Assembly: GCA_017883185.1 (NCBI GenBank)
Contig: JADGOB010000021.1
Location: forward strand, 1-40,889
From: Acidobacteriota bacterium
GTDB lineage: Bacteria > Acidobacteriota > Vicinamibacteria > Vicinamibacterales > Fen-181
Length of the DNA: 40,889 bases
Direction: 5' to 3'
Part shown: positions 1 to 40,889 of the stretch, piece by piece
How positions within the stretch are numbered: the stretch's first letter is position 1
Layout: the number at the start of each line of letters is the position of its first letter
Translations under genes and position numbers: made by a program
The notes under the pieces: model-generated
What the model was told of the DNA's origin: nothing
The model's database searches: none
Seen by the model: the letters and a program-made list of their open reading frames with translations, nothing else

Positions 1-61
1 TGACCGCCACCACCCCGCAGGACTCAACGGCCTGCGTCGTCTCGACGCGTCCATGTGACAT
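1..61 (-). CDS. eda: KDPG/KHG aldolase, N-terminal fragment (runs off the window)
   Basis: Only the first 20 codons are present; the gene continues beyond the left edge. Reading leftward from the ATG at 61 gives a short polar start and then ESCGVVAV, which resembles the first beta strand of 2-dehydro-3-deoxy-phosphogluconate aldolases, where a G-V-V-A/P-V word opens the TIM barrel. An AGGA lies nine bases before the ATG. The gene follows kduD on the same strand. KduD makes 2-keto-3-deoxygluconate, and after phosphorylation the aldolase splits it to pyruvate and glyceraldehyde 3-phosphate, so the order fits a uronate operon. The catalytic lysine lies outside the window, so the call rests on a short match plus context. 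Confidence 0.5.
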   Translation of the reverse strand, partial: MSHGRVETTQAVESCGVVAV

Positions 62-77
62 AGATGAGAATCCTGAT

Positions 78-97
78 CGCGGGCCTGAAGGCCCGCG
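78..97. repeat. Intergenic hairpin CGCGGGCC-TGAA-GGCCCGCG
   Basis: A perfect 8-bp GC stem closes a TGAA tetraloop between the aldolase start and the kduD stop. No T-run follows on either strand, so it is more like a REP-type palindrome than a simple intrinsic terminator. Similar GC palindromes occur at 1000, 4340 and 26579. Confidence 0.6.
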
Positions 98-101
98 CCA
101 C

Positions 102-192
102 ACCCCTGTTCCCACACCCCTGTTCCCTCGCCCCTCGCCCCGATCCCCTCGCCCCGATCCCCTCGCCCCTGGCCCCTCGTCCCTGGCCCCTA
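102..192. repeat. Heptanucleotide array ending on the kduD stop codon
   Basis: Thirteen consecutive 7-base units are in register, each with CCC at positions 3-5 (for example acccctg, ttccctc, gccccga, tcccctc, gcccctg). The last unit, gccccta at 186-192, contains the kduD stop codon. The first four units also form a 14-bp repeat. No coding function is apparent. Confidence 0.8.
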
Positions 193-951
193 CCGCCCCA
201 TCCACCCGCCATCCACCACCAGCACGTGGCCATTCAGGTAGCTGGAAGCCTTCGACGCGAGGAACACCACCGGTCCCGCGAGGTCGGTTGGCTCGCCCCA
301 GCGCCCCGCCGGGATGCGCTCGATGATCTGCCGGCAGCGCACGGGGTCCTCGACCAGCGCCTTGGTATTGTCTGTCCGCATGTAGCCCGGCGCGATGGCA
401 TTCACGTTGACGCCCTTCGACGCCCATTCGTTGGCCAGCGCCTTGGTCAACTGCGCCACGCCTCCCTTGGCCGCCGCGTAGGACGGCACGGTCACGCCCC
501 CCTGGAACGAAAGCAGCGAGGCAATGTTGATGATCTTGCCGTGTCCCTGCGCCACCATGCGCGCGCCCGCCGCCCGGCACAGGCGGAACACGGCGGTCAG
601 GTTGATCTCCAGCACCTCGTCCCAGTCGAGGTCCTTGTGGTCCGTGGCCGGCGCACGGCGGATGATCCCGGCGTTGTTCACCAGGATGTCCACCTTGCCC
701 ATCGCCTCGACCGCCTCGGTGACCAGGCGCATCGACTCGGCGCGGTCCGACAGGTCGGCCACGATGCACTTCGTGCGGACACGCGTCTTCTCGCGAATGG
801 CGCGCTCGGTGTCGCCGGCGCAGCACCGGTCGTGCAGCACCACGTCCGCCCCGGCTTCGGCCAGCGCCGTCGCCATCGCGGCGCCCAGGCCGCGCGACGA
901 TCCGGTCACGAGTGCCACCTCGCCATCGAGCCGGAAGATATCTGTGTTCAT
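190..951 (-). CDS. kduD: 2-dehydro-3-deoxy-D-gluconate 5-dehydrogenase (SDR family)
   Basis: A classical short-chain dehydrogenase of 253 residues, the usual KduD length. It should interconvert 2,5-diketo-3-deoxygluconate and 2-keto-3-deoxygluconate with NAD(H) in the cytosol during breakdown of unsaturated uronates from pectin or alginate. Visible features are the Rossmann glycine motif TGSSRGLG (residues 16-23), NNAG (92-95), the catalytic Ser145, and Tyr158/Lys162 in YAAAK. The C-terminal stretch NAIAPGYMRTDNT is typical of KduD among SDRs. A GGGAGG sits six bases before the ATG at 951. It lies 139 bases downstream of the KduI-like gene on the same strand and upstream of the aldolase fragment, so it belongs to the leftward arm of the divergon. 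SDR specificity is never certain from motifs alone, but the neighbours support it. Confidence 0.88.
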   Translation of the reverse strand: MNTDIFRLDGEVALVTGSSRGLGAAMATALAEAGADVVLHDRCCAGDTERAIREKTRVRTKCIVADLSDRAESMRLVTEAVEAMGKVDILVNNAGIIRRAPATDHKDLDWDEVLEINLTAVFRLCRAAGARMVAQGHGKIINIASLLSFQGGVTVPSYAAAKGGVAQLTKALANEWASKGVNVNAIAPGYMRTDNTKALVEDPVRCRQIIERIPAGRWGEPTDLAGPVVFLASKASSYLNGHVLVVDGGWMGR

Positions 952-999
952 TGAAGTCCTCCCGCCGTGCCCTGGTTCCTGGACCTTACCGTGGCCCGT

Positions 1000-1019
1000 G
1001 GGCGACCGGCCGGTCGCCC
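1000..1019. repeat. 20-bp perfect palindrome GGGCGACCGG/CCGGTCGCCC
   Basis: A perfect self-complementary sequence in the 138-base gap between the KduI-like gene and kduD. ACCGT and ACGGT occur a few bases outside it, extending the symmetry loosely. It could pause or terminate transcription between the two genes, or be a REP-type repeat. No T-tract follows on the minus strand. Confidence 0.6.
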
Positions 1020-1028
1020 CTACGGTGT

Positions 1029-1091
1029 TTCGTCGTTTGTCGTCCCTCGTTCGTCGTCCCTCGTCCCTGGCCCCCGGACCCCCGATCCTCT
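1029..1091. repeat. Heptanucleotide array touching the KduI-like stop codon
   Basis: Nine in-phase 7-base units, five of them ending TCG: ttcgtcg, tttgtcg, tccctcg, ttcgtcg, tccctcg, tccctgg, cccccgg, acccccg, atcctct. The last overlaps the stop codon at 1090-1092. Three weaker units (ccctggt, tcctgga, ccttacc) lie at 970-990, on the other side of the palindrome at 1000. Confidence 0.75.
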
Positions 1092-1920
1092 ACTTCTTCG
1101 CCTGGCCCGCCTCGAGCCCCGACTTCATCGCAGCAAACTCGGGCTGGACGTTGACGACCCCGAACTGACGGTCCACGGCCTCGCGCTCGGCCGCCATCAT
1201 CCAGAGGAAGCCGATGGAACACCCAGGCGCCGCCACGTTCGGATGATAGCCGCGGGGCATCAGCACGACGTCGCCTTCGTGAACGATGGTCGCCAGTTCC
1301 GGCTCCGAGGCGTTGGTGTAGACCAGTTGGACGCCGAATGCCGGCGCGGGCATGGCCACGTAGAGGTACGCCTCCTCGAGCATCTCCGAGTGCTCATGTG
1401 GCGGCCAGGATGTCCAGTGGCCCGGCTCGCTGAAGGTGACGCCGGCCACGATCCGCCCGGCCTGGACGTTCTTGGCGAGCAGTAGGTTGATCTCGCGGCC
1501 CGCCGAGGGGCCGCCGGTCCTGAAGTGCAGGCCGCTGTCCTTCTGCACGTCGGCGAACGATACGAACTGCAGGGGATAGAGGTTGTCCACGTGCGCCGAC
1601 AGTTCGGCGAAGTCGCACCCCTCGGACCCCGGACTCACGTCGAACACGGACCCGCGCGGGATGTAGAGAGAATCGTACGGCGTCATCTCGAACCGCTGGC
1701 TGCCAACGACCACCGTGCCGCGCCCTTTCAGGCAGACCAGCCCCGTTTCGTGCGTGCCCGGATCGACGCGGACGGCCGGGTCCCCGGCCGCGAGGATGAT
1801 GCGGCCGTAGTGCAGGTGCCGCGCGGCCGTCGTGCCGGGCGCCACGCTGCGGGTGCGTCCCTTCTTCGCGGCCGTGTTGCGAACGATACATGTGCGGGGA
1901 TCGACAGCTGGCAGGTTCAT
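1090..1920 (-). CDS. KduI/IolB-family isomerase, probable 5-keto-4-deoxyuronate isomerase
   Basis: A 276-residue double-cupin protein of the KduI/IolB family. In pectin and alginate breakdown KduI converts 5-keto-4-deoxyuronate to 2,5-diketo-3-deoxygluconate, the substrate of the kduD product encoded next. The metal site is visible as PPHEHSEMLEE: His175, His177 and Glu182, with a later histidine in MPRGYHPN. The H-x-H-x4-E spacing matches KduI, whereas IolB usually has a longer insertion here; the surrounding PPHEH is more IolB-like. Database tools may therefore call it 5-deoxy-glucuronate isomerase (IolB). The start at 1920 is chosen because GGAAGTGA lies just upstream; a longer reading frame to 2007 has no such site. 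The protein is cytosolic and leads the leftward operon. Confidence 0.8.
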   Translation of the reverse strand: MNLPAVDPRTCIVRNTAAKKGRTRSVAPGTTAARHLHYGRIILAAGDPAVRVDPGTHETGLVCLKGRGTVVVGSQRFEMTPYDSLYIPRGSVFDVSPGSEGCDFAELSAHVDNLYPLQFVSFADVQKDSGLHFRTGGPSAGREINLLLAKNVQAGRIVAGVTFSEPGHWTSWPPHEHSEMLEEAYLYVAMPAPAFGVQLVYTNASEPELATIVHEGDVVLMPRGYHPNVAAPGCSIGFLWMMAAEREAVDRQFGVVNVQPEFAAMKSGLEAGQAKK

Positions 1921-2049
1921 GGATTCACTTCCGAAGTTCGACAGGGTTGACGATATGGACAATCCACAGCAGGGCGACAGATTACTATTGGCGCGTCCAC
2001 TGGGCAAGTCTCATTCTGGCGCACAATGCCTCCTGACAGGCGTCAATTC

Positions 2050-2079
2050 TTGACTCTTCAGCGACCAATGGTGTACTAA
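2050..2079 (+). promoter_or_regulatory. Candidate sigma-70 promoter for the DUF4861-gntR arm
   Basis: TTGACT (2050-2055), 18-base spacer, TACTAA (2074-2079), directed at the DUF4861 gene. The -10 hexamer lies inside the palindrome at 2071-2089, so a bound repressor would block it. Matched by eye only. Confidence 0.4.
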
Positions 2080-2089
2080 ACCTGTACAC
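2071..2089. promoter_or_regulatory. Candidate operator GTGTAC-N7-GTACAC
   Basis: A 19-bp inverted repeat with perfect 6-base half-sites in the divergent gap between the KduI-like gene and the DUF4861 gene. Its symmetry and placement over a promoter fit a dimeric repressor, most simply the GntR/FadR-type protein encoded at 3520-4290. Binding is inferred. Confidence 0.5.
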
Positions 2090-2123
2090 GCCAGCGTCTT
2101 TGGATTGGACTCGTGAAGTCTTG

Positions 2124-2136
2124 GTGGTTAGACCAC
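2124..2136. promoter_or_regulatory. Second candidate operator GTGGT-TAG-ACCAC
   Basis: A perfect inverted repeat whose core TGGTTAGACCA resembles the TGGTCNGACCA core of FadR-family operators. It lies 35 bases downstream of the first palindrome, inside the predicted leader of the DUF4861 gene. It could be a second site for the same regulator. Confidence 0.45.
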
Positions 2137-2314
2137 ACTGGATTTCTCCCCTGGATACGACCATGGGCGTCGATCGGACCCGCCGCGATGTCCTGACGCT
2201 CGCCGGCGAGGTCGGCGACGACGCGAAGGACTGCACCGGGGCCATTCGACTCGAGAGCCGAGTGAACAGCACGTACGACTACTTCCAGAAACAGCAGTGA
2301 GACGAGGACCATCC

Positions 2315-3487
2315 ATGATTCGCAAGGTGTCGGTCGTCGCATCGGTCATCGCCCTGGGGGGCGTCATGGCGCCCATCCCGCTCGCCGGCGTCGGGCCCAC
2401 GGTCACGGTGAAGAACACGCTCGGTATCGCCCGCCCCAGCGAGACCATCACGCTCTCGGCTGCCGATGTGCTCGCGGCCGTCCCCACCGACGACATCCGC
2501 AAGATCCACGTCCGCGACGCGGCGGCGGGCGGCGAACTGCTGACGCAGGCGGTGGACGTGAACGACGACGGCAAATTCGAGGAGCTGATCTTCCAGGTGG
2601 ACATTGGCCCGAACGAGACGAAGGGCTTCGAGCTCAGCGCCGGCGAGCGCGTCGTGCACAAGCGGGACGACTTCAAGGCCTACGGCCGGTTCGTCCGGGA
2701 GCGCCGAGACGACTTCGCGTGGGAGAACGACCGCGTCGCCCACCGGATGTACGGCGCGGCCCTCGAAACGTGGGCGCAGGAACCGCTGACCAGCAGCGCC
2801 GTGGACGTCTGGACCAAGCGCGTGCCGCGCCTGATCATCAACGACTGGTACCTGCTGGACGACTACCACAAGGACAACGGCACTGGGGGCGATTTCTATT
2901 CGGCGGGCAAGACCCGTGGGTGCGGCGGAAACGGCCTGTGGGTGGGCGGCAAGCTCTATCCTTCGGCGAACTTCCGCGAGTCGCGCGTGTACGCCAACGG
3001 CCCGATCCGCGTGATGTTCGACCTCGTCTACCAGCCCTGGGATGCCGCCGGCACCAAGGTCTCAGAGGTGAAGCGGATCACGCTCGACGCCGGGCAGAAC
3101 TTCAGCCGGTTCGAGAGCCGCTACACCTTCGAAGGCGGGCCGAAGGAGGTCACCTACGCCGCGGGCATCAAGAACAACGCGGGTTCAACGACCGCGAACA
3201 GCCGCGAGCGTGGCACGCTGCGCGCGTGGGAGCCGATCAAGAACGTGCCGGGCAACCTGGGGTGCGCAGTCATCGTCGACCCGGCGCAAGTCGTGGACTT
3301 CCCGCAGGCCGACGGGAACTACCTGGTGGTGGCGAAGGTGCCGGCGGGATCGCCCGCCGTGTACTACGCGGGATTTGCGTGGGAACAGACCGCCCAGGTG
3401 CCCGGCGGCGTGGAGGGCTGGGACCGCGACGTGGCGAACGTGGCTCGCCGGCTGCGGTCGCCGCTCGAGGTCACGCTCGCGAAGTGA
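2315..3487 (+). CDS. Secreted DUF4861-family protein
   Basis: A 390-residue protein with a short basic start and hydrophobic segment (about residues 3-24) consistent with a signal peptide. The rest matches what I know of DUF4861: a Val-rich N-terminal beta region (TVKNTLGIARPSETITL), then the conserved blocks INDWYLLDDYHKDNGTGGDFYS and NGLWVGGKLYPSANF (each shown here in part of a longer block), and a C-terminal PAVYYAGFAWEQ. Members are commonly found beside polysaccharide lyase and uronate catabolism genes; their reaction is not settled. Here it stands opposite a kduI/kduD/eda-type operon and 32 bases before a FadR-type regulator, so a periplasmic role on uronate-containing glycans is a reasonable inference. 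GAGGA lies six bases before the ATG at 2315. Confidence 0.8.
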   Translation: MIRKVSVVASVIALGGVMAPIPLAGVGPTVTVKNTLGIARPSETITLSAADVLAAVPTDDIRKIHVRDAAAGGELLTQAVDVNDDGKFEELIFQVDIGPNETKGFELSAGERVVHKRDDFKAYGRFVRERRDDFAWENDRVAHRMYGAALETWAQEPLTSSAVDVWTKRVPRLIINDWYLLDDYHKDNGTGGDFYSAGKTRGCGGNGLWVGGKLYPSANFRESRVYANGPIRVMFDLVYQPWDAAGTKVSEVKRITLDAGQNFSRFESRYTFEGGPKEVTYAAGIKNNAGSTTANSRERGTLRAWEPIKNVPGNLGCAVIVDPAQVVDFPQADGNYLVVAKVPAGSPAVYYAGFAWEQTAQVPGGVEGWDRDVANVARRLRSPLEVTLAK

Positions 3488-3519
3488 CGCACCTGGAACC
3501 CTGGCACGGACAAGACGAC

Positions 3520-4290
3520 ATGACTCTCATCCCCCGTCACCTACCGACGCGTTCATCCCTGCGCCGACACGCACACGACACCGTCGAGGGGCATTCGGCC
3601 GAAGGCAGCACCGAGCAGGTTGTCACGCACGTCCGCACGCAGATCGAAAGCGGCGCGCTCAAGCGGGGCGACCGGCTTCCCGCCGAGCGCGACCTCGCAT
3701 CGCTCATCGGCGTCAGCCGGCCCACGGTGCGCGCCGGCCTGCGCGCCCTGTCCGCCATGGGTGTCGTCCGTTCCCGGCACGGGTCTGGCACCTTTATTCC
3801 CGCCGGACCGCCGACGCTCGGAAGCGAACCCCTGAGTTTCCTGGCGGCACTCCACGGCTTCACCCGTGAGGAGATGTACGAGGCACGGCGGCTTCTCGAG
3901 GTCGGCGCGGCCGGCCTGGCGGCGGCACGCGCGACTCCCGATCAGCTGGCCACGATCGCCGAGGAGGTCGCCAGCCTGTTTGCCTCGATGAACGACCCAC
4001 AGAAATTCCTGCTGCACGACATTAGCTTCCATCGCGCCGTCGCCGCCGCATCCGGCAATCCCATCGTCGTCGCGCTCGTGGAGATGCTGTCGGAGTTGTA
4101 CTACGGTCGCAGGAGGGAGACCGCCTCGCAGGCCACCGAGCAGAACCTGAGAGACTCGTCCGAGATGCACCGCCGCATCTACCAGGCGATTCGGAGCGGC
4201 GATGTCGGCGGCGCCAGCGCCGCGATGAACGAGCACCTGCAGAAGTCGAGCGCCTACCAGGCCGAAGAACCGAGCGCGGCGACGACCTGA
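3520..4290 (+). CDS. GntR-family regulator, FadR subfamily (FCD domain)
   Basis: A 256-residue transcription factor. An N-terminal winged helix-turn-helix of GntR type spans about residues 30-95, with GDRLPAERDLASLIGVSRP and the wing word SRHGSGTF. A C-terminal all-helical FCD ligand domain covers about 110-240, with histidines in HDISFHRAVA and EMHRRIYQAI where the family binds a metal that helps hold carboxylic-acid effectors. FadR-subfamily regulators often sense uronates and control uronate operons (ExuR/UxuR). It sits 32 bases after the DUF4861 gene, so the two are probably co-transcribed, and the two palindromes at 2071 and 2124 are its likely targets. The start at 3520 is the first ATG after the upstream stop; the frame is open much further upstream, but that part shadows the DUF4861 gene. 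Confidence 0.85.
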   Translation: MTLIPRHLPTRSSLRRHAHDTVEGHSAEGSTEQVVTHVRTQIESGALKRGDRLPAERDLASLIGVSRPTVRAGLRALSAMGVVRSRHGSGTFIPAGPPTLGSEPLSFLAALHGFTREEMYEARRLLEVGAAGLAAARATPDQLATIAEEVASLFASMNDPQKFLLHDISFHRAVAAASGNPIVVALVEMLSELYYGRRRETASQATEQNLRDSSEMHRRIYQAIRSGDVGGASAAMNEHLQKSSAYQAEEPSAATT

Positions 4291-4339
4291 CGGTCACCCA
4301 CGCGAGCAGCAGCCAGGCGGCAATCAACGCCATCCCGCC

Positions 4340-4366
4340 GGCTGGGCGCCCCGAAGGCGCCCAGCC
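4340..4366. terminator. GC hairpin after the gntR gene
   Basis: An 11-bp perfect stem GGCTGGGCGCC / GGCGCCCAGCC with loop CCGAA, 50 bases after the regulator stop. No T-run follows, so termination is plausible but unproven; it may instead be a REP-type palindrome. Confidence 0.45.
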
Positions 4367-4480
4367 TCACCGCGAGGCCCAGGAAGGTCGCAGGCAGCGC
4401 GCTCCACGTCATAATGGATCCTGTCACCACTCCGCGCCGACGACGAGAGACTCCCGCGGTCCGCACGCGTTGTCGTCGGA

Positions 4481-4509
4481 TTGTCACGATTCTGTCACGG
4501 GCGGGACAC
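4481..4509 (+). promoter_or_regulatory. PhoB-like direct repeats upstream of the TonB receptor
   Basis: TTGTCAC, CTGTCAC and GGGACAC start at 4481, 4492 and 4503, an exact 11-bp period with 4-base spacers. This is the layout of a Pho box (CTGTCAT repeats, 7+4), the site type of PhoB/OmpR-family activators. It lies about 50-75 bases before the receptor start. The third repeat is weaker. Confidence 0.45.
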
Positions 4510-4556
4510 GAGCGGGTCGTATGGAGACTGATCGTAGAGCCTGGATTCGGTAACTT

Positions 4557-7500
4557 ATGCCACGCGTTCCGCCGCTCACGTCATCCCCTGCGACTGACCG
4601 CCATCCGGCCATGCTGACCGGCGTGCTGCGATCACTCGCTCCGCTGATCATACTGGCGCTGGCTCCCATCGCCATTCCGGGGTTGCTGGCCGAATCGTCG
4701 CGGCAGGTGCCCTTGCAGCCGCAGGCGGCGGCCCCGGGTGCCGCGTGCGGTGTGGCTGGGGTCGTGACGGCCGGCACGGCGAAACTCCCGGGCGTCGTCA
4801 TCACCGTGACGGCGACCTCAGGCGGCTCGGCCGTCGTGACGTCAACTGGTCTTGATGGGGCGTATGCCGTGTCGCTCCCGGCTCCAGGCCGGTACGAGCT
4901 GAAGGCCGAACTGGCAGCGTTCGCGACCTCGACCAAGGACGTGGCCGCGGAGACGCCGTGCCAGGTGCGCCTGGACGTGGCGATGACGCTCGCTTCCCGC
5001 GTCCAGGCGGCGGCGCCACCCACCGCGCCGATCCAGGCGCCGGCGGCTGGTGCCCACCCACCGTCAGCAGCCGCGCCGGCCCGTCCGGCAGGACCCGGGT
5101 CGCAGCGCCTGGCGCCGGGTCAGTTCCAGCGCGTTGGACCGGCCGGCAACTCGGGGGCGACGGGCCAGGTCGAACAGCTCAGCACGACAGCGGACGACGC
5201 CCGGGCCCTGGCCGAGCACCTGAACTTGCCGCCTGGGTTTTCCGCCGAGACGTTGTCGGAAACCGTGACGGCGTTCGGCAGGACCGGCCAGACCAACGAG
5301 ATGCTGCTATTCGGGCCTGGGGGCGACGGGATGTTCGGCGGGCGGGAAGGGATGACGGGGATTCCCGGGATGCCTGGCGCGGCTGGCGAAGAGGGGGCTG
5401 CGGGAGGCTTCGGGGTCGCCGGTGCTCTGCCCGGCGCACCGGGATCTGGCGGCGGCCGTGGCGGCGGAATGGGCGGCGGCATGGGCAGACCGATGGGTGG
5501 CGGGCAGCGGGGCGGGCAGCGAGGCGGGCCTGGGGCGCTTGGCGACCGCCTGGCGCTGGCCAACCGCATGCAGCAGGACCGCCCGCACGGGCAGGCGTCC
5601 TACATGTTCGGCGGATCGCCGCTCGACGCGGCGCCGTATTCGTTGAACGGTCAAGCGACCTCGAAGCCGACCTACCTCCAGCAGCGGTTTTCGGGGTCGA
5701 TCGGCGGCCAGTTCAAGATCCCTCACCTGTTCGACCTCGGGTCGCGCACGTCGTATTTCCTGAACTATTCGGGGAACCGTTCGAGCAATCTCTACAACGC
5801 GTATTCGACCGTGCCAACCGCGGCGCAGCGTGCCGGAGACTTCTCCTCATCGTCGTCGGCCCTGACCGACCCGCTGACCGGGCTGCCGTTCGCGAACAAC
5901 GTTCTCCCAATCAGCCGTCTCGACCCGTCGGCGACGGCGCTCCTGCAATACATCCCGCTGCCGAATCAGCCAGGCGACCGGCAGAATTACTACTACTCGA
6001 CCACCAATACGACCTCGTCGGACGACATCAACTTCCGGTTCATCCGGTCGTTCGGCACGCAGACTCGGCGCGGCGGACGGGGCGGCATGGGCGGCGGAGC
6101 GATGAGCGGGCCTGGCGGCGGCCGCGGTGGCGGTCCGGGCGGCGGGTCCAACCTGAACGTGACGGTCCACTACCATCGCCAGGAGAGCACCCAGAGCGGC
6201 GCGTTTCCCTCGCTCTCGGGGCAAACGACGCAATCCGGTTGGGACGTGCCGGTCGGCCTCTCGTTCACGAAGTGGGGCATCATCAATTCGCTGCGCGCGG
6301 GGTACAACCTGAACGACTCCTCGACCACCAACGCCTACGCGAACGTCCTGAACGTGGCTGGGCAGGCAGGGATTGAGGGCGTCTCGACGGACCCGTTCGA
6401 CTGGGGCGTCCCGTCGATCTCGTTCTCGGGTTTCAGCGGCCTGCGCGACATTACCCCGTCGTTGCGCCACACGCAGACCATGACGTTCAGCGACTCGATG
6501 GCGCGGATGTATAAGCGCCACAACCTGCGGTGGGGCGTGGATTTCAAGGACGAGCGCCTGGACAGCCGCACGAACAGCAGCGCGCGCGGTGCCTACGTGT
6601 TCACGGGGCTGTTCACGGGCGGCGGAACCGCCCGGCTGACCGGCGCGGATCTCGCCGACTTCCTCCTCGGCCTCCCGCAGCAGGCGTCGATCCAGTTTGG
6701 CCCGGGGCTCGAGCAGTTCCGCTCGCAGTCGTGGAACGCGTTCTTCCAGGACGACTGGAGGGTATCGTCCAACCTCACGATCAACGCGGGCATGCGATAC
6801 GAGTACCAATCGCCCTACAGCGAGGCGAGCAACCGGCTGGTCAATCTCGACGTCACCCCGGACTTCACCGCGGCCATCCCGGTCGTCGCGGGGCAGGTTG
6901 GCGCGTTCACGGGCCTGTATCCGGTCACGATCGTGGAGCCCGACCGGAACAACGTCTCGCCGCGCGTCGGGATTGCGTGGCGGCCGAAGCCCAAGACGGT
7001 GATCCGCGGCGGCTACGGGATCAACTACAGCTCCGTCCCGTACCTCTCGGTCGCGCAGAAACTGGCCGGGCAGCCGCCCTTTGCCGAGACGGGTACGCGG
7101 ATCGGCACCCCGGCGGCGCCGCTGTTGTTGTCGAACGCATTCTCGACGCCATCGTCGTCCACGACCACGAACAACTTCGGCGTGGATCGAAACTACGGCA
7201 TCGGCTTCGTCCACCTCTGGAACGTTGACGTGCAGCGCGAGTTGAGCCGCACGCTGTCGGCCGGCATCAGCTACACCGGCACGAAAGGCCTGAGCCTCGA
7301 CATCCTGCGCGCGCCGAACCGCGGCCCGACCGGGGTGACCATCAACGGCGTGCAGCCGTTCATCTGGGAGTCGTCCGGCGCCGAGTCGATCCTGCACGCC
7401 GCGTCGTTCCGCCTGATGAAGCGGCTGGCGCGTGGGGTTTCCGTCGGGGGCACGTACACGTTCTCCAAGTCGAGGGACGATGCCTCGAGCCTCGGCGGAG

Positions 7501-8108
7501 GCGGCGGTGTCGTCGCGCAGAACGACAAGGACCTCGCGGCCGAGTGGGGGCTATCGAGCTTCGACGTGCGGCACCGCTTCACGGGCAACTTCAGCCTCGA
7601 GCTGCCGTTCGGCCCGAACCGGCGCTGGCTGAACCAGGAGGGGCTGGCGAGCCTGCTGGTCGGCGGCTGGATGATGAACGGCACGATCTCGATCGCCTCG
7701 GGGCAGCCGTTCACCGCGAGGGTGACGGGGGCCGTCTCCGACGTGGCGAACGGCGTCAACGGGACGCTCCGCGCCAACTACAACGGGACGCCGATCTCCC
7801 TCGACGACCCGACACTGCTGCAGTTCTTCAACACGTCGGCGTTCAGCGTGCCTGCGACCGGCGCGTTCGGGAACGCCGGGCGAAACACGATCACCGGCCC
7901 GGGCTCGACCACATTCAACATGGGGCTCATGAAGAACTTCACGGTGCGCGGCACGCGCGGGTTGAGCGTGAGGGTGCAGGCGAACAACGTCCTGAACATG
8001 CCCGTCTGGGGCTCGATCGACAGCGTCGTGAACTCGCCGACGTTCGGGCAGGTGGTGTCCGTCCGGTCGATGCGCTCGGTGCAGCTCGTGCTGCGCATGG
8101 GCTTCTGA
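4557..8108 (+). CDS. Oar-like TonB-dependent outer-membrane receptor, unusual Gly-rich form
   Basis: An 1183-residue outer-membrane protein. A hydrophobic signal region (about residues 19-45) is followed by a carboxypeptidase-regulatory/Cna-B-like domain (about 62-140; GVAGVVTAGTAKLPGVVITV), a Pro/Ala linker, and a collagen-like Gly-rich stretch (about 255-330). A large beta barrel then shows the repeated aromatic/polar strands and QSWNAFFQDDWRVSSNLTIN typical of acidobacterial Oar-type receptors, ending in a terminal Phe (VLRMGF). A second Gly-rich loop sits near residues 500-530. I do not see the usual plug-domain words (LPLN-RNF and so on) that the other receptor here has. The role is probably energy-dependent uptake of a bulky substrate, unknown here. 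No good ribosome site precedes 4557; 4611 (Met19) is an equally good start. The VWFA gene follows directly. Confidence 0.85.
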   Translation: MPRVPPLTSSPATDRHPAMLTGVLRSLAPLIILALAPIAIPGLLAESSRQVPLQPQAAAPGAACGVAGVVTAGTAKLPGVVITVTATSGGSAVVTSTGLDGAYAVSLPAPGRYELKAELAAFATSTKDVAAETPCQVRLDVAMTLASRVQAAAPPTAPIQAPAAGAHPPSAAAPARPAGPGSQRLAPGQFQRVGPAGNSGATGQVEQLSTTADDARALAEHLNLPPGFSAETLSETVTAFGRTGQTNEMLLFGPGGDGMFGGREGMTGIPGMPGAAGEEGAAGGFGVAGALPGAPGSGGGRGGGMGGGMGRPMGGGQRGGQRGGPGALGDRLALANRMQQDRPHGQASYMFGGSPLDAAPYSLNGQATSKPTYLQQRFSGSIGGQFKIPHLFDLGSRTSYFLNYSGNRSSNLYNAYSTVPTAAQRAGDFSSSSSALTDPLTGLPFANNVLPISRLDPSATALLQYIPLPNQPGDRQNYYYSTTNTTSSDDINFRFIRSFGTQTRRGGRGGMGGGAMSGPGGGRGGGPGGGSNLNVTVHYHRQESTQSGAFPSLSGQTTQSGWDVPVGLSFTKWGIINSLRAGYNLNDSSTTNAYANVLNVAGQAGIEGVSTDPFDWGVPSISFSGFSGLRDITPSLRHTQTMTFSDSMARMYKRHNLRWGVDFKDERLDSRTNSSARGAYVFTGLFTGGGTARLTGADLADFLLGLPQQASIQFGPGLEQFRSQSWNAFFQDDWRVSSNLTINAGMRYEYQSPYSEASNRLVNLDVTPDFTAAIPVVAGQVGAFTGLYPVTIVEPDRNNVSPRVGIAWRPKPKTVIRGGYGINYSSVPYLSVAQKLAGQPPFAETGTRIGTPAAPLLLSNAFSTPSSSTTTNNFGVDRNYGIGFVHLWNVDVQRELSRTLSAGISYTGTKGLSLDILRAPNRGPTGVTINGVQPFIWESSGAESILHAASFRLMKRLARGVSVGGTYTFSKSRDDASSLGGGGGVVAQNDKDLAAEWGLSSFDVRHRFTGNFSLELPFGPNRRWLNQEGLASLLVGGWMMNGTISIASGQPFTARVTGAVSDVANGVNGTLRANYNGTPISLDDPTLLQFFNTSAFSVPATGAFGNAGRNTITGPGSTTFNMGLMKNFTVRGTRGLSVRVQANNVLNMPVWGSIDSVVNSPTFGQVVSVRSMRSVQLVLRMGF

Positions 8109-8122
8109 GGGTGACTCCCGTC

Positions 8123-10276
8123 ATGCCATCGCCATCCCGGTCTCGTTCCGCCGTCCCTGCACTCGTTGTGCTGGCGATCGGCTCGCTGGTCGCGGTGTCC
8201 GCGTCGAAGGCGATTGTGGCGCAGCAGGCGCCCGCCTCGTCCCAGCGTCCTGCCGCCACCTTCAGGTCCAGCGTGGACCTCGTGACGGTCAACGTCGTCG
8301 TCCGCGACAGGAACGGCAACGTCGTGCGCGGGCTGACCCGCGACGACTTCACCGTGACCGAGGATAACCGGCCACAGTCGATCTCGACGTTCGACTTCGA
8401 GGAGATCGAGACGCAGGCGCTGGAGGCGGCGCCCGCGTCGATCCCGACGGTCCTCGGAAGCGTCGGTCGCGCCCCCGCGGCGCCGGCGTCCGTGCCGGAG
8501 ACGAAGCCGGCGATCGACATGCACGGCCGCCGCCTGATCGCGATGCTGTTCGACCTGAGCTCGATGCAGCCGGAGGAAGTGCTGCGGTCGGCCAATTCGG
8601 CGCGCGAGTACATCGAGAAGCGGCTGACCCCGGCGGACATGGTGGCCATCGCCACGTTGTCGACGACCCTCCAGATCGCGCTGGATTTTACCGGTGATCG
8701 CGAGATCCTCCTGCAGACGCTCGACCGGCTCAGCGGCGTGGAAGGGATGGGGTTCGAGGAGACCGCGGCTGCCGACGCCACCGACGAGAGTGCGACGGCG
8801 TTTGCCGCGGACGACAGCGAGTTTTCTCTGTTCAACACGGACCGCCGCCTGCAGGCGATCCAGGCGCTCACCGAGGCGATGGCGCCGATCGAGCAGAAGA
8901 AGTCGCTGATCTACTTCAGCAGCGGGATGACGCAGACGGGGCTGGACAACCGGGTGGCGATCCGCACGGTCATCGACCGCGCGGTCCGGAGCAACGTGTC
9001 GATCTACACGGCGGACATGCGCGGGTTGCAGGCGCTCGGGCCGGCGGGCGACGCGAGCCAGGCGAGCACGAGGGGACAATCGGCGTTCTCGGGCCGCGCC
9101 GTGTCCGCGAGATTCGACTCGATGGCGTCGTCACAGGAGGCGCTGTCGTCGCTCGCCGAGGACACGGGCGGCCGCGCGTTCTTCGATCAGAACGACTTCA
9201 AGGCCGTGTTCGACCGCATCGTCGCCGACACGTCGGCGTACTACCTCCTCGGTTTTACGAGCACCAACCGGTCACCGGACGGCCGGTTCCGGCGCATCCG
9301 CGTCGGCGTGAAGCGGCCGGACCTGAAACTGGAGTACCGGGCGGGCTACTACGCGCCGCGTGATTTCTCGCACTCTGGAAAGGACGACCGCGAGCAGCAG
9401 CTGATGGAGCAGCTGCTCTCCGACCTGTCGGTGACGGACCTCCCGGTCTACGCCTCGTCCGCCCACTTCCGCCTGAAGGGCAACCGGTACTTCGTGCCCT
9501 TGTGGGTGGTGGTGCCCGGCTCGCGGGTGCCATTCAACAAGTCGCGCGACAAGGACAAGGCCACGCTCGACGTGCTGGCCGTCGTCCGCGACGGCCAGCA
9601 GCGGCCCGTGGCCCGCATCCGGGACACCGTCAACCTGTCGGTCTCGGCCACCGAGGAGGTGCAGCGGAAGAATGTGCAGTATCAGACCGACCTGGAGCTG
9701 CCGCCCGGCGTGTTCCAGCTGAAGGTGGTCGTGCGCGAGAACCAGACGGGGACCATCGGATCGTTCGAGGCGTCGATCACGGTTCCCGATCTCGCGCGGA
9801 GCCCGATGAGGATCAGCTCCGTCGTGGTCGGCTCGCGGTTGCAGGCGGGGAGCAAGAAGGACCCGCGCAACCCGCTGCTCCAGAACGGGCAGGAGCTGAT
9901 TCCGAGCATCGCGCACGTCGTCCCTTCCGGGCAGCCCCTGTATCTGTACTACGAGATGTACGATGCCGCGACCATTGGCGGGGCGGCGGCGCCTGCGACG
10001 GACGGGCGCGGCGGGGTACGGCCGGCGGCGAGCGCCGGTGCGGGCGTGCGCGTGCTGTCGAACGTCGTGTTCTTCCGGGGCCAGAAGCGGGCGTTTGAAA
10101 CGGGTCTCGTCGAAGCCGTCACGGTCACGGCGCCCGATCGCGGTGCGACCACCTTCAAGCTCGAGGTGCCGACCACCGACCTGCAGCCTGGGCTCTATAC
10201 CTGCCAGGTCAATGTGATCGATGATGTGGCAGGGACGTTCGCGTTTCCGAGGCTGACGGTCTACATCAGGAAGTAG
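8123..10276 (+). CDS. VWFA-domain protein of the acidobacterial type
   Basis: A 717-residue exported protein. A signal-like hydrophobic N-terminus (about residues 10-35) precedes a conserved strand (VDLVTVNVVVRDRNGNVVRG LTRDDF, given in two parts) with DFTVTEDNRPQ. This opening defines the VWFA-related domain common in Acidobacteria (TIGR03436-like). The VWA fold follows (about 135-420): LIAMLFDLSSM at the metal-site strand, then a long C-terminal beta-rich region. The metal-site motif reads D-L-S-S-M rather than D-x-S-x-S, so metal binding may be altered. The start at 8123 is chosen because GAGGGTGA at 8107-8114, overlapping the receptor stop, serves as ribosome site; GTG at 8111 is an in-frame alternative. 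The tight 14-base gap implies co-expression with the receptor, perhaps as a periplasmic or surface partner. Function is unknown. Confidence 0.82.
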   Translation: MPSPSRSRSAVPALVVLAIGSLVAVSASKAIVAQQAPASSQRPAATFRSSVDLVTVNVVVRDRNGNVVRGLTRDDFTVTEDNRPQSISTFDFEEIETQALEAAPASIPTVLGSVGRAPAAPASVPETKPAIDMHGRRLIAMLFDLSSMQPEEVLRSANSAREYIEKRLTPADMVAIATLSTTLQIALDFTGDREILLQTLDRLSGVEGMGFEETAAADATDESATAFAADDSEFSLFNTDRRLQAIQALTEAMAPIEQKKSLIYFSSGMTQTGLDNRVAIRTVIDRAVRSNVSIYTADMRGLQALGPAGDASQASTRGQSAFSGRAVSARFDSMASSQEALSSLAEDTGGRAFFDQNDFKAVFDRIVADTSAYYLLGFTSTNRSPDGRFRRIRVGVKRPDLKLEYRAGYYAPRDFSHSGKDDREQQLMEQLLSDLSVTDLPVYASSAHFRLKGNRYFVPLWVVVPGSRVPFNKSRDKDKATLDVLAVVRDGQQRPVARIRDTVNLSVSATEEVQRKNVQYQTDLELPPGVFQLKVVVRENQTGTIGSFEASITVPDLARSPMRISSVVVGSRLQAGSKKDPRNPLLQNGQELIPSIAHVVPSGQPLYLYYEMYDAATIGGAAAPATDGRGGVRPAASAGAGVRVLSNVVFFRGQKRAFETGLVEAVTVTAPDRGATTFKLEVPTTDLQPGLYTCQVNVIDDVAGTFAFPRLTVYIRK

Positions 10277-10421
10277 GCCACGGAGACCGAAACCTACTCG
10301 CTCGAAGGCCCGGGCTAAATCCCGCTGAACGGATTCCGCCGGGAGCTTTCGGGCTTCTTGCTCGACCAGTTGGTGGACCAGCGCGGCGAACCAAGGTTCA
10401 TCGCCGAGTCGTACTGAGAAT

Positions 10422-11195
10422 CTACTTGATGACCGCCGGCATCGCCGGCTGTGCGGTGGCCTGCCCCGCGGAGATGATCGCCAGGCGCGTGCGCAGGCGA
10501 TCGCGCTCGGTGCAGCCGGCCTCGTTCCCCGCGACGCACCAGTCGTCGTAGAGCTGCAGCGCCTTCCCGTAGAAGCGCACGGCAACCACCGTGTCCTTCG
10601 TGACCACGTCACCGGCGAGGAAGAGGTTGGCGGCCACGACGCAGCTCTCAACGTGCTCGCCGTCGCACGCCTGGGTGTAGAGCGTCACCGCCTTCGCGAC
10701 ATCCTTGGTCACCCCCTCGCCCTGCTCGTAGGTCACCGCCAGTTGGTGGCACCCTGGCGCCCAGCCGCCGTTGCACGATCGCTCGAACAGCGCGAACGCC
10801 CGCGCCTTGTCCTCGCGGGCGGCGGCCGCCAGACCGAGGTTGAGGCATCCGGGCGAACTGCCGCCGTCGCATGCCTTCTGGAACAGCTGTTCCGCCCGCG
10901 GCGGACCGCCCTCGGCGCTCCCGGTCTTCTCGACGATCTCGCCGAGCGTGTTGCAGACGTCGACAGCCCCGCCGTTGCACGCGCGCTCGTAGGCCAGTGC
11001 GGCCCGCGCCATGTCGCGCGCCACACCCTTTCCGGTCGCGTACATGTCACCCAACTGCGTGCAGACCGGCACGCTTCCTGCCATGCAGCGGGCGTTCAGG
11101 CGCGAAGTCTCGCTGCAGCCCGCGAGCACCGAAGCGGCGAGAACGGCGGACAAGGTGCAGGCCGGAAACCACACACGCGATCCGAACGACACCAT
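10422..11195 (-). CDS. Sel1/Hcp-like cysteine-paired repeat lipoprotein
   Basis: A 257-residue protein with a lipoprotein signal: basic start, hydrophobic core, lipobox LAGC with Cys27. The mature part is a string of Sel1-like helical repeats (about residues 36-230), each carrying two cysteines: ACNGGAVDVC, ACDGGSSPGC, SCNGGWAPGC, ACDGEHVESC, WCVAGNEAGC. In each, the two Cys are nine positions apart, the pattern of disulfide-locked Hcp (Helicobacter cysteine-rich) proteins. Words such as YATGKGVARDMARA are classic Sel1. Such proteins act as secreted scaffolds in protein-protein contacts; no partner is evident. GGAG lies within ten bases of the ATG at 11195, and the frame to 11333 is rejected as leader. 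A promoter and a structured leader element (11217-11281) precede it. Confidence 0.85.
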   Translation of the reverse strand: MVSFGSRVWFPACTLSAVLAASVLAGCSETSRLNARCMAGSVPVCTQLGDMYATGKGVARDMARAALAYERACNGGAVDVCNTLGEIVEKTGSAEGGPPRAEQLFQKACDGGSSPGCLNLGLAAAAREDKARAFALFERSCNGGWAPGCHQLAVTYEQGEGVTKDVAKAVTLYTQACDGEHVESCVVAANLFLAGDVVTKDTVVAVRFYGKALQLYDDWCVAGNEAGCTERDRLRTRLAIISAGQATAQPAMPAVIK

Positions 11196-11216
11196 GGCTT
11201 CTCCTGGCCCTCCCTG

Positions 11217-11281
11217 GACATCTTCCAGGGCTGAGATCGTAACGGTTGGAGCAAGCCTCTGTGGAGTCCATGGAATCCGTC
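11217..11281 (-). ncRNA. 65-bp dispersed structured element, copy 1 (leader of the Sel1 gene)
   Basis: Read on the minus strand it starts GACGGATTCC and ends GGAAGATGTC. The ends pair as a stem: GACG with TGTC, an internal GA/GA mismatch pair, then TTCCA with TGGAA. The middle holds CTTGCTCCAACCG and TACGATCTCAGCCC. It ends 21 bases before the Sel1 ATG and starts about 17 bases after the predicted transcription start, so it would be in the 5' leader. The other copies are at 13853 and 26607. It could be a cis-regulatory RNA or a small mobile repeat. Confidence 0.5.
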
Positions 11282-11304
11282 CCGGGCGCGGCCGGCTCGC
11301 GCCT

Positions 11305-11333
11305 AGTATGGTGCCGGCGCGATTGCGCTTCAA
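11305..11333 (-). promoter_or_regulatory. Candidate sigma-70 promoter of the Sel1 gene
   Basis: On the minus strand TTGAAG (11333-11328) and CATACT (11310-11305) are separated by 17 bases. The start point would be near 11298, giving a leader of about 100 bases that contains the 65-bp element. Confidence 0.45.
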
Positions 11334-11383
11334 GAGGGAATGTGGGAACCCGGACGAGCCTCTTTGGTCCCGGCTCGACCGGG

Positions 11384-11578
11384 TTATGCTTGGACGTTCA
11401 GCCGTGAGCCGACGACGGGCGGCTCATCGCCGGAGGCGGCGGTCAGCGGCGCCGCCTGCGGCTGCTGTCGCTTCGGTGGTTGCCGCCGGGAGCCCTGCTG
11501 CTGCGGATCACGGCGGGGAAAGTTCCTGTTGCTCCGGTCCACGGCGATTGGGCTGACCCCTGACAGTTCATCGGGCAT
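11384..11578 (-). CDS. Small Pro/Gln/Arg-rich protein of unknown function
   Basis: A 64-residue reading frame starting MPDELSGVSP and ending VVGSRLNVQA, with a basic, proline- and glutamine-rich middle. AGAGG stands six bases before the ATG at 11578, a good ribosome site, and codon third positions are mostly G or C as in real genes of this window. No membrane segment or cysteine is visible; most of the chain looks disordered. It lies on the same strand as, and just downstream of, the sensor kinase gene. I do not recognise a family. The strand has no competing gene here. Confidence 0.45.
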   Translation of the reverse strand: MPDELSGVSPIAVDRSNRNFPRRDPQQQGSRRQPPKRQQPQAAPLTAASGDEPPVVGSRLNVQA

Positions 11579-11626
11579 CGCAATCCTCTCATCCTGATAT
11601 TCGGCGTCTGGCGTCGTTATCTTGAA

Positions 11627-11704
11627 TCAACAGATGAACAGAACCTTCATGCGAGGATTGTCGGCCCCGAGGCGCTCGACGAGCGCCGGCCCGCTGACGC
11701 CCGC
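11627..11704 (-). pseudogene. Relic of a response-regulator receiver domain
   Basis: Out of frame with the kinase, this stretch encodes GVSGPALVERLGADNPRM and then KVLFIC before a stop. In intact hybrid kinases the receiver continues D-V-V-M-P-G-M-SGPELAERL...KVLFMSGY, so this is its alpha3-to-beta4 part. The phosphoacceptor aspartate and all upstream helices are missing, deleted between here and LVLVVEG at the kinase C-terminus. Confidence 0.65.
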
Positions 11705-13815
11705 CGCTTGTTCTCTTCCGGGCCCTCCACCACCAGCACCAGGCCCGTGGGCGGGACCGGCGGCGTGTCCTCCACCCTCGGCAGGTAGATGTCGAACGTG
11801 GTCCCCTGGCCAGGCGCCGTCCGAAGGACGATGTGGCCGCCGCTCTGCTTCACGATGCCGTAAACCGTGGAGAGGCCCAGCCCCGTGCCTTTGCCGATCT
11901 CCTTCGTCGTGAAGAACGGCTCGAACACCCGGCGGCGGGTTTCCGGATCCATCCCGTGGCCGGTGTCGCCGACGCTCAGACGCACGCAAGGGCCGGTGAT
12001 CGCGTCAGGGTCGTCCCGCGCCTCGGTCGCCACCAGGTCCACGTTCGCCGTTTCGAGCGTGAGTCGCCCGCCCTCCGGCATCGCATCCCGGGCGTTGACC
12101 GCCAGGTTCATGACCACCTGGTGCATCTGCCCCTGGTCCGCGCGGACACTTCCGATCGCGGGATCGAGTTGCGCCAGGAACTCGATGTCTTCGCCGATCA
12201 GCCGCTTCAGGAGTTTCTCCGCGTCGGCCACAATCGCGTTGAGGTTGAGAACGACCGGCTGCAACAGCTGCTTCCGGCTGAAGGCGAGCAGTTGCTGCGT
12301 CAGAGAAGCCGCCCGTTGCCCGGCCTTGCAAATCTCCTCGAGCGGTCCCCGGAACTCACTGTCGTCGGGAAGGTCCGTCAGCACCAGCTCGGCATAGCCG
12401 TTGATGGCTGTCAGCAGGTTGTTGAAGTCGTGCGCGACGCCGCCGGCCAGACGCCCGATGCTTTCGAGCTTCTGCGCCTGGCGATACTGCTCCTCCAGCC
12501 GGCGCTGCGCGGTGATGTCGATCGTCGTGCTCTCGAGGATGACCGGCTGGCCTGGGCCCTGCTCGATCATCGTCACGCTCTCGAGCAGCCAGCCGCTCGT
12601 GCCGTCCCTGCGCCGGACGTGGTTCTCGTAGTTCGAGATAGCCCCCTCTTCCTGGAGGCGATCCAGGATGGCCTTCCTGTCTGATGGCTCGGCGTAGAGC
12701 TGCCACGCCGGAACGGCCAGCAATTCCTCCCGCGACTCGTAGCCCAGCATTCGGGCGAATGCCTGGTTGCAGTCGAGGATCTTCCCATCCACGGTACTGC
12801 GGACCACCCCGGCCATGTTGCGCTCGAACAGCAGGCGGTAGCGTTCCTGCTGCCGGGCGTAGTCCTCCATCGTCTTGGTCGCCTGCTCGGCCAGTCGCCT
12901 CGCCGCGCGGTTTCGTCGAATCTGCCAGAGGGAGATGAGGAATGCCACGGTCATGGTGCCGATGCCGTACAACGACCAGCGCGTGCGTTGACGCGCCTGT
13001 TGCAGCGCGTACACCAGGCGGGTTTCGTTGGCGGTCGCCAGCGACCAGCGCGAGTGGATGGCTGCCAACGTGCCGTCGTCACCCATGCGTGAGATTTCGG
13101 CGCGCAGCGCGTCGGCAGCACGGGCGCCGTCGGGCGTGGATCCGATGCCGTAGAAGAGGATCGCGACCGGGCTCTGTCGGAAGGTCAGGGCGACGCCTTC
13201 GCAGCCGGCGGGCCGGTCCAGGAGCATCCCCTGCAGCTGCCGTCCCTCGATGAACGCCGCGTCGGCCTCGCCCGAACACACCGCCTGCAGCGACTGCTCG
13301 GAGACCTTCTTGGTGATCCGGACCGCGCCGCGGAGCGCAGCCGCGAACATCTCCTCGGCGTAGGCAACCTCGGCCAGCGCCACACGCTTGCCGCTAAGGT
13401 CTCGCTGATCCTCGAGGGCACCCGCTCTCGAAATGACGAAGAAGGTGCTTTCGAGCCACGGCTCTGTAACCTGGATGCCGGGAATGTTCGCGGCGATGGG
13501 AGAGGTGGGCCAGAGGTCAATCGTCCGTGAACGGAGCGCCTCCCAGGACGTCCCTTCAATCCTGGTCCATCGAACGTCCACGCCCAGGCGACGAGCGGCC
13601 GTCGAGAGGACGTCCACCGCAATGCCGTCCGGCCGCTTGCCCTCCGAGGCAAAATAGAAAGGCGGCTGAACCCGGTACCCAATCCGCAGGGTGCCGCCGG
13701 GCGGCGACCGCAGGCTCAGCCACACGCCGCCCGCAATGGCAACGAGCGCCGTGGTGGCGATGACGGCCCACGTCGCCAGGTGCGCGAGCGAGCGCCGATG
13801 ATGTCGAGCGGTCAT
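11647..13815 (-). CDS. Transmembrane sensor histidine kinase with SBP_bac_3 sensor; receiver lost
   Basis: A 722-residue membrane kinase. Domains in order: first membrane helix (about 13-35); a periplasmic solute-binding domain of the amino-acid-binding SBP_bac_3 type (about 42-265; LRIGYRVQPPFYF, GKRPDGIAVDVL); second membrane helix (about 279-300); PAS (about 325-440; GKILDCNQAFARMLGY, ending TIDITAQRRLEEQ); HisKA with GRLAGGVAHDFNNLL, phospho-acceptor near His461; HATPase with NLAVNARDAMPEGG, DTGHGMD and GTGLGLSTVYGIVKQSGG. These are complete, so autophosphorylation is likely. After DIYLPRVEDTPPVPP the protein starts a receiver (LVLVVEG), then collapses into a frame-shifted tail; the lost receiver's end is visible downstream. 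The start at 13815 has only a weak ribosome site. Any partner regulator is not adjacent. Confidence 0.88.
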   Translation of the reverse strand: MTARHHRRSLAHLATWAVIATTALVAIAGGVWLSLRSPPGGTLRIGYRVQPPFYFASEGKRPDGIAVDVLSTAARRLGVDVRWTRIEGTSWEALRSRTIDLWPTSPIAANIPGIQVTEPWLESTFFVISRAGALEDQRDLSGKRVALAEVAYAEEMFAAALRGAVRITKKVSEQSLQAVCSGEADAAFIEGRQLQGMLLDRPAGCEGVALTFRQSPVAILFYGIGSTPDGARAADALRAEISRMGDDGTLAAIHSRWSLATANETRLVYALQQARQRTRWSLYGIGTMTVAFLISLWQIRRNRAARRLAEQATKTMEDYARQQERYRLLFERNMAGVVRSTVDGKILDCNQAFARMLGYESREELLAVPAWQLYAEPSDRKAILDRLQEEGAISNYENHVRRRDGTSGWLLESVTMIEQGPGQPVILESTTIDITAQRRLEEQYRQAQKLESIGRLAGGVAHDFNNLLTAINGYAELVLTDLPDDSEFRGPLEEICKAGQRAASLTQQLLAFSRKQLLQPVVLNLNAIVADAEKLLKRLIGEDIEFLAQLDPAIGSVRADQGQMHQVVMNLAVNARDAMPEGGRLTLETANVDLVATEARDDPDAITGPCVRLSVGDTGHGMDPETRRRVFEPFFTTKEIGKGTGLGLSTVYGIVKQSGGHIVLRTAPGQGTTFDIYLPRVEDTPPVPPTGLVLVVEGPEENKRRASAGRRSSSASGPTILA

Positions 13816-13852
13816 CTTATCGACGATAGCCGTTCAGCGAAGCTCCGCCTAA

Positions 13853-13917
13853 GACAGATTCCGGGGACCCCACAGAAACTTGCTTCATTCAATACGATCT
13901 CAGCCCTGGAAGATGTC
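13853..13917 (+). repeat. 65-bp dispersed structured element, copy 2
   Basis: Starts GACAGATTCC and ends GGAAGATGTC, pairing as GACA/TGTC, GA/GA and TTCCGGGG/CCCTGGAA (one G-T wobble). It matches copy 1 in length and in most of its positions, identically over TACGATCTCAGCCCTGGAAG. It lies 37 bases upstream of the sensor kinase start but in the opposite orientation. GCGAAGCTCC precedes it, as also near copy 3. Confidence 0.55.
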
Positions 13918-13937
13918 TAGCGACCTGTTGCCAAGTG

Positions 13938-14222
13938 TCATCTTGAGTTCTCGGCGCTGTTCACGCCCCCCGATAGCCCCGCCTGCCGGTGCAGGACGCA
14001 GGCGTGCCACGCAAGGACCGCGCAATTGCTCAGCGCCAGCACCACAGCCGCATCGACAACGGTGAGCCAGCGGGGCAGGGCCAGGTTGAAATCGACCCCA
14101 TGTTCGGAAGCGTGCCGGCGACCACGAAAGGGTAGACCAAGACCAGCGTCGCCACGGTCGCCCCGGCCGCCGTCTCCCCGATGCGCAGGGCGAGCAGGCT
14201 CCATAACCCGGCCGAGCCTCTT
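13938..14222 (-). pseudogene. Frameshifted remnant of a small membrane protein
   Basis: Two minus-strand frames each hold a hydrophobic, coherent stretch that join at about 14105. The upstream frame gives LWSLLALRIGETAAGATVA and TLVLVYPFVVAG; the downstream frame gives LPRWLTVVDAAVVLALSNC and AVLAWHACVLH, then a stop. Together they would make two membrane helices of one protein, 15 bases after the transporter gene. No single frame covers both. No family is recognised. Confidence 0.35.
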
Positions 14223-14236
14223 ATGGCGGCCTGGGG

Positions 14237-15592
14237 TCAGGCTGCTGGAGTCGCATCGGTCTCAGGAACGCCATGGCGGGATGGGTGCCGGGGGCCAAGC
14301 GCCGGCGCGACCAGGAACAGGTTTCCGCACAGGCGCCCGATCAGAATCGCGACAGCGGCCGCGGTGGCGCCAACCATGTCCAGCGCGCCGATTCCAACGA
14401 TCAGGACGATGACGATGGCCGCGGCCTCGACGGCGGTAGCGGCCGTGATCACGCGCGTTCGCCGGGCGAGCACGAGCAGCGCACGCTGCAGGCCGAGCAT
14501 GTAGTCGAGCGCGGGCAGCAGCGCCAGCACGCGCGCCGGCCAGATCGCAAGCGCGGCGAGTTCCGGCGAGAGCCCCGACACGCGCGTGAACCACGCGTGC
14601 CCGAGTGGCGTGAAGAGCACGCCTCCGAGCGCCGCCGCCGACACGCTCGCCAGCCCGAGCGCCACGCGGGCAATCGTGCGCTCGCGGCGGCGGTCGCTGC
14701 CGGCGAGCGCCACCCCGACCTCCTGGTACGCGAGCGCGCCGCTGCGGAAGATGAACACGAACCCGCTGACGACCGGCAGCACCGCGAGCGATTCGATCGG
14801 TGAACGACTGCGACCCAGGAAGAACGTGACCAGCGGATTGACGGTGATGGCGAGCAGCGAGGTGAGCGCCAGAGGGAAGTAGAACTTCCCGATGTCCCTC
14901 GTCGTCAGCGTCGTCGTCGTCTCCGGCCCGGCGAGCAGACGGGCGACGATTCCCCGCGCCATCCAGCGGCTGGCGGCCGCTTCCGCGATGACTCCGCTGG
15001 CAAGCGCGAGCGAGCCGACGTAGGCGCCGGGCAGGGTGGTGGCGGCCGCAAGTCCCACCGCAGCAACAGACATCGTCAACAGGCGGACCACCGTTCCGTA
15101 GGCGACGCGGCGCGGCATGTGATGCCGGACCAGGATGCCCTGGTAGAAACGTCGGTAACCGATCGCGGCCGGCCAGAGCAGGAGGAACGTGGTCGCGACG
15201 TGCGTGAGGTGCGCGAGATCCGGCGGAAGGCCGATCAGGCGGTCGGTGACAAAACGGAAGACCGGCGGGAGGAGGCCGAGCGCCATGGCGGCCGTCAGCA
15301 CGCCATTCAGCCGGAACGTGAAACGGCGCAGCGCGATCAGCGACTGGCGGTCGGCAACCAGGGCGTTGGCGGCCGTCATCATCATGATGATGGGCGCCTC
15401 GGCCATGAAGGCGAACGAAAAGGCCACGCCGTAGGCCGCCAGGTTTCGCGTGGGGTTGGCCAGCCTGGCAATGATCGCCGCGACGTACGGGCCTTCGACC
15501 GCCATCATGAGCCACGTCGCAGCCAGCGGCGCCCAGAACGCGAGGACGGTCCGCGTGCGAAGTGGGGGGGCGTTGGAATCGGCGAGTGTCAC
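14237..15592 (-). CDS. MOP/MATE-superfamily transporter resembling ANKH
   Basis: A 451-residue polytopic membrane protein with about twelve hydrophobic segments. The N-terminus (APLAATWLMMAVEGP, then NLAAYGVAFSFAFMAEAPI), the mid-segment GILVRHHMPRRVAYG and the second-half start YFPLALTSLLAITVNPLV line up in order with the progressive ankylosis protein ANKH (LASYGLAYS, GILLKHKY, WWPLALILA). ANKH exports ATP/citrate/pyrophosphate-type anions; bacterial homologues of this MATE-like group are uncharacterised and often labelled multidrug transporters. The start is GTG at 15592 with GGGAG about twelve bases upstream. No operon partner is evident; a decayed membrane gene follows on the same strand. 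Substrate unknown. Confidence 0.7.
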   Translation of the reverse strand: MTLADSNAPPLRTRTVLAFWAPLAATWLMMAVEGPYVAAIIARLANPTRNLAAYGVAFSFAFMAEAPIIMMMTAANALVADRQSLIALRRFTFRLNGVLTAAMALGLLPPVFRFVTDRLIGLPPDLAHLTHVATTFLLLWPAAIGYRRFYQGILVRHHMPRRVAYGTVVRLLTMSVAAVGLAAATTLPGAYVGSLALASGVIAEAAASRWMARGIVARLLAGPETTTTLTTRDIGKFYFPLALTSLLAITVNPLVTFFLGRSRSPIESLAVLPVVSGFVFIFRSGALAYQEVGVALAGSDRRRERTIARVALGLASVSAAALGGVLFTPLGHAWFTRVSGLSPELAALAIWPARVLALLPALDYMLGLQRALLVLARRTRVITAATAVEAAAIVIVLIVGIGALDMVGATAAAVAILIGRLCGNLFLVAPALGPRHPSRHGVPETDATPAA

Positions 15593-15951
15593 GAACGTGT
15601 GGATCTCCCGGGGAATGAACGCTTCATTCTACCCGGTGGTGAAGAAAAGAGCGGGGGCCAGGGGCGGAGGCTGCGGATACACCCGGGAGCGGTCCGGTCG
15701 GCTGGCGCGACGATCGACGGCCGGCACGGTATTGGGCCGACCGTCGGCGGACGCTGGGGGCCACTGGCCTTACGGACTTGGGGGCCGTCACGTCGCCTAT
15801 CGAGGCGACCTGATTGGGGACCTTCTTCCTAGGGGGTATCCCTCTCTATAGCAATATTCGTGCCGTCTGTGTAAGCCCAGAAGCCGCTATTTTGGACCAG
15901 TTGAGTTTGGAATTCACCCACCGGGTTGACTAATTTCCGGAAAGTCCGCCA
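15593..15951. other. 359-base gap between the ANKH-like gene and the kinase relic
   Basis: I see no supportable gene here. There is one imperfect hairpin, CGACGGCCGG (15715-15724) with CCGACCGTCG (15737-15746), nine of ten pairs. The last 120 bases are A+T-richer than the surroundings, consistent with a former promoter region of the relic gene that follows. Confidence 0.5.
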
Positions 15952-16557
15952 GTGATCGACCCCGACGCCCGCGTGACGGTGTGGAACGATGCGGCCGAGC
16001 GGATGTTCGGCTATACACGCGAGGAGGCCCAGGGCCAGGCGTTGCTCTCGGCTTCGGCCGTGCGGGTCCGCGGCCGCTGGCACGCGGTCGGGATCCTCCG
16101 CGACATCACCGACCGCCTCAAGGTCGAGGAGGCGCTGTGGAAAGCGAAGGAGGAAACCGAGGAGGCCAACACGGAGCTGCCGCGATCGGTCGAACGGGCG
16201 AACCGCCGCGTCCTCTCCGGCATCCTCGAATCGCGGAAGTGCCGCCACACCGAGGTGGACAGCGGGGCGGCCGCGCTCGCGCATCTCAGGGCTGCCGCTC
16301 GCACGAACGATCCGTACCGCATCGCCATCCTCGACATGGTCACGCAGGACATCCCGGGCGAGGACCTGGGCCGGCAGATCAAGGCGGACTCGGTGATCGC
16401 CGGGACCACGCTGGTCATGATGACGTCGGTGGGCGCCGGGGATCGCGTCTACGACCTGTACGAGGGATTCCGCTACGGGAGTCTCTCGATGCGGTCCCTG
16501 GCCCTGGCCGGCCGCCGTCGCGCCGACATCCTGGGAATCGGTCCCTCGCCGGCGTGA
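15952..16557 (+). pseudogene. Miniature relic of a PAS-hybrid histidine kinase
   Basis: A 201-codon open frame that is a patchwork of a much larger sensor. Residues 1-27 begin a PAS domain (VTVWNDAAERMFGYTREEA); its middle is missing and it resumes at GRWHAVGILRDITDRL (about 40-56). A linker helix follows (KAKEETEEAN) and then, without any kinase core, a receiver: LESRKCRHTEVDSGAAALAHL, IAILDMVTQD, LGRQIKAD, TTLVMMTS. In intact relatives several hundred residues (rest of PAS, HisKA, HATPase) separate these parts. The start is GTG at 15952 with no ribosome site, and the C-terminus is unlike a receiver. It is probably non-functional, although the frame remains open and the receiver Asp is present. 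Confidence 0.7.
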
Positions 16558-16708
16558 CGGGACCTCGCCACGGCCAGCCCTGGTTGACTCACGGGGCAAA
16601 GACCTGGAGTTCCTGGCACCTGCGAAGTGTGTGCCCGCGGTGGCTCTTGTGCTATCCTCCGCCCAGTCATTACCGTCCGCTCTTACACCCCACTTCCCGG
16701 AGACGATG

Positions 16709-18166
16709 ATGAAGACGATTGATCTGACGCTCTCGAAGCTCAACGAGCTGTTCCCTCCGACCTTCACGCAGGAACAACTCGCCAAGGCCAAGACAGCCTT
16801 CCTCAAGGAACTCGCCCTCCAGGCTCACCGCTTCTACGGCGGCAAGATGGCGACGATCCCCAAGGCCGGCATCTACGGCTTCAACTGGTTCAACGTCTGG
16901 TACACCCCTGGTGTGTCAGCGGTGTCCACGGCTATCCGCGACAATCACGACGCCTCGTTCGAGCTGTCGAACCGCGGCAACCTCGTGGCGATCGTGTCCG
17001 ACTCGACCCGAGTGCTCGGCGACGGCGACTGCTCGCCATCTGGCGGCCTCGGCGTGATGGAAGGCAAGGCCTTCCTGATGAAATACCTGGGCGGCGTTGA
17101 CGGCGTGGCGCTGTGCGTCAACAGCTACAACAAGCAGGGCAAGCACGACCCCGACAAGATCATCGAGTTCGTCAAGATGCTCGTGCCGAGCTTCGGCGCG
17201 GTGAACCTCGAGGACATCTCGCAGCCGAACTGCTACAAGGTGCTCGACACGCTGCGCGAGGAATGCGACATTCCGGTCTGGCACGACGACGCGCAGGGAA
17301 CGGGCAGCGTGACGCTGGCCGGCCTGGTCAACGCGCTGCGCATCGTCGACAAGCCGATCGGCGACGTGCGGATCGTCATGTACGGCGCCGGCGCGGCCAA
17401 CACCACCATCGCGCGCCTGATCCTCATGGCGGGCGGCAATCCCGAGAAGATGGCGTTGTTCGACACGAAGGGCGGCCTCCACAAGAAGCGCGACGACGTG
17501 AAGGCCAATGCGGCCTTCTACCGGAAGTGGGAACTCTGCGAGAAGACGAACCCGGGCTGCCTGAACGACATCGGGGACGCCCTGAAGGGCGCCGACGTAC
17601 TGATCGCGGTCAGCACGCCCGGCCCGGACGTCGTGAAGCCGCAGTGGATCCGGCAGATGGCGAACAAGCCGATCGTGTTCGCCTGCGCAAACCCGGTTCC
17701 CGAGATTTACCCCTACGCCGCGAAGGAAGCCGGCGCCTACATCGTGGCCACCGGGCGCGGCGACTTCCCCAACCAGGTCAACAACTCGATGGGCTTCCCC
17801 GGGATCCTGAAGGGGGCGCTCCTGGTGCGCGCGCGCAAGATCACCGACGAGATGGCGATTGCCGCGGCATACTCCGTCGCGAACTTCGCCCAGAAGAAGG
17901 GCATCAGCCCGGACTACATCATGCCGACGATGGACGAAACGGACATGTTCGCCCAAGTGGCGGCCGACGTTGCGATGACGGCCATCGCAAACGGCGTGGC
18001 GCGCATCACCCCGTCGCGCGACGAGGTGTACGCGCAGACGCTCGGCGACATCAAGGAAGCCCGGGCGATCATCGACCTGCTGATGCGTGAGAAATTCATC
18101 GGCGCGCCAGATCCCCAGATGCTGGCGAACGCGGTCGAGAAGGCCGTGGCGATCGTGACGCGGTAG
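16709..18166 (+). CDS. Malic enzyme (oxaloacetate-decarboxylating malate dehydrogenase)
   Basis: A 485-residue cytosolic enzyme converting malate to pyruvate and CO2 with reduction of NAD(P). Visible are the N-terminal malic domain with the word GDGDCSPSGGLGVMEGKA, the metal-binding segment PVWHDDAQGTGSV, and the C-terminal NAD-binding domain with GAGAAN and VIFACANPVPE-like FACANPVPEIYP. The length fits the short bacterial type with no phosphotransacetylase domain. It supplies pyruvate and reducing power when growing on organic acids. CGGAG lies six bases before the ATG at 16709; the ATG directly before it (16706) is too close to that site. NAD versus NADP preference cannot be read with confidence. 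It stands alone between unrelated genes. Confidence 0.9.
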   Translation: MKTIDLTLSKLNELFPPTFTQEQLAKAKTAFLKELALQAHRFYGGKMATIPKAGIYGFNWFNVWYTPGVSAVSTAIRDNHDASFELSNRGNLVAIVSDSTRVLGDGDCSPSGGLGVMEGKAFLMKYLGGVDGVALCVNSYNKQGKHDPDKIIEFVKMLVPSFGAVNLEDISQPNCYKVLDTLREECDIPVWHDDAQGTGSVTLAGLVNALRIVDKPIGDVRIVMYGAGAANTTIARLILMAGGNPEKMALFDTKGGLHKKRDDVKANAAFYRKWELCEKTNPGCLNDIGDALKGADVLIAVSTPGPDVVKPQWIRQMANKPIVFACANPVPEIYPYAAKEAGAYIVATGRGDFPNQVNNSMGFPGILKGALLVRARKITDEMAIAAAYSVANFAQKKGISPDYIMPTMDETDMFAQVAADVAMTAIANGVARITPSRDEVYAQTLGDIKEARAIIDLLMREKFIGAPDPQMLANAVEKAVAIVTR

Positions 18167-18191
18167 CGGCGGGTGTCCCGTCGCGTGTGCC

Positions 18192-18235
18192 GGCCGGCAG
18201 GACGTGAGCGCGTGTCTTCCAGGGCCCTGCCGGCC
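18192..18235. terminator. Long-loop hairpin after malic enzyme
   Basis: GGCCGGCAGG (18192-18201) pairs perfectly with CCTGCCGGCC (18226-18235) across a 24-base loop, 25 bases after the malic enzyme stop. No immediate T-run follows. It may stop or pause transcription. The remaining gap to 18533 holds no gene I can support. Confidence 0.4.
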
Positions 18236-18381
18236 TGGCCGGCCTTCCTTCGAACCGCTGCGGTCGCTGTCCTTTTCTAAGGCGTGCTGGCGGCCGACTC
18301 GACGCAGGCGACCGAGTGGGCGACGGACCCGTCCTGCGACGGTCCTGCGCCAGGCCCTACCGGGGCCCGAGGGCGATCAGC

Positions 18382-18387
18382 TATACT
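18382..18387 (+). promoter_or_regulatory. TATACT -10-like hexamer upstream of the coiled-coil gene
   Basis: A near-consensus TATACT without a recognisable -35 at the right distance, about 150 bases before the small coiled-coil gene. Weak evidence. Confidence 0.25.
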
Positions 18388-18533
18388 GGCTTTCTCGTTT
18401 CTATTGGTGACGCGTCGCCAGCCCGGCTGCGTGTACCTGGCGGCTTCGGACAGACGTGAGCGTTCACCGCGAGACGAGTGGGACGTCACGACCCACGGCA
18501 TGCGGTGAGGACCGGGCGGGTGAAGAGGAGAGT

Positions 18534-18797
18534 ATGGGGGACGGCGCGGAAGGACTTGTTGACGCCCAGGCGAGAATCCAGGATCGACTCGACGAACTCG
18601 AGCAGCAACGGGTCCGCCACGGCCGCATCGTCAAGGATCCCGTGCGCGAGCAGCAACTGCAGTCGCTGCGCCTGGCCCGCACCGAACTGGAGCGCCAGTC
18701 GGGCGTGACCGAGCACCCCATCCGCTGTCAGCAGCTGTCGCAGGCGATCGCCGAGCTCGATCGCCGCATCGCCATGTTGACCGACCAGCCCGCCTGA
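18534..18797 (+). CDS. Small coiled-coil protein of unknown function
   Basis: An 87-residue, strongly charged protein. GAGGAGAG lies just before the ATG at 18534, a near-ideal ribosome site, so the longer frame to 18456 is not used. The chain is helical with heptad-like leucines (RIQDRLDELEQQRVR, LQSLRLARTELERQ, LSQAIAELDRRIAML), suggesting two or three helices forming a coiled coil. There is a single cysteine, no signal peptide and no membrane segment. It is flanked by malic enzyme and the M16 operon but well separated from both. No family recognised. Confidence 0.65.
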   Translation: MGDGAEGLVDAQARIQDRLDELEQQRVRHGRIVKDPVREQQLQSLRLARTELERQSGVTEHPIRCQQLSQAIAELDRRIAMLTDQPA

Positions 18798-18888
18798 ACC
18801 CCTCCTTGGAGCGCTTCCTGGATCGATAGCATTATCCGTGCCGGCCGCACGGTCCTCCCTCGTTTTCATCTTCATCACGGATCAGGAC

Positions 18889-18909
18889 GGAAATACGAAA
18901 TACGGGGGC
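18889..18909. repeat. Short heptanucleotide array, left of the palindrome
   Basis: Units ggaaata, cgaaata, cgggggc: two close copies and a degenerate third, running into the palindromic element at 18904. Confidence 0.45.
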
Positions 18910-18978
18910 CGGTGACATTTCCGCGAATTACCGTGTTGTATGGCGGTTTTGTGATCGCGGAAATGTCACCCGACCCCC
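18904..18978. repeat. 75-bp palindromic MITE/REP-like element
   Basis: The left arm GGGGGCCGG + TGACATTTCCGCGA (18904-18926) is repeated inverted as TCGCGGAAATGTCA + CCCGACCCCC (18955-18978). The inner 15 bases GTGACATTTCCGCGA / TCGCGGAAATGTCAC are perfect; the outer parts differ by one substitution and one indel. The 28-base centre is A+T-richer. No open frame inside. The size and structure fit a non-autonomous mobile element or REP sequence. Confidence 0.65.
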
Positions 18979-18999
18979 GGCTTGCGGCTCGCGGCTTGA
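18979..18999. repeat. Short heptanucleotide array, right of the palindrome
   Basis: Three in-phase units ggcttgc, ggctcgc, ggcttga. The same family of words recurs at 29031, 29152 (inverted) and 35864. The last unit overlaps the -35 hexamer of the M16 promoter. Confidence 0.55.
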
Positions 19000-19024
19000 C
19001 TCAGGTGGGGAATCCACCTACATT
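18996..19024 (+). promoter_or_regulatory. Sigma-70-type promoter of the first M16 operon
   Basis: TTGACT (18996-19001), 17-base spacer, TACATT (19019-19024), about 50 bases before the M16 start. Good spacing and five-of-six plus four-of-six matches to consensus. Confidence 0.55.
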
Positions 19025-19075
19025 CATCCCGTTTCCCACGCGTCCCCACCCGACTCATCCCCGAGGAGAAGACAT

Positions 19076-20623
19076 ATGAACGTCAGACGACTGGTGTGCC
19101 TGGCCGCGGTGCTGTTCGCCGTTGGCTGGTTGAGCGTGGCCACCGGCGGACAGGAGATGACCCTGTCCAGCCAGGTGATCGAACGCACGCTCCCGAATGG
19201 CCTGAAGGTGCTGATGGTCAGGCGCCCCGAGGCGCCGCTCATCCGCTGCATCCTGGCCTACCGGGTCGGATCCGTCAACGAGCGCCCCGGCATCACGGGC
19301 ATCTCGCACTTCCACGAACACATGATGTTCAAGGGCACGCGGTCCATGGGCATCAAGGCGGGCACGCTGGCCAAAGACGACGAGTACAACCGGCAGATTG
19401 ACGCGCTGATGGACAAGGTGGCGGAGGAGGAATCCAGGGTCAAGGGGCGTGACGACGCGAAGCTGGCCTCGCTGAAGAAGCAGGTCTCCGAGCTGATCGA
19501 CAAGGAAAAGAAGGAAACGATCGTCAGCGAGGAGATCTGGGGCGCGTACCAGGAAGCCGGCGGCACGGGGATCAACGCCTCCACCGGCCAGGAAATGACC
19601 CAGTACTACGTCACGCTGCCGAAGAACGCGATCGAACTGTACCTCGCTCTCGAAGCCGACCGGATGGTCAATCCGGTGTTCCGCGAGTTCTACTCCGAGC
19701 GCGACGTGATCACCGAGGAACGACGGCAGAGCGAGAACGGCGCCGGCTTCTTCTTCCAGGAGCAGCTGAACGCGACGTTCTACGCGGCCAGCCCGTACCA
19801 CTGGGGGGTGGTCGGCTGGATGTCCGACATCAGCCGGGTAACCAAGCAGGAGATGATCGAGTACCGCGAGAAGTTCTACAGGCCCGACAACGCGACGCTG
19901 GTGCTCGCGGGCGACGTCGACCCCGCCAAGATCATGCCGCTCGTGACGAAGTACTTTGGTCCGATCAAGTCGAAGGGCAAGTCGCCCCGCGTGCGGACCG
20001 AGGAGCCGTCACCCGAGTACTACAAGCGGACGATCAGCCCGAACTTCAAGCCGCCCTACATCGAAAAGCGCGTCCTCGGCCGCGCGGCGGCCAACCCGAC
20101 CGTGACAATCATGTTCCACACCCCGCCCGTGTGGCACGACGACCTCCCGGCGCTCTTCATGCTCGGCCGTGTCATGAGCGCGCGCACCGGCAAGATGTAC
20201 ATGGACCTTGTCGAGAAGCAGCAGCACGCGACGAGCGTGAACGCGAGCGCGTCGAACTCGATGTACGACGGCGCGTTCCGCGTGAGCGCCACGGGGCGCG
20301 AAGTGCAGGGTGCCCTCACAGTGCCGCTGGATCAGATCGAGAAGGAGCTGTGGTCGTACCTCGAAAACGCGAAGGCCACGCCGGCCGACGCCCAGCTGCT
20401 CCAGCGCATCAAGAACTCCGTCGAGGCGCAGTACCTCCAGGGCCTCGCGGGTACCGGCATCGCCGGCTCGTTGGCGTCGATGGAAGTCGCCTACCGCTGG
20501 CAGCATCTCGAGGACCAGTTCAAGGCGCGCATGGCTGTGACGCCTGACGACATGATGCGCGTGGCGAAGACATACTTCACCCGCGACAACGGCGTCACCG
20601 GTGTGATGGAGCGCGAGAAATAG
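19076..20623 (+). CDS. Periplasmic M16 metallopeptidase, catalytic subunit
   Basis: A 515-residue insulinase-family zinc peptidase. A hydrophobic signal segment covers about residues 4-24. The inverted zinc motif HxxEH is intact: H78-F-H-E81-H82, with the third ligand in the downstream ERDVITEERR block. Between these lies a charged helical insert (about 105-150; EEESRVKGRDDAKLASLKK) seen in bacterial members. The C-terminal M16 domain follows. M16B enzymes cleave small peptides in a clam-shell chamber formed with a partner, here the next gene, 34 bases downstream. GAGGAGAAG precedes the ATG at 19076, and a promoter lies at 18996. Its likely role is degrading imported or misfolded peptides in the periplasm. 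Confidence 0.9.
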   Translation: MNVRRLVCLAAVLFAVGWLSVATGGQEMTLSSQVIERTLPNGLKVLMVRRPEAPLIRCILAYRVGSVNERPGITGISHFHEHMMFKGTRSMGIKAGTLAKDDEYNRQIDALMDKVAEEESRVKGRDDAKLASLKKQVSELIDKEKKETIVSEEIWGAYQEAGGTGINASTGQEMTQYYVTLPKNAIELYLALEADRMVNPVFREFYSERDVITEERRQSENGAGFFFQEQLNATFYAASPYHWGVVGWMSDISRVTKQEMIEYREKFYRPDNATLVLAGDVDPAKIMPLVTKYFGPIKSKGKSPRVRTEEPSPEYYKRTISPNFKPPYIEKRVLGRAAANPTVTIMFHTPPVWHDDLPALFMLGRVMSARTGKMYMDLVEKQQHATSVNASASNSMYDGAFRVSATGREVQGALTVPLDQIEKELWSYLENAKATPADAQLLQRIKNSVEAQYLQGLAGTGIAGSLASMEVAYRWQHLEDQFKARMAVTPDDMMRVAKTYFTRDNGVTGVMEREK

Positions 20624-20657
20624 CGGCGCCCGGGTGCGTCGAGAAAAGGACATGACG

Positions 20658-22325
20658 ATGCGTAAACGACTTCTCTCTTTGCTGATCATTGCACCCCTGC
20701 TGATCGTCGCGCTCCACGCGGCCGGCCAGCAGGCGACCAAGGCCCAGGCGCCGGCGGCCAAAGCGGCCGCAGCGGCGCCCGCGGCAACTGCCGCGCAGGG
20801 CCCGCGTCCCGAGCAGTACCTGGGCAAGTTCCCCCCGCTCGACTTCAAGCCTCCCAAGGCGGCTGATTTTCGCACCACGCTCTCCAACGGGCTGGTCGTC
20901 TACATCGCCGAGGACCACGAGATCCCGTGGTTCGAAGCGACGCTGCTGACGCCGGTGGCCGGCGGCGGTGGTGGCGGCGGCGGTCGCCGCGGCATGGAAG
21001 ACACGGCGTTCGACTTCCCGCAGCGGCCCGGCGGCGGCGGTGGCGGTGGCGCCCGCTCGTTCCTCGAGCCGAAGGACAAGCTGGGGATCCAGAGCATCTG
21101 CGGGTCGGTCATGCGCTCGGGCGGCACGGCGTCGATGACCGCCGATCAGATCAACGAGCGGATGGAGTTCCTGGCCGGGAGCGTGTCGCCCACGTCGCTG
21201 TCGCTGCACGTGCGCCACGTCGACGAAGGGCTGAAGATCTGGATGGACATCCTGAACAACCCGGCGTTCCCCGAGGACCGGATCCGGCGCGAGAAGGAAT
21301 CGATGGCGGCGCCGCTGCGCAACCGCAACCGCCAGCTCGCCGGCGTGGCCAGCACCACGTGGCAGCAGCTGGTCTACGGCGAGGACTCGCCGATCGCCGC
21401 CGAGGTGACCGAGACCACGATCAACAGCATCACGCGCGACGACGTGGTGGCGTGGCACAAGAAGTACTGGGGGGCCAACAACGCCATCCTGGTCGTCTCG
21501 GGCGACTTCAAGAAGGCCGAGATGCTGCAGAAGCTCGAAGCGACGTTCGGCAAGTGGCGGAACGCCGAGGCGAAGGCGACGCCCAACTGGCCGAAGGTGA
21601 CCAGCATGGCCGCCAAGCCTGGCGTCTACATGGTGCAGCCGCTCGGCGCAACGCCGAATCAGGGTGTCGTGCGCGTGGGGACGCTCAGCCTGACACAGGA
21701 CGACCCCGACTACGCGGCGGTTGACCTGATGAACTACACGCTCGGCGGCGGGTCGTTCTCGTCGCGCATCACGCAGATCGTCCGGAACGACAACGGCCTC
21801 GCCTACAGCGCCAGCTCCAGCGTTGGCGCGGACCTGCATTACCCGGGCACCTTCGCCGGCTTCACGCAGACGAAGAACTCGACCGTCGTGTTCGCCACGC
21901 AGCTCATCCTGAACGAGATCGAGCGGATGTACAACGGCGACATCACCGAGAAGGACCTCCGGTTTGCGAAATCATCGCGGGTGAACGCCTTCCCGTCGAT
22001 GTTCTCGACGGTCTTCGGCAACGCCACGAGCTTCGCGCGGCTGGAGCTCGAGGGGCGCCCGCGCGACTTCTACGACACCTACCTGGAACGGTACCAGAAG
22101 GTGACGGTGGCGGACATCAAGCGGGTGGCGAAGAAATACCTGCAAACCGACAAGATGATCGTCCTGGTGGCCGGGTCTGTCGACGAGTGCAAGGCGGGTG
22201 CCGACAAGACACTGCCGAACCAGGGCGCGATCGACGCGATGGCGGCCAAGTACGGCGGCCGCACCATCGACGGCCTGGCGAAGAAGTTCGGTGACGGCAC
22301 GGTGCACGTCGTCACGCTGAAGTAG
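20658..22325 (+). CDS. M16-family non-catalytic partner subunit
   Basis: A 555-residue secreted protein with an N-terminal signal (LLSLLIIAPLLIVALHAAG), an Ala-rich linker (about 25-50) and two M16-type halves. In place of HxxEH it has LGIQSICGSVMRSGGT, where the zinc ligands are absent, the usual state of the inactive partner in M16B heterodimers. The C-terminal half keeps the family words NQGVVRVGT and YTLGGGSFSSRI-TQIVRNDNGLAY, which form the substrate-holding chamber. Two poly-Gly loops (about residues 103-110 and 126-132) are inserted in the first half. The start at 20658 is set by AAGGA seven bases upstream; the ATG at 20652 is only one base from that site. It is co-transcribed with the catalytic subunit. 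Confidence 0.88.
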   Translation: MRKRLLSLLIIAPLLIVALHAAGQQATKAQAPAAKAAAAAPAATAAQGPRPEQYLGKFPPLDFKPPKAADFRTTLSNGLVVYIAEDHEIPWFEATLLTPVAGGGGGGGGRRGMEDTAFDFPQRPGGGGGGGARSFLEPKDKLGIQSICGSVMRSGGTASMTADQINERMEFLAGSVSPTSLSLHVRHVDEGLKIWMDILNNPAFPEDRIRREKESMAAPLRNRNRQLAGVASTTWQQLVYGEDSPIAAEVTETTINSITRDDVVAWHKKYWGANNAILVVSGDFKKAEMLQKLEATFGKWRNAEAKATPNWPKVTSMAAKPGVYMVQPLGATPNQGVVRVGTLSLTQDDPDYAAVDLMNYTLGGGSFSSRITQIVRNDNGLAYSASSSVGADLHYPGTFAGFTQTKNSTVVFATQLILNEIERMYNGDITEKDLRFAKSSRVNAFPSMFSTVFGNATSFARLELEGRPRDFYDTYLERYQKVTVADIKRVAKKYLQTDKMIVLVAGSVDECKAGADKTLPNQGAIDAMAAKYGGRTIDGLAKKFGDGTVHVVTLK

Positions 22326-22343
22326 GGACTAGGGATTAGGTCC
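22323..22343. repeat. Heptanucleotide array beginning at the M16 stop codon
   Basis: Units tagggac, tagggat, taggtcc. The first three bases of the first unit are the TAG stop codon of the M16 partner gene. Confidence 0.55.
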
Positions 22344-23048
22344 AGGTTGCCGCGCAGCGCCAGGCTGACCGAGCCCTGGACGAAGGTCCCGAGCGGGCCC
22401 GCCATCCCGATGTTGAAGTCGAGACCGTCGAACTGCCTCAGGCCGTCGCCCTCGTCGTGGTTGCGCGTCCACGCGTGCGTGTACGCCGCCTGCAGCTTCC
22501 GGCAGCACCAGCGCCACCTCGAGATTGGGCTTGGCGGCCCTGGCCTTGATGATGAGCGTCGCGAGGGCGAACTGGAGCAGGTCGTTCGAGGCCGCTGCGC
22601 CGATGGGCTCGACGACGAGTCCGGCGACCGGTTGCGCGTCGAGGGCGAGAGCCCGGACGATGTCCGCGACCTGGCGCTCGACGAGCACTTCTCGTTGTCG
22701 TCCCGTTGCGGAGATGTCTCCAACTTCCACACGCAGGTGTAGGTAGGCGCGCGCGAGTCGAACGGGAGTCCTATCGGTCGCCGGGGAGGGGCCAGCCTGC
22801 AGGACGGCTGTCTCGACGCCCCGGGGCGCCTCGCTGGCGCCGCCAATCCTCGCGCTGACGGGCGGCAGGACGACGAGCACCTCCTGGCTGCCGCACGCCT
22901 GAACGGCGCGGACGATCTCGGCCGGCGACACGCCGGCCGGGAGCGACACGGCGATGAGAGGCAGCGGTCCAGCGGTTGCGGCCGCAGCCGGGATCGCCAG
23001 CGCCAGAAACGCAGAGACGACCCACCCGACCATGCAGCGCGTGCGCAT
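22342..23048 (-). pseudogene. Broken exported/outer-membrane protein gene
   Basis: A minus-strand gene begins at the ATG at 23048 (GAGG five bases upstream) with a signal peptide (VSAFLALAIPAAAATAGP) and an alpha/beta-looking domain (RQVADIVRALALDAQPVAG, LLQFALATLIIKARAAK). At about 22500 coding moves to another frame: LQAAYTHAWTRNHDEGDG, then LDFNIGMAGPLGTFVQGS and VSLALRGNLDL, which looks like barrel strands of an outer-membrane protein. It then ends abruptly at the M16 stop region, with no barrel C-terminus. So there is at least one frameshift or deletion plus loss of the 3' end. Family not recognised; TolB/FlgO-like accessory proteins are one thought for the N-terminal part. Confidence 0.6.
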
Positions 23049-23116
23049 ACACACCTCGCGGGACGAGACCTGCGACTCGGGCAGCTCGAGTCGTTACCTT
23101 ACCTCCAAATGAAGAA

Positions 23117-23147
23117 GGGCCGGGTGGTCGTTACAACCACCCGGCCC
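23117..23147 (-). terminator. Rho-independent terminator of the second TonB receptor
   Basis: A perfect 12-bp stem GGGCCGGGTGGT / ACCACCCGGCCC around a 7-base loop, 70 bases beyond the receptor stop. On the minus strand it is followed by TTCTTCATTT, a pyrimidine-rich tail. This is the clearest terminator in the window. Confidence 0.8.
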
Positions 23148-23217
23148 CATTGCCCCGTGAATTCCGAAGGCTGGTGTCCGGAAGTCGTCCTGACTCCTGA
23201 CGCCCGACTCCTTCGTG

Positions 23218-26200
23218 TTACCAGAACAGCTTCAGCCCGAGCTGAATCTCGCGCGCCGCGCGCACGGCAATCAGCTGGCCGAAGGTATCGGTGGCGACCG
23301 TGCACGATGTGATGCTGGTCGTGCAGGTGTTGTCCAGGCCCGTAGCCGACGGGTCGGACGCCCAGTTCACCTGGTTGAACGCGTTCACCAGGTCGGCCCT
23401 GAACTGGAGCCTGATGTTGTGCGGCATGTAGAAGTTCTTCGACAGCGTGAGGTCCGTGCGGCTAAACCCGGGCTGGCGGAAGGGCGCGCGGCCCGAGTTG
23501 CCGAAGGTGCCGTCCGCCGGCGGCGCAAATGCCGCGGGGTTGAACCACATGTTCGGCGTGCCCCACTGGTCGAGTTCCCCAGCCTGGATCGGCTGACTGG
23601 TGAAGTCGGCGAAGCCGCCCCGCCTGAAGTTGTTCGTGTCCACCGAGATGCGCGGCACCGGCTGGCCCGAGCTGATCATGGTGATCCCGGCGATCTGCCA
23701 GCCGCCGAGCGCGTGCTTCAGCGCGGCGTTGGTCGCCGCGCGGAAGAACGGCAGTTCGTAGACGTACGACGCCGTGAAGATGTGGCGTCGGTCGGTGCGG
23801 GCGTCCGCGTAGTCGGCGGACGGGTTCGCCGGGTTCTGCGGGATGTCGATCGCGTCGCGGTCGTTCGTCGAGTCGGTCTGGTTCCGGCTCAGCGTGTAGT
23901 TGAGCGCCACCATGGTGCCGTGGCCCGGCTGCCACCGGAACGAGGTCAGCAGTCCGTTGTAGCGGCTGATGGCCGTCGTCTCACGCATCGTGATCGTGCC
24001 GTAAGAGCGGAACGGCCTCGCTGGGTTGACCGCAGTGGCGCGAGAGGTCTGCAGCGGGACGACGTCCCACGGCATCGGGTAGTTGGGGTTGGTCGGCCGA
24101 ATCAGGTTGTCGCCGCGGGCGCCCACGTACCCGACCTCGACGACGGCCGTCTTGAACAGGCGCTTCGTCATCGTCAGGTTCCACTGGGTCGTGCGCGGGT
24201 TGTCGAAGTTGGTGGAGGTCGCCTGGATCGCGCGGACGCCCGACGTGGTCGCCGTCACGCCGGTGCCCGGGCTGCTCAGGCGCACGCCAGTGAGCGAGAT
24301 GTTGTTCACGAACGGCGGGCTGGTGAACGAGTTCTGCTCGAAGATGCCGACGAGCGGCTGGTCGTAGTAGATGCCGAACGCGCCGCGGACAATCGTGCTT
24401 CCGGCGCCCTTCGGATCCCACGAGAGGCCGACGCGCGGCTGGAAGCTGTTCTTCTTGTACTCGTAGATGGCGTTGCCGTAGGGCGAGTTCTTCCCGGCGA
24501 TGATCAGACCCACGAGCGGGTCGCCCACCGAGTAGTTCAACAACGTGCCGGCGGCGTTGGTGTACGGCGGCGCGTTGGCGGCAACGTAGGCCTTCGGGTC
24601 GAACGTCACCAGCATGTTGTTCGCGTCGGTAATCGGCGGATAGAGAGAGTAGCGAAGGCCGAGGTCGACCGTCACGTTCGCACGCGGCTTCCAGGTGTCC
24701 TGCGCGTACATCTCGTACCGGTTGAAGCGAAGGTGCGCCGTGACGTCCCGCTCGGCCTCGGTGTACGAGCAACTGGCGCACAGCCCGTCGGCGTTCCCCA
24801 TCAGGAAGTTCTGGAAGGCCGTGCGGGCGTTGGCGCCGGTCGTCGCGCCGAACGAGAAGCTGCCCTGCGTGACGTTGGCGGCGTTTTCGTTCTTCTGCTC
24901 GAAGGTGAGGAGCGCGCCGGCCTTGAAGGCGTGGTTGCCCCTCTGCCACGAGAAGTTGTCCGTGATCGTATGGTTGATGTATTCGATGTTGTAGAGCTGC
25001 ATCGAGCTGAGGGGACTGAGCCCGCTGATGGCGATGCTCGGGATGCGGTTGGTCAGGTTCTCCGGGAACAGCTCGGGGATGTTGATCCCGTAGTCGCTCC
25101 GCTGTCCCTTGGTGCCGGCGGGGTTGGACGAGGTGATGATGTTGCCCGACTTCTGGTACGAGAACTCGTTGAGCGCGTTGTTGCTGACGATCGTCTTGAG
25201 CTGCAGCGAGAACACCTGGCCGGGCACGTCCGTGACGGTCGTCCCGACGTTCGGGATCAACATGCCGCCGTTGAACAGGCCGCCGAGTTCCTGCGTTTGG
25301 CTGAGGTCGTGCGTGTACCGACCCGACAGGCGCCACTTCGGCGACACGTCGTAGTCGAGGCGAATCACTTCCTGGCGCGTGTTGTTGATGTTGGGCGAAT
25401 CCACCAGGTACTGGTTCTTGCCCGCGACGTTGGGCGCCGGGTAGGCGGTCAGCAGCTTCACGGCGTTCGGATCGCGCAGCGCGGGCGCGACGTAGTTCGC
25501 GTTGGTCGGATCCGTGAGCCACAACGGATCGGGGACGATCGCCGTCACGGACGCGGGCGCGCGGGTGATCCGGCGCCACTCCTCGGACCAGAAGAAGAAC
25601 AGCTTGCCCGGGAGCACCGGGCCGCCGATGGTATAGCCGAAGTTCTTGTAGTCGAGCTTCGGCGGGTGGCCCGCCACCAACGGGTCCGTGCTCTTGTTGC
25701 GGACGAACGAGTTCGCGTTCAGCTTGTCGCTGCGGCCGAAGTAGTATCCAACGCCGCTGAACTTCGACGTGCCCGACTTCGTCACGACGTTTACCACGCC
25801 GCCGCCGCTGCGGGGCCACTCGGCCGCGTAGCCGTTGGTGATGATCTTGAACTCCTGGATCGATTCCAGGGTGGGCGTGGAGAGCAGCGTGATGTTCGAG
25901 CCGACGTCCACGTTCGAGACGCCGTCCACCAGCCAGTTCACCGCGTTGCGGCGCGACCCGTTCACCGAGATGCTGACGGTGCTCGTCAGGCCGATGCCGA
26001 CCTCGTCTGGCAGGTCGCTCGAGACGCCAGGCGCCAGCGTCGCGAGCTGCACGAAGTTCCGGTTGTTGAGCGGCAGCTCCTGGACCTGCCTGGCATCGAT
26101 CAGGGTCTGGAGCGAGGGCTCCGGCCGCACGAGCTGCTGCGCGGCCGTGACCTCCACGACCTCGGCGACACCGCCAACCGTCAGTTTCCCGTTGACCTCG

Positions 26201-26502
26201 AGCCGGTCGCTCACGTGAAGGCTGATGCCCTTGACCGTGGACGTCTGGAACCCGGTCAGCTGGAACGCGAGTTCGAAGTCACCGACGGGCAGCAACTGCA
26301 ACGTGTAGACGCCCGTCGAGGTTGTCACCGCCTCGAAGGTGCGGCCGGTGTTGAGGTGCTTTGCCACGACAGTGACTCCGGGCACCATGGCGCCCGACTC
26401 GTCGGTGACGGTTCCCGTGAGCGTGCCTGTCGTTTGCTGGGCGGCCGCGGGTGTGGCCCAGGCGCACGCCAACACCAGCAGCAGGAGCAGACCTTTCTTC
26501 AT
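23218..26502 (-). CDS. Oar-like TonB-dependent receptor with carboxypeptidase-regulatory domain
   Basis: A 1094-residue outer-membrane protein. A signal peptide (residues 1-22, LLLLLVLACAWATPAAAQQ) precedes a Cna-B/carboxypeptidase-regulatory domain (about 24-105; GTLTGTVTDESGAMVPGVTV). A plug domain follows (about 115-230; DARQVQELPLNNRNFVQLA, VNGSRRNAVNWLVDGVSN, GGGVVNVVTKSGT). The long barrel has LFFFWSEEWRR, YAQDTWKPRANVTVDLGLR and the terminal strand REIQLGLKLFW with C-terminal aromatic. This is the canonical acidobacterial SusC/Oar-like layout for uptake of oligomers. The start at 26502 has GGGAG eight bases upstream. It is monocistronic: terminator at 23117, and 11-bp direct repeats plus a 65-bp element upstream. 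Substrate unknown. Confidence 0.93.
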   Translation of the reverse strand: MKKGLLLLLVLACAWATPAAAQQTTGTLTGTVTDESGAMVPGVTVVAKHLNTGRTFEAVTTSTGVYTLQLLPVGDFELAFQLTGFQTSTVKGISLHVSDRLEVNGKLTVGGVAEVVEVTAAQQLVRPEPSLQTLIDARQVQELPLNNRNFVQLATLAPGVSSDLPDEVGIGLTSTVSISVNGSRRNAVNWLVDGVSNVDVGSNITLLSTPTLESIQEFKIITNGYAAEWPRSGGGVVNVVTKSGTSKFSGVGYYFGRSDKLNANSFVRNKSTDPLVAGHPPKLDYKNFGYTIGGPVLPGKLFFFWSEEWRRITRAPASVTAIVPDPLWLTDPTNANYVAPALRDPNAVKLLTAYPAPNVAGKNQYLVDSPNINNTRQEVIRLDYDVSPKWRLSGRYTHDLSQTQELGGLFNGGMLIPNVGTTVTDVPGQVFSLQLKTIVSNNALNEFSYQKSGNIITSSNPAGTKGQRSDYGINIPELFPENLTNRIPSIAISGLSPLSSMQLYNIEYINHTITDNFSWQRGNHAFKAGALLTFEQKNENAANVTQGSFSFGATTGANARTAFQNFLMGNADGLCASCSYTEAERDVTAHLRFNRYEMYAQDTWKPRANVTVDLGLRYSLYPPITDANNMLVTFDPKAYVAANAPPYTNAAGTLLNYSVGDPLVGLIIAGKNSPYGNAIYEYKKNSFQPRVGLSWDPKGAGSTIVRGAFGIYYDQPLVGIFEQNSFTSPPFVNNISLTGVRLSSPGTGVTATTSGVRAIQATSTNFDNPRTTQWNLTMTKRLFKTAVVEVGYVGARGDNLIRPTNPNYPMPWDVVPLQTSRATAVNPARPFRSYGTITMRETTAISRYNGLLTSFRWQPGHGTMVALNYTLSRNQTDSTNDRDAIDIPQNPANPSADYADARTDRRHIFTASYVYELPFFRAATNAALKHALGGWQIAGITMISSGQPVPRISVDTNNFRRGGFADFTSQPIQAGELDQWGTPNMWFNPAAFAPPADGTFGNSGRAPFRQPGFSRTDLTLSKNFYMPHNIRLQFRADLVNAFNQVNWASDPSATGLDNTCTTSITSCTVATDTFGQLIAVRAAREIQLGLKLFW

Positions 26503-26578
26503 GACATGGACTCCCGGCGAAGCTCCACTTCACACCGCCGAGATCGTCGAGGCGGGCGTCGCGGATCTTGGCTGTAGT

Positions 26579-26602
26579 GCGCGGCCGGCCAACCGGCCGC
26601 GC
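26579..26602. repeat. GC palindrome GCGCGGCCGG-CCAA-CCGGCCGCGC
   Basis: A perfect 10-bp stem with a CCAA loop immediately before copy 3 of the 65-bp element and 77 bases upstream of the second receptor. It would form a strong leader hairpin in the receptor mRNA. Confidence 0.6.
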
Positions 26603-26606
26603 AGGA

Positions 26607-26670
26607 GACAGATTCCAGGGGTCCCAAGAAAATTGCTTCAACCGTCACGATCTCGGACCTGGAAAATGCC
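26607..26670 (+). repeat. 65-bp dispersed structured element, copy 3 (64 bp)
   Basis: Starts GACAGATTCCAGGG and ends GGACCTGGAAAATGCC; TTCCAGG pairs exactly with CCTGGAA. It keeps TTGCTTCAACCGT and ACGATCTCG in the middle, with one base fewer than copies 1 and 2. It lies 104 bases upstream of the receptor start in reverse orientation and 273 bases upstream of the S9 peptidase in forward orientation. Confidence 0.55.
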
Positions 26671-26754
26671 TTGGGCAGACGCCCCGGGGGCGCGCACGGT
26701 CCCGGCAGGGTGGACGCTGCCTGGAGAAACTTACTCCAATTGGTCAGGCGTTAC

Positions 26755-26793
26755 CAGAGTGTCAACAGAGTATTGGCAGAGTACTAACAGGGG
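26755..26793 (-). promoter_or_regulatory. Four direct repeats with 11-bp period
   Basis: On the plus strand CAGAGT begins at 26755, 26766 and 26777, and CAGGGG at 26788. Read on the minus strand these are 7-mers CTGTTAG, CTGCCAA, CTGTTGA, CTGGTAA with 4-base spacers, the layout of PhoB/OmpR-family sites. They point towards the second TonB receptor, about 250 bases away, but also flank the S9 peptidase promoter region (TAGCAT at 26805). Confidence 0.45.
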
Positions 26794-26943
26794 TGGGACG
26801 GTGATAGCATCCGGACAGGGCTCGCAGGCGTCGGGCTCCAGAGCGGCCGTTCCGGGGCGTTCCGCTGCGACAGGCCAGCGGGCCAGAACCGATCAACACG
26901 TTCATTTTCAAGCACTTGCCTCATTTGCAGGGACGACAGACCG

Positions 26944-28998
26944 ATGCGAAAACCTGCCGCGTTCGCTTCCGCCCTTCTCCTGTTCGTTCTCGTGGCGCCC
27001 CCGTCGGAGGCCGGACAGGCCACAAAACGACCGCTCGGATTGGACGATATCGCCCGGCTCCGAACAGTTACCGACCCGCAGGTGTCTCCCGACGGCAAGT
27101 GGGTCGCCTACGTCGTCGGCACCCTCGATGCCGAGAAGGACAAGCGCGACGCCGACCTGTGGATGGTGAGCTGGGACGGCAGCCAACAGGTGCGGCTCAC
27201 GTCATCGCCAGAGAGCAGCGAGGGCACACCCAGGTGGAGCCCTGACGGGCGATACCTGGCGTTCCTCGCGTCGCGCGGCGGCGAGGACGAGAAGAAGAAA
27301 GGGGCGCAGGTGTGGCTGCTGGATCGCTCTGGCGGCGAGGCGCAGAAGCTGACCGACATCAAGGGCGGCGTGTCGGACTACGAATGGTCGCCCGACGGCA
27401 GGCGGCTGGCGCTCGTCGTGGACGACTTCGACCCGACCTCCGATCCCGAGAAGATGGACGGATGGAAACGAAAGACCACGCCGCCCATCGTGATCGACCG
27501 GTATCACTTCAAGTCCGACAAAGGCGGCTACCTGACGCGCCTCTACTCGCACCTGACGCTGTTCGACGTGGCGACGAAGAAGGCCGAGGTGCTGACGAGC
27601 GGAGCCTTCGACGACAGCGCGCCTGCCTGGTCGCCTGATGCGAAGTCGATTGCCTTCGTGAGCAACCGCGCGCCCGATCCCGACCGCACCGAGGACTCGA
27701 ACATCTACGTGGTCGAGGCCCGCCCAGGGGCCGAGGCGCGCCGGTTGACGACCTTCCCTGGACGCGACGGTGGCACGCCGTCGTGGAGCCCCGACGGCAA
27801 GTGGATCGCGTACTTCCAGGCCGACGAGACGAAGTACACGGCGTACTTCCTCGACAAGCTCGCCCTCATTCCGGCCGCGGGCGGAGCCGCGAAGGTGCTG
27901 ACCACGTCGCTCGACCGGGCGGTCAACGGCCAGATCCTCTGGTCGCCCGACAAAGAGAGCCTCCGCGTGGTCGTCGAAGACGACCGGACGTCGTACGTCG
28001 CGAAGGTGTCGGTATCGGCGGGCGTTGTGGACACGCTGACGACCGGTCAACGGACGGCGACATCAATCTCCCCGCGACCTGACGGGTCGTTGGCGCTGCT
28101 GGTGGGCACCGCAGGCGAGCCGGACGAAGTCTATGCCTTCGAGAACGGCGCGCTGCGCCGGCTGTCACATCAGAACGATTCGTGGCTGGCGGACGTGCAG
28201 CTGGCGAAGACGGAGGGTTTCACCTGCAAGACGAAGGACGGGACGGTCGTGAACGGGATTGTGCGAAAACCGGCGGGCTTCGTCTCTGGCAGGAAATACC
28301 CGACGCTGCTCATCATCCACGGCGGCCCGAACGGGCAGGACGATCTCAGCTTCGACCTTCAGCGCGAGTTCCTCGCGGCCAACGGCTACGTCGTGCTGGT
28401 CGTCAACTACCGCGGCAGCTCGGGCCGCGGCGCCGCCTACCAGAAGGCGATCTACGCCGACTGGGGCAACAAGGAGGTCGTGGACCTGCTGGCAGCGGTT
28501 GATTGGATGGTGGCATCCGGGATTGCCGACCCCGACCGGCTGGGCATCGGCGGGTGGAGCTACGGCGGAATCCTGACCGACTACACGATTGCGAGCGACA
28601 CGCGGTTCAAGGCGGCTGTGAGCGGCGCCAGCAGCGCGCTGCAGATGTCCCTCTACGGGGCGGACCAGTACATCATCCAGTGGGAACTCGAACTCGGCGT
28701 GCCCTGGAAGGCGGCCGACCTCTACACGAAGGTGTCGTACCCGTTCTTCCACGCCGACCGGATCAAGACGCCGACGCTGTTCATGTCGGGCGACAAGGAC
28801 TTCAACGTGCCCACGGTGGGCGTGGAGCAGATGTATCAGGCGCTGAAGAGCCTGAACGTCGAGACCCAGTTGGTGATCTACCCCGGCCAGCATCACGGCT
28901 TGACGACCCCAAGCTACCTGCGCGACCGGATGGCGCGGTGGCTCGCCTGGTACGACAAGTACCTGAAGTCGGAACTGACGCAGAGGGGTCGGAACTGA
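26944..28998 (+). CDS. Secreted S9 (prolyl oligopeptidase-type) serine peptidase
   Basis: A 684-residue exported peptidase. A signal peptide (about residues 7-24, AFASALLLFVLVAPPSEA) precedes a seven-bladed propeller of WD40/TolB-like repeats (about 40-400; DPQVSPDGKWVAYVV, PRWSPDGRYLAFLAS, PSWSPDGKWIAYF). A C-terminal alpha/beta hydrolase domain (about 420-680) follows. The catalytic triad is visible: Ser539 in GIGGWSYGG, Asp619 in SGDKDFNVP, His651 in GQHHG. The layout resembles acylaminoacyl/dipeptidyl peptidases, which trim short peptides, so it fits with the two M16 pairs in peptide use. No strong ribosome site lies near the ATG at 26944. The last residues (ELTQRGRN) come from a 20-bp duplication that also supplies the stop codon. 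Confidence 0.92.
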   Translation: MRKPAAFASALLLFVLVAPPSEAGQATKRPLGLDDIARLRTVTDPQVSPDGKWVAYVVGTLDAEKDKRDADLWMVSWDGSQQVRLTSSPESSEGTPRWSPDGRYLAFLASRGGEDEKKKGAQVWLLDRSGGEAQKLTDIKGGVSDYEWSPDGRRLALVVDDFDPTSDPEKMDGWKRKTTPPIVIDRYHFKSDKGGYLTRLYSHLTLFDVATKKAEVLTSGAFDDSAPAWSPDAKSIAFVSNRAPDPDRTEDSNIYVVEARPGAEARRLTTFPGRDGGTPSWSPDGKWIAYFQADETKYTAYFLDKLALIPAAGGAAKVLTTSLDRAVNGQILWSPDKESLRVVVEDDRTSYVAKVSVSAGVVDTLTTGQRTATSISPRPDGSLALLVGTAGEPDEVYAFENGALRRLSHQNDSWLADVQLAKTEGFTCKTKDGTVVNGIVRKPAGFVSGRKYPTLLIIHGGPNGQDDLSFDLQREFLAANGYVVLVVNYRGSSGRGAAYQKAIYADWGNKEVVDLLAAVDWMVASGIADPDRLGIGGWSYGGILTDYTIASDTRFKAAVSGASSALQMSLYGADQYIIQWELELGVPWKAADLYTKVSYPFFHADRIKTPTLFMSGDKDFNVPTVGVEQMYQALKSLNVETQLVIYPGQHHGLTTPSYLRDRMARWLAWYDKYLKSELTQRGRN

Positions 28999-29003
28999 CG
29001 CAG
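28968..29003 (+). repeat. 20-bp direct repeat at the S9 peptidase stop
   Basis: GTCGGAACTGACGCAG occurs at 28968 and again at 28988. The second copy contains the TGA stop at 28996-28998. Its reverse complement core CGTCAGTTCCGAC is the unit of the tandem array at 35982-36099. Confidence 0.7.
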
Positions 29004-29030
29004 ACTGCAATGGGTCTCGATGCGTCATTC

Positions 29031-29065
29031 GGCCTGCGGCTGCCGGCCTGCGACTTGCGGCCAGC
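29031..29065. repeat. Heptanucleotide array after the S9 peptidase
   Basis: Five in-phase units: ggcctgc, ggctgcc, ggcctgc, gacttgc, ggccagc. Related words occur inverted at 29152-29181, so the two arrays could form a large imperfect hairpin before the Mrp gene. Confidence 0.6.
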
Positions 29066-29151
29066 ACGCCGCCAACGGGGTCACGCCGTGGTTGTGTTCA
29101 CTCCACCGGGAGTGACGGGACGATCCGAGCGACAACGACTCGTTGCGTCAA

Positions 29152-29181
29152 CAAGGCCGCAGGTCGCCAGCCGCAAGCCGG
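29152..29181. repeat. Heptanucleotide array, inverted relative to 29031
   Basis: Units caaggcc, gcaggtc, gccagcc, gcaagcc; reverse complements are ggcttgc, ggctggc, gacctgc, ggccttg. It ends about 40 bases before the Mrp start. Confidence 0.55.
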
Positions 29182-29219
29182 ATTGTTACACTGTGGTTAG
29201 ATAGAGGAGAGAGGTTCGC

Positions 29220-30302
29220 ATGTCTTCCGTTGACCAGGCTGCCGTGCTCGACGCGCTCCGCGCCGTGAAAGATCCCGACCTGCACCGCGACATCGTCGCG
29301 CTGAACTTCGTGAAGGACCTCCGGATAGACGGAGGGCGCGTGGCCTTCACGATCGAATTGACCACGCCGGCGTGTCCCGTCAAGGACGCTATGCGCGACC
29401 AGGCCAGGGCGGCCGTATCGAGCCTGCCTGGCGTCACCGACGTCGAGGTGACGATGACGGCGAGCGTGCGGACGGCGCGCAACGTTGGGTCCACCCAGGC
29501 GCCGATTCCCGGGATCAAGAACGTGGTGGCGGTGGGCGCGGGCAAGGGCGGCGTGGGCAAGACGACGCTGGCCGTAAACCTCGCAGCGGCGCTGTCGGCG
29601 CTCGGCAGCCGCGTGGGGATCATCGACGGCGATATCTACGGACCGAACGTGCCGATCATGCTCGGCGTGCACGGGCCGTTGGTGGCCGAGGGGGAGAAGA
29701 TGGTGCCGGTCGAGAAGTACGGCATCAAGGTCGTGTCGATGGGGTTTCTCGCCAACGACGAGTCGCCGGTGATCTGGCGCGGCCCGATGCTGCACAGCGT
29801 CATCCAACAGTTCTTCCACGACGTGAAGTGGGGCGAGCTCGATTACCTCGTGGTCGACATGCCGCCCGGAACCGGTGACGTCGCGCTCAGCCTCAACCAG
29901 ACTGTCCCCGTGGCCGGCGCGATCGTCGTCACGACGCCGCAGGAGGTGTCGCTCGCCGACAGCCGGCGTGCCGTGCGGATGTATCAGAAACTGAACATCC
30001 CGGTGCTCGGACTGATCGAGAACATGAGCTACTTCGTCTGCCCGAGCTGCAAGCACGAGAGCGACATCTTCGGACGGGATGGTGGCGAGCGCACGGCGGA
30101 AATGATGGAGATTCCGTTTCTTGGCCGGATCCCGATCTACGAGCCGATCCGGCGCGGCGGCGACGCGGGCGTCCCCCTCGTGATTGCCGAGCCCGAGTCG
30201 GCACCGGCGCGTGCGTTCTTTGTTGCCGCCGAACAGCTCGCCGCCCAGGTCTCGATCGCCAGCTACCGCAAGCCGGTCATTCCGGTGACGGCGGTGCCAT
30301 AG
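29220..30302 (+). CDS. Mrp/NBP35-family iron-sulfur carrier ATPase
   Basis: A 360-residue cytosolic P-loop protein. The N-terminal MIP18/DUF59-type domain (about residues 5-85; VLDALRAVKDPDLHRDIV, TPACPVKDAMRDQA) is followed by the ATPase domain with the deviant Walker A GKGGVGKTT (about 108-116), DGDIYGPNVP and DMPPGTGDVALSL. The pair Cys274-Pro-Ser-Cys277 is the conserved motif that holds a bridging 4Fe-4S cluster in Mrp/ApbC dimers. Such proteins bind and hand over Fe-S clusters to target enzymes. AGAGGAGAGAGG precedes the ATG at 29220. The 3' end overlaps the convergent MFS gene by 26 bases. It is apparently monocistronic. Confidence 0.93.
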   Translation: MSSVDQAAVLDALRAVKDPDLHRDIVALNFVKDLRIDGGRVAFTIELTTPACPVKDAMRDQARAAVSSLPGVTDVEVTMTASVRTARNVGSTQAPIPGIKNVVAVGAGKGGVGKTTLAVNLAAALSALGSRVGIIDGDIYGPNVPIMLGVHGPLVAEGEKMVPVEKYGIKVVSMGFLANDESPVIWRGPMLHSVIQQFFHDVKWGELDYLVVDMPPGTGDVALSLNQTVPVAGAIVVTTPQEVSLADSRRAVRMYQKLNIPVLGLIENMSYFVCPSCKHESDIFGRDGGERTAEMMEIPFLGRIPIYEPIRRGGDAGVPLVIAEPESAPARAFFVAAEQLAAQVSIASYRKPVIPVTAVP

Positions 30303-31533
30303 GCACCATTGGCTGATCCCTGATCCCTTCCGTTCGTCCGAGCCGTTTCATCGCCCATGCCCCGAAGATCGGTCCGGGCACGAGCGCGAGAAACACCCAT
30401 CGCCAGCCGACGATCTCCGCGAGGGACGGCACCACGCGAATGGTGAGCATCGTCAGCAGGTAGCCGCTGCACGTTTCAACCGTCAGGGACGTGCCGACGT
30501 ACTCGGGCCGGCTGTTGTCGGCCACCAGCGCCGAGAACTGGGCCGAGTCGGCCACCACGGCTGTCCCCCACACGGCGACAAACAGGTACAGCAGAGCGGG
30601 ATGGCTGCCGTAGACGACCGCGGCGAGCGCCGCGCATGCGCCCGACACCCGGAGCGCCATTCCGGCCACCTTCGCCTTTCCGATCCGGTCGGCCGCCAGT
30701 CCCGCGACGAGGCACCCGCACGCGCCCGCGCCAACCCCGATGAACGCCGCGGCCGATGCCGCCCTCGTGACCTCCACCTGGCCGCGCGACGCGAGGCTGG
30801 CCGCCGCGAACGTTCCGATCCAGGTCCACATCGCGTACAGCTCCCACTGGTGTCCCAGGTAGCCGAACACGGCGTAGCGGGTGCGCGGGTCGATGTAGAC
30901 GCGGGCCAGCGCGTGAGGATCGAACGGCCCCGCGGGGGCCGCGAACGGCCCTTCGCGCACGAGCGACAGCACGAGGACGCCGCCGATCACCGCGAGGGAT
31001 GCGGTCACCAGCATTTGCGATCGCCAGCTGTCGGGTCCGGTGAGCCACGCGAGCAGGTGCGGGAAGGCCTGGCCCACCGTCAGCGCGGCGACGAGCACGG
31101 CCAGCGCGGTGCCGCGGCGATCGCGGAACCAGCCGGACGCGATCTTGAGCCCGGTCGGGTAGACGGCCGCGAGCGCGGCGCCGGTGGCGAAGCGCAGCAG
31201 GATCGCCTCGGTTGGGCCGTGCACGCGCGTGATGGCCGCTGTGGCGATGGCCCCGAGGAAACACCCGATCGCGAAGAGGCGTCGCGCCTGGAGCAGGTCA
31301 GGGAGATTCAGCAGTGCGCTGACAAGGGTGCCGGCCACGAAGCCGCCCTGCACGGCCATCGTCAGCCACGCCGTCTGGCCGAGCGACAGGCGGAACTCGC
31401 CGACGAGCGCGGGGGTCACGGCCGTCGCCGAGAACCACAGCGTCATGCCGAGGAACTCGCCCAGAGCCAGGAGGCCGAGCATCAGCCACGGAGAGACGGG
31501 GCGGCCGTCGACAGGCGTCGGTGCGCGGTCCAA
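30277..31533 (-). CDS. MFS transporter
   Basis: A 418-residue major facilitator protein with about twelve hydrophobic helices. Family words are FRDRRGTALAVLVAA in the loop 4 region and AADRIGKAKVAGMA at the start of the second half, the conserved DRxG loop 2/8 motif. The frame is open as far as 31767, but that part overlaps the M16 gene and is Cys/Arg-rich, unlike a transporter. I therefore prefer the TTG at 31533, which has AAAGAGAG seven to ten bases upstream and gives an 18-residue cytosolic tail before helix 1; the start remains uncertain. Substrate unknown. It is convergent with the Mrp gene and divergent from the second M16 pair, with 158 bases between starts. Confidence 0.82.
   Translation of the reverse strand: MDRAPTPVDGRPVSPWLMLGLLALGEFLGMTLWFSATAVTPALVGEFRLSLGQTAWLTMAVQGGFVAGTLVSALLNLPDLLQARRLFAIGCFLGAIATAAITRVHGPTEAILLRFATGAALAAVYPTGLKIASGWFRDRRGTALAVLVAALTVGQAFPHLLAWLTGPDSWRSQMLVTASLAVIGGVLVLSLVREGPFAAPAGPFDPHALARVYIDPRTRYAVFGYLGHQWELYAMWTWIGTFAAASLASRGQVEVTRAASAAAFIGVGAGACGCLVAGLAADRIGKAKVAGMALRVSGACAALAAVVYGSHPALLYLFVAVWGTAVVADSAQFSALVADNSRPEYVGTSLTVETCSGYLLTMLTIRVVPSLAEIVGWRWVFLALVPGPIFGAWAMKRLGRTEGIRDQPMVPMAPPSPE
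30314..30334. repeat. Heptanucleotide repeat inside the MFS 3' end
   Basis: Units tgatccc, tgatccc, ttccgtt. They lie within the last codons of the MFS gene and give its polar C-terminal tail. Confidence 0.4.
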
Positions 31534-31691
31534 TCGGGTTCTCTCTTTCCGGAGGCCGCCGACATGATCTCCGATCTTCGCGCGCCTCGCCAGCGCAATC
31601 CGCCGGCAACGGCCGAATGATCCCGTGCTCGCGGGTGACGCGCCGGGACACGGGTACTCCAGACGTGGTAGCGTTGTTGACTGGAAGCAGG

Positions 31692-32996
31692 ATGAACATC
31701 CCGTACACGAAGCACACGCTCCGCAACGGCATGCCGGTGCTGATTCACGAGGATCACCGGTGTCCAATCGTGGCCGTCAATCTCTGGTACCACGTCGGTT
31801 CGAAGAACGAGCAGCCGGGACGAACCGGGTTCGCGCACCTGTTCGAGCACCTCATGTTCGAGGGCTCGGAGCACTACAACCACGGCTACTTCCAGCCGCT
31901 CCAGCAGGCGGGCGCGGTCCTCAACGGCTCCACCAACTCCGACCGGACCAACTACTGGGAAGTGGTGCCGACCAGCGGCCTGGAGCTGGCGCTCTGGATG
32001 GAATCGGACAGGATGGGCCACCTGCTGCCGGCCCTGACCGAGGAGAAGTTCCGCAACCAACGGGACGTCGTGCTCAACGAGCGTCGACAGAACTACGAGA
32101 ACCGTCCGTACGGCATGGCCGCCATGGCCATCGTGGACGCGCTGTTTCCGCCCGCGCACCCGTATCACTGGCTGACGATCGGCAGCCCGGACGACCTGCA
32201 GGCCGCGAGCCTGGACGATGTGCAGGCGTTCTTCCGTCGGTACTATCACCCGGGCAACGCGTCGCTGGCGCTTGCGGGGGACGTGGCCCCCGAGTCGGCC
32301 CTGGCGCTCGTCGATGCGTACTTCGGCGGGGTCGAGCCGGGACCGGCCGTCGGCCCGGTCGCGTGCGACAACACCGCGACTCGCGACTCGCGCGTCCTGC
32401 TCGAAGATGGCGTGGTGTTGCCCCGCTTGTACCTGAACTGGCTCTCGCCGGCCATCTTCGCCGACGGCGATGCCGATCTCGATCTCGTCGCCGACGTGCT
32501 CGCCGACGGCAAGAGTTCGCGGCTCTACAAGAACATGGTCTACGAGCGCCGCATCGCGACCGACGTGATCGCGGTGCAGCAGTCGCACGAGCTCTCCGGC
32601 TTCTTCCAGCTGATTGCGACCGCCGCGCCCGGGCACACGCTGGCGGAACTGGAGGCGGCCATGTCCGCGGAAATCGCCCGCGTCGCCGAGTCGGGGCCGA
32701 CCAGCGCCGAGTCCCAGCGTAGCCTTGCGCAGGCCGAGGCGCAGTTCGTCTATCGCGTCCAGACGGTCGGAGGGTTCGGCGGGAAGTCCGACCAGTTGAA
32801 CCAGTACAACGTGTTCGTGGGCGACCCCGGCTACTTCGATCGCGATCTCGATCGTTACCGCGAAGCGACGCCCGCGTCGGTGGCCGCCGCGGCCGGACGT
32901 TTCCTCGTGCAGGCGCCGCGCGTCGCTGTCAGCGTCGTTCCCCGCGGCCGCCTCGACCTCGCCCTTCCCGATTCCACGAAAGTGGTGTGCTCGTGA
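31692..32996 (+). CDS. M16 metallopeptidase, catalytic subunit (cytosolic)
   Basis: A 434-residue insulinase-family peptidase without a signal peptide. The zinc motif HxxEH is intact as H49-L-F-E52-H53 in GFAHLFEHLMFEGS, with the third ligand in VVLNERRQNYENRPYG. The second domain (about 220-430) has LPRLYLNWLSP and LADGKSSRLYKNMVYE typical of M16B. ATG at 31692 has GGAAGCAGG just upstream. The frame extends upstream to 31521 but that part shadows the MFS leader. The next gene overlaps by four bases (GTGA), so the two subunits are translationally coupled and expected to form a heterodimer. Compared with the first M16 pair, this set looks intracellular, suggesting peptide breakdown after uptake. 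Confidence 0.9.
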   Translation: MNIPYTKHTLRNGMPVLIHEDHRCPIVAVNLWYHVGSKNEQPGRTGFAHLFEHLMFEGSEHYNHGYFQPLQQAGAVLNGSTNSDRTNYWEVVPTSGLELALWMESDRMGHLLPALTEEKFRNQRDVVLNERRQNYENRPYGMAAMAIVDALFPPAHPYHWLTIGSPDDLQAASLDDVQAFFRRYYHPGNASLALAGDVAPESALALVDAYFGGVEPGPAVGPVACDNTATRDSRVLLEDGVVLPRLYLNWLSPAIFADGDADLDLVADVLADGKSSRLYKNMVYERRIATDVIAVQQSHELSGFFQLIATAAPGHTLAELEAAMSAEIARVAESGPTSAESQRSLAQAEAQFVYRVQTVGGFGGKSDQLNQYNVFVGDPGYFDRDLDRYREATPASVAAAAGRFLVQAPRVAVSVVPRGRLDLALPDSTKVVCS

Positions 32997-34381
32997 TCGC
33001 CATCGACCGCTCGCGGTTGCCGACGCCTGGCGCGGATCCCACGGTTCGATTTCCGGCGGTGTCGCGCCGCTCGCTCGCCAACGGCCTCCGCGTGCGGACC
33101 GTCGAGCATCGCGGCGTGCCGGTGGTGTCGTTTCTCCTGCTGCTGTCATCCGGCTCGGCCGTCGAACCGATCGACCGGCCCGGCCTTGCCGCGCTCACCG
33201 CCGACATGCTGGACGAGGGGAGCGGGGCGCGGTCGGCGCTCGACATCGAGGACGCGCTCTCGGGGATGGGCGCGCAGTTCGAGACGGAGGTCGGGTCGGA
33301 CGCGACCGTCCTGTCCCTGCTCACGCTGCCGAGATTCTGCGACCAGGCGCTCGGCCTGCTGTCGGATATCGTCGCGCGGCCGCGGCTCTTTGTCGAGGAC
33401 TTCGATCGCGTGCGCGAGTTGCGGCTGAACCGGTTGCGCCAGTTGCGCGATCTCGCGCCCGCCGTCGCCGACATCGCGCTCGCCCGATTGCTCTATGCCG
33501 GTCACCCGTATGGTCGGCTGCCGATTGGCACGACGCGCGGGCTCGAGTCGTCGTCGGCCGACGACGTCTCCCGGTTTCATCAGCAGGTGTGGCGGCCCTC
33601 GGAGGTGACGATCGCCGCGGTGGGCGACCTTTCTCACGACGAGTTGTTCGGGGTGGTGGAGCGGGCGTTCGGCTGGTGGACGGAGGGCGCGCAGGACCCC
33701 CAGGCGCTGGCTGCCTCCGTGCCCAACGCGATGACCACGCCCGCCCCGGCGATGCCCGTAGCGCCGCTGGCGCTGGTCGATCGCCCGGGGGCCGCGCAGT
33801 CCGAGTTGCGGATCGGACAGGTCGGCGTGCCGCGCCTGACGCCCGACTACTACGCGCTGCTCGTGCTCAACACGATCCTCGGCGGCCAGTTCGTCAGCCG
33901 GCTGAACATGAACCTGCGCGAAGACAAGGGGTTCACCTACGGCGTGAGGAGCGGCTTCGAGTTCAGGCGGGCGCCTGGCCCGTTTGTCGTGCAGGCCGCC
34001 GTGCAGACCGGCGTCACCGCCGACGCGGTGAAGGAAGTGCTGGGCGAGCTTCGCGCGATCGCCGGGCCGCGCCCGGCGACGGCCGCCGAACTCGGCCTCG
34101 CGAAATCGGCGCTGACCCGCGGCTACGCGCGAAGCTTCGAGACCGCCGGGCAGATTGCGCGGGGCCTCGCGCAACTCGCGCTCTACGAGCTGCCGGATGA
34201 CACCCTCGAGCAGTTCGTCCCCTCGATCCATGCGGTGGATATCGACGCGGTCACCACGGCCGCGCAGCGGTTCGACCTCTCGCGAATGACGGTGGCCATT
34301 GTCGGCGACCGCGCGAAGGTGGAGCCCGGCCTCCGCGGCCTGGGGATTGGCGAACCCACGGTGCTCGACGCGGAGGCGTGA
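32993..34381 (+). CDS. M16-family non-catalytic partner (cytosolic)
   Basis: A 462-residue M16 protein coupled to the preceding gene: GTG at 32993 overlaps the upstream TGA in GTGA. At the zinc-motif position it has GLAALTADMLDEGS, with no HxxEH, so it cannot bind catalytic zinc in the usual way. The C-terminal half keeps YYALLVLNTILGGQFVSRL and NLREDKGFTYGVRS, the conserved R/Y region by which the inactive chain completes the active site of its partner. No signal peptide is visible. A GTG six bases earlier (32987) is an alternative start. The downstream gap begins with an A+T-rich heptad array. Confidence 0.88.
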   Translation: MIAIDRSRLPTPGADPTVRFPAVSRRSLANGLRVRTVEHRGVPVVSFLLLLSSGSAVEPIDRPGLAALTADMLDEGSGARSALDIEDALSGMGAQFETEVGSDATVLSLLTLPRFCDQALGLLSDIVARPRLFVEDFDRVRELRLNRLRQLRDLAPAVADIALARLLYAGHPYGRLPIGTTRGLESSSADDVSRFHQQVWRPSEVTIAAVGDLSHDELFGVVERAFGWWTEGAQDPQALAASVPNAMTTPAPAMPVAPLALVDRPGAAQSELRIGQVGVPRLTPDYYALLVLNTILGGQFVSRLNMNLREDKGFTYGVRSGFEFRRAPGPFVVQAAVQTGVTADAVKEVLGELRAIAGPRPATAAELGLAKSALTRGYARSFETAGQIARGLAQLALYELPDDTLEQFVPSIHAVDIDAVTTAAQRFDLSRMTVAIVGDRAKVEPGLRGLGIGEPTVLDAEA

Positions 34382-34416
34382 GTTCGGAATTTCTGAATTC
34401 AGAAGACAGAAAGAGA
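34382..34416. repeat. A+T-richer heptanucleotide array right after the M16 stop
   Basis: Units gttcgga, atttctg, aattcag, aagacag, aaagaga. It contains the perfect palindrome TTCTGAATTCAGAA (34391-34404). It starts on the base after the TGA stop codon. The base composition differs sharply from the flanks. Confidence 0.45.
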
Positions 34417-34494
34417 GAGAGGCAGTGGGCGGACCGAACCAGGCGGCCGGGCCCTGCGTCTAACTGAAAGGCGCGGTGCTACACTAGGAATCTC

Positions 34495-34701
34495 ATGACC
34501 GGCCTCGGCCGTACCAGTCTCAGCTTGTTTGGCATGATTGGCGTCGTGGCGGCCGTCCTGGCCTCGGCGACGATTTGGCTGGTTCTTACCGACCCAGTCA
34601 CCGTCGCCAACTCGGTCAACGAGGGCGACGTCTCCCCTCTGGTCCGCGAGATTGCCTCCGCCGTCTACGAAGCCCTCAAGGGATTGCTGAAATACTTGTA
34701 G
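34495..34701 (+). CDS. Small single-helix membrane protein
   Basis: A 68-residue protein with one hydrophobic helix (about residues 9-31, LSLFGMIGVVAAVLASATIWLVL) followed by an acidic, then amphipathic helix (SPLVREIASAVYEALKGLLKYL). AGGAA lies five bases before the ATG at 34495, and TACACT at 34480-34485 could be the -10 element, giving a very short leader. The polar C-terminal part probably lies on one face of the inner membrane. It could be a small modulator of a larger membrane complex; neighbours give no clear partner. The stop codon overlaps a heptad array. Confidence 0.65.
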   Translation: MTGLGRTSLSLFGMIGVVAAVLASATIWLVLTDPVTVANSVNEGDVSPLVREIASAVYEALKGLLKYL

Positions 34702-34730
34702 TGGCCAGTTGGCAGTGACCAGTTGTCAGT
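34700..34730. repeat. Heptanucleotide array overlapping a stop codon
   Basis: Units agtggcc, agttggc, agtgacc, agttgtc, then agt. The first two bases are the last two of the TAG stop of the small membrane gene. Consensus AGTKRYC. Confidence 0.7.
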
Positions 34731-34750
34731 CTGTCACGCGCGACTGACTT

Positions 34751-35803
34751 CTACAAGTTCTGGACCAGGAACTTTGTCAGCACGTATCCATCCAGGTACT
34801 TGAACGGCGTGAGCCCCGTCGTGTAGTGGCCGCACGGCAGGACGGCGAGCTGGTAGGGAACACCGAGGCGCTGGAACTCCCGAATCAGGTCGAGCGACAG
34901 GTGGACGGGGAAGGTGGTGTCGTAACGCGCGTAGACCAGCAGCGTCTTCTTGTCGTGCAGGCGCGAGACGTACGCCTGCGGGCTGATCGGCATCCACAGC
35001 TCGCGCAGCCGGTCGAGCGTGATGTGGCCGTCGAGACCCGCGCGGACATGTTCCGTGGACATCCCCTCCCAGACGACATCCGCGAAGTAGCGCGACACGT
35101 GATTCAGCGCCTCAGTCCGGATCAGCGGCTCGTGTGCCGACGTCAGCATCGCCAGGCATGAACCCAGGCTCGTCCCGAGGATTCCAATCCGTTCGTAGCC
35201 TTCGCGCGCCAGCCAGGCGACCGCCCGACGCGCATCCACCACCGCCTGGCGGCACACCTGCATCGTGCGCCCGACGTTGGCGCTGACGATGAAATCCGCG
35301 CGCCGCAGCTCGGGCGGCATCCGCCGGTCGTGGTAGGGTAGGCTCATCCGCAGGGCATTCAACCCGAACCGCGACAGCAGCCGGCAGAGGCCGACATGAC
35401 CACCCGCGTCCGCGTTCCACTGCGGAAGGACGACGATGGCCCGCCGTCGGTCCTCGCGCCCGCCTTTCAGCCGAGGCGCCGTGAACAGCCGCCCGTAGAC
35501 GATGTTGTTCTCCGGGTGAGGGGTCGTGATGACGCTCGGAAACGCGACGGTGCCCGCCCACCCGCCATCGTTCGTGGAATCAGGTTCCCAGGCAAAGTCG
35601 CTGGTTGGCGGCGTCTCGAAGAACCGGGGCGAATCCTCCAGCGCCGCCTTCGCCCAATCGGCGAGGACGACGTCCGCAGGGGTGCCTGGAGCGTGGCCGT
35701 TCGCGGCCATCCAGTCGAGCCCCCACTCGAAGGGGCGGACGACGCGGTCGGGCGTGCGGGAGTGAAGACGGCGTTCCCAAGCATGGAAGAACGGAGCGAG
35801 CAT
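34751..35803 (-). CDS. Alpha/beta hydrolase, possibly ABHD18-like
   Basis: A 350-residue protein with an alpha/beta hydrolase core. The nucleophile elbow is GILGTSLGSCLAML (G-T-S-L-G), followed by an aspartate in LLVYARYDTTFP and the histidine in LPCGHYTTG, so the triad appears complete. The N-terminal 100 residues have no clear domain (FHAWERRLHSRTP, WAKAALEDSPRFFETPP). The order RAIVVLPQWNADAGGHVGL then SLPYHDRR resembles DUF2048/ABHD18-type hydrolases. The start is Met at 35803; a longer frame to 35902 includes a repeat tract and is less likely. No signal peptide is apparent. Substrate unknown, probably an ester or thioester. Confidence 0.8.
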   Translation of the reverse strand: MLAPFFHAWERRLHSRTPDRVVRPFEWGLDWMAANGHAPGTPADVVLADWAKAALEDSPRFFETPPTSDFAWEPDSTNDGGWAGTVAFPSVITTPHPENNIVYGRLFTAPRLKGGREDRRRAIVVLPQWNADAGGHVGLCRLLSRFGLNALRMSLPYHDRRMPPELRRADFIVSANVGRTMQVCRQAVVDARRAVAWLAREGYERIGILGTSLGSCLAMLTSAHEPLIRTEALNHVSRYFADVVWEGMSTEHVRAGLDGHITLDRLRELWMPISPQAYVSRLHDKKTLLVYARYDTTFPVHLSLDLIREFQRLGVPYQLAVLPCGHYTTGLTPFKYLDGYVLTKFLVQNL

Positions 35804-35863
35804 TGCTGGGCTATTGTACCAAATGCCCGCAGTGGCGTCAGTCCCGACGGACTGTGGCAGTCC

Positions 35864-35898
35864 GGCTTGCGAGGTGCGGCTTGCGACCTGTGGCCTCA
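35864..35898. repeat. Heptanucleotide array upstream of the hydrolase
   Basis: Units ggcttgc, gaggtgc, ggcttgc, gacctgt, ggcctca: the same word family as at 18979 and 29031. Confidence 0.6.
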
Positions 35899-35981
35899 TC
35901 ACGGAGCACCCCGCCGAAGTTGAGAAACCACTCTCGGAGCAATTCTGCGGGCTCGCGCCCCCGTCAGCGTCCGACTGACAC

Positions 35982-36099
35982 CGTCAGTTCCGACTCCTCA
36001 TCGTCAGTCCCCGACTCCTCATCGTCAGTTCCGACTCCTCATCGTCCGTCCCCGACTCCTCATCGTCAGTCCCCGACTCTTCATCGTCAGTTCCGACTA
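35982..36099. repeat. 20/21-bp tandem array ending on the amidase stop
   Basis: About 5.7 copies. Unit A is CGTCAGTTCCGACTCCTCAT (20 bases; 35982, 36023, partial 36085) and unit B carries CCCCGAC in place of TTCCGAC (21 bases; 36002, 36043, 36064). The first four alternate A-B-A-B, giving a 41-bp higher-order period. Twenty-one is three heptads, so it may derive from the heptad class. The last partial copy contains the amidase stop codon (36097-36099). Confidence 0.85.
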
Positions 36100-37452
36100 C
36101 CCGCGTTGCCCGATGACGTCCTCGCACGTCGCCGCGAGGGTGAGCAAGTCTTCCGTCCGGCCGTGCCGTCCGACGAGCTGGAGGCCAACCGGGAGGTTGT
36201 CTCGGGACCGCCCGCAGGGCACCGAGATCGCCGGGTGGCCGGTGATGTCGAACAGCTGGGTCAGCCTCAGCATGAGCGCACGCACCGGGTAGGAGCGATC
36301 GCCGATGGTGAGCCCGGTGCTGCCGATCGGTTGCGCCGTGATCGGCACCGTCGGCAGGACCAGCCCGTCCAGTCCGTCCAGGGCGGCGTCCACTTCCCGC
36401 CGCAGGACCTCGGCTCCGACCTGCGCACGCGAGTAGTCTTCCGCCAGCACGTAACGCCCCATCTCGAGGCGCAGCCTGACCGGGGGCGTGTAGTCCTCGG
36501 GACGGGTTTGCAGCACAGGCGCGTGATAGGCCGACGCCTCGGGCAACTGCAGGTGGAGGTAGACCGCGGCGATGTCGGACGCGTGCGGGACCGCCCGCTC
36601 GACGACCGTCACTCCTGCCATCGCGAGACGTTCGAGCTCGAGCTCGAACTGCTCGCGGACGTCGTCCGACAGCACGTCCATGAAGTAGGGGCGAAGGAGG
36701 CCGATGCGCAGCGAAGGCGCGGGGCGCCTGACGGGCAGCAGCGGGGGATTCGGAATCCCGGTCATGACGTGAAACAGCAACCACGCGTCGGCGACCGTCC
36801 GCGTCAGCGGGCCGACGTGATCGAGCGTGCGACTGAGGGGGATGATCCCCTCGCAGGGCAGTTCGCCGCTCGTCGGCTTGAGGCCGACGCACCCGCACAC
36901 CGCGGCGGGAATCCGGATCGATCCGCCGGTGTCCGTGCCGATCGAGGCGTAGCCCATCCCAGTCACGACCGCCGCCGCTGACCCTCCGCTCGAGCCTCCT
37001 GCCGATCGGGTCGGGTCCCACGGGTTCCGCACCGGTCCGAACGCCGAATCCTCGCTGGTGGTGCCGAACGCGAACTCGTGCAGGTTGCACTTGCCGAGGA
37101 AGACGGCGCCCGCCGTCCGCAGCCTTGCGGTGATGGGCGCATCTGCGTCGGCGACGTGATGTTCGAGCACCCTGGACGCCGCGGTGGTCGGCACGCCGGC
37201 CAGGTCAATGAGGTCCTTCAGGGACAACGGCACCCCGTGCAGCGGCCCGCGATAGTGGCCCGAGGCGATTTCCTCGTCCGCCCGCCTGGCGTCCGCCCGA
37301 GCCTGGTCGGCCAGAATGGTGATGAAGGCATTGAGGCGGCCGTTGTTGCGCGCGATCTGCGTGAGGCAGGCGTCGGTCATCTCCACGGACGAGATGCCGC
37401 GCGACGAGAGGCGAGCCGCCAGGTCGGTAATGGCGCAGTCGAGCATCGTCAT
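36097..37452 (-). CDS. Amidase-signature hydrolase (GatA/AtzE-like)
   Basis: A 451-residue amidase-signature enzyme hydrolysing a C-N amide bond. The Ser-cisSer-Lys triad is visible: Lys79 in PLSLKDLID, the cis-serine at 154 or 155 in SAGGSSGGS, and the nucleophile Ser178 in TDTGGSIRIP. Flanking words NLHEFAFGTTS and HVGPLTRTVADA are typical of the GatA-like branch. The substrate is unknown; some relatives act with a small GatC-like partner on biuret, carboxybiuret or similar ureides. Its ATG at 37452 overlaps the upstream small gene's stop (ATGA), implying translational coupling. This is not obviously the tRNA amidotransferase, since gatB is absent. The stop codon lies in the tandem array. 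Confidence 0.88.
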   Translation of the reverse strand: MTMLDCAITDLAARLSSRGISSVEMTDACLTQIARNNGRLNAFITILADQARADARRADEEIASGHYRGPLHGVPLSLKDLIDLAGVPTTAASRVLEHHVADADAPITARLRTAGAVFLGKCNLHEFAFGTTSEDSAFGPVRNPWDPTRSAGGSSGGSAAAVVTGMGYASIGTDTGGSIRIPAAVCGCVGLKPTSGELPCEGIIPLSRTLDHVGPLTRTVADAWLLFHVMTGIPNPPLLPVRRPAPSLRIGLLRPYFMDVLSDDVREQFELELERLAMAGVTVVERAVPHASDIAAVYLHLQLPEASAYHAPVLQTRPEDYTPPVRLRLEMGRYVLAEDYSRAQVGAEVLRREVDAALDGLDGLVLPTVPITAQPIGSTGLTIGDRSYPVRALMLRLTQLFDITGHPAISVPCGRSRDNLPVGLQLVGRHGRTEDLLTLAATCEDVIGQRG

Positions 37453-37634
37453 TGGTCTGCTGGCCGCGGCGCATGCGGCACCGTGTCGTTCCAGTCTGCC
37501 GCGCGCAGGGTGATGGTCGCCTGCGCGAGCCCTTCGAGCAGCGGTTTCAGTTCTGGGAGGCCTCGCCGCTCCGCGTCCTCGAGTGCGGCGCGCAGCCACG
37601 CCTCGACGGCCACCCGGTTCCCCTCGTCCGTCAT
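37449..37634 (-). CDS. Small helical partner coupled to the amidase (GatC/AtzG-like role)
   Basis: A 61-residue protein with an amphipathic helix pair (VEAWLRAALEDAERRG, LPELKPLLEGLAQATITLR) and a Pro-rich tail ending HAPRPADQ. It ends in an ATGA overlap with the amidase start, so the two are made together. Small acidic helical partners of this size (GatC, and DUF4089/AtzG beside AtzE) wrap around amidase-signature subunits; the position and architecture fit that role, but I cannot show sequence homology by eye. No signal or membrane segment is visible. The start is ATG at 37634. Confidence 0.65.
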   Translation of the reverse strand: MTDEGNRVAVEAWLRAALEDAERRGLPELKPLLEGLAQATITLRAADWNDTVPHAPRPADQ

Positions 37635-37733
37635 CGCCTGAGCCCCTTGTTCCCCGCCCCGCCATTCCCTCGTCTGCTGTCTTGCGATTACCTCGATCGA
37701 TTCGGTGTTCCTGTCTGAGAGATTGTAGACCCT

Positions 37734-37910
37734 CTACCCCATGCGCCACACGAAGATCGTCGCGATGGCCGGCCCCGCGTCGGACAGCGCGGCGGCCGCG
37801 GCCCGGTCCACGTCCGCCTCTCTCTGGGCCGGCGACTGCGGCGCGACCGCCGGACCTGGCGCCGGGGTCTCTCGCCGGCCTCTGAGGCCGCGGCCGCGGC
37901 CATAAGCCAA
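37734..37910 (-). CDS. Doubtful small ORF between the amidase pair and the MFSD1-like gene
   Basis: A possible 58-residue frame from TTG at 37910, ending ALSDAGPAIATIFVWRMG, with an Arg/Gly-rich start (YGRGRGLRGRRE) and a charged helix-like middle (SPAQREADVDRAAAAAL). No ribosome site is evident, and the GC-rich composition makes chance frames common. The coherent C-terminus is the reason to list it. The rest of the 291-base gap holds only the MFS promoter. Confidence 0.2.
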   Translation of the reverse strand: MAYGRGRGLRGRRETPAPGPAVAPQSPAQREADVDRAAAAALSDAGPAIATIFVWRMG

Positions 37911-37913
37911 TGA

Positions 37914-37919
37914 TATAGT
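37914..37919 (+). promoter_or_regulatory. TATAGT -10 element, probable leaderless start of the MFSD1-like gene
   Basis: TGATATAGT places a good -10 hexamer (TATAGT) with its end seven bases before the ATG at 37926, and no ribosome site precedes that ATG. Transcription would then begin at or next to the start codon. No -35 match is seen. Confidence 0.45.
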
Positions 37920-37925
37920 GCCACA

Positions 37926-39287
37926 ATGACCGACCCGATCCCTGTCGCCACGCGGCCACAGCCCACCCGTCTTTTTCGCTGGCTGGTGCTGGTGTTCATC
38001 AGCCTGGCGATGTTCGGGAACTACTACGTCTACGACTGCATCAGCCCGCTGGCCGACGTGCTGAAGGCGCAACTGAAGTTCTCGGACTCGAGCATCGGGC
38101 TGCTCCAGGCGATCTACAGCTTCCCGAACATCGTGATGGTCCTCATCGGCGGAATCATCATCGACCGGATCGGCACCAAGAAGTCCACGCTGCTCTTCGG
38201 CGCGATCTGCACGCTCGGGTCGGTCGTGACCGCTTGGCCGGATGCGCCTCTGTTCGCGCCGCTCGGTGTCGGCGTGCGCGGGCTGAGCAGCCTGTTCGGT
38301 CTCGGCATCGACTCTTCGACGCTCTCGGTGATGGTCGCGGGCCGCTTGGTGTTCGGCCTCGGCGCCGAATCGCTGATCGTGGGCGTGACGACGGCGATCG
38401 CGCGGTGGTTCCGCGGGAAAGAGCTGAGCTTCGCCTTCGGCATCAACCTCACGATTGCCAGGCTCGGGTCGTTCGCGGCGCTCAACTCGCCAAGCTGGGC
38501 GGCCTCATCGTATTCCAACTGGCAGTGGCCGCTGGTCATCTCCGTCGGATTCGGCAGTTTCTGCGTGGTGGGCGGCATTCTCTACTGGTTGCTCGAGGCG
38601 CAGGCGGAGCAGCGGTACGAGCTGGGCGCGGCAGGCCAGACCGACAAGGTGGACCTCAAGCAGATCTTCAATTTCGGCACATCCTACTGGTTCATCGTCG
38701 CCCTCTGCATCACGTTCTACTCCGGAATTTTTCCGTTCCAGACGTTCGCGGTGAAGTTCTTCATCGAGGCGCACGGCGCGAGCCGCGAAACGGCCGGCTT
38801 CCTGTCGAGCATGCTGACGCTGTTCGCGATGATCGGGACGCCTGCTTTCGGCGCGGTCGTGGACCGCGTCGGCCGTCGCTCGCTGTTCATGATGGTCGGG
38901 TCGCTGCTGTTGATCCCGGTCTACCTCATCATGGCCTACACGAGCATCTCGCTCTACGTGCCGATGGCCCTGATGGGCATCGCGTTCTCGATGATCCCGG
39001 CCGTCATGTGGCCGTCGGTCGCGTACGTTGTCGGCGAAGAGAAGCTTGGCACCGCGTACGGCCTGATGACGATGATCCAGAACATCGGGCTGTTCGGGTT
39101 CAACCTGCTGATCGGCTGGTCGAACGACCACTGGGCCGCCAGCGCGGCCAACCCGGCAGGGTATGCTCCCGGCATGTGGATGTTCTCGTGCCTGGGGTTC
39201 GTCGGCCTGCTGTTCGCGTTCCTGCTGCGCCGCAGCGAGCAGGGGCCTCACGCCCACGGGTTGGAGACGATCACCGCCAGGGGATAG
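37926..39287 (+). CDS. MFS transporter, MFSD1-like
   Basis: A 453-residue transporter of about twelve helices. Helix 1 starts at residue 17 (LFRWLVLVFISLAMFGNYYVYD); the loop 2-3 motif is GGIIIDRIGTKKSTLL and its second-half counterpart is GAVVDRVGRRSLFMM. The words ARWFRGKELSFAFGIN and LTIARLGSFAALN in the first half are characteristic of the MFSD1 branch, whose animal member moves dipeptides out of lysosomes. With the peptidases in this window, peptide uptake or export is a tempting but unproven inference. It is followed three bases later by an SRPBCC gene and is probably co-transcribed with it. Confidence 0.85.
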   Translation: MTDPIPVATRPQPTRLFRWLVLVFISLAMFGNYYVYDCISPLADVLKAQLKFSDSSIGLLQAIYSFPNIVMVLIGGIIIDRIGTKKSTLLFGAICTLGSVVTAWPDAPLFAPLGVGVRGLSSLFGLGIDSSTLSVMVAGRLVFGLGAESLIVGVTTAIARWFRGKELSFAFGINLTIARLGSFAALNSPSWAASSYSNWQWPLVISVGFGSFCVVGGILYWLLEAQAEQRYELGAAGQTDKVDLKQIFNFGTSYWFIVALCITFYSGIFPFQTFAVKFFIEAHGASRETAGFLSSMLTLFAMIGTPAFGAVVDRVGRRSLFMMVGSLLLIPVYLIMAYTSISLYVPMALMGIAFSMIPAVMWPSVAYVVGEEKLGTAYGLMTMIQNIGLFGFNLLIGWSNDHWAASAANPAGYAPGMWMFSCLGFVGLLFAFLLRRSEQGPHAHGLETITARG

Positions 39288-39289
39288 GC

Positions 39290-39817
39290 ATGCCGACGCG
39301 CAGCCAAATCGGCTTCGACTATTCGATTCGCATCGAGTCCACGCCCACCCGCGTCCTCGCCGCGTTCTTCGAGCCGTCCGCGCTCGCGGCCTGGTGGGAC
39401 GTGGCGACCGCCATCGCCACCCCTCGTCCCTTGGGCGTCTACGCGCTCGAATGGGGCGACTCGGAGGTTGCCGACGACGTGCTGGGCCGGCTGGGCGGTG
39501 TCTTTCATGGCACGGTGATCGACGTCCAGCCTGGCCGGGGATTCTTCGTCGCCGACGCCTACTGGCTGCCGCCCGAGGGGGACCCAATCGGCCCGATGGC
39601 GATGGAAGTGACGTGCACGCCGACTGATCGACCCGCGGGCCGCCCGTCCGCGCCGCTCGCCACGCTGCTTCGCGTGGTGCAGAGAGGGCTGGATGACAGC
39701 CCGCGGTGGATGCGGTACTACGAGGTGGTCGGCGGCGGCTGGCCGGCCTCGCTCGACACGCTCAAGGGATACCTCGAACATGGTCGAGGCGCGTGGGATC
39801 TCCGGGCCTACGTGTAG
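39290..39817 (+). CDS. SRPBCC (START/AHSA1-like) domain protein
   Basis: A 175-residue cytosolic protein of the helix-grip superfamily. It opens with a strand carrying IRIESTPTRVLAAFFEPSALAAWW, cut here at its key point: the AFxxPxxLxxWW word is the hallmark of AHSA1/START-like domains. It closes with a long helix (WPASLDTLKGYLEHG). An insertion between strands (PADRPAGRPSAP-like, residues about 110-125) is Pro-rich. Such proteins bind hydrophobic ligands or partner proteins in the cavity. The gene starts three bases after the MFS stop, with AGGGGATAGG as ribosome site, so they are coupled. Ligand unknown. Confidence 0.78.
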   Translation: MPTRSQIGFDYSIRIESTPTRVLAAFFEPSALAAWWDVATAIATPRPLGVYALEWGDSEVADDVLGRLGGVFHGTVIDVQPGRGFFVADAYWLPPEGDPIGPMAMEVTCTPTDRPAGRPSAPLATLLRVVQRGLDDSPRWMRYYEVVGGGWPASLDTLKGYLEHGRGAWDLRAYV

Positions 39818-39858
39818 ACGACGCTCGGCCGCGGCGTTGAATTTGCTAGCGTAGATTT

Positions 39859-40713
39859 ATGAACAACCAGCCGCTGGCGTATCTGAACCACGAATTCCTC
39901 GAGACCGAGGAAGGACGGCCGATGCGCATCCTCTCTGAGTACCTCGAGCCGCTCGGTCGTTTCCGGCGCGAGAAGATCCAGGACACGGTGGTCTTCTTCG
40001 GGTCGGCACGGGTGGCCAGCCGGGAGCGGGCGGAACGCGGCCTTGTCGCGCTCGCGCGCCAGGGCGCAGAACCCGCCGGAGAAGCGCTCGTGGCGCAGGC
40101 GCAACGGGCGCTCGACTGGTCGCGCTACTACGAGGACGCCCGCACGCTCGCACGCCTCCTCACCGCGTGGACCAGGACGCTCGAGTGTCCCTATCACCGG
40201 TTCGTCGTCTGCTCGGGCGGGGGGCCGGGCATCATGGAAGCGGCCAACCGCGGTGCGCACGAGGCGGGCGGGAAGACGATTGGCCTCAACATCCGCCTCC
40301 CGTTCGAGCAAGGACCGAACCCGTACATCTCGAAGAACCTCCATTTCGAGTTCCACTACTTCTTCATGCGCAAATTCTGGTTCGCCTACCTGGCGAAGGC
40401 ACTGGTGGTGTTCCCGGGCGGGTTCGGGACGATGGACGAGATGTTCGAGATCCTGACGCTCGTGCAGACCGAGAAGCTGTCGAAGACGATCCAGGTTCTG
40501 CTCTACGGGCGGGAATACTGGGAGCGGGTCCTGCACTTCGAGCCGATGGTCGAGGCGGGCGCCGCCTCGCCGAGGGACCTGGATCTGTTCACGTATGTCG
40601 ACTCACCGCAACAGGCATTCGACAGCCTGAAAACGCACCTCGTGGAGACCTGCCTCGAGCCCTCCTCGGTCGAGGAAGCGAAGGCCCCCGGGCTGGCCAA
40701 GACCAGGGTCTAG
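39859..40713 (+). CDS. LOG-family Rossmann protein (TIGR00730-like)
   Basis: A 284-residue protein of the LOG (LONELY GUY) / 'lysine decarboxylase-like' family, whose characterised members release cytokinin bases or other nucleobases from 5'-monophosphates. The two signature motifs are visible: SGGGPGIMEAANRGA (about residues 118-132) and PGGFGTMDEMFE (about 188-199). This is the longer bacterial form with about 90 residues before the first motif (VVFFGSARV at about 45-53), so activity on cytokinins should not be assumed; nucleotide 5'-monophosphate nucleosidase activity is the better guess. The start at 39859 has no clear ribosome site. The stop TAG overlaps the stop of the convergent gene in CTAG. 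Confidence 0.87.
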   Translation: MNNQPLAYLNHEFLETEEGRPMRILSEYLEPLGRFRREKIQDTVVFFGSARVASRERAERGLVALARQGAEPAGEALVAQAQRALDWSRYYEDARTLARLLTAWTRTLECPYHRFVVCSGGGPGIMEAANRGAHEAGGKTIGLNIRLPFEQGPNPYISKNLHFEFHYFFMRKFWFAYLAKALVVFPGGFGTMDEMFEILTLVQTEKLSKTIQVLLYGREYWERVLHFEPMVEAGAASPRDLDLFTYVDSPQQAFDSLKTHLVETCLEPSSVEEAKAPGLAKTRV

Positions 40714-40889
40714 TACACCAAGTACTTCGCGCGGACCGTCTCGAACCGGGCCACGGGTTCGTCCCACTCGGCCGCAATCTCGCGGGCGGGCAGGTCGGCT
40801 TCGATCGCCTCGCGCAGGCGAGCCGAGCCGGCCAGGATGTCGATCGGCATCCGGTCGTGAACGTATTCGTAGGGCGGCTGACGCCATGC
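40710..40889 (-). CDS. DUF1343/NamZ-type exo-beta-N-acetylmuramidase, C-terminal fragment
   Basis: The last 59 residues of a gene entering from the right edge. WRQPPYEYVHDRMPIDILAG, then LREAIEAD, EIAAEWDEPVARFE and the terminal RAKYLVY match the end of DUF1343 proteins (W-R-x-x-PYE-F, PxDxLxG, R-K-YLLY). Characterised members (NamZ) remove terminal MurNAc from peptidoglycan fragments. Its TAG stop overlaps the LOG-family stop (40710-40713, CTAG), tail to tail. The catalytic region is outside the window. Confidence 0.75.
   Translation of the reverse strand, partial: AWRQPPYEYVHDRMPIDILAGSARLREAIEADLPAREIAAEWDEPVARFETVRAKYLVY

What the first reader, a model, noticed from the sequence alone, without database searches (positions are those of the whole stretch)
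35982..36099. 20/21-bp tandem array with alternating units and a distant relative in the S9 gene
Units with TTCCGAC and CCCCGAC alternate over the first four copies, giving a 41-bp super-period. The core CGTCAGTTCCGAC is the exact reverse complement of the word duplicated at 28968-29003, 7 kb away, at another gene end. Two independent gene 3' ends thus carry the same word in mirrored sense relative to the plus strand but both reading GTCGGAACTGACG in the direction of their gene's transcription.
Basis: seen in the sequence. Interest (0 to 1): 0.6.

Follow-up and report, generated by a model that had tools for sequence, protein, structure and literature searches.

The report
Dispersed 20-bp tandem repeats at gene edges
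This bacterium carries one short DNA word copied in head-to-tail rows at about fifty gene edges; the rows start at the gene boundary, change between sister species, and resemble poorly understood repeat rows described in Xanthomonas and Nostoc.

Summary
The array is real: six 20/21-bp units at 35982-36097, read GTCGGAACTGACGATGAGGA on the minus strand, starting inside the TAG stop of an amidase gene; two more units end the S9 peptidase gene at 28968. It is not a coincidence of two places. The genome (4.85 Mb, an acidobacterium) holds 110 exact copies of GTCGGAACTGACG and none of the reversed control, in about 50 arrays. Four congeners hold 9-156 copies; the rest of the order and phylum is at chance level. 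Arrays are polar: the 5' (GTCGG) edge lies a median 7 bp from a gene edge, the 3' edge 139 bp. TA precedes the first unit in 16 of 38 arrays (1.7% expected). Orthologous spots in sister species carry other unit numbers, other repeats (often 7-bp) or none, and species-specific composite units occur in many arrays. Best reading: a genus-specific dispersed minisatellite anchored at gene edges, spread by copying plus slippage; closest known kind is the polar heptamer arrays of Xanthomonas/Nostoc. Entry mechanism and function are not shown.

The parts
35982..36097 (-). main array: six 20/21-bp units, GTCGGAACTGACGATGARGA and GTCGGGGACTGACGATGAGGA
35962..35979 (-). degenerate terminal copy GTCAGTCGGACGCTGACG (3' end of the array)
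35836..35848 (-). single relic unit GTCGGGACTGACG; its CTGACG lies where the -35 hexamer of a promoter-like site (TACAAT 17 bp away) would be; G001 has the last unit of an array here
28968..29004 (+). two units GTCGGAACTGACGCAGAGGG / GTCGGAACTGACGCAGA; the S9 frame stops inside the second unit (TGA)
36097..37452 (-). amidase gene (PF01425); its TAG stop shares the G with the first unit (TA|GTCGG)
   Evidence: TAG also in the G004 ortholog without array
34751..35803 (-). alpha/beta-hydrolase-like gene downstream of the array
26944..28998 (+). S9 prolyl oligopeptidase gene (PF00326); orthologs end ..AAGAAG TAG/TAA, here ..CTGAA|GTCGGAACTG..
29220..30302 (+). Mrp/ApbC-like P-loop NTPase gene downstream of the S9 repeat

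Best explanation
A genus-specific, dispersed minisatellite family of intergenic DNA. A ~20-bp word enters at gene edges, preferring a TA just before a G (stop codons TAG/TAA, A/T-rich promoter edges). It then grows and shrinks in place by unit duplication (slippage or unequal recombination), inward from the gene edge. Units, including composite units that picked up an insert, are copied from array to array (gene conversion or template switching), which keeps the core alike. It is one case of a wider property of this phylum, whose intergenic DNA is rich in short tandem repeats with 7-bp steps. Shown: the family, its polarity, the TA bias, turnover in place between sister species, and species-specific composite units in many arrays. 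Inferred: the copying route, the entry step, and the lack of a necessary function. A derivation of the 20-bp unit from three heptads is not shown.
For: Copy number 110/156/16/9/10 in five congeners against 0-2 in 75 other genomes of the order and in the phylum sample. Polarity: median 5' distance 7 bp, 3' distance 139 bp, 32 against 8 arrays, Wilcoxon p=0.004 in G000 alone. TA before the first unit in 16/38 arrays against 1.7% of intergenic Gs. Sites without this array: S9 gene in G002, G003, G004 and amidase in G004. Same sites with different unit numbers and variants in G001, flanks mostly 95-98% identical. Units more alike within than between arrays (2.98 against 4.47 edits; 0 of 200 permutations). 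Composite unit A in 11 places in G000 and 1 in G001; composite B in 0 and 7. Different repeats, often heptamers, at the orthologous spots in G002-G004. Lag-7 tandem clusters about 45-50 per Mb across the phylum against 1.3 per Mb in a panel of other phyla.
Against: The core GTCGGAACTGACG is the same in five species, some of whose orthologous genes are only 75-85% identical, which plain drift would not keep; a constrained site or a fixed source sequence would fit equally well. 20 bp is not a multiple of 7 and the unit has no evident internal 7-bp repeat. No clean empty site with both flanks conserved was found, so precise insertion is not proven. TA enrichment partly follows from sitting at stop codons and promoters.
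Confidence: 0.6

Rival explanations
1. Protein-binding arrays. Each unit holds an imperfect dyad GTCGG-nn-CTGAC, and units are spaced 20-21 bp, about two helical turns, so a dimeric protein could bind cooperatively along one face (iteron- or operator-like) to insulate, silence or organise DNA.
For: Conserved core with variable centre and linker; spacing 20 (275 of 361 units) or 21 (63). Same core in five species. Positions 16, 17 and 19, which the search pattern did not force, are also conserved.
Against: The centre of the dyad varies from 2 to 4 bases, even within one array. Conservation of positions 1-5 and partly 8-13 is built into the unit search. Unit number and site occupancy vary freely, and many orthologous sites have none. 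The few flanking genes named here are unrelated.
Confidence: 0.17
2. Product of an active mobile or end-adding system (a transposase acting on TA|G, or a reverse transcriptase adding copies of a template at breaks), comparable to REP/RAYT or telomere-like addition.
For: Sharp 5' edge with TA, first unit more intact than the last, dispersal over about 50 sites, large expansion in only two of five species.
Against: No Y1 (RAYT/IS200-type) transposase in the genome. The two reverse transcriptases look like group II intron types (by eye) and have no array beside them. No target-site duplication seen. Viral contigs give one match per contig only.
Confidence: 0.12
3. RNA element of mRNA 3' ends (terminator, stabiliser or all-frame stop).
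For: Sense orientation at stops. GTCGG of one unit can pair with CTGAC of another; two of six arrays fold much better than shuffles (z -4.2, -4.6). Each unit holds a TGA, and a 20-bp period gives stops in all frames.
Against: Window arrays fold at z -2.2 and -0.8; no terminator-like site or Rfam match. A third of arrays follow a gene on the other strand.
Confidence: 0.08
4. Chance recurrence of a word at two gene ends.
For: Degenerate matches are common in one window.
Against: 110 exact copies against 0 of the control.
Confidence: 0.01

Closest known systems
Heptameric GGGAATC (Xanthomonas) and GGGGA(C/T)T (Nostoc/Anabaena) intergenic repeat arrays (Rehm et al. 2015, PMC4692102)
   Same: Dispersed tandem arrays, one word per lineage, intergenic; close to the 5' neighbouring gene whatever its orientation (average 28 nt against 160 nt downstream), some overlapping stop codons; same positions in sister species with varying length; single arrays or inverted pairs; function unknown.
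   Different: Unit 20/21 bp instead of 7; not of the G-quadruplex type; here a TA bias at the edge, composite units present in many arrays, replacement by other repeats at orthologous sites, and a different phylum.
TAACTGA direct repeats of Beggiatoaceae (MacGregor 2015, PMC4679880)
   Same: 169 sets of short direct repeats, intergenic, near gene boundaries.
   Different: 7-bp unit, mostly just upstream of start codons; proposed translational role.
MIRU elements of Mycobacterium (from my own knowledge)
   Same: Direct repeats dispersed between genes, overlapping stop codons, variable unit number.
   Different: Longer units (roughly 50-100 bp), mostly between co-transcribed genes.
REP/RAYT elements (from my own knowledge)
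   Same: Short dispersed intergenic repeats with some pairing potential.
   Different: Palindromic units with a dedicated Y1 transposase, which is absent here.

Membership tests
Polar intergenic short tandem repeats (Xanthomonas/Nostoc heptamer kind) | One word in many dispersed tandem arrays, mainly intergenic | tested here: met
   110 copies, about 50 arrays, few inside genes
Polar intergenic short tandem repeats (Xanthomonas/Nostoc heptamer kind) | Nearer to the 5' neighbouring gene regardless of that gene's orientation | tested here: met
   median 7 against 139 bp
Polar intergenic short tandem repeats (Xanthomonas/Nostoc heptamer kind) | Same positions but different length in sister species | tested here: met
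   G000/G001 pairs
Polar intergenic short tandem repeats (Xanthomonas/Nostoc heptamer kind) | 7-bp unit with G-tracts able to form quadruplexes | tested here: not met
   unit length 20/21, no GGG tract in the consensus unit
REP/RAYT | Y1 transposase of the RAYT kind in the genome | tested here: not met
   PF01797: no match in G000 while controls ring
CRISPR array | Repeats separated by unique spacers of similar length | tested here: not met
   units are head to tail; the 7-base linker is itself repeated
Iteron / operator array | A cognate protein binds the unit | not testable with these tools
   only spacing and dyad seen
MIRU | Homology to mycobacterial MIRU units | not tested
   comparison from memory only; units differ in length
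Mobile element with target-site duplication | Target duplication or conserved ends at both edges | tested here: inconclusive
   sharp TA|GTCGG left edge, ragged right edge, no clean empty site with both flanks

The most novel reading that the evidence does not exclude
An unrecognised enzymatic process in Acidobacteriota deposits short direct repeats, starting at TA|G at gene edges and pointing into the intergenic space; the word used differs by lineage (20-mer here, heptamers elsewhere), and the same process made the Xanthomonas and Nostoc arrays.
Probability: 0.15. Interest if true: 0.85.

Novelty: new variant of a known kind. Interest (0 to 1): 0.5.

Why it matters
How dispersed short tandem repeats reach many sites in a bacterial genome is unexplained in the papers read here on Xanthomonas, Nostoc and Beggiatoaceae. 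Two sister species with about 96% identical flanks, the same sites, different unit counts and private composite units make entry, growth and exchange of units directly measurable. The phylum-wide 7-bp periodicity of intergenic DNA would be a general feature of acidobacterial genomes; the one literature query made for it found no paper. The arrays probably also break assemblies: several contigs of this genome end in one.

Tried and rejected
RAYT/REP link: no Y1 transposase. Reverse-transcriptase link: two RTs of group II intron look, no array beside either. Phage origin: the viral-contig scan gave one match per contig, not inspected one by one. RNA terminator: no terminator-like site, no Rfam family. 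Strict transcription-strand rule: not significant between co-directional genes. Derivation of the 20-mer from three heptads: no internal 7-bp similarity by eye, so not claimed.

Full report
Observation. The array and its coordinates are exact. Read on the minus strand it is GTCGGAACTGACGATGAAGA, GTCGGGGACTGACGATGAGGA, GTCGGGGACGGACGATGAGGA, GTCGGAACTGACGATGAGGA, GTCGGGGACTGACGATGAGGA, GTCGGAACTGACG, then a degenerate copy. It starts at the stop codon of an amidase gene, GGG TA|GTCGG, so that the G of TAG is the first base of the array. The second place, 28968-29004, holds two units at the end of an S9 peptidase gene, whose frame stops at a TGA inside the repeat.

Genome-wide. The exact 13-base word occurs 110 times in the window's genome and the reversed control 0 times; the CCCC-type word occurs 10 times. 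The copies lie in about 50 arrays with unit lengths mostly 20 (150 of 195 units in G000), also 21 and 19. Several arrays sit at contig ends. Congeners G001-G004 hold 156, 16, 9 and 10 copies; 75 further genomes of the order and the phylum sample hold 0-2, close to the control. Contig lengths identify G001 as JANYLG01 and G002 as JAJXZZ01, both titled Acidobacteria bacterium.

Position and polarity. With a codon-usage gene caller, the GTCGG edge lies a median 7 bp from the neighbouring gene and the other edge 139 bp (32 against 8 arrays, Wilcoxon p=0.004, G000 only). Sense arrays at stops: 19 of 25 within 25 bp; antisense: 5 of 18 (p=0.002). Between co-directional genes 19 arrays run with and 12 against the genes (p=0.28). 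So the pattern is edge polarity rather than transcription sense. Many arrays beside starts of divergent genes begin next to A/T-rich, -10-like sequences (by eye). TA precedes the first unit in 16 of 38 arrays with at least three units, against 1.7% of intergenic Gs; about half of the sixteen are at a stop codon, the rest are not. Some intergenic regions hold two arrays facing each other, one from each side: L253, L262 and L265. In G004 arrays start 12 bp past the 3' end of a tRNA-Lys gene and 7 bp upstream of a tRNA-Met gene, pointing away from each. The first unit is more intact than the last (1.3 against 3.0 edits), although the last one is often a partial unit.

Comparison between species. 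At the S9 end the orthologs read ..AAGAAG TAG (G003, G004) or ..AAGAAGTAA followed by (GAAGTAA)n (G002); the amidase ortholog in G004 ends ..GGGAG TAG with no array. In G001 the amidase end carries an array at the same base with other units. Flank identity between G000 and G001 is mostly 95-98%, yet arrays at shared sites differ in number and type of units, and few identical units are shared. Orthologous spots in G002-G004 often carry unrelated short tandem repeats, many with 7-bp units.

Unit exchange. Units are more alike within arrays than between (2.98 against 4.47 edits, 0 of 200 permutations). A composite unit with a hairpin-like insert (GGCGGG|ACG junction) is found at 11 places in G000 and one in G001; another composite (TGACGnnGA|TCGGCGCC) at 7 places in G001 and none in G000. 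An exact 25-base core of insert A was found six times genome-wide, five of them in arrays already fetched and the sixth (C107, L388) beside repeat units as well. This is best explained by spread between arrays after the two species parted; a site-specific insertion repeated many times is not fully excluded.

Context. Intergenic DNA of this family has tandem-repeat lags peaking at multiples of 7 as well as 20 and 41. Lag-7 clusters number 36 in 784 kb of own genus and family, 17 in 325 kb of the order, 15 in 343 kb of the rest of the phylum, and 1 in 757 kb of a mixed panel of other phyla. The panel was chosen by a chance match to the word, so it is arbitrary rather than random. One of the phylum clusters is a poly-G/poly-C run.

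Mechanism. I favour DNA dynamics without a dedicated machine: entry at gene edges, growth in place by duplication (one or two units at a time, as the 41-bp period here suggests), and copying between arrays. What is shown is turnover, polarity, TA bias and private composite units. The entry step and the copying route are inferred. The strongest point against a purely neutral reading is that the core stays the same across five species while linkers change; the search words favour that result, so it is suggestive only.

Known kinds. Rehm et al. 2015 (PMC4692102) describe the same layout for 7-bp G-rich repeats in Xanthomonas and Nostoc: near the 5' neighbouring gene whatever its orientation, overlapping stop codons, single or inverted pairs, same positions in sister species, no known function. 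The present family shares that layout but not the unit length or the G-tracts. It is filed as a variant of that kind, not as a member of the quadruplex-forming family.

Noticed in passing
window:35813-35848 (-) and L277 around 9970: The relic or terminal repeat unit ends in CTGACG exactly 17 bp before TACAAT, so a repeat unit may serve as the -35 box of the hydrolase gene in both G000 and G001.
   Followed up: partly
L040, L041, L044, L046, L048, L054, L056, L057, L060: Hairpin-like inserts (CTGCC..CACGCCGAAGTCGCGGAGCGACGAAGGCGGG) inside repeat units, rejoining the unit at ACG; G001 has a different insert in its arrays.
   Followed up: partly
L036:1700-1830 (-): Downstream of one array lies another, 17-bp tandem repeat ATCATCGACTCACARRG, in effect the inverted sense of TGAGTCGATGAT.
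   Followed up: no
window:98-191, 1029-1068, 18978-18998, 23188-23212, 35855-35900, 29030-29062: Degenerate 7-bp tandem repeats (CCCTCGC, TCGTCCC, CGGCTTG, TCCTGAC and others), an example of the phylum-wide heptad periodicity of intergenic DNA.
   Followed up: yes
L250:2976-3062, L253:3067-3149: In G004 arrays begin 12 bp past the 3' end of a tRNA-Lys gene and 7 bp upstream of a tRNA-Met gene, so tRNA edges are used like gene edges.
   Followed up: partly
L432, L433: Two reverse transcriptases of group II intron look in the genome (C63, C70); no repeat array beside them.
   Followed up: partly
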